A stretch of DNA of 64,000 nt from Marinifilaceae bacterium (GTDB lineage: Bacteria > Bacteroidota > Bacteroidia > Bacteroidales > Marinifilaceae): contig JAFGYE010000066.1 in the NCBI GenBank assembly GCA_016936255.1, positions 62,001-126,000 on the forward strand, read 5' to 3'. Positions 1 to 64,000 of this stretch are shown here, in pieces. How positions within the stretch are numbered: the first letter of the stretch is position 1; every line of letters begins with the position of its first letter. Made by a program: the position numbers and the translations under genes. The notes under the pieces were generated by a model. The model worked only from the letters and a program-made list of their open reading frames with translations, had not been told where the DNA came from and did no database searches.

Positions 1-1
1 C

Positions 2-952
2 AAAGAAGTGATTGAATTTGTTCATGGAAAAAGTCCGAATTCCTTACAGATTGACCAATATATTAAATTGGTGGCACCCACAGATATGTCAGTTATTATT
101 GAAGGAGAGAGCGGTACAGGAAAAGAAATTGCAGCCCGAAGAATTCACTTTGACAGTAGAAGAAAAAAGAAGGCTTTTGTTGCTGTTGATTGTGGTGCTT
201 TATCTACAGATTTAGCAGGAAGCGAACTGTTCGGTCATATAAAAGGTTCATTTACCGGAGCAATAAACGATAAGGAAGGTCAGTTTGAATCAGCTCAGGG
301 AGGAACCTTGTTTCTGGACGAAATAGGGAATTTATCCTATGAAATTCAAATGAAGCTATTAAGGGCTTTGCAAGAACGTAAAGTTCGTAGAATTGGAAGC
401 AACAAAGATATTGATGTTGATGTGCGGATTGTTGTCGCAACCAATGAAGACTTATCAGTAGCAGTAAATAATGGAGATTTTAGAGAAGATCTTTACCATC
501 GTTTAAATGAATTTAAAATTACAGTTCCTGCTTTACGAAACCGAATTGAAGATATTGAATTGTTTTCGAATTATTTTCTCGAATTGTCAAACAATGAGTT
601 AAATAAAGAAATCACAGGATTTAGCTCCGAGGTTTTGGAAAAATTCAAATCTTATTCATGGCCCGGTAATTTACGAGAACTTCGAAATGTTATAAGAAGA
701 TCTGTTTTGCTTAGTCCTGAAAAGAAAGTAGAACTAACCAGTTTACCCAATGAAATCTTAAATGACAATGCCAATAGTAGTTTTGTTGCGGAAGGTTCCA
801 ATCTTAAATTAATTCAGGCCGCAAACGAAAAGGAATTAATTGTATCCACGCTCCGAAAGGTGAACTATAACAAATCGAAAGCCGCCAGGATGCTTAATAT
901 CGACAGAAAAACCTTATACAATAAGATTAAACAATACGGAATCAATATTTAA
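2..952 (+). CDS. Sigma-54-dependent response regulator, 5'-truncated
   Basis: This is the C-terminal part of an NtrC-type activator that remodels sigma-54 RNA polymerase at -24/-12 promoters. The frame is open from the left edge, so the receiver domain and the true start lie outside; the GTG at base 8 is not a credible start. Visible are the AAA+ domain with Walker A GESGTGKE, the GAFTGA-type loop written GSFTGA, Walker B GGTLFLDEIGN and an arginine-finger region, then a linker and a Fis-type HTH (KSKAARMLNIDRKTLYNKIK) at the end. It runs tail-to-tail with a hybrid kinase 8 bases away, a plausible but unproven partner. Confidence 0.93.
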   Translation, partial: KEVIEFVHGKSPNSLQIDQYIKLVAPTDMSVIIEGESGTGKEIAARRIHFDSRRKKKAFVAVDCGALSTDLAGSELFGHIKGSFTGAINDKEGQFESAQGGTLFLDEIGNLSYEIQMKLLRALQERKVRRIGSNKDIDVDVRIVVATNEDLSVAVNNGDFREDLYHRLNEFKITVPALRNRIEDIELFSNYFLELSNNELNKEITGFSSEVLEKFKSYSWPGNLRELRNVIRRSVLLSPEKKVELTSLPNEILNDNANSSFVAEGSNLKLIQAANEKELIVSTLRKVNYNKSKAARMLNIDRKTLYNKIKQYGINI

Positions 953-960
953 AAATACAA

Positions 961-3507
961 TTAGGCAAGAATATCATCTTGAATAGATGTTATTACTAGA
1001 TTTGTGTTGGCAGTAACAGTTGCAACCAACTCTCTTATCTCTTCGTGGTTTAGCTCAGCATTTTCTTTTTTATGAAGAATGGTTTCCAACCGCGTTAAAA
1101 TAGGAACCACAATTACAACCCTAAGCTGGTTAAATGAAGAAAGCATCTTATGAGCAATTTCACCAATTGCCGGATAATTTTTATCAATCAAAGCTTTATT
1201 CAATAAATCAACATTTTCGTTTGCCGAGACAATAAACTGCTCCAATATCTGATTAACTAATCCCTGATCATCGGAGGTAAATTGTTTGATTTGAGTTAAG
1301 TCGAAAAGATCATCCGACATTGTTTTGTCAGAACTTTTTAATTCAATTCTCTCTTCTTTCGCATTACTAAATAAATCTCGAAGCATTCCCATCAGAATAG
1401 CCTCATCGAACGGTTTCACAAGACACTCAGTCATTCCCGATTGTATATATTGTTTTAAATCCGAATCTCTTACATTTGCGGTTAAAGCAATTATTGGAAT
1501 TTCAGATTTTTGAGTTTGTTCCAGCTTTCTAATATTTTTACACAGCTCAATTCCACCCATTTCCGGCATGTGAATGTCTGTAAGAATCAGATCGTAATCT
1601 TTTTGCCTGATTAAATCGAAGGCTTTAGATCCGTCGTCCACAAAATCTGCCTGCAGGCCCCAGCTGGAAAAAATAGTTTTTAATAGTAACAAACTGTATG
1701 GATCATCATCTGCAACCAAAAAAGATTTTTGCTTTAAAAAATCAGTACTTGGAACTTCCTTTGATTTTTTATACTCAGAGGCCACTTCTTTCGATTCTAA
1801 TAATGGTATTCGCAAAGTAAAACAGGATCCTTCACCCAGCTTACTTTCCACATACAAATCACCACCTAATAATCGTGATAATCTTCTGCTAATTGCCAAA
1901 CCTAGTCCTGTTCCACCATACTTCCTTGCAGAAAACGAATCTGCCTGGCTGAAATCTTCAAAAATCGTTTCTAATTTATTCTTATCAATTCCAATTCCTG
2001 TATCTATTACATTTACTTCGAACATAAAGTACTTCTCGATTTGAGTAACCGATGATTTGATTCTAACAGACCCCTTTGACGTAAATTTTATGGCATTACT
2101 ACCCAAATTCAATAGAATCTGTTTAATCCGAAATGGATCACTATCTAAATTAATTTGAGAATCACCTTCGTATTCCCAAGTAAAATTGATGTCTCTGTTT
2201 TCAGCATTAATTTTCAGAATATCGTATACGTCAAAAACCAGAGAATAAGGTTGAAACAGAATATTTTCAATATGTAGTTTTCCAGCTTCAATTTTCGACA
2301 AATCAAGAATTTCATTTACCAAGCCAAGCAAATGTGTCGATGAGTTTTTAAGAACGCGCACAAATCCTTCTTGATGCTCTTCTAATTTTGTTTTATTTAG
2401 CTGATTTGTGAAACCAATAATGGCATTAAGAGGAGTTCTTATTTCATGGCTCATTATGGCTAAAAAATCTTCTTTCACTTTTGCCAACTTTTCTGCTTTT
2501 CCTTTGGCAACAATTAATTCTTTTCGATAAAAATTACTCCTGGTGATATCGGTAAGAATGAAAATGATAAACAGGATACCCAGAACGAATCCAACAATAA
2601 TGATCACAGAAATCACAAATATTGAATTACTGGCAATTTCTTTTGCACTATCCGATTCATGAGTTAATTGCTGCAATCTTTCCTTTTCCAACTGACGCAA
2701 TAAAATTTTAATCTTGTCCCACATTAAAGAATTTTCTTCAACCAACCGCAATTCTTCATTCGATACAATCTCTCTGTTCAATCGTTCTTTGGCCTGAGCT
2801 GTAAGCAGCATATTCTCCAAACTTCTTAATAAACTATCGGCTTGTGGCAAATAGCTCGTATCAACCTGCACTTGTGTTCGTTGAATTACAGTTTCAATGG
2901 AATCTATTTTAGTCTCATTCTTTTTCCCACTAAACAGTCTGGCGACAAATCCTTTCTTCTTCTTTTCCTTTACTTCAGCAGGACTAACGACTGTATCCAA
3001 AAAAGTAGTGGTAGTTGTGGTAGTCTTAATTTTTGTTTTAGCCGCATCAGAAACTTCACTGAGCGCCTCCATAGCTTTTTGGGAGAGATTTTCTTTTTCT
3101 TTTGCTCTTTTTAATTCAACAAATTTCTCTAATTTATCGGCACGTTCCTCCAACAAATAGTTCATTGAATCAATTAATAAAAATGATTTACTGCTATCAT
3201 CACTAAAATATCTCAATGAATCCAAATCATTTTGAATTTCTATAATATTCTCGGCATAATTAGCCAGGTATCGTTCCTTTTTTGTTAATGAGTAAATTCT
3301 TATTTTATTTTCCGCTTCCGATAAATTCGTTAAAATTCGGTTCATTCTGGCAATCTCAGCATCTGGTTTTGATAAGTATATAACAGAATCCAAGAGTTTA
3401 TTATACGATTGGTAGGCTATGAGTACAGAAGCAAGAATAGCCAGGAACACAAATATGTACCCTAAAACAACTTTAATCTTTATATTATTTTTATTCTCAG
3501 TCACCAT
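961..3507 (-). CDS. Hybrid sensor histidine kinase with receiver and HPt domains
   Basis: This is an inner-membrane phosphorelay kinase of 848 residues. Order: membrane segment at about 12-31; a long extracytoplasmic helical sensor region (about 32-290) interrupted by a low-complexity stretch with a KTTTTTTTF run and a KEKKKKG patch; second membrane segment at about 293-317; HisKA with SHEIRTPLNAIIGF (His354); HATPase with NAIKF, DTGIGI and GGTGLGLAI boxes; receiver with phospho-acceptor Asp644 in LTDIHMP; and a C-terminal HPt with His786 in AHKMLSSF. The ATG start sits just before the first membrane segment. Phosphate may pass His-Asp-His to the convergent sigma-54 regulator, but the signal cannot be read from the sequence. 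Confidence 0.92.
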   Translation of the reverse strand: MVTENKNNIKIKVVLGYIFVFLAILASVLIAYQSYNKLLDSVIYLSKPDAEIARMNRILTNLSEAENKIRIYSLTKKERYLANYAENIIEIQNDLDSLRYFSDDSSKSFLLIDSMNYLLEERADKLEKFVELKRAKEKENLSQKAMEALSEVSDAAKTKIKTTTTTTTFLDTVVSPAEVKEKKKKGFVARLFSGKKNETKIDSIETVIQRTQVQVDTSYLPQADSLLRSLENMLLTAQAKERLNREIVSNEELRLVEENSLMWDKIKILLRQLEKERLQQLTHESDSAKEIASNSIFVISVIIIVGFVLGILFIIFILTDITRSNFYRKELIVAKGKAEKLAKVKEDFLAIMSHEIRTPLNAIIGFTNQLNKTKLEEHQEGFVRVLKNSSTHLLGLVNEILDLSKIEAGKLHIENILFQPYSLVFDVYDILKINAENRDINFTWEYEGDSQINLDSDPFRIKQILLNLGSNAIKFTSKGSVRIKSSVTQIEKYFMFEVNVIDTGIGIDKNKLETIFEDFSQADSFSARKYGGTGLGLAISRRLSRLLGGDLYVESKLGEGSCFTLRIPLLESKEVASEYKKSKEVPSTDFLKQKSFLVADDDPYSLLLLKTIFSSWGLQADFVDDGSKAFDLIRQKDYDLILTDIHMPEMGGIELCKNIRKLEQTQKSEIPIIALTANVRDSDLKQYIQSGMTECLVKPFDEAILMGMLRDLFSNAKEERIELKSSDKTMSDDLFDLTQIKQFTSDDQGLVNQILEQFIVSANENVDLLNKALIDKNYPAIGEIAHKMLSSFNQLRVVIVVPILTRLETILHKKENAELNHEEIRELVATVTANTNLVITSIQDDILA

Positions 3508-3848
3508 TTAAATTGTTCTACTTATTTTAACGTGCATTTTAAAATTGGTAAGCTAAAGTTAGTAAGAATTTTTTTTAGTCAATTATAAAATTAATTGCGC
3601 CTTTTCTATTAGAATTCCGGATGTATTTGGGGATTTTATACCCAAAAAATGGGGAAATTTTCCACACAATCAATTTATAAATTTTAAAATGTGCATTCGT
3701 TTCAAAGAGGCAATAAACATCTTTATGTCTGATTATCTTTAAATTAGCATTATAAATTATATTATATGTATTGAAACAAAATCTTGGCATGATATTCACA
3801 TATATAGTACAAACAAAATAATGAAACCTAATCTCTAAAAACTAATTT
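3508..3848. other. Divergent AT-rich spacer, 341 bases
   Basis: This lies between the hybrid kinase and a lipoprotein gene that read away from each other. It must hold both promoters, but I found no clear TTTG/TAnnTTTG pair. One open frame on the minus strand here has no codon character of a gene and was left out. Confidence 0.6.
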
Positions 3849-4712
3849 ATGAAACGTATTCTTATAGCATTGCTAATTGTTCCTATGTTTATCTCATGTA
3901 ATCAAAAAGAGTTAAAACAACTAAGAGAGCAAAACCAGCAACTAACTGTAATGGCTCAGGAAAAAGATTCTTCAATTAATGAATTCATTGGATCGTTAAA
4001 TGCAATTGAAGAAAACCTTGAAATTATTAAGCAAAAGGAAAATATTATTGCAGTTAACTCTGAGAATCCTAATCAATCTCAAAAACAAAAAATTGCAAGC
4101 GATTTAACTTCAATCAATAATTTGTTAGAACAAAATAAATTGAAAATTGAAGAATTAGACAAAAAATTAAATAATAGCTGGTATCAAAACTCGAAACTAC
4201 GCAAATTAACTGATCGTTTAAAAACAGAATTAGAAGCCAAAGAAGGTGAAGTAATTATTTTGAATGATAAGGTAGCAAAATTGAACATTGAAGTTGACAA
4301 CTTGAATGGACAAGTAAGCGAGTTGAATGGAACTGTGTTGGCTTTGAATACTGAAAATGAAATCAAAGCTAAAGTAATTGAAAACACAACAAATGAACTA
4401 AATACTGCTTTTTATGTATTTGGAACCAGCAAAGAACTGCAAGAGAAAAATGTAATTACCAAAGACGGTGGATTTATCGGAATTGGAAAAACTGCAGTTC
4501 TTAACAAGGATTTTAACACAAGTGAATTTGAAAAAATTGATATCACCAAAGTTACTACGATTCCTGTAATTGGGAAGAAGATTAGTTTTGTAACAAATCA
4601 TCCAAGCAGCTCTTATAAGGTTGAGGGAGTTGAAACAGTTGAAGGTATTACAATTCTAGATCCAGTTGAATTCTGGAAATCTTCAAAGTATTTGGTAATA
4701 GCGGTACGATAA
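3849..4712 (+). CDS. Coiled-coil lipoprotein, function unknown
   Basis: A 287-residue predicted lipoprotein. The start MKRILIALLIVPMFISC gives a lipoprotein signal peptide with lipid-acceptor Cys17. Residues about 20-185 are heptad-rich (repeated LNxxVxxLNxxVxxLN), so a long parallel coiled coil is expected in the periplasm. About 100 residues that look globular follow, with FGTSKELQEKNVI and IPVIGKKISFVTNHPSSSYKVE. This Bacteroidota type is usually annotated only as hypothetical; I know no function. It stands alone: the next gene starts 167 bases later. Confidence 0.82.
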   Translation: MKRILIALLIVPMFISCNQKELKQLREQNQQLTVMAQEKDSSINEFIGSLNAIEENLEIIKQKENIIAVNSENPNQSQKQKIASDLTSINNLLEQNKLKIEELDKKLNNSWYQNSKLRKLTDRLKTELEAKEGEVIILNDKVAKLNIEVDNLNGQVSELNGTVLALNTENEIKAKVIENTTNELNTAFYVFGTSKELQEKNVITKDGGFIGIGKTAVLNKDFNTSEFEKIDITKVTTIPVIGKKISFVTNHPSSSYKVEGVETVEGITILDPVEFWKSSKYLVIAVR

Positions 4713-4879
4713 TCAATACATGGTTGAGTTTTAAGGTTGTCCAAGAAAGGCTGTCAGGAGTGGCGGCCTTTCTTATGCATTCTAATTTGTAAGTAATATT
4801 CAAATGATAAAACTGTTTTGATTATTAATGAGTTTTTGTATTTTAGTGTCTTAATTTGATTTAAATAAAAATAAAGCTC

Positions 4880-5266
4880 ATGAAAGATGCATATCAAATC
4901 AATAAGGTTTATTCTATAATCCTGATATTAGCCGGATTAATTGGAATAACAGCAAGATACTTTGAGGTAGGAGATTGGCAGTTAACAGCCTTGATTCCTA
5001 CTTTTTTTGGCCTTGTACTATACTTTTGTACCGCAGGTATTCAGAATGAGAATGCCGCAATAGGACACGTGGCAGCACTTGTTACAAGTTTATTAGTTGT
5101 CATGTCTGTTTTGATGCTGTCGAAAGGTCTTTTGGGAGATGCAGGATGGGGTAGAAAACAATGGATATTTTTTGCGATTATTGCCGGAGGATTATGGAGT
5201 TTGCGTAGTCAGATTCTATACTTTAAAGCACAGCGAAAAAGAAAAGCCTCTCAGAATAAGTCATAA
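4880..5266 (+). CDS. Small four-helix membrane protein, function unknown
   Basis: A 128-residue integral membrane protein with hydrophobic segments at about 9-25, 34-52, 61-81 and 93-109 and a lysine/arginine-rich cytoplasmic tail (KAQRKRKASQNKS). No catalytic motif is visible. The start ATG is followed directly by a plausible first helix, and a strong terminator begins at the stop codon, so this is a monocistronic unit. I do not recognise the family. Confidence 0.8.
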   Translation: MKDAYQINKVYSIILILAGLIGITARYFEVGDWQLTALIPTFFGLVLYFCTAGIQNENAAIGHVAALVTSLLVVMSVLMLSKGLLGDAGWGRKQWIFFAIIAGGLWSLRSQILYFKAQRKRKASQNKS

Positions 5267-5291
5267 AAAAAGCCCTAAAGGGCTTTTTTTT
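5267..5291 (+). terminator. Rho-independent terminator
   Basis: AAAAAGCCC-TAAA-GGGCTTTTT hairpin followed by a run of T, starting right after the stop codon of the small membrane protein. Confidence 0.9.
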
Positions 5292-5475
5292 ATTTGTAAT
5301 AAGACATTGCTTCTTAAAAGCAAATTATTTTTTATAAAATAAGGTGTTGCTTTCTCTGATGTTTTATTATTTGATGACCATTGTCGGTTAATGGAAATAT
5401 AAGCACAAGATCATCAACAGCTAAATTATGCCTGACATAGCTTGACAGATTGATAAATTAACTTTGATGACTTCA

Positions 5476-5508
5476 TAAAAAACGCAGTTCCATTACAGAA
5501 CTGCGTTA
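5476..5508 (-). terminator. Terminator of pgk
   Basis: Arms ACGCAGTTC (5482-5490) and GAACTGCGT (5498-5506) pair perfectly over nine bases with a seven-base loop. Read on the minus strand the hairpin is followed by TTTTTT, 36 bases past the pgk stop. Confidence 0.88.
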
Positions 5509-5543
5509 CATATTTCCCTAAGGAAAGGTATATCTTAATAATA

Positions 5544-6731
5544 TTATCCTCTGATAGCTGTTACTCCAGGAAGTTCTTTTCCTTCGATGTATTCTAATAA
5601 AGCACCACCACCGGTTGAAACATAACTTACTTTGTCAGCAAGACCGTATTTGTTGATTGCAGCAACAGAATCACCACCGCCAATTAACGAGAAAGCTCCT
5701 TTTTCGGTAGCAGTTACAATAGCATCAGCAATTGCTTTGGTTCCTTTGGCGAAAGTATCCATTTCGAATACTCCAACAGGACCATTCCAAAGAATAGTTT
5801 TTGATTCTTCAATTACTTTTGAGAAGCTGGCGATAGTTGCATCAGCAACATCCAGTCCCATCCATCCTTCAGGAATTGCATTTACATCACACACTTTAGT
5901 GTTGGCGTCGTTAGAGAAGGCATCAGCAATTAAAGCATCGGAAGCAAGGTGAAGTTTCACGTTGTTCTCTTTTGCTTTCTGAAGAATTTCTCGGGCCATT
6001 TCTAATTTATCATCTTCAACCAATGAGTCTCCAATAGTTCCACCTATTGCTTTCACAAAAGTGTAAGTCATTCCACCACCAATAATCAAATGATCAACTT
6101 TTGACATTAATGTTTGGATGATTTCAATTTTTGAAGAAACTTTAGCTCCTCCCATAATGGCAGTTAACGGATGCTTGGTATCTTTCAATACCTTATCAAC
6201 GCTTGATAATTCGCCTTCCATTACATATCCGAAAAGTTTGGCTTCCGGGAAAAATTTAGCGATAACAGCAGTAGAAGCATGTGCACGGTGAGCCGTTCCA
6301 AATGCGTCGTTGATCCAAAGGTCAGCTAAATCAGCTAATTTTTTAGCAAATTCTTCATCACCTTTTTCTTCTTCTTTGTAATAACGAAGATTCTCCAATA
6401 AAAGAACTTCACCAGGCTTTAAATTAGTAGCCATAGTTTTTGCACTTTCACCAATACAATCATCAGCAAATTTTACTTCAACACCAATCGATTTTGTAAG
6501 GTGAGCAACAATGTGCTTCAATGAAAATTTCTCATCTACACCTTTTGGACGACCAAGATGTGACATCAGGATAGCAGAACCATTACCATCTAATACTTTT
6601 TTGATAGTAGGCAGAGCAGCACGAATTCGTGTGTCGTCAGTAATTTCGAATTGCTCGTTCAAAGGCACATTGAAATCTACTCGGATAATAGCCTTTTTAC
6701 CTGAAAAATTGTAAGTGTCAATACTTTGCAT
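5544..6731 (-). CDS. pgk: Phosphoglycerate kinase
   Basis: Glycolytic enzyme: 1,3-bisphosphoglycerate + ADP <-> 3-phosphoglycerate + ATP, in the cytosol. At 395 residues it is normal length. The N-terminal substrate domain shows [18 protein letters not shown] and HLGRPKG; the C-terminal nucleotide domain shows [18 protein letters not shown] and the GGGDSVAA loop. The ATG start lies about 30 bases downstream of a good Bacteroidota promoter, and the gene has its own terminator, so it is a single-gene transcript. Confidence 0.98.
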
Positions 6732-7093
6732 GATATAATTGTCTTTAGTTTTTTTTTCGTGTATCCAAAGGTAGCTTTTTCTGCAAATGAGTGCAAAAAA
6801 GATAGGGGAAACTATTGTATCTGTAATTAATGCAGTGGGTTAGGTGTTATGAGGCATTAGTTTTGAAACGATTGCATAAAAAAATAAATTTGAATAATAG
6901 GAGCTAAAACGTCAGATTTGGAGACTTCTTAATTGCAAGATGATTACTTTTAGCAAAGCACTCTGATATTTTTTTAACTTTGGGTAGCCTAATGAGTTTT
7001 TGCAGCTAATTTTGCATTTTAGTGATCGCTCGGAAATCAATGTTAAGTGATTGATGACATTAGGATGCCTGTAACAGAATCGAAATTAATTTC
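6732..7093. other. Divergent spacer between pgk and holB
   Basis: The spacer is 362 bases. The pgk promoter occupies the left side. On the right a TAATTTTG (7007-7014) resembles a -7 element for holB, but the nearest TTTG (6979-6982) is 24 bases away, too far for the usual spacing, so I do not call it. No ORF is credible here. Confidence 0.5.
6766..6797 (-). promoter_or_regulatory. Promoter of pgk
   Basis: On the minus strand TTTG (6794-6797) is followed after 20 bases by TACCTTTG (6766-6773), matching the Bacteroidota -33/-7 consensus TTTG-N19..20-TAnnTTTG. Transcription should start near 6760. Confidence 0.65.
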
Positions 7094-8218
7094 ATGCAAT
7101 TCAAAGATATAATTGGACTTGAATCGGTAAAGAGTCAGTTCATACAAACAGTAAAAGAGAATAGAATTAGTCACGCTCAACTATTGGTTGGACCGGCCGG
7201 AGTTGGAAAATTACCTTTGGCGATTGCCTTTGCACAATATGTTTCCTGTTTGGATCAAAAGGAGAATGATTCATGTGGTGTTTGTTCATCATGCAAAAAA
7301 TACCAGAAGTTAATTCATCCCGATTTACATTTTGTGTTCCCGGTAGTAACCGGTAAAGGCTTTACGAATCCGGTGAGCGATAATTTTATTGGCAGCTGGA
7401 GATCTCAAATTGAAAGTGATCCGTATTTTGATTTGGGCGAATGGTACCAAACTCTGGGTGTTGACAATTCTCAGGGCTTAATATATTCTTCGGAGAGTAA
7501 TGAAATTATCCGCAAGTTAAATCTGAAGACTTATGAGTCTGATTACAAAATAATGGTGATTTGGCTGCCGGAAAAGATGCATCGGTCCTGTGCCAACAAA
7601 TTGCTTAAAATGATCGAAGAACCGCCAAAGAAAACATTGTTTTTAATGGTTTCGGAAGAGCCGGAAAAAATTCTTCAGACAATACTTTCCAGAACACAGA
7701 TTGTAAAAGTTCCAAAAATTGAATCCAGAGATTTATCGCAGGCGCTTACATCCGAATTTAATTTATCGGGAACCGAGTTAAGCAATGTGGTTCGTTTGGC
7801 TGGCGGCAGCTATCGTAAAGCCCGGATATTGATTCAGAATTCAGATGAAAACGCTTTTAATTTCGAGAATTTTGTTACTATTATGCGATTGAGCTATGCG
7901 CGTAAGGTGTTGGAAATAATGGATTGGTCGGAGCAAATTGCCGGGATTGGACGGGAACGTCAAAAGAGTTTTTTAAACTATTGTGTTCGTATGGTGCGCG
8001 AGAATTTCATTTTAAATTTAAAAAAGCCTGAAATGGTGTTTCTGAATGGCGAGGAAATGAATTTTTCCAAGCGATTTTCGCCTTTCATCAATGAGGAAAA
8101 CGTATGGATTCTTGCTGATGAGCTTTCAAAAGCTCATTCGGATATCGGTAGAAATGCCAATGCTAAAATTGTTTTTCTCGATCTAAGCTTGAAACTGGTT
8201 AAATTATTAAGGCCATAA
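7094..8218 (+). CDS. holB: DNA polymerase III delta' subunit
   Basis: Clamp-loader subunit of the replicative polymerase; 374 residues. The AAA+ fold opens with GLESVKSQF and GPAGVGKLPL (about 33-42), where the usual GK[ST] is GKL, typical of the non-hydrolysing delta' position. A zinc-binding run with four Cys (SCLDQKENDSCGVCSSCKKY) follows, then the SRTQIV arginine-finger region. The C-terminal helical part is divergent, as is normal. It stands upstream of ricT. Confidence 0.93.
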   Translation: MQFKDIIGLESVKSQFIQTVKENRISHAQLLVGPAGVGKLPLAIAFAQYVSCLDQKENDSCGVCSSCKKYQKLIHPDLHFVFPVVTGKGFTNPVSDNFIGSWRSQIESDPYFDLGEWYQTLGVDNSQGLIYSSESNEIIRKLNLKTYESDYKIMVIWLPEKMHRSCANKLLKMIEEPPKKTLFLMVSEEPEKILQTILSRTQIVKVPKIESRDLSQALTSEFNLSGTELSNVVRLAGGSYRKARILIQNSDENAFNFENFVTIMRLSYARKVLEIMDWSEQIAGIGRERQKSFLNYCVRMVRENFILNLKKPEMVFLNGEEMNFSKRFSPFINEENVWILADELSKAHSDIGRNANAKIVFLDLSLKLVKLLRP

Positions 8219-8272
8219 GAGGCTATTAATTCGGCGAATTAGTATCTTTAAAAGTTTATAAATTAAAATCAT

Positions 8273-8280
8273 TATTTTTG
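8273..8280 (+). promoter_or_regulatory. Probable -7 element of ricT-gldH
   Basis: TATTTTTG matches TAnnTTTG 33 bases before the ricT start. The -33 partner is weak (TTTA at 8247-8250, spacing 22). Confidence 0.4.
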
Positions 8281-8312
8281 CGGTCGGTTACCGACTAATA
8301 ATCAATATACAT

Positions 8313-9458
8313 ATGACAGAAAATAAGGAACCAAAAGGGAAGTGCGGAGGTTGTGCTTCCAATAAAAAGGATGATAGACTTCTGTATGGAAAACTAGATG
8401 TTTATGATTGGTTGAGTGATGTTCCTGAGAGTGTGTTATGTCCGGATATCGTTGAAGTAAAATTTAAAAATACCCGAAAGGGATTCTTCTCAAATTCGAA
8501 TCAATTAAGACTGCAAAGAGGCGATGTTGTTGCTTTAGAGGCATCACCCGGACACGATATAGGAATTGTTACGCTAACAGGAGATTTGGTTGTAGAGCAA
8601 ATGCGAAAGCAGAAACTGAATCCGAAAACATACGAGGCAAAAAAAATATACCGAAAGGCTAAGCCGGTGGATATTGAAAAATGGCATGAGGCCATTGCGC
8701 TGGAACACAAAACAATGATTAAGGCCCGTCAGCTGTCTGCAGAGCTAAAACTCAATATGAAGATTGGTGATGTAGAATATCAGGGCGATAAAACCAAAGC
8801 AATTTTTTACTACATCGCCGACGATCGGGTTGATTTTCGTCAATTGATTAAAGTGCTTGCCGAGCAGTTTAAAATTCGGATTGAAATGCGTCAGATTGGA
8901 GCAAGGCAAGAGGCTGGAAGAATTGGCGGTATTGGTCCTTGCGGAAGAGAACTTTGCTGTTCTACCTGGATTACTAATTTTGTGTCGGTAACTACAAATG
9001 CAGCTCGTTATCAGGAGATTTCATTAAATCCGCAGAAATTAGCCGGTCAATGTGGTAAGCTTAAATGTTGTTTGAATTTTGAATTGGATTGTTACATCGA
9101 TGCTCAAAAAGATTTTCCGAATACAAATATTCCGTTGGAAACAAAAGATGGTACAGCTTACCATCAGAAAACAGATATTTTTAAGAGGCTGATGTGGTAT
9201 TCGTATGATAAATACAATACCATGAATATGGTTCAGCTATCGGTTGATACCGTTAAAGACATTATCAAACAGAATAAAAAGGGCATTAAGGTTAATAAAT
9301 TGGTAACAGAGTTTGTTGCAGAGCCTAAGAAAACTTTAGAATACGAAAATGTAGTTGGTCAGGATAGTTTGAACCGTTTCGATTCGGTGGAAAAACCGGC
9401 AGCGAAAAAAGCGAAGCGTAAATTCCGACGTAAACCACGAAAAAATAATCCGTCCTAA
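8313..9458 (+). CDS. ricT: PSP1 / RicT-family regulatory protein
   Basis: A 381-residue PSP1-domain protein (YaaT/RicT family). In Bacillus, RicT with RicA and RicF forms an Fe-S-containing complex controlling RNA processing; in Bacteroidota the partners are unknown. The PSP1 core spans about 60-280, with the Cys clusters GPCGRELCC and GQCGKLKCC that can bind a metal cluster, plus an extra CGGC near the N-terminus. The C-terminus is a basic tail (KKAKRKFRRKPRKN) that may contact RNA. gldH starts two bases after its stop, the order I know from other Bacteroidota. Confidence 0.88.
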   Translation: MTENKEPKGKCGGCASNKKDDRLLYGKLDVYDWLSDVPESVLCPDIVEVKFKNTRKGFFSNSNQLRLQRGDVVALEASPGHDIGIVTLTGDLVVEQMRKQKLNPKTYEAKKIYRKAKPVDIEKWHEAIALEHKTMIKARQLSAELKLNMKIGDVEYQGDKTKAIFYYIADDRVDFRQLIKVLAEQFKIRIEMRQIGARQEAGRIGGIGPCGRELCCSTWITNFVSVTTNAARYQEISLNPQKLAGQCGKLKCCLNFELDCYIDAQKDFPNTNIPLETKDGTAYHQKTDIFKRLMWYSYDKYNTMNMVQLSVDTVKDIIKQNKKGIKVNKLVTEFVAEPKKTLEYENVVGQDSLNRFDSVEKPAAKKAKRKFRRKPRKNNPS

Positions 9459-9460
9459 TC

Positions 9461-9931
9461 ATGAAGATGTTGAGGGTTCTTTGCACATTATTACTGGGAG
9501 TTCTTGTACTTTCCTGTGATTCAAACAGAGTGTACGAACAGTATGAGAATATTCCTGATTTTGAATGGGATCAGGAAAATATTCTTCGTTTTGAAGTGGA
9601 AATAACAGATACGATTCATGCAAATGATATCTTCATTAATCTGCGCAATTCCGGAGATTATGCCTATAGTAATTTGTGGGTGTTTGTAAGAGTAACATCT
9701 CCTGATAATGAGCTTAATGAGGAGAAAGTTGAAATTGAATTAGCCGATGAAACCGGTGATTGGTATGGAAGCGGATTTGGTGATATTTTTGATTTACAGG
9801 TTCCTTTTAAACAAAAAGTAGTTTTTCCAAGATCAGGAAAATATGTGTTTGAAATTGTTCAGGGAATGTACGATCAGAAATTGAAGGGAATAGTGAATGT
9901 TGGAATTCGTATTGAGAAGGAAAATAGATAA
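9461..9931 (+). CDS. gldH: Gliding motility lipoprotein GldH
   Basis: A 156-residue lipoprotein with signal LLLGVLVLSC (lipidated Cys19), then the family pattern YEQYENIPDFEWDQENILRF and a beta-rich domain. In Flavobacterium GldH is needed for gliding and type IX secretion; it is often kept in non-gliding Bacteroidota. It is co-transcribed with ricT (two-base gap) and followed 17 bases later by trmB. Identification rests on the N-terminal pattern and the conserved ricT neighbour. Confidence 0.88.
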   Translation: MKMLRVLCTLLLGVLVLSCDSNRVYEQYENIPDFEWDQENILRFEVEITDTIHANDIFINLRNSGDYAYSNLWVFVRVTSPDNELNEEKVEIELADETGDWYGSGFGDIFDLQVPFKQKVVFPRSGKYVFEIVQGMYDQKLKGIVNVGIRIEKENR

Positions 9932-9948
9932 TATAAGAGGTTTTAAAA

Positions 9949-10689
9949 GTGGGAAAAAATAAATTACAGCGTTTTGCTGAAATGAAGTCTTTTGATAATG
10001 TTTTTCAACCAACCCACAACGAAGTTTGGGAAACGAACTATCAGTTTAAGGGAAAGTGGAACAAGGATGTGTTTAAGAATGATAATCCTATAGTTCTTGA
10101 AGTTGGTTGTGGAAAGGGTGAGTATACAGTTGGTTTGGCAAAACAATTTCCGGATAAAAATTTTATTGGAATAGATATAAAGGGAGCCCGTATCTATTGC
10201 GGTGCAAAAGAAGCACTCGATAATGGTTTAAGTAATGTTGCTTTCATCAGAACCTATGCGGAGTTGCTTCAATCTATTTTTGAAGCAGGAGAAATTGCCG
10301 AAATTTGGATTACTTTTCCTGATCCTCAAATGAAAAAAGTTGGCAAGAGATTGACAGGAACCCGGTTTTTAAAGTTGTATAGTAATCTTCTTTCTAAAGA
10401 GGGAATTGTTCATTTAAAAACGGATAGTAACTTTTTGTATGAATACACTAAATATGTTATCGAGGAGAACAATCTAAAAGTTCTTGTTGATACCAACGAT
10501 TTGTATCATTCCGGCAAAGCTGATGAAATTCTCTCCATTAGAACATTCTACGAGCAGCAATTTTTGAATCGGGGAATTTCCATTAAGTATCATAAATTTA
10601 TGCTTGAGGGTAAAACCGGGTTTATTGAACCTGATGTAGAAATTGAATTGGATTGGTACCGAAGCTTTGGCAGGGAGAAAAAAGAATAG
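9949..10689 (+). CDS. trmB: tRNA (guanine-46-N7)-methyltransferase
   Basis: SAM-dependent methylation of G46 in the tRNA variable loop. It has 246 residues and the Rossmann SAM site EVGCGKGEYTVGLAKQFP followed by NFIGIDIKGAR, then the TrmB signature WITFPDPQ. GTG start: the codon begins MGKNKLQRFAEM, matching family N-termini, and no better ATG lies upstream. It sits between gldH and the ATL gene in one run of closely spaced genes. Confidence 0.93.
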   Translation: MGKNKLQRFAEMKSFDNVFQPTHNEVWETNYQFKGKWNKDVFKNDNPIVLEVGCGKGEYTVGLAKQFPDKNFIGIDIKGARIYCGAKEALDNGLSNVAFIRTYAELLQSIFEAGEIAEIWITFPDPQMKKVGKRLTGTRFLKLYSNLLSKEGIVHLKTDSNFLYEYTKYVIEENNLKVLVDTNDLYHSGKADEILSIRTFYEQQFLNRGISIKYHKFMLEGKTGFIEPDVEIELDWYRSFGREKKE

Positions 10690-10692
10690 CTA

Positions 10693-11031
10693 ATGTCTGA
10701 TTTGTATTCCCGAATTTACGATGTAGTGCGGTTAATTCCCGCAGGACGAGCAACCAGTTATGGAGCAATTGCCCGATTTGTTGGTTCTCCGCGAGGATCG
10801 AGAATGGTAGGTTGGGCTATGAACCAGTGTCATGCTCACAAAGAATACACGCCCGCACATCGGGTGGTGAACCGATTGGGAATGCTGTCAGGAAAACATC
10901 ACTTTCCGGGTGAAAATGTAATGCAGGAACTTTTGGAAAGTGAAGGCATTGTGGTTATCGACGATCAAATACAAAATTTCGATCGTGTTTTTTGGGATCC
11001 ATTCAAAGAACTCGGCGGGATAACTATTTAA
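10693..11031 (+). CDS. Alkyltransferase-like (ATL) DNA-repair protein
   Basis: A 112-residue protein equal to the DNA-binding half of O6-methylguanine methyltransferase: IPAGRATSYGAIARFVG helix-turn-helix, SRMVGWAMNQC, then PAHRVVNRLG. In true MGMT the last motif is PCHR, with Cys accepting the alkyl group; here that Cys is Ala, as in ATL proteins, which flag alkylated guanine for nucleotide excision repair. The neighbouring Cys in MNQC is not the catalytic one. It starts three bases after trmB, so it is in the same transcript. Confidence 0.9.
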   Translation: MSDLYSRIYDVVRLIPAGRATSYGAIARFVGSPRGSRMVGWAMNQCHAHKEYTPAHRVVNRLGMLSGKHHFPGENVMQELLESEGIVVIDDQIQNFDRVFWDPFKELGGITI

Positions 11032-11099
11032 ATAGAATCTAAATATATACATTTGTACGTATTCTTTAAATAATTCAAAGACTTAAAATTTAATATATC

Positions 11100-12197
11100 A
11101 TGAGTTATACTCAAAAACAGGTTACGGATGCTTTGCGATTGGTAAAGTTTCCAGGTTCCGATAAGGATATCATGGCCCTGGATATGGTCCGTAACATTAA
11201 AATTGAAGGAAAAAAAATTGGTTTTGATCTGGTTTTCCAAAAATCAGACGATCCAAATATTATTACCTTAAAAAAACTTTGTGTTTCTGCCATTTTGAAA
11301 TTTGTTGATAAAGACGCAGAAATTAAAGGAAACATCAAGGTGAAAGCGGTTCATATTGTTGATGAGCCTGGAGTTCTTCCCAACGTGAAAAATATCATTG
11401 CAATTGCTTCCGGTAAAGGTGGCGTTGGAAAATCAACGGTAGCTTCAAATTTGGCTGTAGCTTTGGCCAATGCCGGTGCTAAGGTTGGTTTGATTGATGC
11501 AGATATTTTTGGTCCTTCAGTTCCTAAAATGTTTGGTTCTGAAGCAGCACGTCCGAGCTTAATTAAGATAGACGACAAAGACAGAATTGAGCCTCATGAA
11601 AAATTTGGCGTGAAAATGTTGTCGATCGGATTCTTTGTAGATCCTGCTCAGGCAACTGTTTGGCGAGGACCAATGGCTTCGAATGCATTAAAACAAATGA
11701 TTGAAGAAGGAAACTGGGGCGAGCTTGATTTTGTATTGATCGATTTGCCACCGGGAACAAGTGATATTCACCTTACTTTGGTTCAAACAGTTCCGGTTAC
11801 AGGTGCTGTTATTGTTAGTACACCTCAGGAAGTAGCCCTGGCTGATGCAGTTAAAGCAATCAGCATGTTCGAAGGAGCGGGTGTGAATGTTCCTGTTTTG
11901 GGAATGGTTGAAAATATGGCTTGGTTTACTCCTGCTGAATTGCCAGAGAATAAATACTACATTTTTGGCAAAGATGGTTGTAAAAATCTTGCTGAAGAAA
12001 AAGGCATTGATTTATTGGGACAAATTCCAATCGTGCAGAGTATTAGAGAGGGCGGCGACAACGGAATTCCGGCTGCTGTTAATACAGACACAGTTACGGG
12101 TATGGCTTTCGCCGATTTGGCTGCAAAACTGATGTCAGTTGTTGATCAAAGAAACGCAGACAAAGACCCAACAAAGCGTGTAGAAATTACTCGATAA
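11100..12197 (+). CDS. mrp: Mrp/ApbC-family Fe-S cluster carrier ATPase
   Basis: A cytosolic P-loop ATPase of 365 residues thought to carry [4Fe-4S] clusters. An N-terminal DUF59/MIP18-like domain (about 1-85) is followed by the ATPase with SGKGGVGKST (104-113), GLIDADIFGPS and the FVLIDLPPGT switch. The CxxC cluster motif of enterobacterial ApbC is absent; the same region reads ENMAWFTPAELPEN, which I know from other Bacteroidota Mrp. Own terminator downstream. Confidence 0.93.
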   Translation: MSYTQKQVTDALRLVKFPGSDKDIMALDMVRNIKIEGKKIGFDLVFQKSDDPNIITLKKLCVSAILKFVDKDAEIKGNIKVKAVHIVDEPGVLPNVKNIIAIASGKGGVGKSTVASNLAVALANAGAKVGLIDADIFGPSVPKMFGSEAARPSLIKIDDKDRIEPHEKFGVKMLSIGFFVDPAQATVWRGPMASNALKQMIEEGNWGELDFVLIDLPPGTSDIHLTLVQTVPVTGAVIVSTPQEVALADAVKAISMFEGAGVNVPVLGMVENMAWFTPAELPENKYYIFGKDGCKNLAEEKGIDLLGQIPIVQSIREGGDNGIPAAVNTDTVTGMAFADLAAKLMSVVDQRNADKDPTKRVEITR

Positions 12198-12221
12198 AGT
12201 ATTAGATATTATGATTTAAAA

Positions 12222-12248
12222 GGGAGCATCTGATGCTCCTTTTTTATT
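12222..12248 (+). terminator. Terminator of mrp
   Basis: GGAGCA-TCTGA-TGCTCC hairpin followed by TTTTTTATTTT, 24 bases past the stop. Confidence 0.85.
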
Positions 12249-12436
12249 TTCGCTTAAATAAGCTTATATTCAGAAAGTTTTAATAATTTCGAGAGTATTA
12301 CTATTTATAATCAGATTTAGATTAACTGTTTGATTCATATGGTTTATGAAGAAGTTGTAAATGAAATTTTACTTTTTATTGTTCCTTCGTATACTAAATT
12401 CTCAGTTTTAACTGTTATCTAACAAAACGATAAGTC

Positions 12437-15400
12437 TTGGTAAGTAAATTTTTTCAGAAAGGGTATTTTGGAGTTTGTTGTTTACTTTTTGTATTTGGTT
12501 GTTCTAATCAGAAAAATACATTTGTAAGCAGACAATACCATGCATTAACCACACATTACAATGTATATTTTAATGGGAAAGAAAGCCTAAAGAAAGGTGA
12601 AAAGAAAATTGAAGATGGAATTAATGAGAATTATTCTTTGCTTCTTCCTGTTTTTGAGTACCAGAATTCAACTGCCAGAGCATTGTCTTTTGCAGATATG
12701 GACAGAACGCTTGAGAAAGCCGCCAAGGCAATAAAAATACATTCCATTACACGTAAACCTAAACGTAAAAAAGACAATCAATCAGAGAAATACAAAGAAT
12801 TTAGAAAAAAGAAGGAATACAATGATTGGATAGATGACTGTTACCTTTTAATTGGAAAAGCAAAGTTTTACAAAGGAGAGCATCGTGTGTCTGAAAAAGC
12901 ATTTGAGTTTCTTTTGAAAGAATATCCTGAATCGGATTTAATTCCGGAAGCAAAACTGGGTTTGGCCCGTAGTTTAATTGATAGAGGAGAGCTGATTGCC
13001 GGCAATGAAATTCTGGACCGTTTAACGGATGATTCCAAACTTCCTAAAGATTTTATTCTTCACATTTCAACTTTGCGTGCAAACACTGCAATTCAGCAAA
13101 AAAAGTATGAAAGGGCAATTGACGAACTGGAAAGAGCAATTGTTCTTGTAGACTCTAAATATAAAAAAGCAAGATACTACTATCTAACCGCACAGCTTTA
13201 TCAAAAGCTTGGAAATGCAGACGCTTCGCTGCGAACCTTGCAAAAACTGATTGACTTAAATGCATCTTATGAGATGACATTTAATGCCAAAATCAGCAGT
13301 GCATTGTCATACACTGGAAATGAGAATGGCGAAGAAATCCGTAAGAGTTTGCGAAAAATGCTTCGCGATGAAAAGAATACAGAATATCAGGATCAGATTT
13401 ATTACGCTCTTGCAGAAATGGATGTGAAGGACGGCGATATGGCTTCTGCTATACCAAATTATTGGGAATCGACGAAACGAACTGTTTACAATGAAAATCA
13501 AAAGGCAATATCATTCTTAAAATTAGGAGATTACTATTTTGAAGATTTGAATTATCCAAAATCCCAAATGTGTTACGATAGTTCCATGACATATCTGGGC
13601 AAAGATTATCCCAACTATTCTGAAATATCAGTTCGAATAGGAAATTTGACCGAATTGGTGAATAATCTTAATTTGGTTGAAAGGGAAGATAGTTTGCAAA
13701 GGGTAGCTTCCATGAGTTCTGCTGATAGAGACAGATTGATTCAGGGAATCATTCAGAAAATCAACGATAAGGAAAGAGAAAAAAAGCAAAAAGAAGCAGA
13801 GGCAGTTTCCGAAAGAGCCTTTTTTAGTCAGAATAATATGTTGGGAAACTCTAACAGAGCCACTACAAGTCAGGGCAACTGGTATTTTTACAATCCTACC
13901 AATATTGGTTTGGGCAAATCAGATTTCCAACGGAAGTGGGGACGACGCAAATTGGAAGATAACTGGAGACGGAAAAATAAATCGGCTTTTAGTCTTGAGG
14001 ATGTAGAGCTTGCATTAGAAGATACTACAGGAACTAATTCTGTGGATCCATCACTTAAAAAGGATCCTAAATCGAAAGATTATTATCTGGTTGATTTGCC
14101 GGTTACAAAAGGGGGAATGGAAAAGTCCAATGAACGAATCATGTTGGGCTTGTATCAGGCGGCATTGGTATATGAGGAAAAATTGAATAATCCCGCAAAG
14201 GCTTTGGAGACAATGGAAATACTCATTCAGAGATTTCCAGATAATCCATATCTGTTGTCAGCATACTACCATATCTATTCATTAAATAAGAAGATGGGAA
14301 ATTCTTCGAAAGCTGATGTTTATAAGAATAGGATTTTAACGGAGTTTAAGGGAAGTGATTACGCCAAAGCGCTTAGCGATCCTAATTTCTTTGCTAAAAT
14401 TGAAGCAGAAGGTCAAAAGGTAAATCAATTGTATGCTGCAGCCTATGAGGATTATCAGAATTTTTACTACCAAAGAGTAATAAAAAGCTGTAACGAAGGT
14501 TTGCTGAGATATCCGGAAAGTGAATTGCGCCCCCGATTTTTATTTTTACGAGCCCTATGTATTGGCCGGACAAAAGACATATCACAATTTCGACAATCAC
14601 TGAATCAGTTGATTGAGTCGAAACCTACACCTGAAATAGCAAATACTGTAAAAGCTATTTTAAAGGGACTTGATGATGGTGCTGTTCCAATGCAGTATAC
14701 TGAATTGGATATGGAACAGGCCCGACAGAATCGGTTGCTTAGAAATTGGCGGATTGAAGGTGATCAGGCTGCTGTAGCACTTGCCCGAAATGAGAAAGAG
14801 GTAAAAGAGAAGCCAATATATAAATTTACTGAAACAGAAGAGCATTATTTTGTTTTGTTGTTTGACAAGAAAGATGTGGATCCTAACCGAACATTGTTTA
14901 ATATTTCCAAATACAATTCGGAGGCATACAATAACCGCGTTTTTAAAGTCGATAGACTCTCCTTAAACAAAGAGCAAATCATGATCATGGTGAAGGGCTT
15001 GGAGAATAAAGAAGATGCTTTGAATTATTTTAATGGAGTAATTACCAATGATAACGCTTTTACAGGTTTAGAGAATGCGGATTATCGGAATTTTGTGATT
15101 TCTGCCTCTAATTTTAAAATCTTCAAGAAGAATCAGGATGTTGAAAGTTATTTGGATTTTTATACCAAAAGCTATTTTAATATTAGCAGGACAGATAGCA
15201 AGATAACTGTTAGGCGGAATGATAAGCTGGTTTCGGTAAACTCTAATTTGGATTCAACAAAATTTGCTGATAATCCTGACGGCAACCATAAATTTATTCT
15301 TTTGGTGCCGGTACGAAAAGTAAATATTGGCAAATTAAGGACTGATATTTTTAATCATGACAAAGATTTTACCGTTTTAAGAGATCAGTATGATAATGAT

Positions 15401-16012
15401 TTGAATATGATTGTTGTGAATAATGTTGGCTCCAAGGCCGAGGCAATGAATTATTTTAGAAATCTGATAAAAGATGAATCGGTGTATGAACAACTGGCAA
15501 ATGTCGAATATCGAAACTTTGTAATCACCGAAGAGAATTTTAATAAATTCTACATCAGTAAAACTTTGTTCCCGTATCTTGATTTTTTCAAAGAGAATTA
15601 TCTGAATGATGAAAAAACCGAGGTAGTTAAACCAAAGGAGAAATTGGTTCAGGAAGGGATATACGCTTACAAAGAAGAGGTGCCACACTATTTTGCATTG
15701 GTTTATTCTACAGATAATGTGAATAAAAAACAACTCCTGAACGGAATTAAAAAATACAACACAAAAAATTTAAAAGTCGAAGTTCGTGCCTTGGATGAGA
15801 ATCGGGATATTCTTTTAGTTGCCAATATGCGTAACAAAAAGCAGGCTATGATGTATTTTAGGGCGATTGTCACGAATCGTATTCTTTTTGAACCCGTTGA
15901 GAAGGTTAACTACCGAAACTTTGTGATTTCAGATGAAAATTTAGATGTTTTCATGAAGGATGGTGATCCAGCTATTTATCTGGAATTCTTTAAAAAGTGG
16001 TATCTGAAGTAA
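12437..16012 (+). CDS. porW: Type IX secretion lipoprotein PorW/SprE, TPR repeats
   Basis: A 1191-residue periplasmic lipoprotein of the type IX secretion machinery; PorW links the PorKN ring to the PorLM motor in Porphyromonas, and SprE is the gliding homologue. The TTG start gives a lipoprotein signal ending LLFVFGC (Cys22); no ATG is better placed. The family-typical HYNVYFNGKESLKKGEKKI follows, then many TPR units to about 760. The C-terminus has three diverged copies of one roughly 110-residue module (about 800-910, 950-1060, 1081-1191), each ending FVIS/T..N......YL.FF. porX follows 84 bases later, and both act in T9SS. Confidence 0.9.
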   Translation: MVSKFFQKGYFGVCCLLFVFGCSNQKNTFVSRQYHALTTHYNVYFNGKESLKKGEKKIEDGINENYSLLLPVFEYQNSTARALSFADMDRTLEKAAKAIKIHSITRKPKRKKDNQSEKYKEFRKKKEYNDWIDDCYLLIGKAKFYKGEHRVSEKAFEFLLKEYPESDLIPEAKLGLARSLIDRGELIAGNEILDRLTDDSKLPKDFILHISTLRANTAIQQKKYERAIDELERAIVLVDSKYKKARYYYLTAQLYQKLGNADASLRTLQKLIDLNASYEMTFNAKISSALSYTGNENGEEIRKSLRKMLRDEKNTEYQDQIYYALAEMDVKDGDMASAIPNYWESTKRTVYNENQKAISFLKLGDYYFEDLNYPKSQMCYDSSMTYLGKDYPNYSEISVRIGNLTELVNNLNLVEREDSLQRVASMSSADRDRLIQGIIQKINDKEREKKQKEAEAVSERAFFSQNNMLGNSNRATTSQGNWYFYNPTNIGLGKSDFQRKWGRRKLEDNWRRKNKSAFSLEDVELALEDTTGTNSVDPSLKKDPKSKDYYLVDLPVTKGGMEKSNERIMLGLYQAALVYEEKLNNPAKALETMEILIQRFPDNPYLLSAYYHIYSLNKKMGNSSKADVYKNRILTEFKGSDYAKALSDPNFFAKIEAEGQKVNQLYAAAYEDYQNFYYQRVIKSCNEGLLRYPESELRPRFLFLRALCIGRTKDISQFRQSLNQLIESKPTPEIANTVKAILKGLDDGAVPMQYTELDMEQARQNRLLRNWRIEGDQAAVALARNEKEVKEKPIYKFTETEEHYFVLLFDKKDVDPNRTLFNISKYNSEAYNNRVFKVDRLSLNKEQIMIMVKGLENKEDALNYFNGVITNDNAFTGLENADYRNFVISASNFKIFKKNQDVESYLDFYTKSYFNISRTDSKITVRRNDKLVSVNSNLDSTKFADNPDGNHKFILLVPVRKVNIGKLRTDIFNHDKDFTVLRDQYDNDLNMIVVNNVGSKAEAMNYFRNLIKDESVYEQLANVEYRNFVITEENFNKFYISKTLFPYLDFFKENYLNDEKTEVVKPKEKLVQEGIYAYKEEVPHYFALVYSTDNVNKKQLLNGIKKYNTKNLKVEVRALDENRDILLVANMRNKKQAMMYFRAIVTNRILFEPVEKVNYRNFVISDENLDVFMKDGDPAIYLEFFKKWYLK

Positions 16013-16096
16013 ACTTTGCGAAATAAAAGGTTTCATTTTTCGTTACCTCTAGTACTAAGCCTGGTTATTTCCCGGTTGAACTAAAAATGAACGTTT

Positions 16097-17650
16097 GTGA
16101 AAGATATTACGATACTTTGGGTGGATGATGAGATTGAGCTGTTAAAACCTCACATTATTTTTTTAGAAGGAAAAGGATACATTGTAAAATCATGCAATAA
16201 CGCTCATGATGCAATAGATATGGTTCGCGGGGATCATTTCGATTTGGTTTTACTGGATGAAAACATGCCTGGCATGAGCGGTTTGGAAGCTTTGAGTGAA
16301 ATTAAATCCATCGATTCGGCTCTGCCGGTTGTCATGATCACCAAGAGTGAGGAAGAGGACATTATGGATGAGGCAATTGGAAAGCAAATTTCTGATTACC
16401 TGATAAAACCTGTAAACCCGAACCAGATATTGCTTGCCATTAAAAAGCACATCGATAAAAAAAGATTGGTTTCGGAAAAAACAACTATTGCTTACCAGTC
16501 GCGCTTCGGTCAATTGGGAATGGAGATTAACGATTGTCGGAATTTCACTGATTGGATGAAAATGTACCGGAAATTGGTTTTCTGGGAATTGGAACTTGCC
16601 AATATTGAAGAATCGGGGATGGATGAAATTCTTCGTATGCAAAAAAACGAAGCCAACAATTTGTTTGCCCGGTTTATCAAAAAGAATTACTTAGGCTGGC
16701 TGGAGCCCGGGAATAAAGAAAAACCACTGCTGACTCCTGCTGTGTTCAAAGAAAAAGTCTACCCTTTGCTTGATAAAGGACAAAAAGTAGCTTTTATCCT
16801 TATTGATAACCTGCGCTACGATCAGTGGCAAACCTTATATCCTGTAATTAACAATTACTATTCGGTGGTGGATGATGATATGTATTATTCCATTTTACCA
16901 ACGGCAACTCAGTATGCCCGAAATTCAATGTTTTCAGGCTTAATGCCTTTGGACATTCAAAAGAAACATCCCGGTCACTGGATTCATGAGGATGAGGAAT
17001 CAAGCAAGAACATTCACGAAGAGGAGTTTATCGGATTTCAGTTTAAACGTGATTACAAGGATGTAAGCTACCATTACGAGAAAATAAACAACGAAAAAAT
17101 GGGCGCCAAAGTAATGGAGAATATCAGCTCTATTCTGGAATCTCAGTTGAGCGTTTTTGTCTATAATTTTGTGGATATGCTCTCGCATGCCCGCACCGAA
17201 AGTGATATGATTCGAGATTTGGCTCCCGATGAGTCTGCATATCGTTCATTGACTCTTTCCTGGTTCGAACACTCCATGTTGTTGGAATTAATTAAGAAGC
17301 TGGCAGAAAAGAACGTAAAGCTGATCATTACCACCGATCATGGTTCCATTCGGGTTCAGAATGCCGTGAAGGTAATCGGCGACAGACAAACAAATACAAA
17401 TTTGCGGTATAAAATGGGTAAGAATCTGAATTACAACCCAAAACATGTTTTTGAGGTGACCGATCCCCGAAAAGCACTTCTGCCTCAGGTAAATGTAAGT
17501 TCTTCTTATATCTTTGCATTTGGCGAGGATTTTTTAGCTTATCCAAATAACTTTAACTACTACAGTTCCTATTACCGAAATACTTTTCAGCATGGAGGAA
17601 TTTCGCTCGAGGAAATTTTAGTTCCGTTAATAACATTAAATCCGCGCTAG
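16097..17650 (+). CDS. porX: T9SS response regulator PorX (receiver + PglZ)
   Basis: A 517-residue two-component effector of type IX secretion. Receiver domain 1-120 with WVDDE, phosphorylated Asp in LVLLDENMPG, and conserved Lys in DYLIKPV; then a helical linker and a PglZ (alkaline-phosphatase-fold) domain from about 200 with LIDNLRYDQW, ATQYARN, FVDMLSHAR and TTDHGSI, the metal-binding set. Characterised PorX proteins are zinc-dependent phosphodiesterases whose activity follows phosphorylation by PorY. The GTG start gives MKDITILWVDDE, matching the family. Its kinase PorY is not in this window; the hybrid kinase here is a different type. Confidence 0.95.
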   Translation: MKDITILWVDDEIELLKPHIIFLEGKGYIVKSCNNAHDAIDMVRGDHFDLVLLDENMPGMSGLEALSEIKSIDSALPVVMITKSEEEDIMDEAIGKQISDYLIKPVNPNQILLAIKKHIDKKRLVSEKTTIAYQSRFGQLGMEINDCRNFTDWMKMYRKLVFWELELANIEESGMDEILRMQKNEANNLFARFIKKNYLGWLEPGNKEKPLLTPAVFKEKVYPLLDKGQKVAFILIDNLRYDQWQTLYPVINNYYSVVDDDMYYSILPTATQYARNSMFSGLMPLDIQKKHPGHWIHEDEESSKNIHEEEFIGFQFKRDYKDVSYHYEKINNEKMGAKVMENISSILESQLSVFVYNFVDMLSHARTESDMIRDLAPDESAYRSLTLSWFEHSMLLELIKKLAEKNVKLIITTDHGSIRVQNAVKVIGDRQTNTNLRYKMGKNLNYNPKHVFEVTDPRKALLPQVNVSSSYIFAFGEDFLAYPNNFNYYSSYYRNTFQHGGISLEEILVPLITLNPR

Positions 17651-17676
17651 AAGTTAGATTTCAATTGTTTTCGAAA

Positions 17677-18093
17677 ATGAGTGTATTAAAAATTAATTCG
17701 CTGAAAGAGATTAATGCAGCAGCAAAAGAATTTCTTTCCTTAGTGGGAAAAAAGCGTGTGTTTGCTCTCTACGGAGCTATGGGTGTGGGGAAAACCACCT
17801 TTGTAAAAGCAATTTGTGATGAAATGGGCATTGAGGATACCATTAATAGTCCTACGTTTTCTATTGTGAACGAATATCATACACCGAATGACGACATTAT
17901 CTATCATTTCGACTTTTATCGGATTGAGGATGTTAAAGAGGCTTATGACTTTGGTTACGAGGATTATTTCTATGGAGATGCAATGTGTTTTATCGAGTGG
18001 CCCGAAAAAATTGAATCTATTTTACCCAACGATACAGTAGAGGTTCTTTTTATGGAAGAAATGGATGGCAGTCGCTCAATTACCATTCGGTAA
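17677..18093 (+). CDS. tsaE: tRNA threonylcarbamoyladenosine biosynthesis ATPase TsaE
   Basis: P-loop ATPase that with TsaB and TsaD makes t6A37 on ANN-decoding tRNAs; essential in most bacteria. I start at the ATG (MSVLKINSLKEI, 138 residues); an in-frame TTG 12 bases upstream is less likely. Walker A GAMGVGKTTFVKAI, then INSPTFSIVNEYH, HFDFYRIED and FIEWPEKI are all family signatures. It follows porX by 26 bases and precedes ald, a Bacteroidota gene order. Confidence 0.95.
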   Translation: MSVLKINSLKEINAAAKEFLSLVGKKRVFALYGAMGVGKTTFVKAICDEMGIEDTINSPTFSIVNEYHTPNDDIIYHFDFYRIEDVKEAYDFGYEDYFYGDAMCFIEWPEKIESILPNDTVEVLFMEEMDGSRSITIR

Positions 18094-18181
18094 TTAAAGG
18101 AATCTGCATAATAATAAAAAATTGTTTAAATTGTAGATTAATTATACTCGTTATAAGCTTCTTTAATATTACAATTTTTAT

Positions 18182-19405
18182 ATGGCGCCACTTAGTAAAG
18201 GATCGAGGAGTTTTCCGATTGGGCAGAAGTTTTACCAGCCTAAAGAAGAAATGTTAGAGGTTGAACGCCGACGCAAACAATTGGCCATTGGTATTCCCCG
18301 CGAGGATGGAAAAGGTGAAAATCGTATTTGTTTGACTCCTCAGTCTGTAGAAGTTTTGGTAAGCAATGGCCACGATGTTATGATTGAGCGTGGTGCAGGA
18401 CTTGCATCCAATTATACAGATAAGGAATACAGCGAAAACGGAGCGCAGATAGTCAGCAGTAAGAATGAGATTTATCAGTGTGATGTTGTGATACAGGTGT
18501 CTCCCTTTTCGAATGCGGAAATTGATATGCTTCGCGGAAATCAAATTCTATTTTCCGCTCTTCAAATCAAAAGTCAGTGCGGTGAGAATATTCGCAAATT
18601 GATGCAAAAAAAAGTGACCGCCATTGCAATGGAACTTGTTAAAGATGAGAATAATTTTTTTCCGGTTGTTCGGTCTATGTCGGAGATTGCGGGGATTTCT
18701 GCAGTAATGATTGCCGGTGAGTATTTAAGTAAAGCTCATGGAGGAAAAGGGGTTATGCTGGGTGGAATCACCGGAATTACTCCCACCGAAGTGATTGTTC
18801 TGGGTGCAGGAACAGCTGCAGAATATGCAACGAGAGCCGCTATGGGATTGGGGGCTATGGTTAAGGTCTTTGATGATTCTATTTACCGTTTGCGACGACT
18901 CGAGGATCATTTGGCGCACCGTGTATTCACATCAATTTTTCATCCTCATGTTTTGGAAAAAGCATTGGCTTCGGCCGATGTAGTAATTGGTGCATTGCGT
19001 TACGAAAAAAATGTAAGCGGGTTTATTGTTACCGAAGATATGGTCTCAAAGATGAAACCGGGTTCAATCATTATCGATCTGAGTATCGATCAGGGTGGTT
19101 GTTTCGAAACCTCAATGATGACCACACATAAAGATCCGGTATTTAAAAAGTTTGGTGTTTTGCATTATTGTGTCCCCAACGTACCTTCCCATGTAGCCAG
19201 AACGGCTTCTCTTGCCTTAAGCAATATCTGCTCGCCATTGTTATTGCAAATTGGAAACAACGGAGGCGTGCATCAGTTTATTAAACATGATGTTGGCTTG
19301 CGGCATGGAACGTATATTTACAGAGGAATTCTAACCAATCGTCGTTTGGGCGATTCGTTTGGTATTTTGGCTAAAGACATCGATTTGCTGCTTGCTGCGA
19401 TGTAG
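18182..19405 (+). CDS. ald: Alanine dehydrogenase
   Basis: NAD-dependent L-alanine/pyruvate interconversion, family of alanine dehydrogenase and PntA. It has 407 residues with about 35 extra N-terminal residues compared with Bacillus Ald. Substrate-domain motifs IGIPRE and RICLTPQ are followed by the Rossmann core ITPTEVIVLGAGTAAEYATRA, and the C-terminal part has VPNVPSHVARTAS, typical of Ald. The end overlaps the convergent HAD gene by 35 bases. A transhydrogenase alpha subunit is unlikely because no pntB neighbour exists. Confidence 0.92.
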   Translation: MAPLSKGSRSFPIGQKFYQPKEEMLEVERRRKQLAIGIPREDGKGENRICLTPQSVEVLVSNGHDVMIERGAGLASNYTDKEYSENGAQIVSSKNEIYQCDVVIQVSPFSNAEIDMLRGNQILFSALQIKSQCGENIRKLMQKKVTAIAMELVKDENNFFPVVRSMSEIAGISAVMIAGEYLSKAHGGKGVMLGGITGITPTEVIVLGAGTAAEYATRAAMGLGAMVKVFDDSIYRLRRLEDHLAHRVFTSIFHPHVLEKALASADVVIGALRYEKNVSGFIVTEDMVSKMKPGSIIIDLSIDQGGCFETSMMTTHKDPVFKKFGVLHYCVPNVPSHVARTASLALSNICSPLLLQIGNNGGVHQFIKHDVGLRHGTYIYRGILTNRRLGDSFGILAKDIDLLLAAM

Positions 19406-20234
19406 TTTGTTTCCCGAGTGTACATTCTACAGCTTTGGAAAACCCATCTTCAGTAACACTGTCAGTTACCTGATATTTTAACCGCAGTTCTTTGGGAGCA
19501 TTGGCTACCACAAAACTGTGTTCACCCCAATCCAGCAGATCAAAATCATTGTAATCATTCCCTATGGCAATCGATTCGCTTGCTTTAATTTGTAATTTGC
19601 TGCAAAGCCATTGGCATCCAAGTCCTTTCGAAATGTGCTCGGGAAAAATCTCCATCCAAATCGATTCATGATCGAGTGGCGATGTTGCCCGAATGATTTT
19701 AATATCTGTAAATTTTGTCTTTAATTCCTCAAACCAATCTACTTTATTGGGCAGTATGGCTAAAATCTGACAGGCATCCCGTTTGGTATCTTCCAGTTTG
19801 CCCACAGGTGTTGCAAATTGCTTGTAAAGTGCCAGTCTCCGGTCGAAATCTAAATTTTTGTTTCCGCTTTGATAGTACCAGAACTGATGATTCAAAGGGA
19901 TGGGGTCGAGAATCATGAAATCAATCTCATGATCGATTAAAATTTTCGATAATTCCAAAACTTCTTCAGCTTCTATTTGCTGTGAGTAGATCAGTTCTTT
20001 TGTATTCCATTGAATAATGCCTGCTCCCGATGAAAAAATAAGGTAATCAATCGGAAAATCTTCCGGCAATACTGCCATGGCTGAATAAAGGGTTCTTCCT
20101 GTGGCAATCACTCTAATAATCTCTTTATCACGAAGACTCACCAGTGTATTGTAGTTTTTTTTGCTAATACAACCCTGAGAAGGAAGCAACGTGCCATCTA
20201 AATCGGTAACTACGATTTTTATTTTTGGAGTCAT
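19371..20234 (-). CDS. HAD-superfamily (Cof-type) phosphatase
   Basis: A 287-residue haloacid-dehalogenase-like sugar-phosphate or nucleotide phosphatase. Motif I is VTDLDGTLLPSQG, motif II IATGR, and motif IV IGNDYNDFDLLDWG, with a large C2B-type cap between them. I start at MTPKIKIVV; an in-frame ATG at 20,261 would add nine residues. The 3' end overlaps ald by 35 bases in convergent orientation. The substrate cannot be told from sequence. Confidence 0.88.
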   Translation of the reverse strand: MTPKIKIVVTDLDGTLLPSQGCISKKNYNTLVSLRDKEIIRVIATGRTLYSAMAVLPEDFPIDYLIFSSGAGIIQWNTKELIYSQQIEAEEVLELSKILIDHEIDFMILDPIPLNHQFWYYQSGNKNLDFDRRLALYKQFATPVGKLEDTKRDACQILAILPNKVDWFEELKTKFTDIKIIRATSPLDHESIWMEIFPEHISKGLGCQWLCSKLQIKASESIAIGNDYNDFDLLDWGEHSFVVANAPKELRLKYQVTDSVTEDGFSKAVECTLGKQTTSQQAANRCL

Positions 20235-20261
20235 AAACGAAAAATTTTGAAGAATTTTCAA

Positions 20262-20617
20262 TTTACTGATTTAGAATGACAATTCTATAGGAGTTGATGG
20301 GTTATATACAAATGCATTTTTTAATTAAAAAGAATATGCTTTGCATGCGTGCAAAGAGTTCCCCATTTCGGTAGAGGAACGGTTACATGCCTGCAAACTA
20401 TATTCTACCGGGAAAAAGTATATATTGCAAGCTTGCAGCGCATACTTTTCTGTATTCTCGGGCAAATTACACTTTCTGGAGAACAATTATTGTCAGTTGT
20501 AATTCCATACGCTTACCCCAAACTCCTAAAGGGGCTTGCTGGTGCGGTTTGGGAAAGTCCCCTTTAGGGGATTTAGGGGTAGAAAGGTGGAGAAGTCCAT
20601 TAGGAGTAGGTTAAACC
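20262..20617. other. Non-coding gap with GC-richer repeat elements
   Basis: The gap is 356 bases. It carries short TGCANGCNTGCA-like motifs (TGCATGCGTGCA near 20,343, TGCAAGCTTGCAG near 20,427) and, at 20,525-20,578, a palindromic element listed separately. Open frames here are low in coding character and were left out. Confidence 0.5.
20525..20579. repeat. CCCCTTTAGGGG palindromic intergenic repeat
   Basis: CCTAAAGGGG (20525-20534) pairs with CCCCTTTAGG (20559-20568) across 24 bases, and the right half continues as CCCCTTTAGGGG then ATTTAGGGG. I recall this motif as a dispersed intergenic repeat in Bacteroidota genomes; with one copy in the window that cannot be shown here. Confidence 0.55.
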
Positions 20618-23600
20618 CTAAAAGTAAGCCCTCACTTCCATGCTGCCCACATGAATGGTTTTGCCGCCTTCGCTGTTGCGGCCATTGTACGAAACGCTCA
20701 ATTGAAATAGTTTGCTTAGTTGTTGGTTGTAGCCCAGGCTCCAGGTGTTGTTGTTGCCGGGTAAAAAACCTTCGAGCATTTCGTAGGCTATCGAGCTGTT
20801 CGAATCGGCATTAAAATCGACTAGTAAATAGTTGACTGTTGCCATTAATTTACCTGTTTTAACCAAAGAATACTGGCAGTCGGCGCCTATGTTGTGTGTG
20901 TTCGATTTTTCGGCAGCCAATTCATTCTCCTTGCTGTTGTAGGTGTAGTTCAATCCGAACTGAAAGGCCAATGTTGGCTGAAACTGAAGCTTTAATTCGT
21001 TTTTAATTTCCTGCAAAGAGTAATTTTTATCGGCGAACGATTCATTGTTTAAATTCTTCTCACCAAAATCGGTCCGGTTGCTCAACTGGTTCGAGTCGCC
21101 AATTTTCCATTGAAAACGAAAGCCGTTCTGCATGTATTTTCGGCGTTCAAATCCTTGGGTAAGCAATTGTTTGCCGTTACTGCTTAAGTGAATAAGATCC
21201 CAATTGGTTTTCGATTTGGGTTTACGGTACGAAAAGGTATTCTGAAAACTCGAATTGATGGTGATGAGGTTTTCGTTCGCAGCATGAGCCAGAAAAGGAT
21301 TCGCATACAGATTAAAATCATTTGCCAAACTCTTTTTCGAAATACGGTAGGCAAAGCGGTTGTTGAATCGTTTCAAAAAAGAGACGAACTTCTGTTTCGA
21401 TTTAATTTGACTCAGTCGCAAATTGAATGTCTGCCGGAATTCGCTGGTAAACACCTTTTGATAATTGTTGGTATTGGTGCCCACACGAATGTAATTGGCC
21501 TCGTCTTTAAAACTGGCAACCTCAAATTCGTTAATCTCTTTCACTTCGTTCCCGTTGTAATCCGTCCAGCGATAAATTCCCTGTCCTTCGTTTACCTCCA
21601 CAAACGAAAATTCTTTTTCGCTTTCCAAACCCGATCCCAGTTCGTAGTAGGTCGAAGTTTGCAGTAATCCTTTTTTAATTCGTGCCTGATGTTCCAGTTT
21701 TCCTAAAAAAGTATTTTCGGGCTTCTCGTCGGTGTAGCTGTTGTCCAGAATGGATAGTTTCCGGTAAATCGTTTCTATTTTCAACTGATTTTTCCGGTTT
21801 TTCTTCAGCCAGACTTGTGCCCCAAAGTCCTGCGATTCACTTTGTGCTTTCAGGTCATTTGCCTTGGGCAGAAAATCTTTTCTTTTCTGGTAGTAGGTCT
21901 GAAATTGATTTTCGGATGAATCAAGGTTGGTAATGTATACTTTATAGGAATGAAAAGAAGCACTGTTTGCCAACAGATCATGACTGGTTTTATTTTCCCA
22001 CTGATTGTTTTCGCTTTCGGTTTGCACACCAATTTTGGCAAAGCCTAGTGCATAAGATGCGTTAAGCTGGTGCCAGTAGAATTTGGTTTCAATATTTTCC
22101 TGATCGGTAGCCAAAGCATTTCCTGTAAAATTGATTGCCAGATTCTTTTTTGAAAACTGTAAACCCAAAGAATGTTTGTTTCCCTGGTAATCGCTGTCTT
22201 TTTTCAAAACAGAGAATTCGTATCCGGCCTGTCCCCAGTTTTGGTTCGAAAAAACGTTGCTAAGTGAATAAAAATTCTCATCAGAATCCGTAAAGTCATT
22301 TTGTAAATTCCAGTCCCGTTTAAATTCTGCCGATCGGAATGGCTCAATTTCCGAAAAGTTTTGGTTGATATGGTGAAAACTCAGTTTCGTTTTCAGAAGT
22401 GTAAGAGTATCCGTAAAGTTGGAATTTTTCTCCAGCGAAAAATCCACAGCAATGCCTTGATTGTCGCCATCGTCAAGCGACGAAAAGGTGTTCAGGTCAC
22501 GATTACTAAGCGCAAATTCGAATTTCGAATTCAGCTTTTTAGTCAGGTTTACATCGCCGCCAAAGGAATACAGCTGTTGTTTTTGTGGAGCTATCAATTG
22601 AACAACGGGCTCAAATTCTCCTTGCGGAACTCCGTTTACCGGATCAATCCATTGGTAAACCCGACCATTGGCAGTACCATTTACTTGCTGATAGTTTCCG
22701 TTATTTGCTCCAGTAAAAGAAAAGTTGGCGCGGTAAAGGGCACTGTCGGCATTGGTGGAGTATTGATAAACGTCGTATTCAATGTTCTCAATGCTTCGCT
22801 TGATTTTTTTGTACAAAACAAAATCGTTCGAGTAGTCAACTTCTTCAACATTGGGAACCTTGGCTAATTCCAGATTGTCTCCAATAGTACTAAGCAGTAG
22901 TTTGTTTTCATCGCTTAACGACTGATCGATAGACTGACTTTTGCTGTCTTGTTCGTGATAGAAATTGAACCAGAATTTTCCTGTTCTGGTTTTCAGCTCA
23001 TTGCTGTTAAAAAGCAAATACCTCGAATAGTTTTCTTCCGAGTATTCAAATTCGATAATGATTCGGGAGTTTCGGGTGATTGGCTGTTTTGTTGTGAAAG
23101 TAAGTTCTGCAGTATTGTAATTAATCACGTAATCGTTTTGTTCTCCTCGGCTCAGGAGCTTTCCATCCACAAAAACTTTTTCGGTTCCTGCCAACACAAC
23201 AATATAGCTTTCGTTGTTGGCGCCAATCAATCGATATGGTCCCTGAATTCCTTCAGAACCCTGCAGTTCCATTCTGTTGAATTTTCCTTTGGCAATAGAG
23301 GCACTAATGGTCGATTTGAATTCAGTATTGCTCTTTTTTCCTTTTGCCAGCAGACCGGAGAATTTTCCACCCTGCACTTTTTTGTAAAAACGCATGAATT
23401 TTCCTGTCGGAGATTGCAGTTCATAATCGCCCAGAGTGAGTTCTTTGGTGTCGTCGTACAATTGAATGTAGATTCGGTCAAAATCATTAATGTTTTGCGT
23501 GTTCCCGTCGGGTTGTATCGGGATGTTGTTGTCGGATATTGCAGCCAAAATACTTACTTCATTGGTTAGTTTCCCCGATAGCTGCAGATTCAGGTTCGAG

Positions 23601-24070
23601 TTTAGTACCACATCCTGATTGTTGCCGTAAGAAATCCCGCGGGTATAATTGCCTTGTTTTTCAAGTTGACCGCCCGAAAAGGCTTCTCTCCTTGTATAGG
23701 ACTGATCAATAGCAAAGGGTTTGGGTCGGTTATTTCCCGATAGCTTTAGCTGCGATAAATCCCGGCTGCATCTTGGTTTTGTTATGTTGTAATCGAATAC
23801 GCGGTATTCTATTTTTACCGATTCGCTTTTTTGTTTCAGTTCCTGCGAAGGAATAAAAGTTCCTTTGCCAACAATTATTTGGTACCATTCTTCGTTTGCC
23901 AGTTCATTTTGCTGATATACTTTAACGGTTTCCGGCAATATCATCATCGAATCCAATTGAATTGTATCACGATTCAGGTACACGATTTGACTTCTTAAAT
24001 TGCTTTGAGTTTGTCCAAGCATTTTAAAACCAGAAAAAATCAGCAATATGAAAAGGAATTGGAATCTCAA
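20618..24070 (-). CDS. Predicted outer-membrane beta-barrel protein, family unknown
   Basis: An 1150-residue exported protein. The signal peptide ends at about residue 19 (FSGFKMLGQ). Residues about 40-350 have periplasmic-domain character with GKLLSRGEQNDYVINYNTAE followed by ITRNSRIIIEFEYSEENYSR. The remainder is a long series of amphipathic strands with alternating aromatic residues, ending in Phe (EVRAYF), as outer-membrane barrels do. I do not recognise the family. It stands alone, 145 bases from divergent waaA, so a role in envelope assembly is possible but only inferred. Confidence 0.75.
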   Translation of the reverse strand: MRFQFLFILLIFSGFKMLGQTQSNLRSQIVYLNRDTIQLDSMMILPETVKVYQQNELANEEWYQIIVGKGTFIPSQELKQKSESVKIEYRVFDYNITKPRCSRDLSQLKLSGNNRPKPFAIDQSYTRREAFSGGQLEKQGNYTRGISYGNNQDVVLNSNLNLQLSGKLTNEVSILAAISDNNIPIQPDGNTQNINDFDRIYIQLYDDTKELTLGDYELQSPTGKFMRFYKKVQGGKFSGLLAKGKKSNTEFKSTISASIAKGKFNRMELQGSEGIQGPYRLIGANNESYIVVLAGTEKVFVDGKLLSRGEQNDYVINYNTAELTFTTKQPITRNSRIIIEFEYSEENYSRYLLFNSNELKTRTGKFWFNFYHEQDSKSQSIDQSLSDENKLLLSTIGDNLELAKVPNVEEVDYSNDFVLYKKIKRSIENIEYDVYQYSTNADSALYRANFSFTGANNGNYQQVNGTANGRVYQWIDPVNGVPQGEFEPVVQLIAPQKQQLYSFGGDVNLTKKLNSKFEFALSNRDLNTFSSLDDGDNQGIAVDFSLEKNSNFTDTLTLLKTKLSFHHINQNFSEIEPFRSAEFKRDWNLQNDFTDSDENFYSLSNVFSNQNWGQAGYEFSVLKKDSDYQGNKHSLGLQFSKKNLAINFTGNALATDQENIETKFYWHQLNASYALGFAKIGVQTESENNQWENKTSHDLLANSASFHSYKVYITNLDSSENQFQTYYQKRKDFLPKANDLKAQSESQDFGAQVWLKKNRKNQLKIETIYRKLSILDNSYTDEKPENTFLGKLEHQARIKKGLLQTSTYYELGSGLESEKEFSFVEVNEGQGIYRWTDYNGNEVKEINEFEVASFKDEANYIRVGTNTNNYQKVFTSEFRQTFNLRLSQIKSKQKFVSFLKRFNNRFAYRISKKSLANDFNLYANPFLAHAANENLITINSSFQNTFSYRKPKSKTNWDLIHLSSNGKQLLTQGFERRKYMQNGFRFQWKIGDSNQLSNRTDFGEKNLNNESFADKNYSLQEIKNELKLQFQPTLAFQFGLNYTYNSKENELAAEKSNTHNIGADCQYSLVKTGKLMATVNYLLVDFNADSNSSIAYEMLEGFLPGNNNTWSLGYNQQLSKLFQLSVSYNGRNSEGGKTIHVGSMEVRAYF

Positions 24071-24215
24071 GTGAGTTTGTCTTTTTTAGTAATTGTTTCT
24101 GGTCAGTAAAATAAAATCGCTTGATGTTTAAACGAAATCCTACATCTAAAATTATTAGTTTTGCAGAGAATAAATATAAGGAAGCTATTCCGGTTAACAG
24201 TAACAAATTTCAATT

Positions 24216-25439
24216 ATGGTTCTCTTTTACAACCTTTCGATACGATTCTATGTTTTAATGGTGCGAATTGCAGCTTTTTTTAATCCAAAAGCGAAGCAAT
24301 GGGTTGATGGCAGAAAAAACTTATTGCCTAAAATAGAGGAGGCGATTAAAGGAGAAGAGAATCTGGTTTGGTTTCATTCTGCTTCTTTGGGCGAGTTTGA
24401 GCAAGGCCGGCCGGTCATCGAAAAGTTCAAAGAGGAGCATCCGGAATATAAAATAGTACTCACCTTTTTTTCTCCATCGGGTTACGAGGTTCGTAAGAAT
24501 TACGCTGGCGCAGATTTTATTTTCTATTTGCCACCTGATTTTCCTTCCAATGCACGTAAGTTTGTCGATTTGGTAAATCCAAAGATGGCATTCTTTATTA
24601 AGTATGAGTTTTGGCATCATTACTTGAAGGAGCTGAAAAAAAGAAATATTCCAACCTATATATTCTCTACTATTTTCAGACCCAACCAATTGTTTTTTAA
24701 GCCTTGGGGCAGATTTTACAGAAGAATGCTTTTAGCTTTCACTCATTTTTTTGTGCAGAATCAGGAATCAGCAGATTTACTAAATGGCATTGGATTAAAA
24801 AATGTGTCAATAGCTGGTGATACTCGATTCGATAGAGTGTATTCAATTGCAACAGGATCGAAAACTTTGCCTGAGGTCGAAAGTTTTAGTCAGGGAAGAT
24901 TGGTTCTGATTGCCGGCAGTACCTGGCCAAAAGATGAAGAAAATTTGATCAAGTACATCAATACCTCTGAAAACAATTACAAATACATTATTGCTGCCCA
25001 TGAGGTGGATGAAAACCATATAAAGAGTATTGTTGATCAGATTGAAAAGCCTTGGGTTCGTTATACCAATGCCTCAAAAGAGGAAATTAAAATTGCCGAG
25101 GTTTTGGTGATTGACTGTATTGGCGTTCTTTCTTCTTTGTATAGATATGGCGATGTTTCATATATAGGAGGTGGTTTTGGTCGGGGTATTCACAATACGT
25201 TAGAGGCGGCAACTTTTGGTTTGCCTGTTGTTTTTGGACCCAATTACCACAAATTTCAAGAGGCAAAAGATCTTATCAAATTGGGAGCTTCATATTCTTA
25301 TGAAAAATATGAAGATTTGAAAATTTTATTGGATAATTACTTCGAACATGAAAAAGAACGACAATTTTCCGGTGATAAATCGAAAAATTACGTTGATTCA
25401 AAAAGAGGGGCAAGTGCTCAAATTCTCTCCATAATTTAA
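24216..25439 (+). CDS. waaA: Kdo transferase
   Basis: 3-deoxy-D-manno-octulosonic acid transferase, adding Kdo from CMP-Kdo to lipid A precursor at the inner membrane; 407 residues, normal length. An N-terminal hydrophobic helix is followed by VWFHSASLGEFEQGRPVIE (acceptor domain) and KYEFWHHYL; the C-terminal GT-B domain has LIAGSTWPKDEE and GGGFGRGIHNTLEAA, with PVVFGPNYHKFQEA binding the nucleotide sugar. It marks the organism as an LPS-bearing Gram-negative. Confidence 0.96.
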   Translation: MVLFYNLSIRFYVLMVRIAAFFNPKAKQWVDGRKNLLPKIEEAIKGEENLVWFHSASLGEFEQGRPVIEKFKEEHPEYKIVLTFFSPSGYEVRKNYAGADFIFYLPPDFPSNARKFVDLVNPKMAFFIKYEFWHHYLKELKKRNIPTYIFSTIFRPNQLFFKPWGRFYRRMLLAFTHFFVQNQESADLLNGIGLKNVSIAGDTRFDRVYSIATGSKTLPEVESFSQGRLVLIAGSTWPKDEENLIKYINTSENNYKYIIAAHEVDENHIKSIVDQIEKPWVRYTNASKEEIKIAEVLVIDCIGVLSSLYRYGDVSYIGGGFGRGIHNTLEAATFGLPVVFGPNYHKFQEAKDLIKLGASYSYEKYEDLKILLDNYFEHEKERQFSGDKSKNYVDSKRGASAQILSII

Positions 25440-25824
25440 TCATTATTCAACCAGAATATTAGTTTGGTTTCTGAATTCTCAATGTTTATTGAGGGTGCCG
25501 CGTTTTGTTGCAATTGTTTTTATTAACGGTCGTTTTGCGGTGACTAAAATATTTGTAAAATCAATTCGTTTTCCTATGTGGGTATTGAGATTTATTTTCT
25601 TTTTGGATAACTTTTTGATATTTATAAAAAATTAAACAGCACAAAATCAATATATTAACATGTTACTGTGGATAACTTTCATTTAAATATTATATTTATT
25701 GTTGTTCGATGTGATGCGTTTGTGTAACTTGCATACTACAAAATTCGGCCTGTTTGGCAAGGTCAAATTATTGATAATGAAGCAAAGAAATTTATATAAT
25801 TAACCACACTTTTTTACGATCTTA
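25440..25824. other. AT-rich spacer before nrdJ
   Basis: The spacer is 385 bases. I looked for a cobalamin riboswitch because the next gene is B12-dependent and saw no B12-box-like sequence. No ORF and no clear promoter pair were found. Confidence 0.5.
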
Positions 25825-28374
25825 ATGGAAGTACAGGAACATAAGCAACAGGCAACGGAAATGAACGAAACTTTTAATCCCGAAGAAGCATTTCAGGCAA
25901 CATTTCAATATTTCAATGGAGATGAGCTTGCAGCACGTGTTTGGTTAAACAAGTATGCGTTGAAGGACTCTTATGGAAATATTTATGAAAAGACTCCGGA
26001 TGATATGCATCGACGAATTGCATCCGAAATTGCAAGAGTTGAAAAAAATTACCCAAACCCACTAAGCGAAGAAGAAATTTTCGCAGTACTAAAAGATTTT
26101 AAGTACATCGTACCTCAAGGAAGCCCCATGTCGGGAATTGGAAACAAATATCAGATTGCATCCTTGTCGAACTGTTTTGTAATTGGAAATGATGGTGATT
26201 CGGATTCTTATGGTGGAATCATGAAGATCGATCAGGAACAAGTACAGTTGATGAAGCGAAGAGGTGGTGTTGGGCACGATCTTTCTCATATTCGCCCTAA
26301 AGGTTCACCGGTTAAGAATTCTGCCTTAACTTCGACAGGAATTGTTCCTTTTATGGAGCGTTACTCCAATTCGACTCGTGAGGTTGCTCAGGATGGTCGT
26401 CGTGGAGCGTTGATGTTAAGTGTTTCTGTTCGTCATCCTGATTCGGAAGATTTTATTGATGCGAAAATGGAGCAAGGCAAAGTTACAGGAGCTAATGTTT
26501 CGGTAAAAATGCACGATGAGTTTATGCAGGCCGTCGTTGACGGAACAGAATTTATTCAGCAATATCCAATCAATTCAAAGAATCCTACCTACAGCAAAAG
26601 TATAGATGCTGGTAAGCTTTGGAACAAAATTGTTCACAATGCCTGGAAATCAGCAGAGCCGGGAATTTTATTTTGGGATACTATCGAAAGAGAGTCGGTT
26701 CCTGATTGTTATGCCGATTTAGGATACAAAACGGTTTCTACGAATCCTTGTGGCGAAATTCCATTGTGCCCATACGATAGCTGCCGTTTGCTGGCTATCA
26801 ATTTGTATAGTTACGTTGAAAATCCATTTACAGAGAAGGCTGAATTTAATTTCGAACTGTTTCGTAAGCATGTTGCAATGGCACAAAGAATGATGGATGA
26901 CATCATTGATTTGGAGCTGGAGAAAATTGATGCAATAATTGATAAGATTGAAGAAGATCCTGAAGATAAAGAGATTAAGAGAGTAGAGCGTAATCTTTGG
27001 AAAAATATACGGACTAAAGCAGAAGAGGGAAGAAGAACCGGAGTGGGAATTACTGCTGAAGGAGATATGCTTGCCGGTTTAAACCTGCGTTACGGAACTG
27101 ATGAAGCGATTGATTTTTCTGTGGAAGTTCATAAGACAATTGCTATTGAAGCTTATCGTTCTTCAGTGCATATGGCTAAAGACAGAGGTGCATTCAAAAT
27201 CTATGACAAAGAGCGTGAGAGTAGAAACCCATTTATTTTACGCCTAAAAGAAGCCGACGAAAGCCTTTATAAAGAAATGGCTAAATACGGTCGGCGTAAT
27301 ATTGCTTGTTTAACGATCGCACCAACGGGAACAACCAGTTTGATGACTCAAACGACTTCGGGTATCGAGCCTGTGTTTATGCCTGTTTACAAACGAAGAA
27401 GAAAAGTAAACCCTAATGATAAAAATGTTCGTGTTGATTTTGTTGATGAGATTGGCGATAGTTGGGAAGAGTTTGTGGTATTTCATCACAAATTTGTTAC
27501 CTGGATGGAAGCCAATGGTATCAATGCAGCGCAGCATTTTACAAATGAAGAGATTGAAGAATTGGTTAAACAGTCTCCATACTACAAAGCAACTTCTAAT
27601 GATGTAGACTGGCTGCAGAAAGTCCGCATGCAAGGGAAAGTACAGAAGTGGGTTGATCATTCGATTAGTGTAACAGTTAATCTTCCAAACGATGTGCCTG
27701 AATCTTTAGTAGGTGAACTGTATATCGAAGCGTGGAAAAGTGGATGTAAAGGCTGTACGGTTTATCGTGATGGTTCCCGTTCGGGTGTTTTGCTTGCCAA
27801 CGACACGAAGGAGGAAAATACAGGGATGCCGGAAAAACGTCCTGAAATATTGGAAGCTGAAGTTGTTCGGTTCCAAAACAACAAGGAAAAATGGATTGCT
27901 TTTATTGGATTGTATAATGGACAACCCTATGAAGTATTTACGGGTATTGTTGACGATGAGGAAGGTATTTTATTGCCTAAATCAGTAAGTAAGGGAGTAA
28001 TTATCAAAAGAAAAGAAGAGGACGGAAGTTCTCGTTATGACTTTCAATTTTGTAATAAACGTGGATTTAAAACAACATTCGAAGGATTGTCATATAAATT
28101 TGATAAAGAGTTTTGGAATTATGCTAAGTTAATTTCAGGTGTACTTCGCCACGGAATGCCAATCGAAGGAGTAGTAAATTTAGTTGCAGGTTTACAGTTG
28201 GATAGTGAGAACATTAACACTTGGAAAAATGGTGTTGAGCGTGCTCTTAAAAAATATATTCCAAATGGAACCAAAGTAAAAGGTGGAATATGCGCCAGTT
28301 GTGGGTCAGAGCACATCATCTATCAGGAAGGATGTCTGATTTGTCAGTCGTGTGGCACTTCAAAATGTGGATAA
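25825..28374 (+). CDS. nrdJ: B12-dependent (class II) ribonucleotide reductase
   Basis: Adenosylcobalamin-dependent reduction of ribonucleotides to deoxyribonucleotides, independent of oxygen; 849 residues. Visible are SPMSGIGNKYQIASLSNCF, the RRGGVGHDLS and STNPCGEIPL active-site strands (finger-loop Cys in NPCGE), APTGTTSLM, and a C-terminal zinc-ribbon with CASCGSEH and CLICQSCGTSKCG that carries the redox-active thiols. No intein interrupts it. Its presence implies B12 uptake or synthesis. Confidence 0.96.
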   Translation: MEVQEHKQQATEMNETFNPEEAFQATFQYFNGDELAARVWLNKYALKDSYGNIYEKTPDDMHRRIASEIARVEKNYPNPLSEEEIFAVLKDFKYIVPQGSPMSGIGNKYQIASLSNCFVIGNDGDSDSYGGIMKIDQEQVQLMKRRGGVGHDLSHIRPKGSPVKNSALTSTGIVPFMERYSNSTREVAQDGRRGALMLSVSVRHPDSEDFIDAKMEQGKVTGANVSVKMHDEFMQAVVDGTEFIQQYPINSKNPTYSKSIDAGKLWNKIVHNAWKSAEPGILFWDTIERESVPDCYADLGYKTVSTNPCGEIPLCPYDSCRLLAINLYSYVENPFTEKAEFNFELFRKHVAMAQRMMDDIIDLELEKIDAIIDKIEEDPEDKEIKRVERNLWKNIRTKAEEGRRTGVGITAEGDMLAGLNLRYGTDEAIDFSVEVHKTIAIEAYRSSVHMAKDRGAFKIYDKERESRNPFILRLKEADESLYKEMAKYGRRNIACLTIAPTGTTSLMTQTTSGIEPVFMPVYKRRRKVNPNDKNVRVDFVDEIGDSWEEFVVFHHKFVTWMEANGINAAQHFTNEEIEELVKQSPYYKATSNDVDWLQKVRMQGKVQKWVDHSISVTVNLPNDVPESLVGELYIEAWKSGCKGCTVYRDGSRSGVLLANDTKEENTGMPEKRPEILEAEVVRFQNNKEKWIAFIGLYNGQPYEVFTGIVDDEEGILLPKSVSKGVIIKRKEEDGSSRYDFQFCNKRGFKTTFEGLSYKFDKEFWNYAKLISGVLRHGMPIEGVVNLVAGLQLDSENINTWKNGVERALKKYIPNGTKVKGGICASCGSEHIIYQEGCLICQSCGTSKCG

Positions 28375-28403
28375 CCTATCTATTATAACAACCACTTAAA
28401 CTT

Positions 28404-28434
28404 GGGAAACTTCAATTGAAGTTTCCCTTTTTTT
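28404..28434 (+). terminator. Terminator of nrdJ
   Basis: Perfect ten-base stem GGGAAACTTC/GAAGTTTCCC with AATT loop and seven T. Confidence 0.93.
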
Positions 28435-28596
28435 AATTGTAATATGTTATTGTAAATTACATAGTTACTGATTAAAGCTACGCAGTTACTCATTTTATAA
28501 ACAAAAGGGTCAGATCTTTGTAATTTCTTTTTTGTGTTACTGATAATTGAATTAACTTAGGGTTAGATAACAGTGAGACGTATACAGTAGTTATTT

Positions 28597-28986
28597 ATGA
28601 ATTTTTCAACAAATTATAATTGGGAAGGCAAAGTATTGCTGGTTGCGGAAGATGAGGATTTTAATTTCATATTTTTGGAAGAAATACTCATGGACACTAA
28701 AGCCAGGATCATTCGTGCCAGAGATGGGCAGGAAGCACTTGATTTTATACAGTCGGTTCCGGAGATAGACTTGGTGTTAATGGACATGCAAATGCCAATT
28801 ATGAATGGTTATGATGCAACCAGAAATATCAAAAAAATAAATAAAAATATGCCAATAATTGCTCAAACGGCATATCATTACGGTGAAGCTTATGAGGAAA
28901 TAATGGCAGCCGGCTGTGATGATTTTGTATCCAAACCAATTGATATTGGTGGTTTAAAAGATATGATTGACCGATTTCTATTTTAA
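28597..28986 (+). CDS. Single-domain response regulator (CheY-like)
   Basis: A 129-residue stand-alone receiver domain. Acidic pair in LLVAEDEDFNF, phosphorylated Asp in LVLMDMQMPIMNG, switch Thr in IIAQTAYH, and conserved Lys in DFVSKPID. No output domain is present, so it should signal by protein contact, as CheY or a phosphorelay intermediate does. The first 12 residues are an extension before the fold. No kinase is adjacent; the hybrid kinase at 1-3.5 kb is far away. Confidence 0.92.
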   Translation: MNFSTNYNWEGKVLLVAEDEDFNFIFLEEILMDTKARIIRARDGQEALDFIQSVPEIDLVLMDMQMPIMNGYDATRNIKKINKNMPIIAQTAYHYGEAYEEIMAAGCDDFVSKPIDIGGLKDMIDRFLF

Positions 28987-29011
28987 GTTAATTTTCTGGT
29001 TTTTTCTCCCC

Positions 29012-29040
29012 TTTACTTTTCTTCTTATTTCTTATCTTTG
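29012..29040 (+). promoter_or_regulatory. Probable promoter of gltX
   Basis: TATCTTTG (29033-29040) is a full -7 match 23 bases before the ATG. The -33 side is only TTTA (29012-29015) with spacing 17. Confidence 0.5.
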
Positions 29041-29063
29041 TTGCCAAATTAACGGATATTACA

Positions 29064-30596
29064 ATGAACGATAAGAAAGTAAGGGTTCGATTTGCTCCTA
29101 GTCCTACGGGGCCTCTTCATATGGGTGGTGTTAGAACAGCCCTTTTCAACTATTTATTCGCGAGAAAACACAATGGTGATTTTCTATTGCGTATTGAAGA
29201 CACTGACCAGACAAGATATGTGCCTGGTGCGGAAGAATACATCTCGGAATCATTAAAATGGTGTGGAATTCAAATTGATGAAGGAGCGACCGTAGGTGGT
29301 GAATACGGACCTTACCGTCAGTCGGAGCGTAAGCCGATGTATCGTGAGTATGCCGATCAGCTCATTGCTTCGGGAAATGCCTATTACGCTTTTGACACTC
29401 CTGAAGAACTGGATGCTATTCGTAATCAGCATGAAGAAGAGAAGAAAACTTTTACCTACAATTATGCAACCCGCGAAAATTTGAATAACTCCCTGGCTTT
29501 ATCAGCAGAAGAAGTTCAAAATAAAATTGAGGCCGGCGAAGCTTATGTGGTACGATTTAAAATGCCTGTTGGTGAGGAATTGCAATTGGATGATGAAATA
29601 AGAGGTCGTGTCGTGTTTAACACTTCTGCTTTAGACGATAAGGTATTGTTTAAATCAGATGGAATGCCAACTTATCATCTGGCGAATGTGGTGGATGATT
29701 ATTTAATGAAAATCTCACATGTAATTCGCGGGGAGGAATGGTTGCCGTCGATGCCATTACATGTATTACTATACAGATCGTTTGGATGGAAAGACGACAT
29801 GCCTAAATTTGCTCACCTTCCATTAATTTTGAAACCGGTAGGAAAAGGAAAACTAAGCAAGCGTGATGGAGATAAATTGGGATTTCCGGTATTTCCACTG
29901 GAATGGACTGATCCTAAAACAGATGAAATTTCATCAGGATATCGTGAAGGTGGATATTTTCCTGAAGCATTCGTAAATATGCTGGCCTTTTTAGGATGGA
30001 ATCCTGGAACAGAGCAGGAAATCTTCTCAATGGAAGAGCTTTCTCAGGCATTTTCTTTGGAACGTGTTGGTAAATCGGGTTCTAAGTTCGATCCTGAGAA
30101 AACCAAATGGTTCAATCGTCAGTATCTGATGACTAAATCGGATGAAGAGATTGGAATCTTGTTTGCGGAACAAATTTTAAAGGCAAAAGGAATTGATGCT
30201 GATCAGGAAACTGTGAACCGGGTTTGTGGTATGGTAAAAGATCGTGTAGACTTTGTTTCGGAACTTTGGGAGCATGTAAATTACTTTTTTGAGGCACCTG
30301 TTGAATTTGATGCAAAGACAGTGAAAAAGGGTTGGAAAGAGGATACTTCAGCTTTGATAACTGAATTGAAAGACATTTTGGAAAGCATTGAAGATTTTTC
30401 TTCAGCGAATTCTGAAGAGGTTGTGAAAGAATGGATCACTGCCAAAGAAATTGGTTTTGGAAAAGTGATGAATCCTTTTCGTTTGGCTGTGGTAGGTGCC
30501 GGTAAAGGGCCTCATATGTTCGATATCATTGAAATACTTGGAAAAAAGGAAACCATTGCACGTTTGGATTATGCATTGGAGAATATCAAAATATAA
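29064..30596 (+). CDS. gltX: Glutamyl-tRNA synthetase
   Basis: Charges tRNA-Glu; 510 residues, normal for Bacteroidota. Class I HIGH motif is [10 protein letters not shown] near the start and the KMSKS loop is [18 protein letters not shown] lies between. The helical anticodon-binding C-terminal domain is complete. Because the convergent neighbour is glnS, this enzyme is expected to be discriminating (charging only tRNA-Glu). It ends at a strong terminator. Confidence 0.97.
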
Positions 30597-30621
30597 TTGA
30601 GATTTTTTCTCATTGAGATGA

Positions 30622-30649
30622 ACCACTTCCTTCGGGGAGTGGTTTTTTT
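30622..30649 (+). terminator. Terminator of gltX (UUCG tetraloop)
   Basis: ACCACTTCC-TTCG-GGGAGTGGT: nine-base stem closed by the stable UUCG loop, then TTTTTT. Confidence 0.92.
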
Positions 30650-30891
30650 GTTTAAAGAAAATCAACAAAGGTGTTGAATGGCTGACAAGTTAAAGGGTCA
30701 ATTAGTTGGGGGCTAAGCTAATAGTCTTGCTTTGTGTGAATTAGCAGGTGGTTTGGCAATTATTTGTTCTGCTTGTATGGTCTTACTTAATTTTAAAGGA
30801 GTGTTTTAATAGAACGTGTTTTTGATATTAGAGAAGTGTTTGAAATATTTAATATTGTTTTTCTATTTGGGAGTAAAAAAGACTTGTTTAA
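30650..30891. other. Spacer between convergent gltX and glnS
   Basis: Between the two terminators are about 240 AT-rich bases in which I see no gene or repeat. Confidence 0.5.
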
Positions 30892-30928
30892 TAAAAAAAC
30901 CTGACAAGATTTTGTCCTGTCAGGTTTG
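30892..30928 (-). terminator. Terminator of glnS
   Basis: AAACCTGACA and TGTCAGGTTT form a ten-base stem; read on the minus strand it is followed by TTTTTTTATT. Confidence 0.88.
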
Positions 30929-30947
30929 ATGTATTTTAAGTAGCGGA

Positions 30948-32660
30948 TTATTTCTTTTGGGTTTTAGTCCATGAGTCTTTTAAAGAAACCGTACGGTTGA
31001 AAACTAATTTTTCTGCAGTAGAATCTTTATCTACAGAGAAATAGCCTAGTCGGGTAAACTGAAAATGATCTTCAGCTTTAGCATCTTTTAAACTTGGTTC
31101 AACGTAACACTCGCTCAAAATTTGTAAGGAATCAGGATTAATAAATTCTTTAAAGTCCGTTTCCTTTTGGGAATCAGGAGCTTCGTGGTTAAAAAGACGA
31201 TCGTAGATACGAACTTCGGCTTTAGCAGCATGCTTGGCAGAAACCCAATGAAGTGTTCCTTTTACCTTGCGTTTGCTTTCCTCTGATCCACTACCACTCT
31301 TAGATTTTGCATCGTAAGTACAGTGAATTTCAGTGATGTTTCCATCAGCATCTTTAACAGCTTTTTCGCACATTACAATGTAAGCAGCCTTTAATCGTAC
31401 TTCCTGTCCCGGAGTCATTCTGAAGAATTTCTTTGGAGCATCTTCCATAAAATCTTCCCTCTCGATATATAATTCACGAGAAAAAGGAATATCACGATTT
31501 CCGCTTTCCGGATCTTCAGGATTGTTTTCGATACTCAAAAATTCTTCCTGATTTTCGGGATAATTGGTGATGATTAATTTTACAGGATTCAAAACAGCCA
31601 TTACACGTGGAGCAGTTTTATTCAAATCCTCACGAACACAATGTTCTAAAAGTGAAACATCAATTACATTGTTTCGTTTTGCAACACCAATTATATCCGC
31701 AAAATTACGAATTGAAGCAGGAGTATATCCTCTTCTACGCAATCCTGAAACAGTAGGCATTCGTGGATCATCCCATCCATTAACGTGATTATCTTTTACC
31801 AATTCCAGTAACTTTCGCTTACTCATTACGGTGTAGCTTAAGTTCAAACGAGCAAATTCACGCTGTTTTGGGCGGTAATCAGTATCGGTTAAATTATTCA
31901 CGAACCATTCGTATAGCGGACGGTGAACTTCAAATTCTAAAGTGCAGATAGAGTGTGTAATTCCTTCTATATAATCCGACTCGCCATGAGCATAATCATA
32001 CATTGGATAAATACACCATTGATCGCCTGTGCGGTGATGATGCGCATGCATGATACGATACATCAATGGATCGCGCATGTGCATATTTGATGAAGTCATG
32101 TCGATTTTTGCACGAAGAACTTTTTCTCCATCCTTGAATTCACCATTCTTCATTCTTTCGAATAAATCTAAGTTTTCCTCAACACTTCGATTACGATAAG
32201 GACTTTCTATACCTGCCTCGGTTGGTGATTTTTTCTGCTCAGCAATTTGCGCAGCTGTCTGATCATCCACATAGGCTTTGCCATCAGTAATCAACTTCAC
32301 TGCCCAATCATACAATTGCTGAAAATAATCAGAAGTATACAAAGGCTCCCCATCCCACTGAAATCCTAACCATTTGATGTCATCCATAATGGAATTTACA
32401 TACTCAGTGTCTTCTTTAACAGGATTAGTATCGTCGAAACGTAAATTACATTTTCCCTTATATTGTTGGGCAAGGCTAAAGTTTAGGCATATCGACTTAG
32501 CGTGTCCGATGTGTAAGTACCCGTTTGGTTCTGGAGGGAATCGGGTGTGTACTCTACCATCATTCACATTGTTTTTCAGATCTTCTTCAATAATCTGCTG
32601 GATAAAATTAAGAGATTTGCTTTCGTTAACATTCTCTTCTTTTACATTTTTGTTATCCAT
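30948..32660 (-). CDS. glnS: Glutaminyl-tRNA synthetase
   Basis: Charges tRNA-Gln directly, so this lineage need not rely on the GatCAB route. Start chosen at [11 protein letters not shown] (570 residues); an upstream in-frame ATG adds eight. HIGH motif is [14 protein letters not shown], the KMSKS loop is VMSKRKLL, and the two beta-barrel anticodon-binding domains fill the C-terminal third. A lysine/serine-rich [13 protein letters not shown] insertion lies in the C-terminal barrel. Confidence 0.97.
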
Positions 32661-32858
32661 ACTACTCAATTTAAAATGATACATGTATTTGCCTGAGATT
32701 CGGAATCGAATCCTGCCTTGCTTTTCGAGTCGAAATGCGATTCAATAAATTTACAATAATTTGATTGATCAGCTACATTATGAAACGAAAAACAAAAGTA
32801 TGGAAATTCCCTCAATATTACTTAGCTATGCTTGGTTAAGAGTGTAAAAAAATGAGAT

Positions 32859-32889
32859 TTTGTACTTGTAATTTAATCTCTTATTTTCG
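32859..32889 (+). promoter_or_regulatory. Promoter of folB
   Basis: TTTG (32859-32862), 19 bases, TATTTTCG (32882-32889): the right spacing with one mismatch to TAnnTTTG. It also argues against any start upstream of 32,915. Confidence 0.6.
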
Positions 32890-32914
32890 CCAAACAATAT
32901 TTACAACAAAAAAA

Positions 32915-33265
32915 ATGGGAATTATTGAATTAGAAGGCATGGAATTTTACGCCTATCATGGCTGTTTTAAGGAAGAGCAAATTGTTGGGAATAAATTTAC
33001 CGTTTATGTTCGCATGGAATATAATGCTGAAAAGGCGGTGAAATCTGATTCTATAGACGATGCTCTGAATTATCAGCGTGCGTATGAAATGATAAAGGAA
33101 CAACTGCAAATAAAATCTCATTTGCTTGAACATGTTGGGGAGAGAATTTTAGATGTTTTGTATAAAAATTTCCCCGAATTGGAGCATGCAACAGTAAAAG
33201 TATCTAAAATGAACCCTCCAATGGGTGGACAAATAGAAAAAGTGAGCTTAACTTTGTCTCGTTAA
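32915..33265 (+). CDS. folB: Dihydroneopterin aldolase
   Basis: Folate synthesis: 7,8-dihydroneopterin to 6-hydroxymethyl-dihydropterin plus glycolaldehyde. It is 116 residues from the ATG MGIIELEGMEFYAYHG; longer starts would run through the promoter. Family motifs are FYAYHGCFKEEQIVGN, DALNYQRAYE and HLLEHVGERI, with the catalytic Lys in VKVSKMNPPM. Single gene between glnS (divergent) and tRNA-Cys. Confidence 0.95.
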   Translation: MGIIELEGMEFYAYHGCFKEEQIVGNKFTVYVRMEYNAEKAVKSDSIDDALNYQRAYEMIKEQLQIKSHLLEHVGERILDVLYKNFPELEHATVKVSKMNPPMGGQIEKVSLTLSR

Positions 33266-33328
33266 TTCTTTGATTACTCCTGATTTGTAGAATCAGTTTA
33301 AAATTTTTGTGACAAATTTTGAGAAAAG

Positions 33329-33361
33329 TTTGCACGAGTAATATAGAAATATATATCTTTG
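33329..33361 (+). promoter_or_regulatory. Promoter of tRNA-Cys
   Basis: TTTG (33329-33332), 21 bases, TATCTTTG (33354-33361). Predicted start is about 15 bases before the tRNA. Confidence 0.65.
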
Positions 33362-33382
33362 CAACGCCTTTACGGAAGATAG

Positions 33383-33453
33383 GGTCTCTTGGCCGAGTGG
33401 CTAGGCACCGGTCTGCAAAACCGTCTACGGCGGTTCGAATCCGCCAGAGACCT
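33383..33453 (+). tRNA. tRNA-Cys (GCA)
   Basis: A 71-base cloverleaf: acceptor GGTCTCT/AGAGACC, D arm GCC..GGC, anticodon loop CTGCAAA with anticodon GCA, T arm GCGG-TTCGAAT-CCGC, and discriminator U as usual for Cys. CCA is not encoded. The outermost anticodon-stem pair is C-U by my fold. The 3' end is the insertion point of the island; its sequence is regenerated by the island, so the tRNA stays intact. Confidence 0.95.
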
Positions 33454-33454
33454 C
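33434..33454 (+). repeat. attL (tRNA-Cys 3' end)
   Basis: The left copy of the 21-base repeat ends in TCCGCCAGAGACCTC and lies in the T arm and acceptor stem of tRNA-Cys. The right copy is at 52371-52391 and differs by A versus G at one position. Confidence 0.88.
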
Positions 33455-33466
33455 AAAGTAAATTTA

Positions 33467-33506
33467 TAAAGCCCCAATTCTTAACGAGTTGGGGCTTTAT
33501 TGTTTT
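33467..33506 (+). terminator. Terminator just inside the left island end
   Basis: TAAAGCCCCAA (33467-33477) and TTGGGGCTTTA (33489-33499) pair over 11 bases, then TTGTTTTTA. It now terminates tRNA-Cys; it belongs to the island, since the original terminator lies beyond attR. Confidence 0.8.
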
Positions 33507-33510
33507 TATA

Positions 33511-33534
33511 TGTTGCCGGTTTTGTTGCCGGTTT
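33511..33534 (+). repeat. Paired GTTGCCGG motif, left (putative integrase arm site)
   Basis: TGTTGCCGGTTT occurs twice in tandem. The same 24 bases, same orientation, recur at 52217-52240 just inside the right end. Position suggests arm-type integrase binding sites (inference). Confidence 0.6.
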
Positions 33535-33611
33535 GTTTTTTTACTCCAAAAGGGATAGTGAAAATGGGTGTGCTTTTGAAATGAAAAAAATACTCGCTTG
33601 ATTTATAAATA

Positions 33612-33639
33612 AAAATCCTCAAAGTGAAATTTTTGAGGA
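33612..33639 (-). terminator. Terminator of the HNH/DGQHR gene
   Basis: CCTCAAA (33617-33623) and TTTGAGG (33632-33638); the minus strand continues ATTTTTATTT. It lies 40 bases past the stop. Confidence 0.65.
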
Positions 33640-33678
33640 ATTTTCAAATATAATTTTTTTAGGTAATGCCTAAATTTA

Positions 33679-35184
33679 TTAGCTTCTTCCAGTTAATACA
33701 TAATTGATTGTTAATCCTTTCCTATTAAATAAATCATGTTGTTTTTGTGCAGAAACTAAAAGACTATCTATTTCGCCTTCAGGTTCATCCCATAAGTTGT
33801 GATTAAACATCCTATCAAGAGAGGCGTCTATCCTATCAATCTGTTCTTGATTGAATTTTTTCCGATAAAGTAATTTATCTCGTTCGTCTTGTGAAATCAT
33901 ATTACAGGCATTGATTATTATATCTTTTAAATATGTAGACCAAGTTAGGACTGATCCTTTATGCCATATTCTTCTCGATTTCAGTTGAGTATTTGTCAAT
34001 GAACTATTTCTCTTTTTTGATGCCCAATTTACAAGATTCCCTTTTTCAACAAGTAATTTTGAAATAGTTTTGAAATTTTCATTTTCACTATCGCGATAAT
34101 CAAATTCAGATTTAAAATGTGCTTTTGAAGGGGTAAGGTGTAAAGTATTCGGAAAAATTGTTTTACCAAGTAGATCATCAGTTATTGGAAAATTTGAGTC
34201 TCTTGAAGCAATTGCGATATATTCCTTTAATACAGATAATTCTTTTGCTTGTGTTTTAATAGCACTTATAAGCATTTTTTTAGCTTCAGCCTTTGTGTAT
34301 TGTTGTTCTGAAACTAAAAAATTAACGAAATTATCTTCAGTATGGGTTTCTGGTAGTGTTGTTTCAATAAATTTATCTAGAAATTCTTTATGAATTTCAG
34401 ACAGTTTCTCTAAAAGCGTTGATGTATAAAATGGTATTTGTTTGTGTTTCGAATGAGCTTCTAAATTAGTAATCATTAATTGGTCAAAAAGAAGTTTGCT
34501 TTTCTCTAGATCAGAAGGTGATATATATATCTTCACATCAAGCTCTGTTTCATTGTTAAGAATTTGTGATGCAAATTTATGCTGTCCATCAAAAAGTTTT
34601 ATCTTTTTATCAACCAATCTTGCAATTGATGGTGCCAATTGAGGATGTGTTTTTAGATGGTCTCTAAGTTTTAATAATCTACTATAAACAATATATCTTG
34701 GTTGAAGACCTTTTTCATCGTCATTCTCAATCCATTTATTTTTCACTCGTGCATAAAAATACTCTGCATTTAAAAGCTTATCAAAGTATACAGGGTAATC
34801 AATATTATCTATTCCATCATCTAATGAAATCGTCCCATTTTCTCTTTTCACAGAGAAATTTTTATGTTCTACCTGTTTTAAATCAAAAATATCTTGAAGT
34901 TTAATTTTATTATTCTTCTCAATAAATAATCTTTCAAGTTTCAGATTGTCTCTTATATCATATAATGTCAGGTCTGATTTTCTGCGATTATATTCTTTTT
35001 TAACAATTCTAATATTTTCCAATGAAGTTTCACCTTGCTTAGCGAAAGCTTGAATATGATCATATTCAATTACATCGTCATCACCAATAACTTCGCCAGA
35101 GATGAAGCACTTCAATGTTCCATCAGTATCAACTTGCTGTTTTCTTACTTCTTCTTTTTCCTTTTCAGATAATTGTCGTTTCAT
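33679..35184 (-). CDS. HNH nuclease fused to a DGQHR-type domain
   Basis: A 501-residue protein with two visible parts. Residues about 20-72 look like an HNH nuclease: LKCFISGEVI, EYDHIQAFA (catalytic His43), ENIRIV and YNRRKSD. Further on, KIKLFDGQHKFASQIL (DGQHK at 199-203) matches the DGQHR motif of DndB/DpdB proteins of DNA phosphorothioation and deazaguanine systems, here with Lys for Arg. The C-terminal 250 residues are helical with no motif I know. No Dnd or Dpd partners are present, so it may be a single-gene nuclease defence; that is inference. It stands alone, convergent with tRNA-Cys. Confidence 0.72.
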   Translation of the reverse strand: MKRQLSEKEKEEVRKQQVDTDGTLKCFISGEVIGDDDVIEYDHIQAFAKQGETSLENIRIVKKEYNRRKSDLTLYDIRDNLKLERLFIEKNNKIKLQDIFDLKQVEHKNFSVKRENGTISLDDGIDNIDYPVYFDKLLNAEYFYARVKNKWIENDDEKGLQPRYIVYSRLLKLRDHLKTHPQLAPSIARLVDKKIKLFDGQHKFASQILNNETELDVKIYISPSDLEKSKLLFDQLMITNLEAHSKHKQIPFYTSTLLEKLSEIHKEFLDKFIETTLPETHTEDNFVNFLVSEQQYTKAEAKKMLISAIKTQAKELSVLKEYIAIASRDSNFPITDDLLGKTIFPNTLHLTPSKAHFKSEFDYRDSENENFKTISKLLVEKGNLVNWASKKRNSSLTNTQLKSRRIWHKGSVLTWSTYLKDIIINACNMISQDERDKLLYRKKFNQEQIDRIDASLDRMFNHNLWDEPEGEIDSLLVSAQKQHDLFNRKGLTINYVLTGRS

Positions 35185-35679
35185 ATGATTGTTTTTTAAT
35201 ATTGGCTGGAATAGCAGTCAGTCTTATAACTCTTTTAATGTCTTGGAGATTCGGTGAGTTCCAAAAACTCTTATCCAGATACCGTATAGTATCATCATGT
35301 TTTCCAGATGGTCTGACACTCGGAACTATCTGAGTCTAGAGCGTTGCTTTATCCGCGTTCTGTTATTTTTTTTTTACAATGAACTTTAGCTCGGATAATA
35401 TTGTAACCGCAATTGGCATATAGTTTTTGTAAGTGTTTAGTTGATTTTTTGCGAGTTGAAAATTAAAACATGTCAAAATAAAACAGTCTCAAGGTCATGT
35501 TGACAGTCATATCGATATAATACAACAGAACATGGTAACGGCTATAATTGCCGGATTCCTAATTATTAAGGATATTAGGCAGGTTAACCATTACCAGTAG
35601 TGTCTCAAGTAAGAAAGAAACAGTCACAAAAGTATCGTCCGTTATAAGCAGACCAAAGTGCTGTGTCAAAAAAGAAAGA
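35185..35679. other. Non-coding gap upstream of the HNH/DGQHR gene
   Basis: The gap is 495 bases with no credible ORF on either strand. It contains the foldable block at 35248-35336 (separate entry), a T-tract near 35,366-35,376, and otherwise AT-rich sequence without repeats I can see. Confidence 0.5.
35248..35336 (-). other. Foldable RNA-like block in the 5' leader of the HNH gene
   Basis: Outer arms GATTCGGTGAGTTCC (35248-35262) and GGAACTATCTGAGTC (35322-35336) pair along 15 positions with two mismatches and two G-T pairs. They enclose GATAC-GTATC (35278-35293) and CAGA-TCTG (35305-35315) hairpins. It is GC-richer than its surroundings and ends 64 bases before the HNH gene start. A leader RNA or small RNA is possible; strand is assigned only from that gene. 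Confidence 0.35.
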
Positions 35680-35826
35680 TTATTTCTTTTTTGTTGTTTT
35701 CTTGTCTGGAGCTTGTGTTAACAATGCACCTGCTAAACTCTTGTTAAGTTTAGAGGAATTTGGGTTTGACAATACTTTTGCCGCTTTAGTCGCCATTTTC
35801 GGCGATGTCTTTTCATTTTTTGCCAT
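35680..35826 (-). CDS. 48-residue basic protein, unknown
   Basis: A short gene reading MAKNEKTSPKMATKAAKVLS, then NPNSSKLNKSLAGALLTQ and a KKTTKKK tail. The pattern of a small basic helical protein with regular Ala/Leu spacing, ATG start and lysine-rich end is like small proteins I have seen beside defence genes with the form SPKxATKAxxxL...KSLAGxxLxQ (memory, not searched). It is the last gene of the minus-strand set DUF2188 - FINCPFD protein - this gene, 95 bases after the latter. The reverse frame is also open but lacks such sense. Confidence 0.72.
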   Translation of the reverse strand: MAKNEKTSPKMATKAAKVLSNPNSSKLNKSLAGALLTQAPDKKTTKKK

Positions 35827-35921
35827 TTTGCTACTTATTAAATGTTATTAATGATGAACTACTTATCTTTTGCATTTACAATGAACGCTACGATTGAACT
35901 ATAATTTGGTAGTGGATATCT

Positions 35922-36530
35922 TTAATTTTTATATTTCTCAATCCAAACTTGCATGTTTTCAATTATGTCACTAAAAGTTAGAGCATATATATCTTTTGGA
36001 TTGTATCCATTATCTTTTAATATTTCTTCATAATCATACTCAAATTCATTGTATGCTAGCCAGATTTCCTTATACATGGGAATATTTGCAAGACTCGATC
36101 TAAACCAGTCTCTTACTCCTTTTACCAATTGCTCTGGTGATTCGTTATGAGCTTTAATATCATTCCCTGAAATATCAGAAATTACTTTTTGATAACGGTA
36201 TCGTTCCTTTTCAAGGATTAAGAATTTTTTTTCTCCATAACCATTTAAGTTTGATAACTTAAATCCAAAATCAATACCACATTCGAATGGCATGTTAAAA
36301 CGAGGCAAATCATTCTTCTTTAAAGGCTCCATTCTAGAAAGATCATGTATTGAATATTTCGATTCAGACATTAGGCTTTTAAGCTTATTTAGTCTTACCT
36401 CGCCAGAGTCAGATGTTTCTGATATTTTTGGAACTAAATCCATATAGATTACTGTAAATAATAAAGGCTTTAATAAAGGGAAAAACTGATTGTCGAATGG
36501 ACAATTTATAAATACATTTTTGATGTCCAT
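35922..36530 (-). CDS. FINCPFD-motif protein, likely nucleotide-binding fold, unknown role
   Basis: 202 residues. The N-terminus NVFINCPFDNQFFPLLKPLL is followed by SDSGEVRLNKLKSLM, YSIHDLSR, and LPRFNMPFECGIDFGFKLS, then a helical end. These blocks form a widespread family often seen in defence islands. The alternating strand/helix order with an Asp in the first loop, a glycine-free switch and a conserved Glu after FNMPFE recalls TIR or nucleoside-deoxyribosyltransferase folds, but I cannot show enzymatic activity. It starts five bases after the DUF2188 gene, so the two are translated together. Confidence 0.72.
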   Translation of the reverse strand: MDIKNVFINCPFDNQFFPLLKPLLFTVIYMDLVPKISETSDSGEVRLNKLKSLMSESKYSIHDLSRMEPLKKNDLPRFNMPFECGIDFGFKLSNLNGYGEKKFLILEKERYRYQKVISDISGNDIKAHNESPEQLVKGVRDWFRSSLANIPMYKEIWLAYNEFEYDYEEILKDNGYNPKDIYALTFSDIIENMQVWIEKYKN

Positions 36531-36535
36531 AAAAT

Positions 36536-36784
36536 CTATTTTTTAGTGTTTTCTTGAATCGTACCATCTTTTTTATGAACGATTATTCTATCACCTGATT
36601 TCATGGTTTTTGCTAAAGAAATTGCTGCAGATTTAGTCGGAGAAACAGAGCTTGCTCTTTTTGAACCTTCTTTTTTAACAGACCAACCACTATTACTTGG
36701 AACAACATGAATTCTGCTATTTTTTGTTGAAGCCGCTTTTTTAAAGCTTTCTGTTAATTTCCTTTTTGTATTTAATTTACTCAT
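36536..36784 (-). CDS. DUF2188 protein
   Basis: 82 residues. The DUF2188 core is RIHVVPSNSGWSVKKEGSKR followed by ASSVSPTKSAAISLAKTM and RIIVHKKDGTIQ: a small alpha/beta domain of unknown function whose family is known for the GW.VK.EG pattern. The N-terminal 20 residues are a basic extension. First gene of the three-gene minus-strand cassette, five bases before the FINCPFD gene. Confidence 0.82.
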   Translation of the reverse strand: MSKLNTKRKLTESFKKAASTKNSRIHVVPSNSGWSVKKEGSKRASSVSPTKSAAISLAKTMKSGDRIIVHKKDGTIQENTKK

Positions 36785-37092
36785 GATTTTTCAACTGTAA
36801 TTGATTAACTAAATTACAAATATGAAATCCAATGTAACTCATGTTATGATTAAAATTCAGACTACTATATGGAATATAGAACTAGTCCAAATAGGACTAC
36901 GCACATATCCTATAAATAATTGATTTATAAAAAAACAACGGCTAAACACATTTCTCTACATACCCCTATTTGTAAGATATTTGGCAAAATTTAGATAGTT
37001 CTCGTGTGATTCCGAACAGTTTTAAGCTCAATAGATAAATCAGTATTTGAGAAGTATTTTAAATGCTTAGCTAGATAACGACAAAGATATTT
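36785..37092. other. Spacer between CBASS and the DUF2188 cassette
   Basis: 308 AT-rich bases. It should contain the CBASS transcript end and the DUF2188 promoter. I see only a weak GTCCaaatAGGAC hairpin near 36,885 and nothing else. Confidence 0.45.
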
Positions 37093-37728
37093 TCACTTAA
37101 TATCTAAATGTTTCGCAAAATGATTTAAATCATTAATTAAAATTATTTTATCAATCATTCTGAAATTTTTGTAACAGATACAGTGCTTTCCTGAATTACA
37201 TTTTTTTAAAGAAATACCACTCCCACAATAACATAAATCGTGTATACGTAATTTAGTTTTCTTGATTCTGTCTAAAATTAGCCTTAGAATTAAGCGATCA
37301 TTATTTATTTCCAAAATATCCCGATATCCTTCAACTATACCAAATGAGTTATGTGCATACTCAGCCGTTCGATATTTTCCATTTAACTCAAAATAAGAGT
37401 TGTTCTGAAAATATGGAATTACAATTTCCTTGATGAAGTGGTAAAGACTCGTTATTTTTGTTTTTAATAAGACTTGTGCTTTTGCTTGTGTAGTCAAACA
37501 ACATGATTCAGTATCGGAATAAGTATGCCTTTTTAATGTTTTAGGTATTCGTTCTCCAATCTCATAAACAATTGGAAATTGAGTCGGATATCTATCCAAC
37601 TCAATTTTCACATCATAAGAATCCTTACGAGTAATGTATAATTCACCCACAATAGTATTAGTTAGAGAATCATACAACAGTTCAGGATAATTATTCAATA
37701 CTACATCAACCTGATCTTTAAGCTCCAT
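37093..37728 (-). CDS. CBASS E2-like protein with SEC-C zinc motif
   Basis: 211 residues. Residues about 8-150 resemble the ubiquitin-conjugating (E2-like) component of type II short CBASS: RYPTQFPIVYEIGERIP, then HTYSDTESCCLTT with the likely catalytic Cys76/77, FIKEIVIPYFQN, and EYAHNSFGIVEGYRD. The C-terminus carries a SEC-C zinc motif (CYCGSGISLKKC...H.C). In such operons the E2 is thought to prime the CD-NTase by conjugation without an E1 or JAB partner, and none is present here. It overlaps the CD-NTase gene by 11 bases. Confidence 0.75.
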   Translation of the reverse strand: MELKDQVDVVLNNYPELLYDSLTNTIVGELYITRKDSYDVKIELDRYPTQFPIVYEIGERIPKTLKRHTYSDTESCCLTTQAKAQVLLKTKITSLYHFIKEIVIPYFQNNSYFELNGKYRTAEYAHNSFGIVEGYRDILEINNDRLILRLILDRIKKTKLRIHDLCYCGSGISLKKCNSGKHCICYKNFRMIDKIILINDLNHFAKHLDIK

Positions 37729-38743
37729 AAGGTTTTGGCTTTATGAGTGTAGAACTAATTATTTTGCCAAGGTTTTCACTTTTTGTTTCTTCTTCAATAT
37801 CCTCTCCCAAAGGAAATCTTTCCCCAAATTGATTATTCCTTAAAATTTCAGAAGCAGTTTTAAAATTTTTCTCTTGTTTAGTTCTATCTAAATCATTTAA
37901 TAAGCTCTTTAAAGTTGCTAGAAATTGGGACTTTCTACTCTCTGAATAATCTTCGAAAACATCATGATCTTTTGGTGTCGTAGGACGGAGACACTTAAAA
38001 CCTTTACTTAGCTCTTCATCCATCTTTCTAACAGTTTCACGAAATGCAGTATCATCATTATCATCTTCAAAATAGTTGTTTGTTGCTAAAATAGTTAACT
38101 CGAAACCACTAGGTAATTTCAGATTAGTGTTCTTCCATTCATGAAAGTTTTTCCAGCCTTTAAGATATCTTACAATTCTCTCTAATTGAGAATTCTTCTT
38201 ATTATTAAACCATTCATAGAATTCTTTAGGATCACTAAGAATCCAATCTTTCGATTTATGAGCAAGTTCAATAATACCTTCCTTTTTGTAGTAGATTGGT
38301 AAATCAATATGGTGACAATCATTAAACAAGACTCTAATACAGGTGGTTTTCCTAATCGGATTTTTATCTGTGTGGTTTTCAACTGAGCTATACACCCAAT
38401 TATGCCATGTTTCAATCGTTTTTTTATTGTCAGAATCTTCTTCCTCTTTTTCTATAAAGTACACTCCATAATCCAAATCATATTTCAAAAGCTTATTTTC
38501 ATTTTCATCATAAACTGGAATAGGATTTATTGTTGTTCCCATTTCAAAAGAACCCTGCCCATGAAATTTAGGCTGTAAGTCCTCTGGTTTATTATCCTTA
38601 AACCATTTACGGATTTTTCTTTTTATATCATTACGACTTTTCTTTAAGCTATCAATACGTGCTGACGTAAGCTTAATCTCTTTATTGTACTTTATAAATT
38701 CTTTATGCAATACTGTCATCTTTTTTTTTATTTTAAAATTCAT
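37718..38743 (-). CDS. CBASS CD-NTase (DncV-like oligonucleotide cyclase)
   Basis: A 341-residue nucleotidyltransferase that should make a cyclic nucleotide alarm signal after phage infection. Catalytic set: GQGSF (Gly64-Ser65), YDLDYGVYF (Asp89, Asp91) and HIDLPIYY (Asp147), with MGTTINPI after the GS motif, as in the DncV clade. The C-terminal Gly-Ala end fits conjugation or contact with the E2-like partner. The product nucleotide cannot be predicted. Gene overlaps of 11 bases with both neighbours show one operon. Confidence 0.88.
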   Translation of the reverse strand: MNFKIKKKMTVLHKEFIKYNKEIKLTSARIDSLKKSRNDIKRKIRKWFKDNKPEDLQPKFHGQGSFEMGTTINPIPVYDENENKLLKYDLDYGVYFIEKEEEDSDNKKTIETWHNWVYSSVENHTDKNPIRKTTCIRVLFNDCHHIDLPIYYKKEGIIELAHKSKDWILSDPKEFYEWFNNKKNSQLERIVRYLKGWKNFHEWKNTNLKLPSGFELTILATNNYFEDDNDDTAFRETVRKMDEELSKGFKCLRPTTPKDHDVFEDYSESRKSQFLATLKSLLNDLDRTKQEKNFKTASEILRNNQFGERFPLGEDIEEETKSENLGKIISSTLIKPKPYGA

Positions 38744-39353
38744 GTTCTAGATTATTGCTAATCCATTTAAAATCTACTAATTCACCTTTTGTTTGAAATG
38801 GCTCTCTGCCCGTATAATAATTACCAGAAAGAAATTTATCATCACCCTTTCTTAAAAATTTAATAATCTCAGTTCCATAATGAGGAGGAAATTTTTGATC
38901 TATACTACCATCATTCAAATAATTGTAGATAAATCGATAATGTTGTTCGTCTTCCGTGCGTTCAACAAACATTCCTTTACTTACAGAAAGAGAAGATCTT
39001 GCTCCATCTTGTTTTATTGTAAAAGATGAAATGGTAATGCGGTTTCCATTTTGGTTTATCAATTTCACCTGTTTAAGTTCTCCTTTTCTGGTAAGGCCTT
39101 TCTCATCATTATATTGATATTGCAAAGTTCCTTCGTATCTGCCCGAAAAATCATCAACCCAAAACATCCAAACAAAAGGCTTATATTTCCATAAATACTT
39201 AGAAATAAGAATTAACAAAATCGTTATAGTTCCTGATACTTTTATTGATAATTCCCAATGATCTTTGGCAAGATATAATGCAATAGCAAGTGTGCTGATA
39301 AAAGCGATCAACACACTTGGTTTGAAATAATTAAAATAGCTATTCTTCATCAT
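38733..39353 (-). CDS. cap15: Cap15-like CBASS effector (2TM + beta domain)
   Basis: 206 residues. Two membrane helices (about 11-28 and 37-53) are followed by a beta-rich soluble domain (about 65-206) with DDFSGRYEGTLQYQY, the layout of Cap15/S-2TMbeta effectors, whose beta-barrel binds the cyclic nucleotide and whose helices then disrupt the inner membrane. It precedes the CD-NTase with an 11-base overlap. The upstream 57-residue gene overlaps it by four bases (ATGA), so all four genes are coupled. Confidence 0.8.
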   Translation of the reverse strand: MMKNSYFNYFKPSVLIAFISTLAIALYLAKDHWELSIKVSGTITILLILISKYLWKYKPFVWMFWVDDFSGRYEGTLQYQYNDEKGLTRKGELKQVKLINQNGNRITISSFTIKQDGARSSLSVSKGMFVERTEDEQHYRFIYNYLNDGSIDQKFPPHYGTEIIKFLRKGDDKFLSGNYYTGREPFQTKGELVDFKWISNNLEHEF

Positions 39354-39523
39354 CTTTCTTTTCTGATTCCTTTAAATGGTTTCTCACTTGATGTTTTAAC
39401 ATCCATAAACTGTCCTGTGTCAGTATCACGTTTAGTCCACAATCCAGTTTTAGGATTTTTAATTTGTGAACGATTTCTGACTGCTCCTTTTCTACTGCAG
39501 TCTTTTGGTGGATTTGTCGCCAT
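39350..39523 (-). CDS. 57-residue protein leading the CBASS operon
   Basis: Reads MATNPPKDCSRKGAVRNRSQ, then IKNPKTGLWTKRDTDTGQFM and DVKTSSEKPFKGIRKER. The stop codon overlaps the cap15 start as ATGA, so it is translated first in the operon. The motif NPKTGLWTKRDTDTGxFMD with KPFKGxRKE is, from memory, a widespread small uncharacterised protein found near defence genes. It is rich in Lys/Arg/Thr with no hydrophobic segment. No function is known to me. Confidence 0.8.
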   Translation of the reverse strand: MATNPPKDCSRKGAVRNRSQIKNPKTGLWTKRDTDTGQFMDVKTSSEKPFKGIRKER

Positions 39524-39565
39524 AATTATTATTTTTATAGTTTAATAAATAGTCATCTCACCCTA

Positions 39566-39596
39566 ATACTAAAAACGTGACTCACGCTTTTAGTAT
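39566..39596. promoter_or_regulatory. 31-base palindromic operator candidate
   Basis: ATACTAAAAACGTGA (39566-39580) and TCACGCTTTTAGTAT (39582-39596) are inverted 15-base arms around one central base with one mismatch. It lies in the 87-base divergent region between the CBASS operon and the sigma-like/metallopeptidase operon, ending 15 bases before the latter's start. It is well placed to control both. Confidence 0.75.
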
Positions 39597-39610
39597 GTTA
39601 ACAGAAGATA

Positions 39611-40273
39611 TTGGAAACACTTAATCAAATAAAAACTACTTCTAGTATAGATTTACTAGCTTATATGGGCTGGAAAGATGAATATGCAGAAGAAGCTAAA
39701 GAAGCATTCCTAGAATTTGGTTATCGATTTGAAGAGTTTATTTTAAAAACAGCAGAGGTTTGTTGTTTTAGATGGAATTACAATGAAGTTGTGGCACTTG
39801 ACATCACAAAATGCACATTAGCACGAGTTTGGAAATACCCGACCTATAATCAGACTAAATCAAATACTAAAGATGTTAACAAAGGCATAAAATTATGGCT
39901 TGGTAAAATAATAATGACCCAATTAGCTAATCACCATAACAAGGGGACATGTTACGAGCCAAATAAAGAAACTGATTTATCTTTAATTTATACATTCGAT
40001 AACTTTATTGAAAAGGCTTCTGACTCTGAAGACTCTAGAAAAATAATGAAAACAAAACTTGCTATTGTTGAAGAAGCATTATCTCAACTCAGTGAAAAAC
40101 ATAGAATAATATATCTTACATATAAGCTATACACTCATCAAGGGAATAACATCCCCAGGTGTGTCAACAAAAAACTACAAGAAGAATTAGCACTCGTTTC
40201 TGGTTCAATAAGAAAGTATAAAGAACAAGCCAACAAGCAAGTGATAACCTATTTAAATAAAATCAATGGCTAA
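39611..40273 (+). CDS. Sigma-70-like factor
   Basis: 220 residues. The first half (AFLEFGYRFEEFILK, ALDITKCTLARVWKYPTYN, WLGKIIMTQLANH) matches sigma region 2 in order. The second half has EEALSQLSEKHRIIYLTYKL, then LALVSGSIRKYKEQANKQVI, resembling region 4 with its helix-turn-helix. A TTG start is the only one in frame after an upstream stop at 39,599. The next gene overlaps by eight bases. As the likely DNA binder facing the CBASS operon it may regulate it; target promoters are unknown. Confidence 0.72.
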   Translation: METLNQIKTTSSIDLLAYMGWKDEYAEEAKEAFLEFGYRFEEFILKTAEVCCFRWNYNEVVALDITKCTLARVWKYPTYNQTKSNTKDVNKGIKLWLGKIIMTQLANHHNKGTCYEPNKETDLSLIYTFDNFIEKASDSEDSRKIMKTKLAIVEEALSQLSEKHRIIYLTYKLYTHQGNNIPRCVNKKLQEELALVSGSIRKYKEQANKQVITYLNKING

Positions 40274-40607
40274 GAAGAATAAACTAAGCGGTTTAATCGA
40301 AGAAAATAATCTCGATATATGGTTGTGTTCTTCAGGTTATTTGTTTCCAAGAGACGAAAAAGAATTAGACACTTTTGAAAAGCTATATAAGAATTTTGAA
40401 TTTAAGCTTAAGGGTACAATTATTGATTACGGAGAAATTATTACTGGGGAAATTGAGCACAAAAGCAAGGTTATAGATCTTTTTTCATTTGAAAAAATGG
40501 AAATTGAAGAGCTTCGTTTTGCAGCCCGAAAAGGAGAAGAATCAATTCCTGATAAAATTCTAAATAAGATGAAAAGTAAACATCAAACTAAAAATGGAGA
40601 TAAATAA
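40266..40607 (+). CDS. 113-residue protein between sigma-like factor and metallopeptidase
   Basis: A soluble protein overlapping both neighbours (8 and 14 bases), so synthesis is coupled to them. It starts MAKKNKLSGLIEENNLDIWL and has acidic and basic patches, no membrane segment and no motif I know. Its place between a sigma-like factor and a regulator-cleaving peptidase makes an anti-sigma role thinkable, but nothing in the sequence shows it. Confidence 0.75.
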   Translation: MAKKNKLSGLIEENNLDIWLCSSGYLFPRDEKELDTFEKLYKNFEFKLKGTIIDYGEIITGEIEHKSKVIDLFSFEKMEIEELRFAARKGEESIPDKILNKMKSKHQTKNGDK

Positions 40608-41388
40608 CACTTCGAAAGTATTAATTAAAGAATTAGCAGAATTTATTGCTTTAGAATACGACGAAATACCAACTCCACTGGAAAAAATAATTGATTCAGA
40701 AGATCTCAAGCTTTTTTACGACGATTATGAAGATGCATTTGATGGAACATTAATATATGACAATGGGTATTTTATACATCTAAATACAAAAAAAGGAAAT
40801 AGACCCAATACACAAAGAGGGCGTTTCACTTTGGCTCATGAATTGGGTCATTATTTTATAGATAATCATCGAATAGGTCTCAGAAATGGATTACTAAAAC
40901 CACACCCATCAAAAAATAATACAAATAGTCATCAAAAAATTGAACGTGAGGCTGATTATTTTGCATCATGCTTATTAATGCCAGAAGCTAGGTTTAATAA
41001 TGACTGTGAAGGGTTTAAACATTTTGATTTTTCATTAATTGAAAATCTATCAAAAATCTACAATGTAAGTATAACAGCATGTGCAATTCGTTTTGCAGAT
41101 ATAGGAACTCATCCAATTATGATCGTATATTGTGAAGACAATAAAATAATTTGGAAATGGAATAGTAATGATTTTCCATATAGGTACTTAGCTGAACAAA
41201 ATTCAAAAATCCCTATAGATTCATTAGTTGGTCAATATTTCAATTTAAATACAGGAATTAAAAGAACAGAAAAATTATGGGCTATTGATTGGTTCGATGG
41301 TATTAGCAATGAAGATCTAAATAATACAATTTTTGAACACATAATTCCATACCGAAATAAAGCTTTAAGTGTAATTTGGGCAGATTAG
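40594..41388 (+). CDS. ImmA/IrrE-family metallopeptidase
   Basis: 264 residues. The zinc site is HELGH (His82, Glu83, His86) in FTLAHELGHYF, with the distal Glu in KIEREADYFASCLLMP. ImmA/IrrE peptidases cleave repressors or anti-factors after a damage or phage signal, and CapP of this family cuts the CapH repressor in CBASS loci. The C-terminal 120 residues may sense the signal. It is the third gene of the operon divergent from CBASS. No HTH of its own. Confidence 0.88.
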   Translation: MEINNTSKVLIKELAEFIALEYDEIPTPLEKIIDSEDLKLFYDDYEDAFDGTLIYDNGYFIHLNTKKGNRPNTQRGRFTLAHELGHYFIDNHRIGLRNGLLKPHPSKNNTNSHQKIEREADYFASCLLMPEARFNNDCEGFKHFDFSLIENLSKIYNVSITACAIRFADIGTHPIMIVYCEDNKIIWKWNSNDFPYRYLAEQNSKIPIDSLVGQYFNLNTGIKRTEKLWAIDWFDGISNEDLNNTIFEHIIPYRNKALSVIWAD

Positions 41389-41439
41389 AATCTAACTAAA
41401 TGATACTTATTAAACAGGGGATAGGTAGCTAGACGGATA

Positions 41440-42205
41440 AAGAAGACATTTAAACTTCGCCTTTGCCTAATAAATAGGGATGTTCAGCTAGTAAGTGCTA
41501 CATACAGAAAGCCGTTTTAAACGTGTATAAACGGGTTTCCGGTATTCTTGAGCAAGAAAAAAGCTTGTTTATTTGGAAAATAATTTCGCTTCTCCCCTAT
41601 ATATAGGGATGTTCAGCGAATAAGTGCATGATACAGAAACCCATATTAAACGGGTCTAAACGGGTTTCCGGTATTCTTAAGTAAAAAATAAGCATGTTTA
41701 TTTGGAAAACAACTTCTCTTTTGCCTTATAAATAGGGAGGTTCAGCGAATAGGTGCTTACTACAGAAAACCGGTTTAAACCCGTTTAAAATGGTTTCCGG
41801 TATTCTTGAGCAAGAAAAAAGCTTATTTATTTGGAAAAAAACTTCGTTTTTGCCTTATAAATAGGGGTGTTCAGCGAATAATTGCATAATACAGAAAGCC
41901 ATTTTAAACGGGTTTAAACCGGTTTAAGTATTCTTAAGTAAAAAATAAGCATGTTTATTTGGAGAAAAACTTCAGTTATGCCCCATAAATAGGGGTGTTT
42001 AGCGAATAAGTGCATAGTGCAGAAAACCGGTTTAAGACGTGTCTAAATGGGTTTCCGGTATTCTTCAGCCAGTAAAAAGCTTATTTATTTGGAAAAATAA
42101 TTTCACTTTTGCCCCATAAATAGGGGTGTTCAGCGGATAAGTACATACTACAGAAAACCGGTTTAAGACGGGTTTAAACGGGTTTCCTGTAGTATTGAGA
42201 TAAAT
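41440..42205. repeat. Six tandem copies of a 129-base non-coding unit
   Basis: Units recur with the ATAGGG landmark at 41474, 41603, 41732, 41861, 41989 and 42120 (period 128-131). Each unit has an AT-rich near-palindrome (CCCCATAAATAGGGG; perfect CCCTATATATAGGG in unit 2), GTTCAGCGAATAAGTGC, and a block ATACAGAAAACCGG...GTTTAAAC...TTTCCGGTAT. That block folds into a roughly 21-pair imperfect hairpin with about three fixed mismatches, followed by a smaller CAAG-CTTG hairpin. Copies diverge at many bases but keep the fold. No ORF. It fills most of the 896-base gap between the metallopeptidase and the serine recombinase. Confidence 0.9.
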
Positions 42206-42249
42206 AATATCAAAACATAGTTGTTAAGGCGTGTATTTTCAAGGGAAAA

Positions 42250-42279
42250 TAAAAAGAGAGCTTTATAAAAACTCTCTTC
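42250..42279 (-). terminator. Terminator of the serine recombinase
   Basis: AAGAGAG (42254-42260) and CTCTCTT (42272-42278); the minus strand continues TTTTTATTTT. It lies a few bases past the stop. Confidence 0.75.
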
Positions 42280-42284
42280 TGTTA

Positions 42285-42899
42285 TCAATTACACTTACTT
42301 TTTTTACTAACCTTTGAAATAGTATGTCGGGAACATCCAAGCATGTTCTGAATATAATTGTAGCTTTTTCCATCAATGAGCAAACTCTCAATTTTTCCTT
42401 GAAGCTCAATATCTTCGGGGCGACCTTTATATTTACCTAATGATTTTGCCTTTTGTACACCTTCGGATTGTCTGCGCCTCCTATCCACATAATCCTTTCG
42501 AGCCGTAGCGGCCAATATATCCAGCATCATAGAATTAATGGCATCAAGTATTCGTTTCTGAAATTCATCTGTAGATTTGGCAAAATTGTAACTGGTAGGC
42601 AAATCCATTGATATTATTTTTAGCTTATTGTCAATGATGATACTTTTTAACTTTTGCCAGTCGCTTTCAGACAATCTTGTTATCCTATCTATTTGCTCAA
42701 TCAAGATTGCATCATCCGGCTCTGCCATTTCCAACAATCGAAATAATTCAGGACGGTTCAATTTTGCACCTGATTCATTTTCGATAAACCAACCTGAAAT
42801 TCTTATTTGCAAATTCCCTGCAAAATCAATTAATGTGCTTTTAGCTCTATTTGCATCCTGATCTTTGGTAGATGCTCTTAAATATCCATATACTCTCAT
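42285..42899 (-). CDS. Serine recombinase (resolvase/invertase)
   Basis: 204 residues. MRVYGYLRAST carries the nucleophile Ser10; ESGAKLNRPELFRLLEMA and DDAILIEQIDRITRL complete the catalytic domain; a long E-helix follows, then ARKDYVDRRRRQSEGVQKAK and a C-terminal HTH (SYNYIQNMLGCSRHTISKV). Size and order fit small resolvase/invertases. The target is unknown; the six-unit array directly downstream and the inverted repeat directly upstream are candidates. Confidence 0.92.
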   Translation of the reverse strand: MRVYGYLRASTKDQDANRAKSTLIDFAGNLQIRISGWFIENESGAKLNRPELFRLLEMAEPDDAILIEQIDRITRLSESDWQKLKSIIIDNKLKIISMDLPTSYNFAKSTDEFQKRILDAINSMMLDILAATARKDYVDRRRRQSEGVQKAKSLGKYKGRPEDIELQGKIESLLIDGKSYNYIQNMLGCSRHTISKVSKKSKCN

Positions 42900-42931
42900 T
42901 GCCTAGTGCATTTTATGTGGTTCTTTAATTG

Positions 42932-42969
42932 TGGTGCATTAAACATTGGTTTTTGTCCTTAATGCACCA
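42932..42969. promoter_or_regulatory. 11-base inverted repeat upstream of the serine recombinase
   Basis: TGGTGCATTAA (42932-42942) and TTAATGCACCA (42959-42969), perfect, 16 bases apart, 33 bases before the gene. It may be the recombinase's own binding site or operator. Partial extra copies (GTGCATT at 42906, TTGCACCA near 43,001) lie nearby. Confidence 0.55.
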
Positions 42970-43050
42970 TTATATCTGTGGTTTCGCTTAGGTATACCTT
43001 ATTTGCACCACCTTTTTTCTTGTGATTTTAGTTTAAAGCATACTCATAAA

Positions 43051-43374
43051 CTAGGATGCTTTTAAATAGGGAAACTGTTTTAAGTGTTCCTTGATCAGAT
43101 TATTAAACTTTTTATAGACTAAAACCGCAGTATCCCTGTTGGTATTTTCTTTTTTGATATACATCTCAAATGTTGATAGGTATTCATTTTGCAGGTGTTG
43201 ATTTTTAGTAATCATCTTGTCAAGATCAATACCCATTAAATACACGATGGGATACCAGCTGTTTATAATAAGACCGTTACAATCCAGAATCTTTTCGATA
43301 TTGTCAAAAATTCGGGAAGCGATTACAGAATCTTCTATCAGATCAATAATGATGTTTTCTTTTTTTGTACTCAT
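43051..43374 (-). CDS. Small protein downstream of the replication gene, unknown
   Basis: 107 residues from MSTKKENIIIDLIED; upstream in-frame ATGs would overlap the replication gene. Helical, no motif recognised, one weakly hydrophobic stretch (NGLIINSWYPIVYLMGI). It begins four bases after the stop of the replication-initiator-like gene, so it is co-transcribed and may belong to the replication module. Confidence 0.65.
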   Translation of the reverse strand: MSTKKENIIIDLIEDSVIASRIFDNIEKILDCNGLIINSWYPIVYLMGIDLDKMITKNQHLQNEYLSTFEMYIKKENTNRDTAVLVYKKFNNLIKEHLKQFPYLKAS

Positions 43375-43378
43375 TTTA

Positions 43379-44791
43379 TCATTGTGCATGTTCAAGCCTT
43401 GTATCATCAGGGCATTGGGTTAATAATTCCGTTTTGGTTTTTTTATCAAATTCATTGAGGAAGAAACGGGCATCAGCACCGTGGTAATATTTTTTCCTAC
43501 CTCCTATGGATGCGATGATCGATGTTTTTCGACTCGGAACTCCCTTTATCTTTTTCCGGTTTGGGTTGGTGGTTTTTATCAGGTTGAATTCATTTCCTAA
43601 ATCTTTAATCAGGTGTAATATCTCTTTTTCCTTTTGACTTCGTTTGGCTTGTTTTTTCTCGGAAACTTTCAGGTTATAAGCTTTATCCCTGCATTTTCTT
43701 TGATCGTTGCAGTATTTGGAATCGCTTTTCTGATGGGTTATCTCTTTTCCGCACGTCAAACAGTATTTCTTTTTCTCTTTTCCCTCCCTGTGGTCGGTTG
43801 AATCCGCACATACAATACGTTGTGTATCTGTAACACTTTTTTGTGCGTTTGTATCTAAGCAGTTCCAGTTTTTCAGGTTTTCAAACCCTGTGTATTCGTA
43901 ACACTTTTTACTGCGTGTGAAAGCTGAAATCTCCAATAAAATCAAGCCTTTCAGAATGTTTTTAATGTCCCGTTTTGCATACGTTTTTATCAGCCTTTCC
44001 AGTGATTCTTTATTTCGTTGGCGGTCTGTGTTACTCCTTTGGTCTTTAATCCACCAATTGGGATTACGTAAGTCTTTAAATTTGCTCTTGTATTTGGTTG
44101 GCAGTCGTCTGGATGTTTTGATTTGCTCCCATTCAAAGAAAATCGTTTCGTCAATGGGCTTCAGGAACTTATCGGTTATCAGCTTGCTCAATTTTTCACT
44201 ATCCAGTAAATCGGCTAGGCTTTTGATTCCGTAGTTTTCAACGGCTCGCATTCGAATGAACTTTGTTTCAACTCTCAGTAGTTCAGCCTGTAATTTAGAT
44301 TGTTCCGCTTTATCGTAGAATTTGTAAGTCGCATTGGTGGTTTTGTAGGCATATCCGTAACCGGTTTTCCCGTTTAATTCCATCTCGGAACGTTGAGCAC
44401 CTCGGCAGTACAGAATACTATCCAGAAAGGTTTTAGTATCAATCTTACAGGTGGATGTATCAAGGTTTAAGCCTATTTCAAAGCTTTTTAGCCTTGTTCT
44501 TTCAGATTTTACACCATAAGCCGATAACCTGTTAACGGCTTCTATGAAGTCCTCATAGGTAAAGCGGTTTGCATTGTGCTCACCATTATTAAAGAACTTG
44601 TGAATAGAGCCTTTTATTTTCGCTTTTCCTTTGGGTTCGATAATGAAGTCTAATCCTTTGTAATGTGCTCTTCTATTGCCAATTTCCTCTTTTGAATCAA
44701 CATCGGTAAGCACGGAGAATTTTAGCATTGGGTGTGTTTCCCAAAGGCTAAAATCAAAATCCGTTAGTTCTATGCTGATACCGTCGATCAA
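43379..44791 (-). CDS. Replication-initiator-like protein (phage gpII/RepA type)
   Basis: 470 residues. KGSIHKFFNNGEHNANRFTY and LKSFEIGLNL, followed by YKFYDKAEQS and LRVETKF, resemble replication initiators of filamentous phages and small Bacteroidota elements. A zinc-finger-like CLTCGKEITHQKSDSKYC lies at about 340-360, and the tail is basic. Two iteron-like repeats lie inside the gene and two just upstream, supporting a replication role. Alternatively it could be a mobilisation protein; a relaxase Tyr motif is not clear. Confidence 0.5.
   Translation of the reverse strand: MIDGISIELTDFDFSLWETHPMLKFSVLTDVDSKEEIGNRRAHYKGLDFIIEPKGKAKIKGSIHKFFNNGEHNANRFTYEDFIEAVNRLSAYGVKSERTRLKSFEIGLNLDTSTCKIDTKTFLDSILYCRGAQRSEMELNGKTGYGYAYKTTNATYKFYDKAEQSKLQAELLRVETKFIRMRAVENYGIKSLADLLDSEKLSKLITDKFLKPIDETIFFEWEQIKTSRRLPTKYKSKFKDLRNPNWWIKDQRSNTDRQRNKESLERLIKTYAKRDIKNILKGLILLEISAFTRSKKCYEYTGFENLKNWNCLDTNAQKSVTDTQRIVCADSTDHREGKEKKKYCLTCGKEITHQKSDSKYCNDQRKCRDKAYNLKVSEKKQAKRSQKEKEILHLIKDLGNEFNLIKTTNPNRKKIKGVPSRKTSIIASIGGRKKYYHGADARFFLNEFDKKTKTELLTQCPDDTRLEHAQ
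43821..43915 (+). repeat. Iteron-like repeats, in-gene pair
   Basis: TGTGTATCTGTAACAC (43821) and TGTGTATTCGTAACAC (43889), each followed by a T-rich stretch and TGCG, 68 bases apart. Same orientation as the upstream pair. Confidence 0.7.
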
Positions 44792-44838
44792 TGGAGGAGG
44801 GGGCTAAAATAGAAGTGAGTTAATTGTCTGAAAAAGTA

Positions 44839-44944
44839 TGTGTATGCGTAACACAAATACGTGCGTTTCCTTTGCTTATTTGAGCAGTTTTCGAAAAAAA
44901 ACAGGCTTGAAAAAACCTGTGCATTCGTAACACTTTTATCTGCG
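44839..44944 (+). repeat. Iteron-like repeats, upstream pair
   Basis: TGTGTATGCGTAACAC (44839) and TGTGCATTCGTAACAC (44918), each with TGCG 23-26 bases from the start, 79 bases apart. They lie in the gap between the HTH gene and the replication gene. The consensus of all four is TGTGTATNCGTAACAC. Confidence 0.72.
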
Positions 44945-45004
44945 TTTTTTGTTCTGTGACGCCTGTAGGTAAAGGTGTTTTGTGTGATTTTAGCATGTTG
45001 TTTT

Positions 45005-45298
45005 TTATAGCTTGTCAGCGTATTTTGTGCCGTCAAGATTTGCCATGATTTCCTCTTTTTTATAAAAGGCTCTATTTCCAAGTTTATAACGATTCAGGAT
45101 GCCTTTCTTAGCCCATTCATTTAAAGTAGGAGGGGAAATACTCAACCAATCCATTACTTCTTTTGGACTTAATAATGTCGCCGAATTGTTAGGCTTGACA
45201 TATTGCGCCAGTTCTGATAATTTTTGATTCATAGCCATAAACTGTTTAAGGATATCGGCAGAACTCATTTCTGATACTTGTAATATTTTTTCGGTCAT
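45005..45298 (-). CDS. Excisionase/MerR-type helix-turn-helix protein
   Basis: 97 residues. LLSPKEVMDWLSISPPTLNE and WAKKGILNRYKLGNRAFYKK are the winged-HTH pattern of small excisionase-like proteins (helix_turn_helix_17 type). An N-terminal helix (ILKQFMAMNQKLSELAQYV) may dimerise. In Bacteroidota elements such genes precede replication or mobilisation genes, as here. It may regulate the downstream replication gene or act as a recombination directionality factor. Confidence 0.85.
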   Translation of the reverse strand: MTEKILQVSEMSSADILKQFMAMNQKLSELAQYVKPNNSATLLSPKEVMDWLSISPPTLNEWAKKGILNRYKLGNRAFYKKEEIMANLDGTKYADKL

Positions 45299-45341
45299 GT
45301 GTATTGTGTTGTATTGTGAATATTCATATGGATTAATGTAC

Positions 45342-45581
45342 CTATTGTAGTTTCAATTCATTTACAATAGTATTGATGCTATTGGATTCATTTCGATACT
45401 CTTCTATCACTTCGCTAGTAGCATTGAGTACTTTTTTTATCGTGTGATTAGATGGGAGTTTCGTGCCCTTAAAAAACTGAACAACAAGTGCTCTAGAAAC
45501 ACCACACTTATTTGATATTTTTACTTTTGCCCCTCTGGGAAGTTGATTTCCTAGTTCTATTATTTTCTCTATCTTTATCAT
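45342..45581 (-). CDS. Small HTH DNA-binding protein (Cro-like)
   Basis: 79 residues. GAKVKISNKCGVSRALVVQF and FKGTKLPSNHTIKKVLNAT fit a short lambda-repressor-like HTH. It is divergent from the XRE-type regulator at 45,728 across a 146-base region with inverted motifs, the layout of a phage-type CI/Cro switch. Exact partner contacts are inferred. Confidence 0.75.
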   Translation of the reverse strand: MIKIEKIIELGNQLPRGAKVKISNKCGVSRALVVQFFKGTKLPSNHTIKKVLNATSEVIEEYRNESNSINTIVNELKLQ

Positions 45582-45596
45582 TGTGCTTGTGTATTA

Positions 45597-45653
45597 TTTG
45601 TGAACAATTAGTAACGATCAAGTTTCGTTTAAGAGATATTTTACATTCACAAA
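45597..45653. promoter_or_regulatory. Operator candidates between the divergent HTH genes
   Basis: TTTGTGAA (45597-45604) and TTCACAAA (45646-45653) are inverted, with a further ATTTGTGTTTT near 45,687. Likely binding sites for one or both flanking HTH proteins. Confidence 0.45.
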
Positions 45654-45727
45654 ATAACACATTAAATATTTACAAAGCAATACTTTATTTGTGTTTTATT
45701 CAATACAAAATCTAAAATTTTATCCAA

Positions 45728-46375
45728 ATGTCTGTAGGTGAGCGCTTAAAAAAAATAAGACAAGAGCGAAAAATTTCCCAAAATGATTTTGCCGAAACGT
45801 TAAATGTATCTCGATCAACCTATTTGTTAGTTGAAAAAGGAGAGAGAGAAATTAATTTCAAAATGTTGGAAGCTCTAAAAAGTGGATTTGATATTTCGGC
45901 GGATTGGCTATTATTTGGTACCGAAGTGGGTGAGAATAATGATAGTGAAGAACAGATTTCAAGAAAAATGCTTGAACTTTCTGTTTTAACACCTTGCTTA
46001 ACACACTTTATGCCGTTTATAGAAGCTTTAGAAAATTTTGCTCAAAAAGATAGTAAAACCTATGAGCGTATTAAGGCTATACGTACAGGCATGGATAAAA
46101 TATCAGAAACTACCGAGCTAATTAATAATATTAAAACTAAAACGGAATATAGTTTGTTTGATAAAACTGGATTGAAGTTGTCTAGAATTATTGACCTCCA
46201 ACTATGGGAGGTATTAAAAAAAGTACAAGAATTGACTAGGTATATTAATATATCAGATGCTGATACTTTACAGTCACTTGTGCCAATATATTACGACAAT
46301 ATAGAAAACTATTTAGGAGGATTGGAACAGCAAATAAACAACTTCCTAAAGCAACAGGATAAAGCAAAAGAATAA
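45728..46375 (+). CDS. XRE-family repressor-like regulator
   Basis: 215 residues. N-terminal HTH_3: MSVGERLKKIRQERKISQND followed by FAETLNVSRSTYLLVEKGER, then FDISADWLLFG, typical of phage-type repressors. The C-terminal 130 residues are helical without a LexA/S24 peptidase motif, so it should not self-cleave; a trans peptidase such as the island's ImmA/IrrE protein is a possible inactivator (inference). Confidence 0.88.
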   Translation: MSVGERLKKIRQERKISQNDFAETLNVSRSTYLLVEKGEREINFKMLEALKSGFDISADWLLFGTEVGENNDSEEQISRKMLELSVLTPCLTHFMPFIEALENFAQKDSKTYERIKAIRTGMDKISETTELINNIKTKTEYSLFDKTGLKLSRIIDLQLWEVLKKVQELTRYINISDADTLQSLVPIYYDNIENYLGGLEQQINNFLKQQDKAKE

Positions 46376-46379
46376 CACA

Positions 46380-46418
46380 AGAAAGCCACACTGATAAATT
46401 TATCGGTGTGACCTTTCT
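46380..46418 (+). terminator. Hairpin after the XRE gene
   Basis: CACACTGATA-AATT-TATCGGTGTG with outer GAAAG/CTTTC. The T-tract is short, so termination is probable but not certain. Confidence 0.55.
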
Positions 46419-46513
46419 ATATTGCTATGATTAAAGTTCAAAATCTTTTGTAATTTCATAACAAATAGTATTATTTATATCTTCGCCATTAGACCAAAAC
46501 AGACAAATCTGAT

Positions 46514-47599
46514 ATGATCACAAGATTAAAATTAGAAGGATACAAATCTATAAAGGAACTTGATATCCGATTAGAATCCATAAATATCCTATTGGGTAGC
46601 AATGGAGTTGGTAAGAGTAATTTCATATCATTATTCGCTCTATTAAGAAATATTTATCAACACAATCTCCAAAATTATATTAAGCTAAAAGGCAATGCGA
46701 ATAGTCTTCTACATTTTGGAAAAAAACATACTGATGAAATTAATATAGACATTTGTTTCGGTACAGAAAATTCAGATACAAACAGGTTTATTATTGGTTT
46801 GGTGGAATCTCAAGACTCGTTATTTATTGCTTCTGTAGCGACTTCCTTTTATAATGGAAAATGGCATGATCATAATTTTGAACAAAATGTATGGGAATCA
46901 AGTTTTGCTAAAATCAATCGTAGTCAAGCATTTTATGTAAATGAATATTTGCAAGAATTTGATGTTTATCATTTTCATGATACTGGAGATAAATCACCAA
47001 TGAAAGGTAAGTGTAATGTTGATGATAACTATAAATTAAATCGAGACGGTTCCAATTTAGCAGCTTTTCTTTATTATTTACAAGAACAGCATCCAAAGCA
47101 TTTTAAAAGAATTGAAATGACCATTCGTTCAATAGCTCCATTTTTTGATCATTTCGATTTAAAACCGGATCGCTTAAATGTTCAAAGCATTCAACTCGAA
47201 TGGAAGGAAAAAGGTTTTCCAGATGCTTATTTTAATGCCTATCATTTATCCGACGGGACACTTCGATTTATTTGTTTAGCCTCACTTTTAATGCAACCAA
47301 AACCACCTAAGACAATTATTATTGATGAACCAGAATTGGGACTGCATCCTGTCGCTGTTAACAAGCTGGCCTCCTTAATAAGAAAAGTCTCAAAAACAAG
47401 TCAGGTAATTGTCTCTACACAGTCAATTAATTTTATTGATAATTTCGATCCTGAAAACATCATTGTCACTGATAGAAAGGACAGTAGCTCTACTTTCAGA
47501 AGGCTAAATTCAGAAGAATTAGATACTTGGTTGAAGGAGTACACGTTAGGAGATATCTGGGGAAAGAATGTATTCGGAGCGCAACCCTATAACATGTAA
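46514..47599 (+). CDS. AAA (ABC/OLD-like) ATPase, defence pair
   Basis: 361 residues. KLEGYKSIKELDIRLE start, Walker A LLGSNGVGKSNF (28-37), signature-like LSDGTLRFICLASLL, Walker B TIIIDEPELGLHP, and a D-loop/His switch VIVSTQSINFIDNF: the AAA_21 class related to the OLD and PARIS ATPases. The gene two bases downstream encodes a DUF4276 TOPRIM-like protein; such pairs are typical two-component anti-phage modules where the ATPase senses and the partner cuts. Confidence 0.85.
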   Translation: MITRLKLEGYKSIKELDIRLESINILLGSNGVGKSNFISLFALLRNIYQHNLQNYIKLKGNANSLLHFGKKHTDEINIDICFGTENSDTNRFIIGLVESQDSLFIASVATSFYNGKWHDHNFEQNVWESSFAKINRSQAFYVNEYLQEFDVYHFHDTGDKSPMKGKCNVDDNYKLNRDGSNLAAFLYYLQEQHPKHFKRIEMTIRSIAPFFDHFDLKPDRLNVQSIQLEWKEKGFPDAYFNAYHLSDGTLRFICLASLLMQPKPPKTIIIDEPELGLHPVAVNKLASLIRKVSKTSQVIVSTQSINFIDNFDPENIIVTDRKDSSSTFRRLNSEELDTWLKEYTLGDIWGKNVFGAQPYNM

Positions 47600-47601
47600 G
47601 C

Positions 47602-48258
47602 ATGAGTAGACTGGTATTTATTGTAGAGGGGCATACTGAGATTCTGTTAGTCAATAAGGTTATCATGCCTTATTTGCAAAAATTGGGACATACTCTAGCT
47701 TACAATTGTCAAACAATAACCACGAACCGGAAACAGTTCAAAAAGGGAGGCGTTAGCAGTTATGGAAAATATAGAAAAGAGGTTCAAAACACATTATCAC
47801 AAGGAAATGTTATAGTGACTACATTAGTTGATTATTATAAGCTACCAACTGATTTTCCTGCTTATTCTGAAGACTCAAAACGTATTGATGATATCGAAAC
47901 AGCAATTCACAATGATTTTAATAAAAACGCAAATTTCATTCCTTACATACAAAGACATGAGGTTGAAAGCCTGATGTTTTCAAGTATGAAGGGGTTTGAC
48001 TTTGTAATGGACGAACAGGATCAGCTCAACAAAGCACAACAAATAATTGATACATATCCAAACCCAGAAGATATTAATAACTCGCCAGAGACAGCACCAT
48101 CAAAAAGATTGATGAAAATATATAATTACGACAAAACTGGTGATGGAGAAATGATTTTTGAAACTGTGGGAATAGAGGCAATGCTTGAAAAATGTCCTCG
48201 ATTTTCTAATTGGATACAAACAATTATTAAAACTCTTGAAAATAATTACAACCTATAA
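47602..48258 (+). CDS. DUF4276 TOPRIM-like protein, partner of the ATPase
   Basis: 218 residues. FIVEGHTEILLVNKVIMPYL carries the TOPRIM glutamate (Glu9), VIVTTLVDYYKLP the acidic Asp, and RHEVESLMFSS the distal acidic motif typical of DUF4276. It starts two bases after the ATPase stop. Likely a nuclease or RNase effector held by the ATPase, as AriB is in PARIS; the nuclease activity is inferred from the fold only. Confidence 0.82.
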   Translation: MSRLVFIVEGHTEILLVNKVIMPYLQKLGHTLAYNCQTITTNRKQFKKGGVSSYGKYRKEVQNTLSQGNVIVTTLVDYYKLPTDFPAYSEDSKRIDDIETAIHNDFNKNANFIPYIQRHEVESLMFSSMKGFDFVMDEQDQLNKAQQIIDTYPNPEDINNSPETAPSKRLMKIYNYDKTGDGEMIFETVGIEAMLEKCPRFSNWIQTIIKTLENNYNL

Positions 48259-48264
48259 TAAAAC

Positions 48265-48351
48265 TTAACAGGGGCAAATTGCCATTAGCTCGATAATGGG
48301 AGTACCAGTTAAATAAGTATTTGTGCAAAAACTACGTCTTGTAGTGTGAGG
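48265..48351 (-). pseudogene. Fragment of a tyrosine integrase gene
   Basis: Twenty-seven codons read PHTTRRSFCTNTYLTGTP then IIELMA, the HxxR box of a tyrosine recombinase. They align with residues 362-385 of the island integrase (THTARRSFCTNAYLTGVP, VIDIMA). Over 70 bases roughly four in five match by eye. A stop precedes the fragment and no other part of the gene is present. It is a relic of another integrase, directly after the ATPase/TOPRIM pair. Confidence 0.8.
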
Positions 48352-48641
48352 CTATAGTCTTAAATATATCCTATAAAATACAAGTCACACCTGTAAGATT
48401 ATTGATGTGGCTTTTTCATCTTTTGTTATCTCCGGTACTTTAAATAAGCCTTTCGCCTAATAAAAAATAACACGGAAATTTTAAATAGGCTTTTCTCTTA
48501 ATTAAAAAAAAGTACCGAAATTTTAAATAAGGATGTTTTCATTTAAAGAAAATCGGTTTTTCTTTAAATGAGAGCAGAAACGCCCAAATAAATTAATCGG
48601 TCGTTGATTCCACAATTAAAGATGATATTCGTTTATTGTTA
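48352..48641. other. Non-coding stretch with hairpin before the Fic repeats
   Basis: It contains two similar lines around GAAATTTTAAATA (near 48,477 and 48,508) and a 13-base perfect stem CATTTAAAGAAAA/TTTTCTTTAAATG (48540-48570). No ORF. Confidence 0.55.
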
Positions 48642-48846
48642 AAATTGCGAGATTTGTGTAAGATCTCGCAATTTCAAGATGTTTTTTTTGAATCCCATGA
48701 TTTTAAATAAAATTAGTTTATTGCTAGAATTGCGAGATTTGTGTAAGATCTCGCAATTTTAAGATGTTTTTTTTTATAATCACATTATTAAAAACTATAT
48801 TCGTTTATTGATAGAAAAGCGAGATTTGTGTAAGATCTCGCAATTT
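48642..48846. repeat. Three tandem palindromes upstream of fic
   Basis: AAATTGCGAGAT-N9-ATCTCGCAATTT occurs at 48642-48674 (12-base arms) and 48728-48758 (11-base arms). A third copy at 48819-48841 keeps only the GCGAGAT/ATCTCGC core with the same TTGTGTAAG-type loop. Surrounding bases (CGTTTATTG before, AAGATGTTTTTTT after) repeat too, so the unit is 85-87 bases. The last copy ends about 28 bases before the fic start. Confidence 0.88.
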
Positions 48847-48868
48847 TAACAATTAATATGGGAAAGAT

Positions 48869-50167
48869 ATGATTGAGCAACCTCCAACATTTAAGCAAAG
48901 TGCTAATGCAATGAATCTAATGATTGAATTGCAAAATAATGGGTTATTAAAAAACATTCAGGATAGCTATTTGTATTGGGATAAAGTCAAGTATAAATCT
49001 AAAGATTATGAGCCTGAAAAATTATGGAATGCTGTGAAGCTTCATAGATTAATTAACAGCACTTCAGTTAGATTTGGAGGGTATAAGTTTTCTTTTATGC
49101 TAACTGATTTTATACAAAGAAGCTTGCATCGTTTTGATATGCATTTTGGCGGTACTTTGAGTAGTAATATCGGGATTGCCGAAACAGACAAGGAAAAATT
49201 TATTATTAGCTCATTAATAGAGGAAGCAATTTCAAGTAGTCAAATAGAGGGGGCTAATACTACTCGGAAAAAGGCGAAAGAAATGATCCAAAAGGATCAA
49301 AAACCTAAAAGTAAAGATGAACTAATGATTCTGAACAATTTTGTTACAATGCAAGAAATAGCGGAGTGCAAGATGGAAGAAATTACACCTGAAAAAATAC
49401 TTTTTATCCATCGTTTGATATCTAATAACACTTTAGATAATAAGACGGACGAGGGTAAGTTTAGGGAAAATAACGATATTTTTGTAGTTAATACTGCAAG
49501 TAGTGAGACGGTACACACTCCACCTGATTTTACTGAAATTCCTGATTTGATGAATGATCTTTGTTCATTCTTTAATCATGATACAGATGATTTTATTCAC
49601 CCAATTATTAAAGGTTGTATTATTCATTTTATGTTAGCATGGATTCATCCCTTTGCTGATGGTAACGGTAGAACATCAAGGGCTTTATTTTACTGGTATA
49701 TGCTGAAAAAAGGCTACTGGATGACAGAATATTTGTCAATTTCACGGATAATTAAGGGGTCGAAAAACCAGTATGAAAAAGCTTTTCTTTATACAGAGTC
49801 AGACGGAAATGATTTGAGTTATTTTATAACATACCACATAAGGACTATGGAAAAAGCCATAGATGCTTTAAAAATATACATTAACCGAAAGCAAAAAGAG
49901 GTCTCCCAAGCTTCGAAGTTTTTAAAAATACCGTCTGTTAATGATAGAATGGCTCAAATATTGAAAATCATTTATGATGATTCAGATAGAGTTCTTAATA
50001 CTAAGGAAATAGAATCGAGATTTAGTATTTCCAATTACACGGCTAGGGCTGACCTAAGAAATCTTGTTGAATTAGGGTTTCTTGAGATTATTCAAGTCAA
50101 TAAAAAGAAGCAAAACTTTATAAAGTCAACAAGCTTTGACAAAATAATGAAAACTCATAATTTATAA
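48869..50167 (+). CDS. Fic-family AMP-transferase with winged HTH
   Basis: 432 residues. The inhibitory motif SSSQIEGA (Ser123-xxx-Glu127-Gly128) lies before the Fic core, making it a self-inhibited class II Fic. The active site is HPFADGNGRTSR (260-271), the complete HxFx[DE]GNGRxxR. The C-terminal 70 residues form a winged HTH (LNTKEIESRFSISNYTARAD, then LRNLVELGFLEI), so it may bind DNA, most simply the palindromes on either side of its gene. Targets of AMPylation are unknown. Confidence 0.92.
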   Translation: MIEQPPTFKQSANAMNLMIELQNNGLLKNIQDSYLYWDKVKYKSKDYEPEKLWNAVKLHRLINSTSVRFGGYKFSFMLTDFIQRSLHRFDMHFGGTLSSNIGIAETDKEKFIISSLIEEAISSSQIEGANTTRKKAKEMIQKDQKPKSKDELMILNNFVTMQEIAECKMEEITPEKILFIHRLISNNTLDNKTDEGKFRENNDIFVVNTASSETVHTPPDFTEIPDLMNDLCSFFNHDTDDFIHPIIKGCIIHFMLAWIHPFADGNGRTSRALFYWYMLKKGYWMTEYLSISRIIKGSKNQYEKAFLYTESDGNDLSYFITYHIRTMEKAIDALKIYINRKQKEVSQASKFLKIPSVNDRMAQILKIIYDDSDRVLNTKEIESRFSISNYTARADLRNLVELGFLEIIQVNKKKQNFIKSTSFDKIMKTHNL

Positions 50168-50202
50168 AAAATAAAAGACAGCGTGTAAGTTGTCTTTTGT
50201 TA

Positions 50203-50235
50203 ATATTGCGAGATTTGTTTAAAATCTCGCAATAT
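50203..50235. repeat. Fourth TTGCGAGAT palindrome, downstream of fic
   Basis: ATATTGCGAGATT/AATCTCGCAATAT, 13-base arms with a seven-base loop, overlapping the 3' end of the higA gene. The same core as the three upstream copies, so all four bracket fic. Confidence 0.85.
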
Positions 50236-50491
50236 CTATTTTGTCTGTTATATATTTATTTTGTAAGCTTAGCCAGTAATCAGAATCAATGCCTAACACT
50301 TTCTCAAACTTGTTGGCTAATTTTTTATTAATCATCTCTTTTCCTGTTATAATTCTATTAAGTTGGGACTTTTTAATATTAATAAGCTTTGCGAATTCCT
50401 CGATTGAAATATTATTAGCTATCAATTCATCCTGTAGTACTTCACCCGCATGCGTTGGAATAAATGGTGTTAGTTCATCAATTGTTTTCAT
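50219..50491 (-). CDS. higA: HigA-type antitoxin, solitary
   Basis: 90 residues: PTHAGEVLQDELIANNISIE, then EFAKLINIKKSQLNRIITGK and FEKVLGIDSDYWLSLQNKY, the VapI/HigA HTH pattern. A HigB toxin normally sits just upstream, but 50,492-50,903 has stops in every frame on the minus strand, so this antitoxin is alone. It could act as a free-standing repressor; an inverted repeat lies right upstream. Confidence 0.88.
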   Translation of the reverse strand: MKTIDELTPFIPTHAGEVLQDELIANNISIEEFAKLINIKKSQLNRIITGKEMINKKLANKFEKVLGIDSDYWLSLQNKYITDKIDIARF

Positions 50492-50512
50492 CGTTTTTGT
50501 TATAAGATTGTC

Positions 50513-50568
50513 TCATGAATAATATTTACTTAGCATGAAATGTGATTACATATTGCTATTATTCATGA
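50513..50568. promoter_or_regulatory. Inverted repeat upstream of higA
   Basis: TCATGAATAATA (50513-50524) and TATTATTCATGA (50557-50568), perfect 12-base arms 32 bases apart, 22 bases before the higA start. Likely HigA operator. Confidence 0.6.
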
Positions 50569-50812
50569 ATTACGATAATTAGTATTCAGCTATAATTTTG
50601 TTTCTTCTATCAAATAACCATCAAATAAGGAAAGTCATTGTTTATAGATGTTTGAGGCTTTTTGAAAATTGTTTATTGAACAACCATCAAATAGAACTAG
50701 ACACAATAAGGGGTACACCTATTTTTTTTCGATTATCAAAAGAAGAGTTAATATTCTTGCTAGTTTAGTTTGTTGGGTTTATTCTTTTTGTCTATTATTT
50801 GGGTTGGTGTTT

Positions 50813-50838
50813 TGGTCACCTCATGAATAAGGTGACCA
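50813..50838. other. Perfect hairpin beside the integrase gene
   Basis: TGGTCACCT/AGGTGACCA around an eight-base loop; the top of the stem and loop read TCATGAATA, the same word as the higA operator half. Neither strand has a T-tract, so it is not a standard terminator. Confidence 0.6.
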
Positions 50839-50903
50839 GATATAAAAGTTAATGTTTTAAAGGGTTTGTGCCTTGTTAAAAAAGTATTGATTGATAAGTT
50901 AAA

Positions 50904-52169
50904 TTAAATGGCCTTGCCTGTAAAAAATGGATGTTGTGCCATTCTATCAGCTTGTTGTTCTTTGGTTACTTTGATGTATTTCATAAATGAGCTTTCGGTA
51001 GTGTGTGTACTAATTGCCATTATGTCGATAACTGGAACACCAGTCAGATAAGCATTTGTACAGAAACTACGCCTTGCTGTGTGGGTTTTAATAAGCATAT
51101 ATTTTGGTACGTGTTTACTCACTTTTAAGCCACCTTTAGATTTGCTAGAGGTTTCTATCTCGTCAAGCTCTGCAAGTTCGCCTACGTCCTTAATTTTATA
51201 GTTAATCGTTTGGTCAGGTAGCGTTTTTGGAGGTTTTCCACCGTTCTTTTCTAATATCTCTACAACAATGGGATGCAAAGGAATAATTACTTTCTGTCCT
51301 GTTTTTTTAGTATCAACTTTTAGCCTGTAACCATCAATCCGTTTTATAATGTTTTCGGGTTTTAAATCGTTAAAATCAGAAACCCGTAAACCGGTAAAAG
51401 CACCAATCAAAAATAAATCTCTCGCTCTTTCATGTTGCGGTTTTGCAGATAAATCAAGCTGATACATTTTCTTTAGCTCGTTAATCGTTAGGTAAATATT
51501 ATCTACTTCTTCTTTAAGAACGACAAAACGTTTGCTTTTAAATGCTATGTTGTTGGTTAATTCTTTCTCAACAGCTTCACCCATAAACATTTTTAGATTT
51601 TTTATATGTTTGCCTGTGTTGTTGGTAGCATAGTTTTTAGTATTGCACCAAGCAATAAAATCATAATAGAAATCGAGTGTAATAACATCAAATGAAAGAC
51701 GATATTTTGCCGTTTCAAATAGTTCTAAAACTGCCTTTGTTCCCTTTAAACTTTTGATTGTTCCTTTAGTTATTGGTCTTCCGGTACTGGGATTTATCTT
51801 GCCCTCATAGCTTAGGATCAATTTGTCGATAAAACCAAAAAAGCTTTTCTCCTGTTCGTTAACTGGGGCAAAATAATCATCAAGGAATTTCTTTAAGCTG
51901 AACTTTGATAATGGTAAGCCATCTACTATGCATCCATCAACGAAAGCAGATACTTTATTTTCAAGATTATTAAGCAAAGTGTTTATTGCAACCTTGTTTT
52001 TTGCGGCAGCTACATTTCGCACTCTTTGGGTTTCGGTTTTCCAATGGGAAGGATGAACTTTTACACCAAGCGGATAAACCAATTTTTCTGTTTTAAGGCG
52101 ATAGATTAAATGTATTGGGGTTTCAGTATCGCTTTTGGGAGACCTTAAAGAAAATCGAACATTTGACAT
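50904..52169 (-). CDS. int: Tyrosine integrase of the island
   Basis: 421 residues. N-terminal Arm-DNA-binding domain (VRFSLRSPKSDTETPIHLIY), SAM-like core-binding domain, then the catalytic domain with Arg262 in FTGLRVSDF, His363-x-x-Arg366 in HTARRSFCTN, and nucleophile Tyr398 in SSFMKYIKVT. It is transcribed inward from the right end, 202 bases from attR, the usual place for a tRNA-integrating element of Bacteroidota. Confidence 0.95.
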   Translation of the reverse strand: MSNVRFSLRSPKSDTETPIHLIYRLKTEKLVYPLGVKVHPSHWKTETQRVRNVAAAKNKVAINTLLNNLENKVSAFVDGCIVDGLPLSKFSLKKFLDDYFAPVNEQEKSFFGFIDKLILSYEGKINPSTGRPITKGTIKSLKGTKAVLELFETAKYRLSFDVITLDFYYDFIAWCNTKNYATNNTGKHIKNLKMFMGEAVEKELTNNIAFKSKRFVVLKEEVDNIYLTINELKKMYQLDLSAKPQHERARDLFLIGAFTGLRVSDFNDLKPENIIKRIDGYRLKVDTKKTGQKVIIPLHPIVVEILEKNGGKPPKTLPDQTINYKIKDVGELAELDEIETSSKSKGGLKVSKHVPKYMLIKTHTARRSFCTNAYLTGVPVIDIMAISTHTTESSFMKYIKVTKEQQADRMAQHPFFTGKAI

Positions 52170-52370
52170 TTGTGAATGTATTTATTAGACTTTGTAAATA
52201 TAAGGTATTTATATTGTGTTGCCGGTTTTGTTGCCGGTTTTTCTTAATTGAATCTTATTTTGATTTATTTACATTAATCTGGGTGGTGTTCTGTAAGTGT
52301 TGTAATTGTTAGGTTTGAGGTGTTTTATTGTTGGTAAATAATGGTTTGTGAAAACATTAAATTAGGTATT
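52170..52370. other. Right-end spacer of the island
   Basis: It lies between the integrase start and attR. It has the integrase promoter region and the paired GTTGCCGG motif; otherwise I see nothing. Confidence 0.5.
52217..52240 (+). repeat. Paired GTTGCCGG motif, right (putative integrase arm site)
   Basis: The same 24 bases as at 33511-33534, same orientation, 131 bases from attR. Confidence 0.6.
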
Positions 52371-52391
52371 TTCGAGTCCGCCAGAGACCTC
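52371..52391 (+). repeat. attR
   Basis: A second copy of the tRNA-Cys 3' end, ending TCCGCCAGAGACCTC. One base (G for A at position 6) differs from attL. The rest of a tRNA is absent upstream, as expected for attR. Confidence 0.88.
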
Positions 52392-52395
52392 TATA

Positions 52396-52434
52396 AAAAC
52401 GCTTAACTTGCTGAAAGTTAGGCGTTTTGTTTTT
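52396..52434 (+). terminator. Original tRNA-Cys terminator, displaced
   Basis: AAAACGCTTAAC and GTTAGGCGTTTT form a 12-pair stem with one G-T pair, then TGTTTTT, four bases after attR. In an island-free chromosome it would end tRNA-Cys. It can also serve the minus-strand gene at 52,513. Confidence 0.82.
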
Positions 52435-52512
52435 CACACCTGACGCTTTATTAATTTTGCTCTTGTATTAGATATTTTAGAAGAAAATAATAATCTAAAT
52501 AGTACAGGGAAT

Positions 52513-53091
52513 CTATTCAATTTCTCTTTTTAAATAGGAGATCATAGGATTCTTTTCATTTACCAGAATAGGATAGCTTTTCCCTTTAGCGTAGATATTT
52601 GCATTTTCAACGTACAATTCTCTTTTGTAATTTTCACCTAAGAATTGATAGGTAAACAAAACACTATTAGGTTCAGAGTTGGCATCTGTTTTTTGAATTT
52701 TCCCCAAAGTCTCTTTGAAGTACTTAGTATCTGAAAGAATAGGAGAGGTCAAATCTATTTGTATGATTTCAGGTTTACTCTTTGCATATATTCCTTTGAA
52801 ATATTCACCTTTTTTAAATCTGATTGTATTTTGGTTATGAGTTTTGTATGACTTACCTGAGACAGTATATTCAAAAATATTTCCTGATAAATGAGTATGC
52901 CAATGTCTTGTAACCTGACATGTAACAATTTTCGAATCTGTTGCTAATAGAAAGTTTTTTTCTTTTTTTGTTGAAACTATGTAATCGACAAAAAAATATC
53001 CTATGAGCAACATAATAAATAAAAAAACATAGACTATTTTCTTCTCTGTTTTTCCCAGATTGTCTGGCTTAATGAATTTTTTCTTTTTCAT
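52513..53091 (-). CDS. Membrane-anchored protein, unknown
   Basis: 192 residues with one N-terminal membrane segment (about 18-38) after a basic leader, then a beta-rich periplasmic part with VTCQVTRHWHTHLSGNIFEY, GKSYKTHNQNTI, and a second similar half (VLFTYQFLGENYKREL, KGSYPILV-like end). The two halves suggest an internal duplication, as in DUF3592-like domains. No known function. It is 29 bases downstream of a small lipoprotein gene, so likely one operon. Confidence 0.7.
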   Translation of the reverse strand: MKKKKFIKPDNLGKTEKKIVYVFLFIMLLIGYFFVDYIVSTKKEKNFLLATDSKIVTCQVTRHWHTHLSGNIFEYTVSGKSYKTHNQNTIRFKKGEYFKGIYAKSKPEIIQIDLTSPILSDTKYFKETLGKIQKTDANSEPNSVLFTYQFLGENYKRELYVENANIYAKGKSYPILVNEKNPMISYLKREIE

Positions 53092-53120
53092 CCTATGGAA
53101 AATAACTTGTTGCAGATTTA

Positions 53121-53444
53121 TTATGGATATTTGTTAAAGACATATTTCATTTTCTTCCCATTCCTGAGCAGATAAAATTTCAACGAATTGGCATCCTTGA
53201 AAATGGAATCACCTTTTTGTATCTTCTCATAGAAAGATATATTTTCCTCCCGTATTACATAGAACTCTTTCAAACTATCACTCCCCTGAACTATGATTAC
53301 TCTGGTCGCATGATTATTGTAATCTATCCAAGTACTTTCAACGACACCATTTAAATTTAAAGGAATAAGAACTCTTTTTTGATAGGATTGACAGCCTAAC
53401 AATATCAAAATACAAATGATACAATAGAATACTCTTTTTCTCAT
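53121..53444 (-). CDS. Small lipoprotein, unknown
   Basis: 107 residues; signal MRKRVFYCIICILILLGC gives lipidated Cys18. The mature part is short and beta-rich (GVVESTWIDYNNHATRVIIV, EFYVIREENISFYEKIQKGD). No family recognised. It precedes the membrane-anchored protein on the minus strand. Confidence 0.72.
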   Translation of the reverse strand: MRKRVFYCIICILILLGCQSYQKRVLIPLNLNGVVESTWIDYNNHATRVIIVQGSDSLKEFYVIREENISFYEKIQKGDSIFKDANSLKFYLLRNGKKMKYVFNKYP

Positions 53445-53904
53445 GCTAAGTCATTTTTAATTTCAAAATTATAGTGCAAACATGTAGATCGTATTTTTAA
53501 AAAGTAAATAAAATTAAGAAAAGTAAAATACAAGAAAGTCACATTGATAATCTGAACTGCACCCCAAAAGTTAGACACAACATTTGGGGTGCAGTTCAAA
53601 AGCCCGTTGGGGTTCTTTTTATTCATAATACGACACTGTTTCTCAAACAGTAAATTATTATTTATAAAGATACTATTCTGCAAGTACCTTAATCGAGAGT
53701 CCTGCAAATTTCTGATATGGCTGGAAAAATGAGAGTGATAAGCTATTAAGGGTTTTGGTGATTAAAATGCAAAAGCCTGCTAAAGAGTAAATGTGAGAGA
53801 TAATTAGTTTCATTTGTGAAGTTCACGGATAGGGATTCTAACATCATGGTATTTCACTTTAAAATCCTCATTCTTTTGTAAATTGGTAAGAAGATTCATG
53901 AGCC
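53445..53904. other. Gap of 460 bases before the Mut7-C gene
   Basis: It holds the IS-end-like palindrome at 53553-53598 and no credible gene; one minus-strand frame runs through that palindrome and was rejected. Confidence 0.5.
53553..53598. repeat. IS3-like terminal repeats joined end to end
   Basis: TGAACTGCACCCCAAA (53553-53568) and TTTGGGGTGCAGTTCA (53583-53598) are perfect 16-base inverted arms. The word TGnACTGnnCCCC followed by AAAGTTAGACA is like the terminal repeats of IS3-family elements. Only 14 bases separate the arms, so any transposase has been lost, or it is a MITE-like remnant. Confidence 0.5.
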
Positions 53905-54666
53905 ATGATTTTAGAGAATAATACCAAGAAATGCTTCATTTTTCGCTTTTATGCAGAGTTGAATGATTTCCTTCCCGAACACAGGAAGCAAAAGTCTTTT
54001 GTGGAATACTTCAAAACTCCTATCACTCTTAATGATGTATTGGTTTCGCTGGGAATTCCTTTTTCGGAAGTTGATCTTGTTTTGGTAAATGGCATTTCGG
54101 TACAAATGAATCACAAACTAAAAGAGAATGACCGGATTGCTGTTTATCCCAAATTTGAGAGTCTGGATATTACTTCAGTAACAAACTTGAGGGAGAAACC
54201 CTTGCGGGACACTAAATTTATTTTGGATTGCCATTTGGGTAAGTTGGCCAAATACTTGCGCATGTTAGGCTTCGATTCATTCTATCAAAATCAGATAGGC
54301 GATGAGGAGATTATTGAGATTGCAGCCAAAGAGGGGAGAGTTATTCTTACCCGCGATAAGTTGTTGTTAAAATCGATTAAAATTACACATGGCTATTTTG
54401 TGCGTGCTATTACAAAACATGAACAATTGAAAGAGGTGGTTCGAAAGTTCGACTTGTACAAGCAGTTTGAATCCTTTACCCGCTGCATGAGTTGCAACGA
54501 AAAACTAAAGACCATTGATAAAGTGTCAATCATTGGTCGAATTGGGCCTGATATTGCCCGAACATTCAATCAATTCTATCACTGCCCAAATTGTGACAAA
54601 ATTTACTGGCAAGGATCGCATTTTAAGAGGATGGAAGGCTTTATCAGGGAACTGGTGAAAGAATAG
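53905..54666 (+). CDS. Mut7-C RNase with N-terminal ubiquitin-like domain
   Basis: 253 residues. Residues about 10-95 are a ThiS/MoaD-like ubiquitin fold (LVNGISVQMNHKLKENDRIA). From about 105 the PIN-type Mut7-C domain follows: FILDCHLGKLAKYLRMLGFD with the first acidic residue, then VILTRDKLLL, and a zinc ribbon with CMSCNE and CPNCDKIYWQGSH. Known proteins of this build are predicted RNases; substrate unknown. The start ATG gives the full ubiquitin-like domain. Confidence 0.9.
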   Translation: MILENNTKKCFIFRFYAELNDFLPEHRKQKSFVEYFKTPITLNDVLVSLGIPFSEVDLVLVNGISVQMNHKLKENDRIAVYPKFESLDITSVTNLREKPLRDTKFILDCHLGKLAKYLRMLGFDSFYQNQIGDEEIIEIAAKEGRVILTRDKLLLKSIKITHGYFVRAITKHEQLKEVVRKFDLYKQFESFTRCMSCNEKLKTIDKVSIIGRIGPDIARTFNQFYHCPNCDKIYWQGSHFKRMEGFIRELVKE

Positions 54667-54915
54667 AACAAAGACTTATTGTCTAACGTAAGCTCATTTG
54701 TGAAGTGAATGGAGGAGTTATGTTTGATTAAAAAATAAATTGTGAATTGAGCTTAACTCATGTTTTTAACAAACTTTAAGTCTCTGTTTTATCATATTTT
54801 GATTTTAAGATGATTGATAGTGGCTTATTTTTTTATATTTGTTAGACCTAATATTGAATATATCTGCAATGATATTTCATTGATTCTATAAATATTTAAT
54901 TTAAAATTTAAGCAT

Positions 54916-55278
54916 ATGTTCTTTTTTAAAAATAACGATAACGGCCCTAAAACAAGTTACACAGCTACTGAGTTAATGAACGAGATGGAGAAGCGAAATG
55001 ATATTTTGCTGATTGATGTTCGTGAGCCTCATGAATTGGCGAAAGATGGGATTAAAAATGCCATGCACATTCCCGTAAATCAAATACCCGATAAGCTTCC
55101 TCTTTTGCCAAAGGATAAGGACATGGTGATTTTTTGTCATGTAGGGTTTAGAAGCAAGCAAGTAAGAAATTACCTGCATAAATTGGGCTATCACAGAGCT
55201 TCGCATTTAAAAGGCGGATTGAACAGTTGGAATAAAGAGCTGAAACAGAAAGTCAGTCAACTTACTGATATTGAATAG
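54916..55278 (+). CDS. Rhodanese-like sulfurtransferase
   Basis: A 120-residue single rhodanese domain with LLIDVREPHELAKDGI and active loop FCHVGFRSKQV (Cys74). It likely transfers sulfane sulfur in the cytosol; no signal peptide. It has its own terminator. Confidence 0.9.
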   Translation: MFFFKNNDNGPKTSYTATELMNEMEKRNDILLIDVREPHELAKDGIKNAMHIPVNQIPDKLPLLPKDKDMVIFCHVGFRSKQVRNYLHKLGYHRASHLKGGLNSWNKELKQKVSQLTDIE

Positions 55279-55302
55279 TTTGCAGATATGAAATAGAAAA
55301 GG

Positions 55303-55333
55303 CTCAATAATTTAGGTTATTGAGTTTTTTTTT
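55303..55333 (+). terminator. Terminator of the rhodanese gene
   Basis: CTCAATAA-N6-TTATTGAG, then nine T. Confidence 0.9.
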
Positions 55334-55371
55334 GTTCTTAGTGAATTCCGTAGTTTACCTTTGTGGGTATC

Positions 55372-56073
55372 CTATACAAATCGTTCCCGCTTTTGCATGT
55401 TAATTAAACTCCATAAAATTGATATGACCGAACCAATTACCAGCATCATTCGGTTTTGAGAAAGCACGTTTTGCCATATGCTGTAACTCATATCTCCAGG
55501 AACATTAAATGGGTTTAGGAAAATATTCCATTTGCTTGATCCGAGAGGTTCTGCAAGGATTAAAAAGACGAGGCCGATAATTACCATAACAACCGCAGCT
55601 CCACTCGCATTTTTGAGTAGAGTGGCCAGCAGAAATGCCAGACTGGCTAAGAACAGCAGACAATACATCAGTTGGTAAACCATATAAAAAACGGATATAC
55701 GGATAATTGCAAATACCGTTATCCACGACATCAAACACATCATTAAGAGCAAAAGTAATACGCTAAGTGCAAAACGTATCAAGTACACTTTATATCTGTA
55801 ATTGGGTATTCCAAATAGGATTTCGAGCATTCGGGTATCTTTATCGCTTTGTATGTTGTAGATAACAGGGTAGAATAAGATCAGGATTCCCGGAAATATC
55901 AAACTTCCATAAATATCTGCTTCATCGGGACTCGAATCAGTAAACAACATGATACCGGTTACCATCAGGAAAAAGGCGAAAGCTGCAATCAGAAAATAGA
56001 TAAATTTATTCGCAAATATAATCTTGATGTTGTAGCGAATAAAATTGGCTGTGAGTATCAGTTTTTCTTTCAT
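55372..56073 (-). CDS. ABC-2-type transporter permease
   Basis: 233 residues from MKEKLILTANFIRYN (an upstream in-frame ATG adds ten). Six hydrophobic segments. The pattern YNIQSDKDTRMLEILFGIPN after the second segment is typical of ABC-2 permeases. It is 96 bases downstream of the RND-ABC fusion, whose C-terminal ATPase is the obvious energy source; no other ATPase is near. Confidence 0.88.
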   Translation of the reverse strand: MKEKLILTANFIRYNIKIIFANKFIYFLIAAFAFFLMVTGIMLFTDSSPDEADIYGSLIFPGILILFYPVIYNIQSDKDTRMLEILFGIPNYRYKVYLIRFALSVLLLLLMMCLMSWITVFAIIRISVFYMVYQLMYCLLFLASLAFLLATLLKNASGAAVVMVIIGLVFLILAEPLGSSKWNIFLNPFNVPGDMSYSIWQNVLSQNRMMLVIGSVISILWSLINMQKRERFV

Positions 56074-56169
56074 ATGATTATTGTTTTTTACCGTAAAGTG
56101 CACCTTCTATTTTCTTTGTGATCTTCGTGGTTAAATCTTTTTTATTTATTCCTTCATTTCCCTTTTGGG

Positions 56170-59100
56170 TTAATCCCTTTCTTCCTTTTCGTTCAGCAAA
56201 CACAAATAAGCATCTTCTAAATTTGCTTTTGTATTTACAGCTCCGTAACCCGGATTTTCATCGGCCAAACAGCGAACCCGAATCTGATCTTTGTCGCGCA
56301 TGTGATGAATAATAACATGTTTGGTTTTTAAATCTTCAAACTCTTCGGTTGATACCGTCAGCATCCACACTTTTTTGTCGGCGATGCCTGCCATGTGAAT
56401 CGGTTCACCCAAATATTTTAGTTCTCCTTTTTTCATCACAGCAACCCGGTTACACGAACTGGCTACATCTTCGATAATGTGGGTTGAGAAAATTACGATT
56501 CTGTCCTGACTTAGTTCTACCAACAAGTTTCTGAATCGAATTCGCTCGCGCGGATCAAGTCCGGCTGTAGGCTCATCAACCACCAAAATTCTTGGTAGGT
56601 GAAGAAGAATCTGAGCAATGCCGATTCGTTGTTTCATGCCTCCCGAAAAGGAACCGATCTTATTGTCTTTCTGATCGATCATATGAACAGCTCTAAGAAC
56701 ATATTCCACACGTTCCATTCGTTCGGTATTGTTAGTTAGTTTTTTCAGAATTCCCATGTAGTTCAGGAAATCCCATGCGCTCATGTTTTCGTACATGCCG
56801 AATTCCTGAGGAAGATAACCGATTAATCCCTGCAGTTCTTCACGCTTTTCGCGAACATCTATGCCGTTAATGGTTATTTGCCCGTAACTTTGTTCCAGAA
56901 TTCCGCAAATAATTCTCATCAGGGTTGATTTGCCGGCACCATTGGGTCCCAGCAATCCGAACATCCCGTTTTTAATATCAAAGGAAACACTTTTAACGGC
57001 TTTAAACGGAACTTTCTTTTTCCCGATGATTGGGATGATTAAAACAAAGCGGTAGAAGAATTTGCGGATGCCGCTAAATCGGCCTTTCACCCGGTTGATG
57101 TTTATTTTTTCATGATAAATTTTATCAGAAGACACTTTGATCAGTAAAGCCAAATACCAGAAAAAGGCCAAAGGAGCAATGAGTCCGATTAGTTCGTATT
57201 GCTGATAAAAATATACGAACACAGGTACCGGGAACAACCAGTATATGATTTTATGCAGTGCATAAATAAATCGGGGTATCCATTTTTTACTGCTTTCTTT
57301 TTTTAGATGATTACGGTATTCCATAACGGGAGCCATAAAATTCAAAATCAGAATTTGGAATAGTATGGACAAGCCAAGTAACCAGTATTTGTTTTCGAGA
57401 TGGATGTAAATGAAAAAGAACAGGAACGCAAGCAAAGGCAATTGCCAGATTAAGGTGACAAAATCGCGGATAGATGAATAGGATTCCTTTAAACCCAATC
57501 GCTCTCTAATTTTAAGTCCCGATTTCCATTCCCTGATAAACCGACCATCCCATTCGTAAATTTTTACCAAATTTCTAATTTCGATGTGTAAAGCGTCATC
57601 AGGAGCAATTAGTTTTTCGTTGGCTTTTCTTAAACTGGCCTGAATAAAATAGATGCATGCCGGTACCGATAACAGCAAAATCAGGAATGTGATGATCTGC
57701 CAAATTTTGCTGTCTACTTCTACGTAAATGAAGTAGGTTCCTATCATCCAAATAGCAATTTGAATAGCTTTTACCCAAACAGGCTGATTTTGTATCCAGT
57801 TTAAGCTGGTTCGCAATCCGGCATATAGTGTTGGAATAAAAACCAAGGTAAGAATTGTACTGAGGCTTAGCCCGCCAATTACGGTTATGGCGAAAGGAAC
57901 ACCAATAGTTGTTACATATTCGGCACGACCAAGAGCAAGTGGCATTAAGGCAATAATGGTAGTGATAGCTGTAATCAGGATAGGGCGGATACGTGCCAGG
58001 CCGGCCATAATAAGAGCTCTGGATTCTCTGTAGCCGCGTTTTTGCAATACGTTTGAATAATCGATCATGATAATTCCGTTGTTCACAACAATACCCAGCA
58101 GAATAATTAGTCCGGTAAATACATTGGCGTTCATTAGAGAGGTTCCGGTAAGGATCAATGCAATCAGCGATCCGATTGCAGCCATAGGAATGGAAAACAT
58201 CATCACAATGGGCATGGTGAACGATTCAAAAACCGAAGCCAGAATCATAAATATCAGAATGATGGCCATCAGAAACAGAAAGCCAAATTCAGCCAGATTG
58301 TCTTCTTCATGAACAATTTCCAGTGCTATTCCTGATGGAATATTCATTCGTTCAACCAGTTCATCAACTTCTACCCTCGATGCAGTTAAGAGGTCTTTCT
58401 CATCGTTCACTTCATCAATAAACTGATATTCAACTTCGAGTTGTTTTTCCTGATTCGTTCTTTTGATCGTTGATAATCCGTCGGTGAAATTTAGATTGCT
58501 GATGTTTTGCAATTCGAATTCAGCGCCTTGTGTACCTCTTACGGTAAGCTTACGCAGATCTTTTGCATCTCTTGTTTGCTGCTCGGTATTGTCACCAAGT
58601 GTTTTAATAATAATATCGTACTCTTCGGTGCCTTGTTTGAACTTTACACCACTCGAAAATTCTTTCTGAAAGGAATTTAATTCCGACAATACCGATGTAA
58701 CAGGAATATCGTATACTGCCATGATTTGTTTGTCTAATTCCATGACCATTTCGGGACGTTTGGCAGGAATTCGAACCGATATATTTTTAATGGAAGTCAA
58801 TTGATTTAGGTAGTATTCCAAATCTTCCGATACGTCGAGCATCTTATTAAAATCCTGACCTTTAATAATCAGTTTTTCTTTTTGACTGCCCATGCCCAAC
58901 ATTTCCATAAATGGATTGTCGCCGCCAAAACCTCCGCCACCGCCAAAACGACGACCTGTAGCCGGAGGATCCCAGCTGAAAGATGCACGTGGCAAATCAT
59001 CCAAACGTTCCAGAATATTTTTCTTAATGCCGGGAATGGAAAGGTTTTGCTTCTCGCGATAATCGTCAATTAATGTGATTGTTAAAACAGCTTCTTCTTC

Positions 59101-60897
59101 ATAAACCTGACTGGTGATGTCTTTTTTCTCCTGAACAGAATCAAGTTTTTGCTCTACTTCCCGAATGAATAAATCGGTGTTTTCGAGAGTGGTTCCGCCG
59201 GGAAGTGTTACATAAAGATTCAAATCTTTCGTTTCAGTTTCTTCTGTCGAAATCATGCTTAGCCCCAAACTAATCAGTAAGGTGACAAAAAACAGTCCTA
59301 AGGCGCCAAGAATAGTTCTTCCCGGATACCGCATACACGATTTCAGCGTTACCAGATAAATCTGCACCAATCGGTTGTGGAGCGAAATGTTTTGGAAATT
59401 AACGGCACGGGCGGCATTTTTTCGTTTCAGAAAAGTGTGGGTAATCATGGGAATTAAAAGCAGGGCAACAACGAGCGATACCAGCAAGGTAGAGATGATG
59501 GAAACACCAATGTGCTTGCCCAATAATCCGATAAAGAAATTGGATGTAAACAGAAAAGGCAGGAATACGGTGATTGTTGTTAGTGTGGCAGCAAAAATGG
59601 ATCGCCATACTTCTTTGGTTCCCTGAATAACTGCCGTGTCCGGATCTTTCTTTTGGGCGGCCAGACGGTAAATATTTTCGAGCACCACAATGCTGTTATC
59701 GAGAAGCATCCCAATGGCAAGTGCCATCCCCAAAAGGGTGAGTGTGTTGATGCTGATATCGTAAGCATAGAAAAAATTGAACGCTGTGTAAACCGAAATG
59801 GGTATTGCCAGTGCAATTGCGGTGACCAAACGAAGGTTTTTCAGGAATATCCAGAGAACGAAAATTGCCAGAAGGCCTCCAATTAATGCCAGTTCAATAA
59901 TTAAATCGATATTGGTTTTCATGGTTTCGGCAGTGTTGGTTTGCACCACCACAGCAATATCTTTGCTTGCCAGTTCCTGATTGATTTCTTCAATTTTCGC
60001 AATTACATTGTCGGCCAGTTCAATGATGTTCGATTGAGAATCGCGGGTTAACTGAAGGGTTACTGCTTCTTTTCCGTTTACACGGCTGTATGAGGTTTCT
60101 TCCTTTACTCCAAAACGAATGCTTGCGATATCTTTCAGTTTTATATTGTCTGTGCCTGCTTCTTTAACAACAAGCTCGTTTAATTCTGAGATATCAGTAA
60201 ATTCGGAGACAATATTCACAAAGTGCATTTTGTTATTTTCAATCACTTTCCCGGCAAAACTTCGCATGTTGCTGTTCTTGCTTAGAACGGAACGAACATC
60301 CGACGGACTGATGCCATAACTCTTGCAAACATCATCTCTTAGCAGAATATCAATGGATTTTTCGCGCCCGCCAAAAAGAGCCACATTGGCTATGCCATCG
60401 ATATTTTTAATTTTATCGACGATTTCATTCTCAGTAATTTGCCGAACCCGGTCAACACCTCCACTTCCACGAACCTGAATATTCATGAACATGTTGTTGA
60501 GTTGTTCCATATCGAATTTAAATACCTGAACCCTGAACTCTTTTGGAAGATCTTTTTTCTTTTCTTCTACTTTTTCAGCAAGTTTTAAATAAGCATATTT
60601 AAGATTGGTTCCCTGTTCGAATGAAATTTCAATACTTCCTCGTTGCTGTCCGGCAGTAGAGACAATCTTTTCAACGCCTTCCATTCCTCCTGCAATTCCT
60701 TCCAGAGGAATGATTGCTTCACTTTCCATATAGCGGGGATCTACTTCTATAGTAGTTCCTACCTCTACAAACAACATAGGAAGCTGTGCATTTGGAATCA
60801 GTTCAACCGGCAATTGTTTGTAGGAAAAAAATCCCAACATGCTAAGTCCGGTGAAGAGCATTGCTATTAAAACCTTTCTTTTTATAATGAAGTTCAT
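56170..60897 (-). CDS. RND efflux permease fused to an ABC ATPase
   Basis: 1575 residues. Residues about 1-1030 are a HAE1-type RND pump: PVELIPNAQLPMLFVEV, the TM4 motif GMALAIGMLLDNSIVVLENI, two large periplasmic loops and 12 membrane helices. About 1030-1280 add further membrane helices and loops. From about 1290 comes a complete ABC ATPase: LLGPNGAGKST (Lys1323), YLPQEFGMYENM (Q-loop), SFSGGMKQRIGIAQ signature, ILVVDEPTAGLDP Walker B, FSTHI switch. The reading frame is unbroken across the join. The ABC-2 permease gene follows; a second RND gene precedes it by 73 bases. Confidence 0.9.
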   Translation of the reverse strand: MNFIIKRKVLIAMLFTGLSMLGFFSYKQLPVELIPNAQLPMLFVEVGTTIEVDPRYMESEAIIPLEGIAGGMEGVEKIVSTAGQQRGSIEISFEQGTNLKYAYLKLAEKVEEKKKDLPKEFRVQVFKFDMEQLNNMFMNIQVRGSGGVDRVRQITENEIVDKIKNIDGIANVALFGGREKSIDILLRDDVCKSYGISPSDVRSVLSKNSNMRSFAGKVIENNKMHFVNIVSEFTDISELNELVVKEAGTDNIKLKDIASIRFGVKEETSYSRVNGKEAVTLQLTRDSQSNIIELADNVIAKIEEINQELASKDIAVVVQTNTAETMKTNIDLIIELALIGGLLAIFVLWIFLKNLRLVTAIALAIPISVYTAFNFFYAYDISINTLTLLGMALAIGMLLDNSIVVLENIYRLAAQKKDPDTAVIQGTKEVWRSIFAATLTTITVFLPFLFTSNFFIGLLGKHIGVSIISTLLVSLVVALLLIPMITHTFLKRKNAARAVNFQNISLHNRLVQIYLVTLKSCMRYPGRTILGALGLFFVTLLISLGLSMISTEETETKDLNLYVTLPGGTTLENTDLFIREVEQKLDSVQEKKDITSQVYEEEAVLTITLIDDYREKQNLSIPGIKKNILERLDDLPRASFSWDPPATGRRFGGGGGFGGDNPFMEMLGMGSQKEKLIIKGQDFNKMLDVSEDLEYYLNQLTSIKNISVRIPAKRPEMVMELDKQIMAVYDIPVTSVLSELNSFQKEFSSGVKFKQGTEEYDIIIKTLGDNTEQQTRDAKDLRKLTVRGTQGAEFELQNISNLNFTDGLSTIKRTNQEKQLEVEYQFIDEVNDEKDLLTASRVEVDELVERMNIPSGIALEIVHEEDNLAEFGFLFLMAIILIFMILASVFESFTMPIVMMFSIPMAAIGSLIALILTGTSLMNANVFTGLIILLGIVVNNGIIMIDYSNVLQKRGYRESRALIMAGLARIRPILITAITTIIALMPLALGRAEYVTTIGVPFAITVIGGLSLSTILTLVFIPTLYAGLRTSLNWIQNQPVWVKAIQIAIWMIGTYFIYVEVDSKIWQIITFLILLLSVPACIYFIQASLRKANEKLIAPDDALHIEIRNLVKIYEWDGRFIREWKSGLKIRERLGLKESYSSIRDFVTLIWQLPLLAFLFFFIYIHLENKYWLLGLSILFQILILNFMAPVMEYRNHLKKESSKKWIPRFIYALHKIIYWLFPVPVFVYFYQQYELIGLIAPLAFFWYLALLIKVSSDKIYHEKININRVKGRFSGIRKFFYRFVLIIPIIGKKKVPFKAVKSVSFDIKNGMFGLLGPNGAGKSTLMRIICGILEQSYGQITINGIDVREKREELQGLIGYLPQEFGMYENMSAWDFLNYMGILKKLTNNTERMERVEYVLRAVHMIDQKDNKIGSFSGGMKQRIGIAQILLHLPRILVVDEPTAGLDPRERIRFRNLLVELSQDRIVIFSTHIIEDVASSCNRVAVMKKGELKYLGEPIHMAGIADKKVWMLTVSTEEFEDLKTKHVIIHHMRDKDQIRVRCLADENPGYGAVNTKANLEDAYLCLLNEKEERD

Positions 60898-60970
60898 ATA
60901 ATCTAAGCTTAATTAGCTGTTAGCTTGTTCCTGTTTATTGATGTTCTGTCAGATTATTATTTAAATCTGT

Positions 60971-63900
60971 TTATTTCACTGTATTGTTTGATGTTCTATT
61001 TTCGGATTTTGAAAAATAGCTTTGCATACTATCGAAAATATAGTACACACAAGGAATAACGACCAGTGTTAGCAGGGTTGAGGTGATCAAACCTGCAATT
61101 ACAGCTATTGCCATTGGCGCCCGTAAAGCGGCACTTTCACCAAATCCAATGGTTAGTGGAAGTAGGGCTAAGATGGTTGTGATACTGGTCATTACAATTG
61201 GGCGAATTCTGTTTTCACCGGCCATAATTATCGAATCACGTAAGGAATTTCCCTGCTCTTTAAATTGATTAATGGCATCAACCAGAATAATAGAATCGTT
61301 CACCGCTATTCCTCCAAGCATAATAATACCGATGTAGGCCATGATGTTCATAGGCATGCCCAAAAGGAAAAATGCCCAAATGGCACCAACTCCAGCCAAT
61401 GGAATCGTGAGCAGAATGGTGAAAGGGTGAATGAGTGATTCGAATTGAGAAGCCAGAACCATATATACCAATATGATTGAAAGGATCAAAGCAAAGCTTA
61501 AATTGGAAAGTGCTTCCTGGCGTTTCTGCTCTTCGCCAATCAGATTTACCTGATAGCCCTGCGGTAATTCAATAGTTGCGAGTTTGGTGTTTATTTTATC
61601 GACTACCTGATCGAAAGCAACTTCTCCGCGAATATCGGCATTGATCTTTCCAATTCTTGTCTGATTTCTTCTTAACATTTGTTTCGGAGAAGAGGATTTT
61701 TCGATGTGCGCTACTTCATAGAGTGGTATTTCCTGATCTCCGCTTTTTAGCAGAAGCGTATTTAATTCGGACAGACTCGTTTCAGGCATCTGAATGGTAA
61801 TGTCATTCATTTCTCCACCTTGTTCGAATTTGCCTGCATTTTTCCCCATCAAAATATCTTGCAGCTGACTGGCAATACCTTCTGTACTTAAATTAAACAG
61901 ACCTGCCTTGTAGCGATCAATCACGACATTTACTTCCGGAGCTCCTTCTTCAATATTGGTTGTTATATTTGTCAAATCGGGAACTTCAGTCAGAAGTTCC
62001 TTAATTTCGGCAGAAAGCTGTTCCAGAACTTTCATTTCCTTGCCTTTCACTTCAACTTCAATGGGAGCGCTTTCTGTTCCAATGGTCGATTGTAAAGCTG
62101 TTTCATCATGGATAATGGATATTTCCGCATCGGGAATATCACCAACCAATTGACTTACGTTTTCGAGTATTGCTTCCGATTGAGCAGTGTATTCGCTTTT
62201 TAAACGAATTTTTATGCTGGCGGTATTTTCATTTTGAAATACGGCTTTGTCGGCAGCAGAACTGCTTCCCGGACCAATTTGAGTGTATACAGTTTCGAAA
62301 TAATCTCCCATAGATTGTTTCAGCATGGATTCGATGGCTTCAACTGTTTGAGAGGTTCTTTCCAGTTGAGTTCCTTCTTTCAATTGAATATCCAGACTGA
62401 ATTCGCCGACTCCGCTTTTGGGTAAGTATTCATTTCCAACATAGGGCAAAATAAGTCCTGTCAGTACAATTAATAAACTTGCGGATCCAATTATCAGGCT
62501 TCGTTTGTTTAGTAAATTGGCCAGTAAAGTTCCGTACCAGCCTATTTTAACCGATTTGAATTTTACATTTTTTCCTTTTCCCTTGTAGGCATAATGAAAC
62601 ATCATGGGAATCATTAAAATTGCAACAAAAAGAGAGGCTATCAGCGAAAAAGCAACCGTCCAGGCCTGATCTTTAAAAAGTGCGCCGGATGCTCCGTGCA
62701 TATACACAATAGGAAGAAACACAACAATTGTGGTAAGAGTAGAAGCTACAATTGCACCTCCAACTTCCGAAGTTCCTTCTATGGCGGCATCTTTCACCGA
62801 GAGCCCAAGCTCCATTTTCCGAAAGATATTTTCGATTACTACAATGGCATTGTCGACCAACATTCCGGCTCCTAATGCCAAACCGCCCAGTGTCATTACA
62901 TTCAAACTTAATCCATTAAAATACATTAGATTAAAGGTGGCGATGATGGAGACAGGAATCGCAAAACTTACAATTGCGGTCACCTTTATTCTTCGCAAAA
63001 AGACAAAAAGAACCAAAATGGCAATGAGGACACCAATTAAAGCGGTTTCTTCTACTTCATCAATTGCTTTTTGAATGAACTGACCTTGGTTTTGAACCAC
63101 GATAAACTGATATCCGGGCAAGGCTTTACGGATAGAAACCATCGTTTTTTCGAAATCTTCAACTGCCTGAACTGTATTCGATCCCGTTTCTTTGTAAATG
63201 GATAAACCGATGCATCTTTGGCCATTGATACGGACAATATTTTGTGCTTTTTTTGCCACAAAACTTACTTTAGCTACGTCTTTTAAAAGAATTGGGACTT
63301 TGTCTTTCACCAAAACCTGAGTGCCTGTATTTACAGGAGCAGACGATGAGGCCGAGGATTGTTTGGTTCCGACAATTATATTTTCGATTTCCTGAATGTT
63401 TCGGATTAAACCGGCACCTTTAATAATGTACTTGGTTCCCATCTCAACAATGCTTCCACCTGAAACATTTTGGTTCAGACTTTTTATTTTCTGTACAATC
63501 TGATCGATGGTTATTTTGTGGGCATCCAAAAGGTATTGGCTGGTTTCGATGCGCACTTCCTTTTCCTGTGTTCCGGTCAATTCTACCTCAGCGATTCCTT
63601 CCAAACGAATCAATTCGTTACGGATGTAATTTTCACCCACTTTTCGCAACTCATCCATGTCTTTAATTTCCGGATGAAGCATTCCGATAATTAGAATGGG
63701 TGATGCATTGGGATCGTGTTGTGTAATGGTAAATTCATCAATTTCGGCATCCTGACTGTAGGCTGTTAATGCTTTTTGTAATTCCAAAAAAGCTTCATCC
63801 ATATCACTCCCCCAGGAATATTCCACGGTTACCCGAGCCGAACCAACCATACAAACCGACGAAACCTGACTTACGCCTTTTTGTCGAATGGATTGTGCTT

Positions 63901-64000
63901 CAATGCTTTCTATAAATTGCTTTTCGATTTCTTCCGGAGGACGCTCGCCGGCTTTAATTTCCACAAATATGCGGGGTGCATTCATTTCCGGAAACAGGTC
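60971..64000 (-). CDS. RND efflux permease, N-terminus beyond the window
   Basis: The frame continues to the right edge (DLFPE before the first internal ATG, and the DLFPEMNAPRIFVEIK pattern belongs to the start of the first periplasmic loop), so only the first helix and few residues are missing. HAE1-type: GGLALGAGMLVDNAIVVIEN in TM4, LIGVLIAILVLFVFLRRI, and AGVGAIWAFFLLGMPMNI in the second half. It is followed by the RND-ABC fusion, so two RND proteins plus an ABC-2 permease form one envelope export cluster; the membrane-fusion and TolC partners should lie upstream, outside the window. Confidence 0.93.
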   Translation of the reverse strand, partial: DLFPEMNAPRIFVEIKAGERPPEEIEKQFIESIEAQSIRQKGVSQVSSVCMVGSARVTVEYSWGSDMDEAFLELQKALTAYSQDAEIDEFTITQHDPNASPILIIGMLHPEIKDMDELRKVGENYIRNELIRLEGIAEVELTGTQEKEVRIETSQYLLDAHKITIDQIVQKIKSLNQNVSGGSIVEMGTKYIIKGAGLIRNIQEIENIIVGTKQSSASSSAPVNTGTQVLVKDKVPILLKDVAKVSFVAKKAQNIVRINGQRCIGLSIYKETGSNTVQAVEDFEKTMVSIRKALPGYQFIVVQNQGQFIQKAIDEVEETALIGVLIAILVLFVFLRRIKVTAIVSFAIPVSIIATFNLMYFNGLSLNVMTLGGLALGAGMLVDNAIVVIENIFRKMELGLSVKDAAIEGTSEVGGAIVASTLTTIVVFLPIVYMHGASGALFKDQAWTVAFSLIASLFVAILMIPMMFHYAYKGKGKNVKFKSVKIGWYGTLLANLLNKRSLIIGSASLLIVLTGLILPYVGNEYLPKSGVGEFSLDIQLKEGTQLERTSQTVEAIESMLKQSMGDYFETVYTQIGPGSSSAADKAVFQNENTASIKIRLKSEYTAQSEAILENVSQLVGDIPDAEISIIHDETALQSTIGTESAPIEVEVKGKEMKVLEQLSAEIKELLTEVPDLTNITTNIEEGAPEVNVVIDRYKAGLFNLSTEGIASQLQDILMGKNAGKFEQGGEMNDITIQMPETSLSELNTLLLKSGDQEIPLYEVAHIEKSSSPKQMLRRNQTRIGKINADIRGEVAFDQVVDKINTKLATIELPQGYQVNLIGEEQKRQEALSNLSFALILSIILVYMVLASQFESLIHPFTILLTIPLAGVGAIWAFFLLGMPMNIMAYIGIIMLGGIAVNDSIILVDAINQFKEQGNSLRDSIIMAGENRIRPIVMTSITTILALLPLTIGFGESAALRAPMAIAVIAGLITSTLLTLVVIPCVYYIFDSMQSYFSKSENRTSNNTVK

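Follow-up and report, generated by a model that had tools for sequence, protein, structure and literature searches.

A sigma factor-like gene and a small-protein gene accompany a CapP-like peptidase gene divergent from CBASS and other immune-type operons

The window, a 64,000-nucleotide stretch of contig JAFGYE010000066.1 from a Marinifilaceae bacterium, carries two divergent sets of genes separated by a palindrome. Three genes lie on the plus strand. The first encodes a sigma-70/ECF-like protein of 220 amino acids with a TTG start (39611-40273), assigned by profile and predicted fold; the second, a small helical partner of 113 amino acids with a conserved AAR motif (A87-R88), for which we propose a role as anti-sigma factor and CapP substrate (40266-40607); and the third, a CapP-like M78 (ImmA/IrrE) zinc peptidase of 264 amino acids with HELGH and EREAD motifs (40594-41388). 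The sigma and small ORFs overlap by 8 nt and the small and peptidase ORFs by 14 nt, and these coordinates bear out the three overlapping genes divergent from CBASS that had been described in the original prediction. On the minus strand, the CBASS side begins with a 57-codon gene (MATNPPKD..., 39350-39523), followed by genes for a Cap15-like 2TM effector (38733-39353; Cap15_CD_rec match, PADLOC 2TM effector 2.3e-93), a CD-NTase (DncV-like nucleotidyltransferase, 37718-38743; PADLOC cyclase 4.2e-112) and an E2-like protein (37093-37728; PADLOC E2 2.2e-63). The operon thus has the CD-NTase and the effector that define CBASS. The 57-codon gene and the 31-bp palindrome were absent from the earlier account; the former was also found at seven other loci, each classed as CBASS, and gave no match in Pfam and NCBIfam. 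No CRISPR genes were seen among the ORFs adjoining the trio in the window.

Among the trios measured, overlapping frames were found for sigma/small in 34/46 and for small/capP in 44/46, figures that are upper estimates because start codons were taken as those of the longest ORF. The arrangement of the trio at CapP loci is more than chance.

The peptidase of the window matched Peptidase_M78 (2.7e-15), the PADLOC capP model (214.7 bits, 3.3e-64) and the solved CapP structure 7t5t (2.2e-10). The HEXXH zinc motif and a distal Glu (H82, E83, H86 and E117) were invariant in a four-row alignment. A CapP-like peptidase with its HELGH motif has thus been kept at the locus, as had been anticipated.

To describe the partners of such peptidases, 80 CapP loci were fetched. 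A sigma-like ORF adjoined capP at 56 of them (HMM). Among the other 24, an HTH-type CapH was recognized at 15 by reading, eight of these also by PADLOC, and three (L086, L088 and L095) appear by reading to carry a more distant sigma-like gene, with weak profile support for L086 and L088. At L034, L056 and L058 the upstream sequence or the full gene was missing, and L068, L069 and L078 showed no clear partner class. When 78 CapPs were placed in a tree, the 15 linked to an HTH CapH grouped in one clade (100/99) that included none of the 60 sigma-type rows; five rows of the tree had received this label by hand. The sigma/small set therefore replaces CapH at CapP loci, and the control scheme different from CapH/CapP that the original prediction had suggested is upheld.

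The 220-residue protein of the window yielded no Pfam sigma match by itself, scoring 12.8 bits against sigma70-ECF (cut-off 42.9). A family profile built from this protein and 46 relatives (47 sequences) matched SigW (1.2e-13) and also region 4 of the primary sigma factors (SigA/RpoH); the best 60 of the 92 chains matched by this profile were all named sigma factors or sigma chimeras. Individual family members had Pfam matches to region 2 (11/47) and region 4 (7/47), and one, L062, exceeded the sigma70-ECF cut-off with 64.8 bits. The proposed sigma-like nature of the protein therefore stands for the family, while the window protein alone remains below curated cut-offs. Structure prediction agreed with the assignment: the model of the window protein had a pLDDT of 90.3, and the 50 matches listed among 255 from Foldseek all bore titles of sigma, sigma/anti-sigma or RNA polymerase entries, with probabilities of 0.60-1.00, a best E value of 1.2e-3 and low whole-chain TM-scores, which we attribute to a flexible linker between two domains. 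Membership of the sigma-70 (ECF-type) family is thus supported at the family level by profile and predicted fold.

Mean pair identity within the sigma family was 0.208 in region 2, 0.246 in region 4 and 0.119 in the linker, which suggests that region 2 is constrained about as much as region 4. A Gln in region 2.2, in a column that we take to be equivalent to Q406 of sigma-70, is kept in 17/58 sigma-like proteins and is Lys in the window. Region 2.2 is thus partly degenerate, and binding to the RNA polymerase core is putative.

The 113-residue protein had no Pfam or NCBIfam match and no sequence relatives in the PDB below E 0.09. The PADLOC capH model assigned it 29 bits and matched 20/23 members of its family, compared to 84-104 bits for true HTH CapHs (eight tested). 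An identity as CapH, despite the PADLOC label, was rejected on a probability of 0.3% in an hhalign comparison of the small-protein family with ten HTH CapHs; neither Pfam nor that comparison detected an N-terminal XRE-type HTH. Because the capH bit scores are far lower and the profile comparison gave 0.3%, we regard the small protein as a family of its own to which the capH label is also given. The PADLOC capH model seems to mix two families, and its users should be aware that it also picks up an unrelated small protein.

The predicted structure of the small protein was all-helical and of low confidence (pLDDT 68.5). Across 57 aligned small proteins, the column of Arg88 held R in 55 and K in 2, Pro28 was P in 52/57 and Gly24 was G in 47/57. 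The alignment comprises 56 of 58 representatives (none for L008 and L113) plus L111, and the ORF taken for L128 is probably wrong. Ten HTH CapHs likewise have one invariant Arg past the HTH (R89, 10/10), and the enhanced interaction in PprI/DdrO depends on an Arg in the loop that holds the cleavage site (PMC10904395). We infer that Arg88 marks a candidate cut site. The small protein is a conserved family and a likelier CapP substrate than the sigma factor; that it acts as an anti-sigma factor, binding and inhibiting sigma, is predicted from gene order and from its helical, low-confidence model.

We surveyed what the trio faces at 74 sigma loci, six of which were dropped for short flanks, by searching with reference proteins for genes on the opposite strand up to 7 kb upstream. 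L021, L039 and L081 (truncated, broken or doubtful sigma) had been dropped before counting, and L007 and L009 were left uncounted as evident duplicates of L035 and L040. An immune-type gene was found upstream at 50 of the 68 loci that could be judged: CBASS at 22, multi-ubiquitin (Bub-like) operons at 16, Pycsar at 4, DUF1508 at 4, ThiF at 3 and Wadjet at 1. No such gene was found in the stretch searched at the other 18. The idea that the trio travels with CBASS consequently did not hold in a CBASS-only form (22/68), and a broader form, in which it serves as a general immune controller, stands, with other immune-type genes at 28/68 loci and none at 18/68. One of these 18 loci, L054, has the palindrome and no divergent immune gene was found there; by reading, it has a JetC-like gene downstream. 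According to PMC13373217, Bub operons are not proven immune systems, and the same is true of YegP and bare ThiF operons.

The trio has a patchy distribution. Among 395 genomes of the class to which the window belongs, 15 had a CapP-like match at 1e-25 or better, and eight of these, including the genome of the window, carry the trio. The remaining seven have, by reading, a second and more divergent sigma-like/small/M78 layout (L194-L200), for which profile support of the sigma was weak where tried. Among the loci of this second lineage, L199 lies opposite a DUF1508 gene, and the cyclase opposite L194 is a close relative of the one at L044 (9e-196). We call the locus patchy because the sigma of the window was matched in only five of 194 nearer relatives, its own genome included, and had no match in the other seven genomes from its genus. 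A scan of viral contigs resulted in 80 loci, mostly with other M78 proteins; sigma was present at nine.

The 31-bp palindrome, ATACTAAAAACGTGA-C-TCACGCTTTTAGTAT (39566-39596, no strand assigned), is our proposed operator of both divergent units. It pairs at 14 of 15 arm positions around a single base and lies 14 nt upstream of the TTG of the sigma-like gene. At nine Flavobacteriaceae loci, GTATATAG or a similar sequence directly abuts the ATG. The shared half-site reads TGT[CA]ACG[GC]TTT-nnn-GTAT (TGTMACG-N6/7-GTAT) and occurs as inverted pairs just upstream of the sigma gene at 33 of 58 representative loci, to which the 74 sigma loci had been reduced at 75% sigma identity. The score matrix was hand-written after the sequences had been seen; therefore we included shuffled sequences (mean 1.58 loci, at most 6), other gene starts of the same loci (6/341) and HTH-type CapP loci (0/15) as controls. 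A simple 5-mer test gave 32/58 loci against a shuffle mean of 4.14 and a maximum of 10. A first, loose motif threshold was useless, with 55/58 loci against a shuffle mean of 52.65, and was discarded. Other orientations in the same regions scored at 16/58 (direct) and 12/58 (everted) loci, to which contiguous palindromes and the presence of a third half-site would be expected to contribute. Allowing up to 3 mismatches, the full palindrome pattern matched the 4.71-Mb genome once, at this locus. The half-site pattern alone is not rare, with two matches, both within the palindrome of the window, versus three for the reversed pattern.

Thirteen of the 33 pairs are contiguous, including that of the window. 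The other 20 are separated by gaps of 8, 8, 9, 9, 11, 12, 15, 18, 19, 19, 19, 19, 20, 28, 30, 31, 39, 41, 43 and 43 nt. These gaps fit a best period of 10.9 bp (R 0.63, n = 20; P about 0.0014 with uniform spacing as the null); the P-value is indicative, given a score matrix fitted by eye and some shared descent left among the loci. Inverted half-sites in such helical phase fit a cooperative DNA-bound regulator; a sigma factor needs no phasing. Moreover, the two blocks of a half-site are 6-7 nt apart, about one turn, compared to the 16-17 bp spacer of an ECF promoter, and no clear -10 element was seen at ECF distance from a half-site at the representative loci. Both features argue against an ECF promoter of the textbook kind. 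An arrangement of ordinary divergent ECF promoters, with -35 and -10 elements in opposite half-sites (AAAACC-N16/17-GTATA), fitted the contiguous palindromes, failed on the spaced ones and was not retained. TGTCACG also resembles a sigma-54 element; that reading was dropped as the protein is sigma-70-like.

Immune operons that kill their host need tight control. We propose, giving it about an even chance, that the trio is a DNA-damage-type switch of the divergent CBASS operon, in which CapP cuts an anti-sigma small protein and frees the sigma factor. In a resting cell, the small protein would hold the ECF-like sigma inactive. Single-stranded DNA arising from infection or damage would activate the CapP-like peptidase, if the signal known for CapP and PprI carries over. 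The active peptidase would then cut the small protein, probably at the conserved Arg motif in its C-terminal third, and the freed sigma would act at the palindrome, presumably increasing transcription of both CBASS and the operon that encodes the sigma. The observed part of this proposal comprises gene order, protein families, conservation, the link to immune operons and an operator-like element that is conserved. A cleavable anti-sigma factor is the best reading of the small protein because CapP enzymes are activated by ssDNA and cut a neighboring regulator (PMC13373217, PMC10904395), and because in type III CRISPR the protease CalpL cuts the anti-sigma factor CalpT and thereby frees the sigma factor CalpS (PMC12751052). 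Several findings count against sigma release: the sub-threshold sigma70-ECF score of the window protein, the region 2.2 Gln kept in a minority of proteins, the block spacing and helical phasing of the half-sites, the loci with no immune gene in the stretch searched, and L054 with its palindrome.

A less probable explanation, which we retain as a serious alternative because the operator is symmetric, phased and near or abutting the start codon, is that the sigma-like protein and the small protein together do the work of CapH. The former would be a repressor and the latter a dimerization or co-repressor subunit; on the half-sites they would shut both promoters until cleavage by CapP resulted in derepression. 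The helical steps between half-sites, the block spacing unlike that of an ECF promoter and the degenerate region 2.2 all favor such a repressor, and CapH, the partner replaced, is itself one (PMC13373217, PMC10904395). However, a pure DNA-binder has no need of region 2, which stays constrained, and some members, such as L062, are ordinary sigma factors by the curated cut-off. The precedent CalpS acts as a released sigma (PMC12751052), and the half-sites themselves could be promoter elements read by the holoenzyme.

We consider it improbable that the small protein inhibits the peptidase or serves as its antitoxin, with the sigma or a regulator elsewhere as the true substrate. The fixed gene order, the frequent small/capP overlap and the low-confidence, partner-dependent model of the small protein would suit this role, but CapP-family enzymes act on a neighboring DNA-bound regulator, namely CapH, DdrO or ImmR (PMC13373217, PMC10904395, PMC10233336), and in the window the trio and the immune genes have no further regulator between them. 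Similarly improbable is that the trio regulates a separate stress response, with targets of its own, and simply tends to sit in defense islands, as the loci with no immune gene found upstream might suggest, since at most loci immune-type genes of several unrelated kinds face the same operator and the palindrome pattern occurs at one place in the genome.

Returning to sigma release, we tentatively extend the proposal beyond the window. At immune operons under CapP control, a sigma factor may have taken over from the HTH repressor, reading a helically phased pair of half-sites with a geometry unlike an ordinary promoter and released by proteolysis of its small partner. The module could then act as an interchangeable controller of immunity in Bacteroidota, Planctomycetota, Verrucomicrobiota and relatives of Chlorobi, with a second divergent lineage in L194-L200. 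If true, one peptidase, CapP, would have two alternative wirings, one to a repressor and one to a sigma-factor module, the latter being the common one at the CapP loci collected here. It would also provide a direct handle on the switching-on of CBASS, Pycsar and multi-ubiquitin operons in Bacteroidota and would link these operons, by analogy, to the CalpT/CalpS route.

No account of a sigma gene alongside CapP turned up in literature searches; these did not extend to the founding CapH/CapP study, and an earlier mention is possible. CapH + CapP has a peptidase homologous to that of the trio, and it occupies the same position next to and divergent from immune operons, among them CBASS and Bub as at trio loci (PMC13373217). 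It differs in having an HTH repressor where the trio has a sigma-like factor and a small helical protein, and in its operator, which lacked the half-site pair at the HTH loci. PprI(IrrE)/DdrO and ImmA/ImmR also rely on an M78 peptidase that cuts a neighboring regulator upon DNA damage (PMC10904395, PMC10233336), but their substrates are HTH repressors, whereas the trio has a sigma-like DNA-binder and a non-HTH small protein. CapK + CapS and CapW/BrxR resemble the trio in controlling immune operons, those with YegP-type genes included, from a divergent or upstream position (PMC13373217); they are kinase/STAS or WYL proteins, without the peptidase or sigma factor of the trio. The three-part layout of protease, small partner and sigma factor in anti-phage immunity is shared with CalpL/CalpT/CalpS, where sigma is released by cutting of the partner, as we propose for the trio (PMC12751052). 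CalpL is, however, a cA4-activated SAVED-Lon protease of type III CRISPR, whereas the enzyme of the trio is an M78 peptidase without SAVED-Lon character, would by analogy be expected to respond to ssDNA, and faces CBASS, Pycsar or multi-ubiquitin operons.

The CBASS side of the divergent locus opens with a 57-codon gene (MATNPPKD..., 39350-39523, minus strand), which is present at eight distinct loci, all eight of them with CBASS, and which gave no match in searches of Pfam and NCBIfam. Behind the E2 gene on the same strand lie genes for a DUF2188 protein (36536-36784), listed as candidate PDC-S16 by PADLOC, and for an unannotated 202-aa protein (35922-36530). These two could possibly be additional members of the immune operon. 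The gene of a 501-aa protein (33679-35184, minus strand; weak HNH match, below the cut-off) lies close to a tRNA-Cys (33383-33454), and this may be an edge of the island. On the other side, a tandem array (41452-42191; period 129 bp, 5.7 copies) separates capP from the gene of a serine resolvase (42285-42899).

At the compared loci L025-L028, the outer GGTATAT blocks upstream of the sigma-like gene are retained and the inner block is different. The recognition helix in region 4 of the sigma-like protein is changed alongside, and the site and the protein may thus have changed together. The PADLOC capH model (PDLC04142) catches two families, HTH CapH and the non-HTH small protein of the trio.

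Additionally, we identified a second, more divergent sigma-like/small/M78 lineage within the window's class (L194-L200; loci L103, L104 and L106-L110). Its trio at L194 faces a type III CBASS, the cyclase of which is a close relative of the L044 cyclase. At L036, L057, L059, L060 and L199, the trio faces a lone DUF1508 (YegP-like) gene. A published account likewise reports a DUF1508 (YegP-like) partner for the CapK/CapS controllers of immune operons (PMC13373217).
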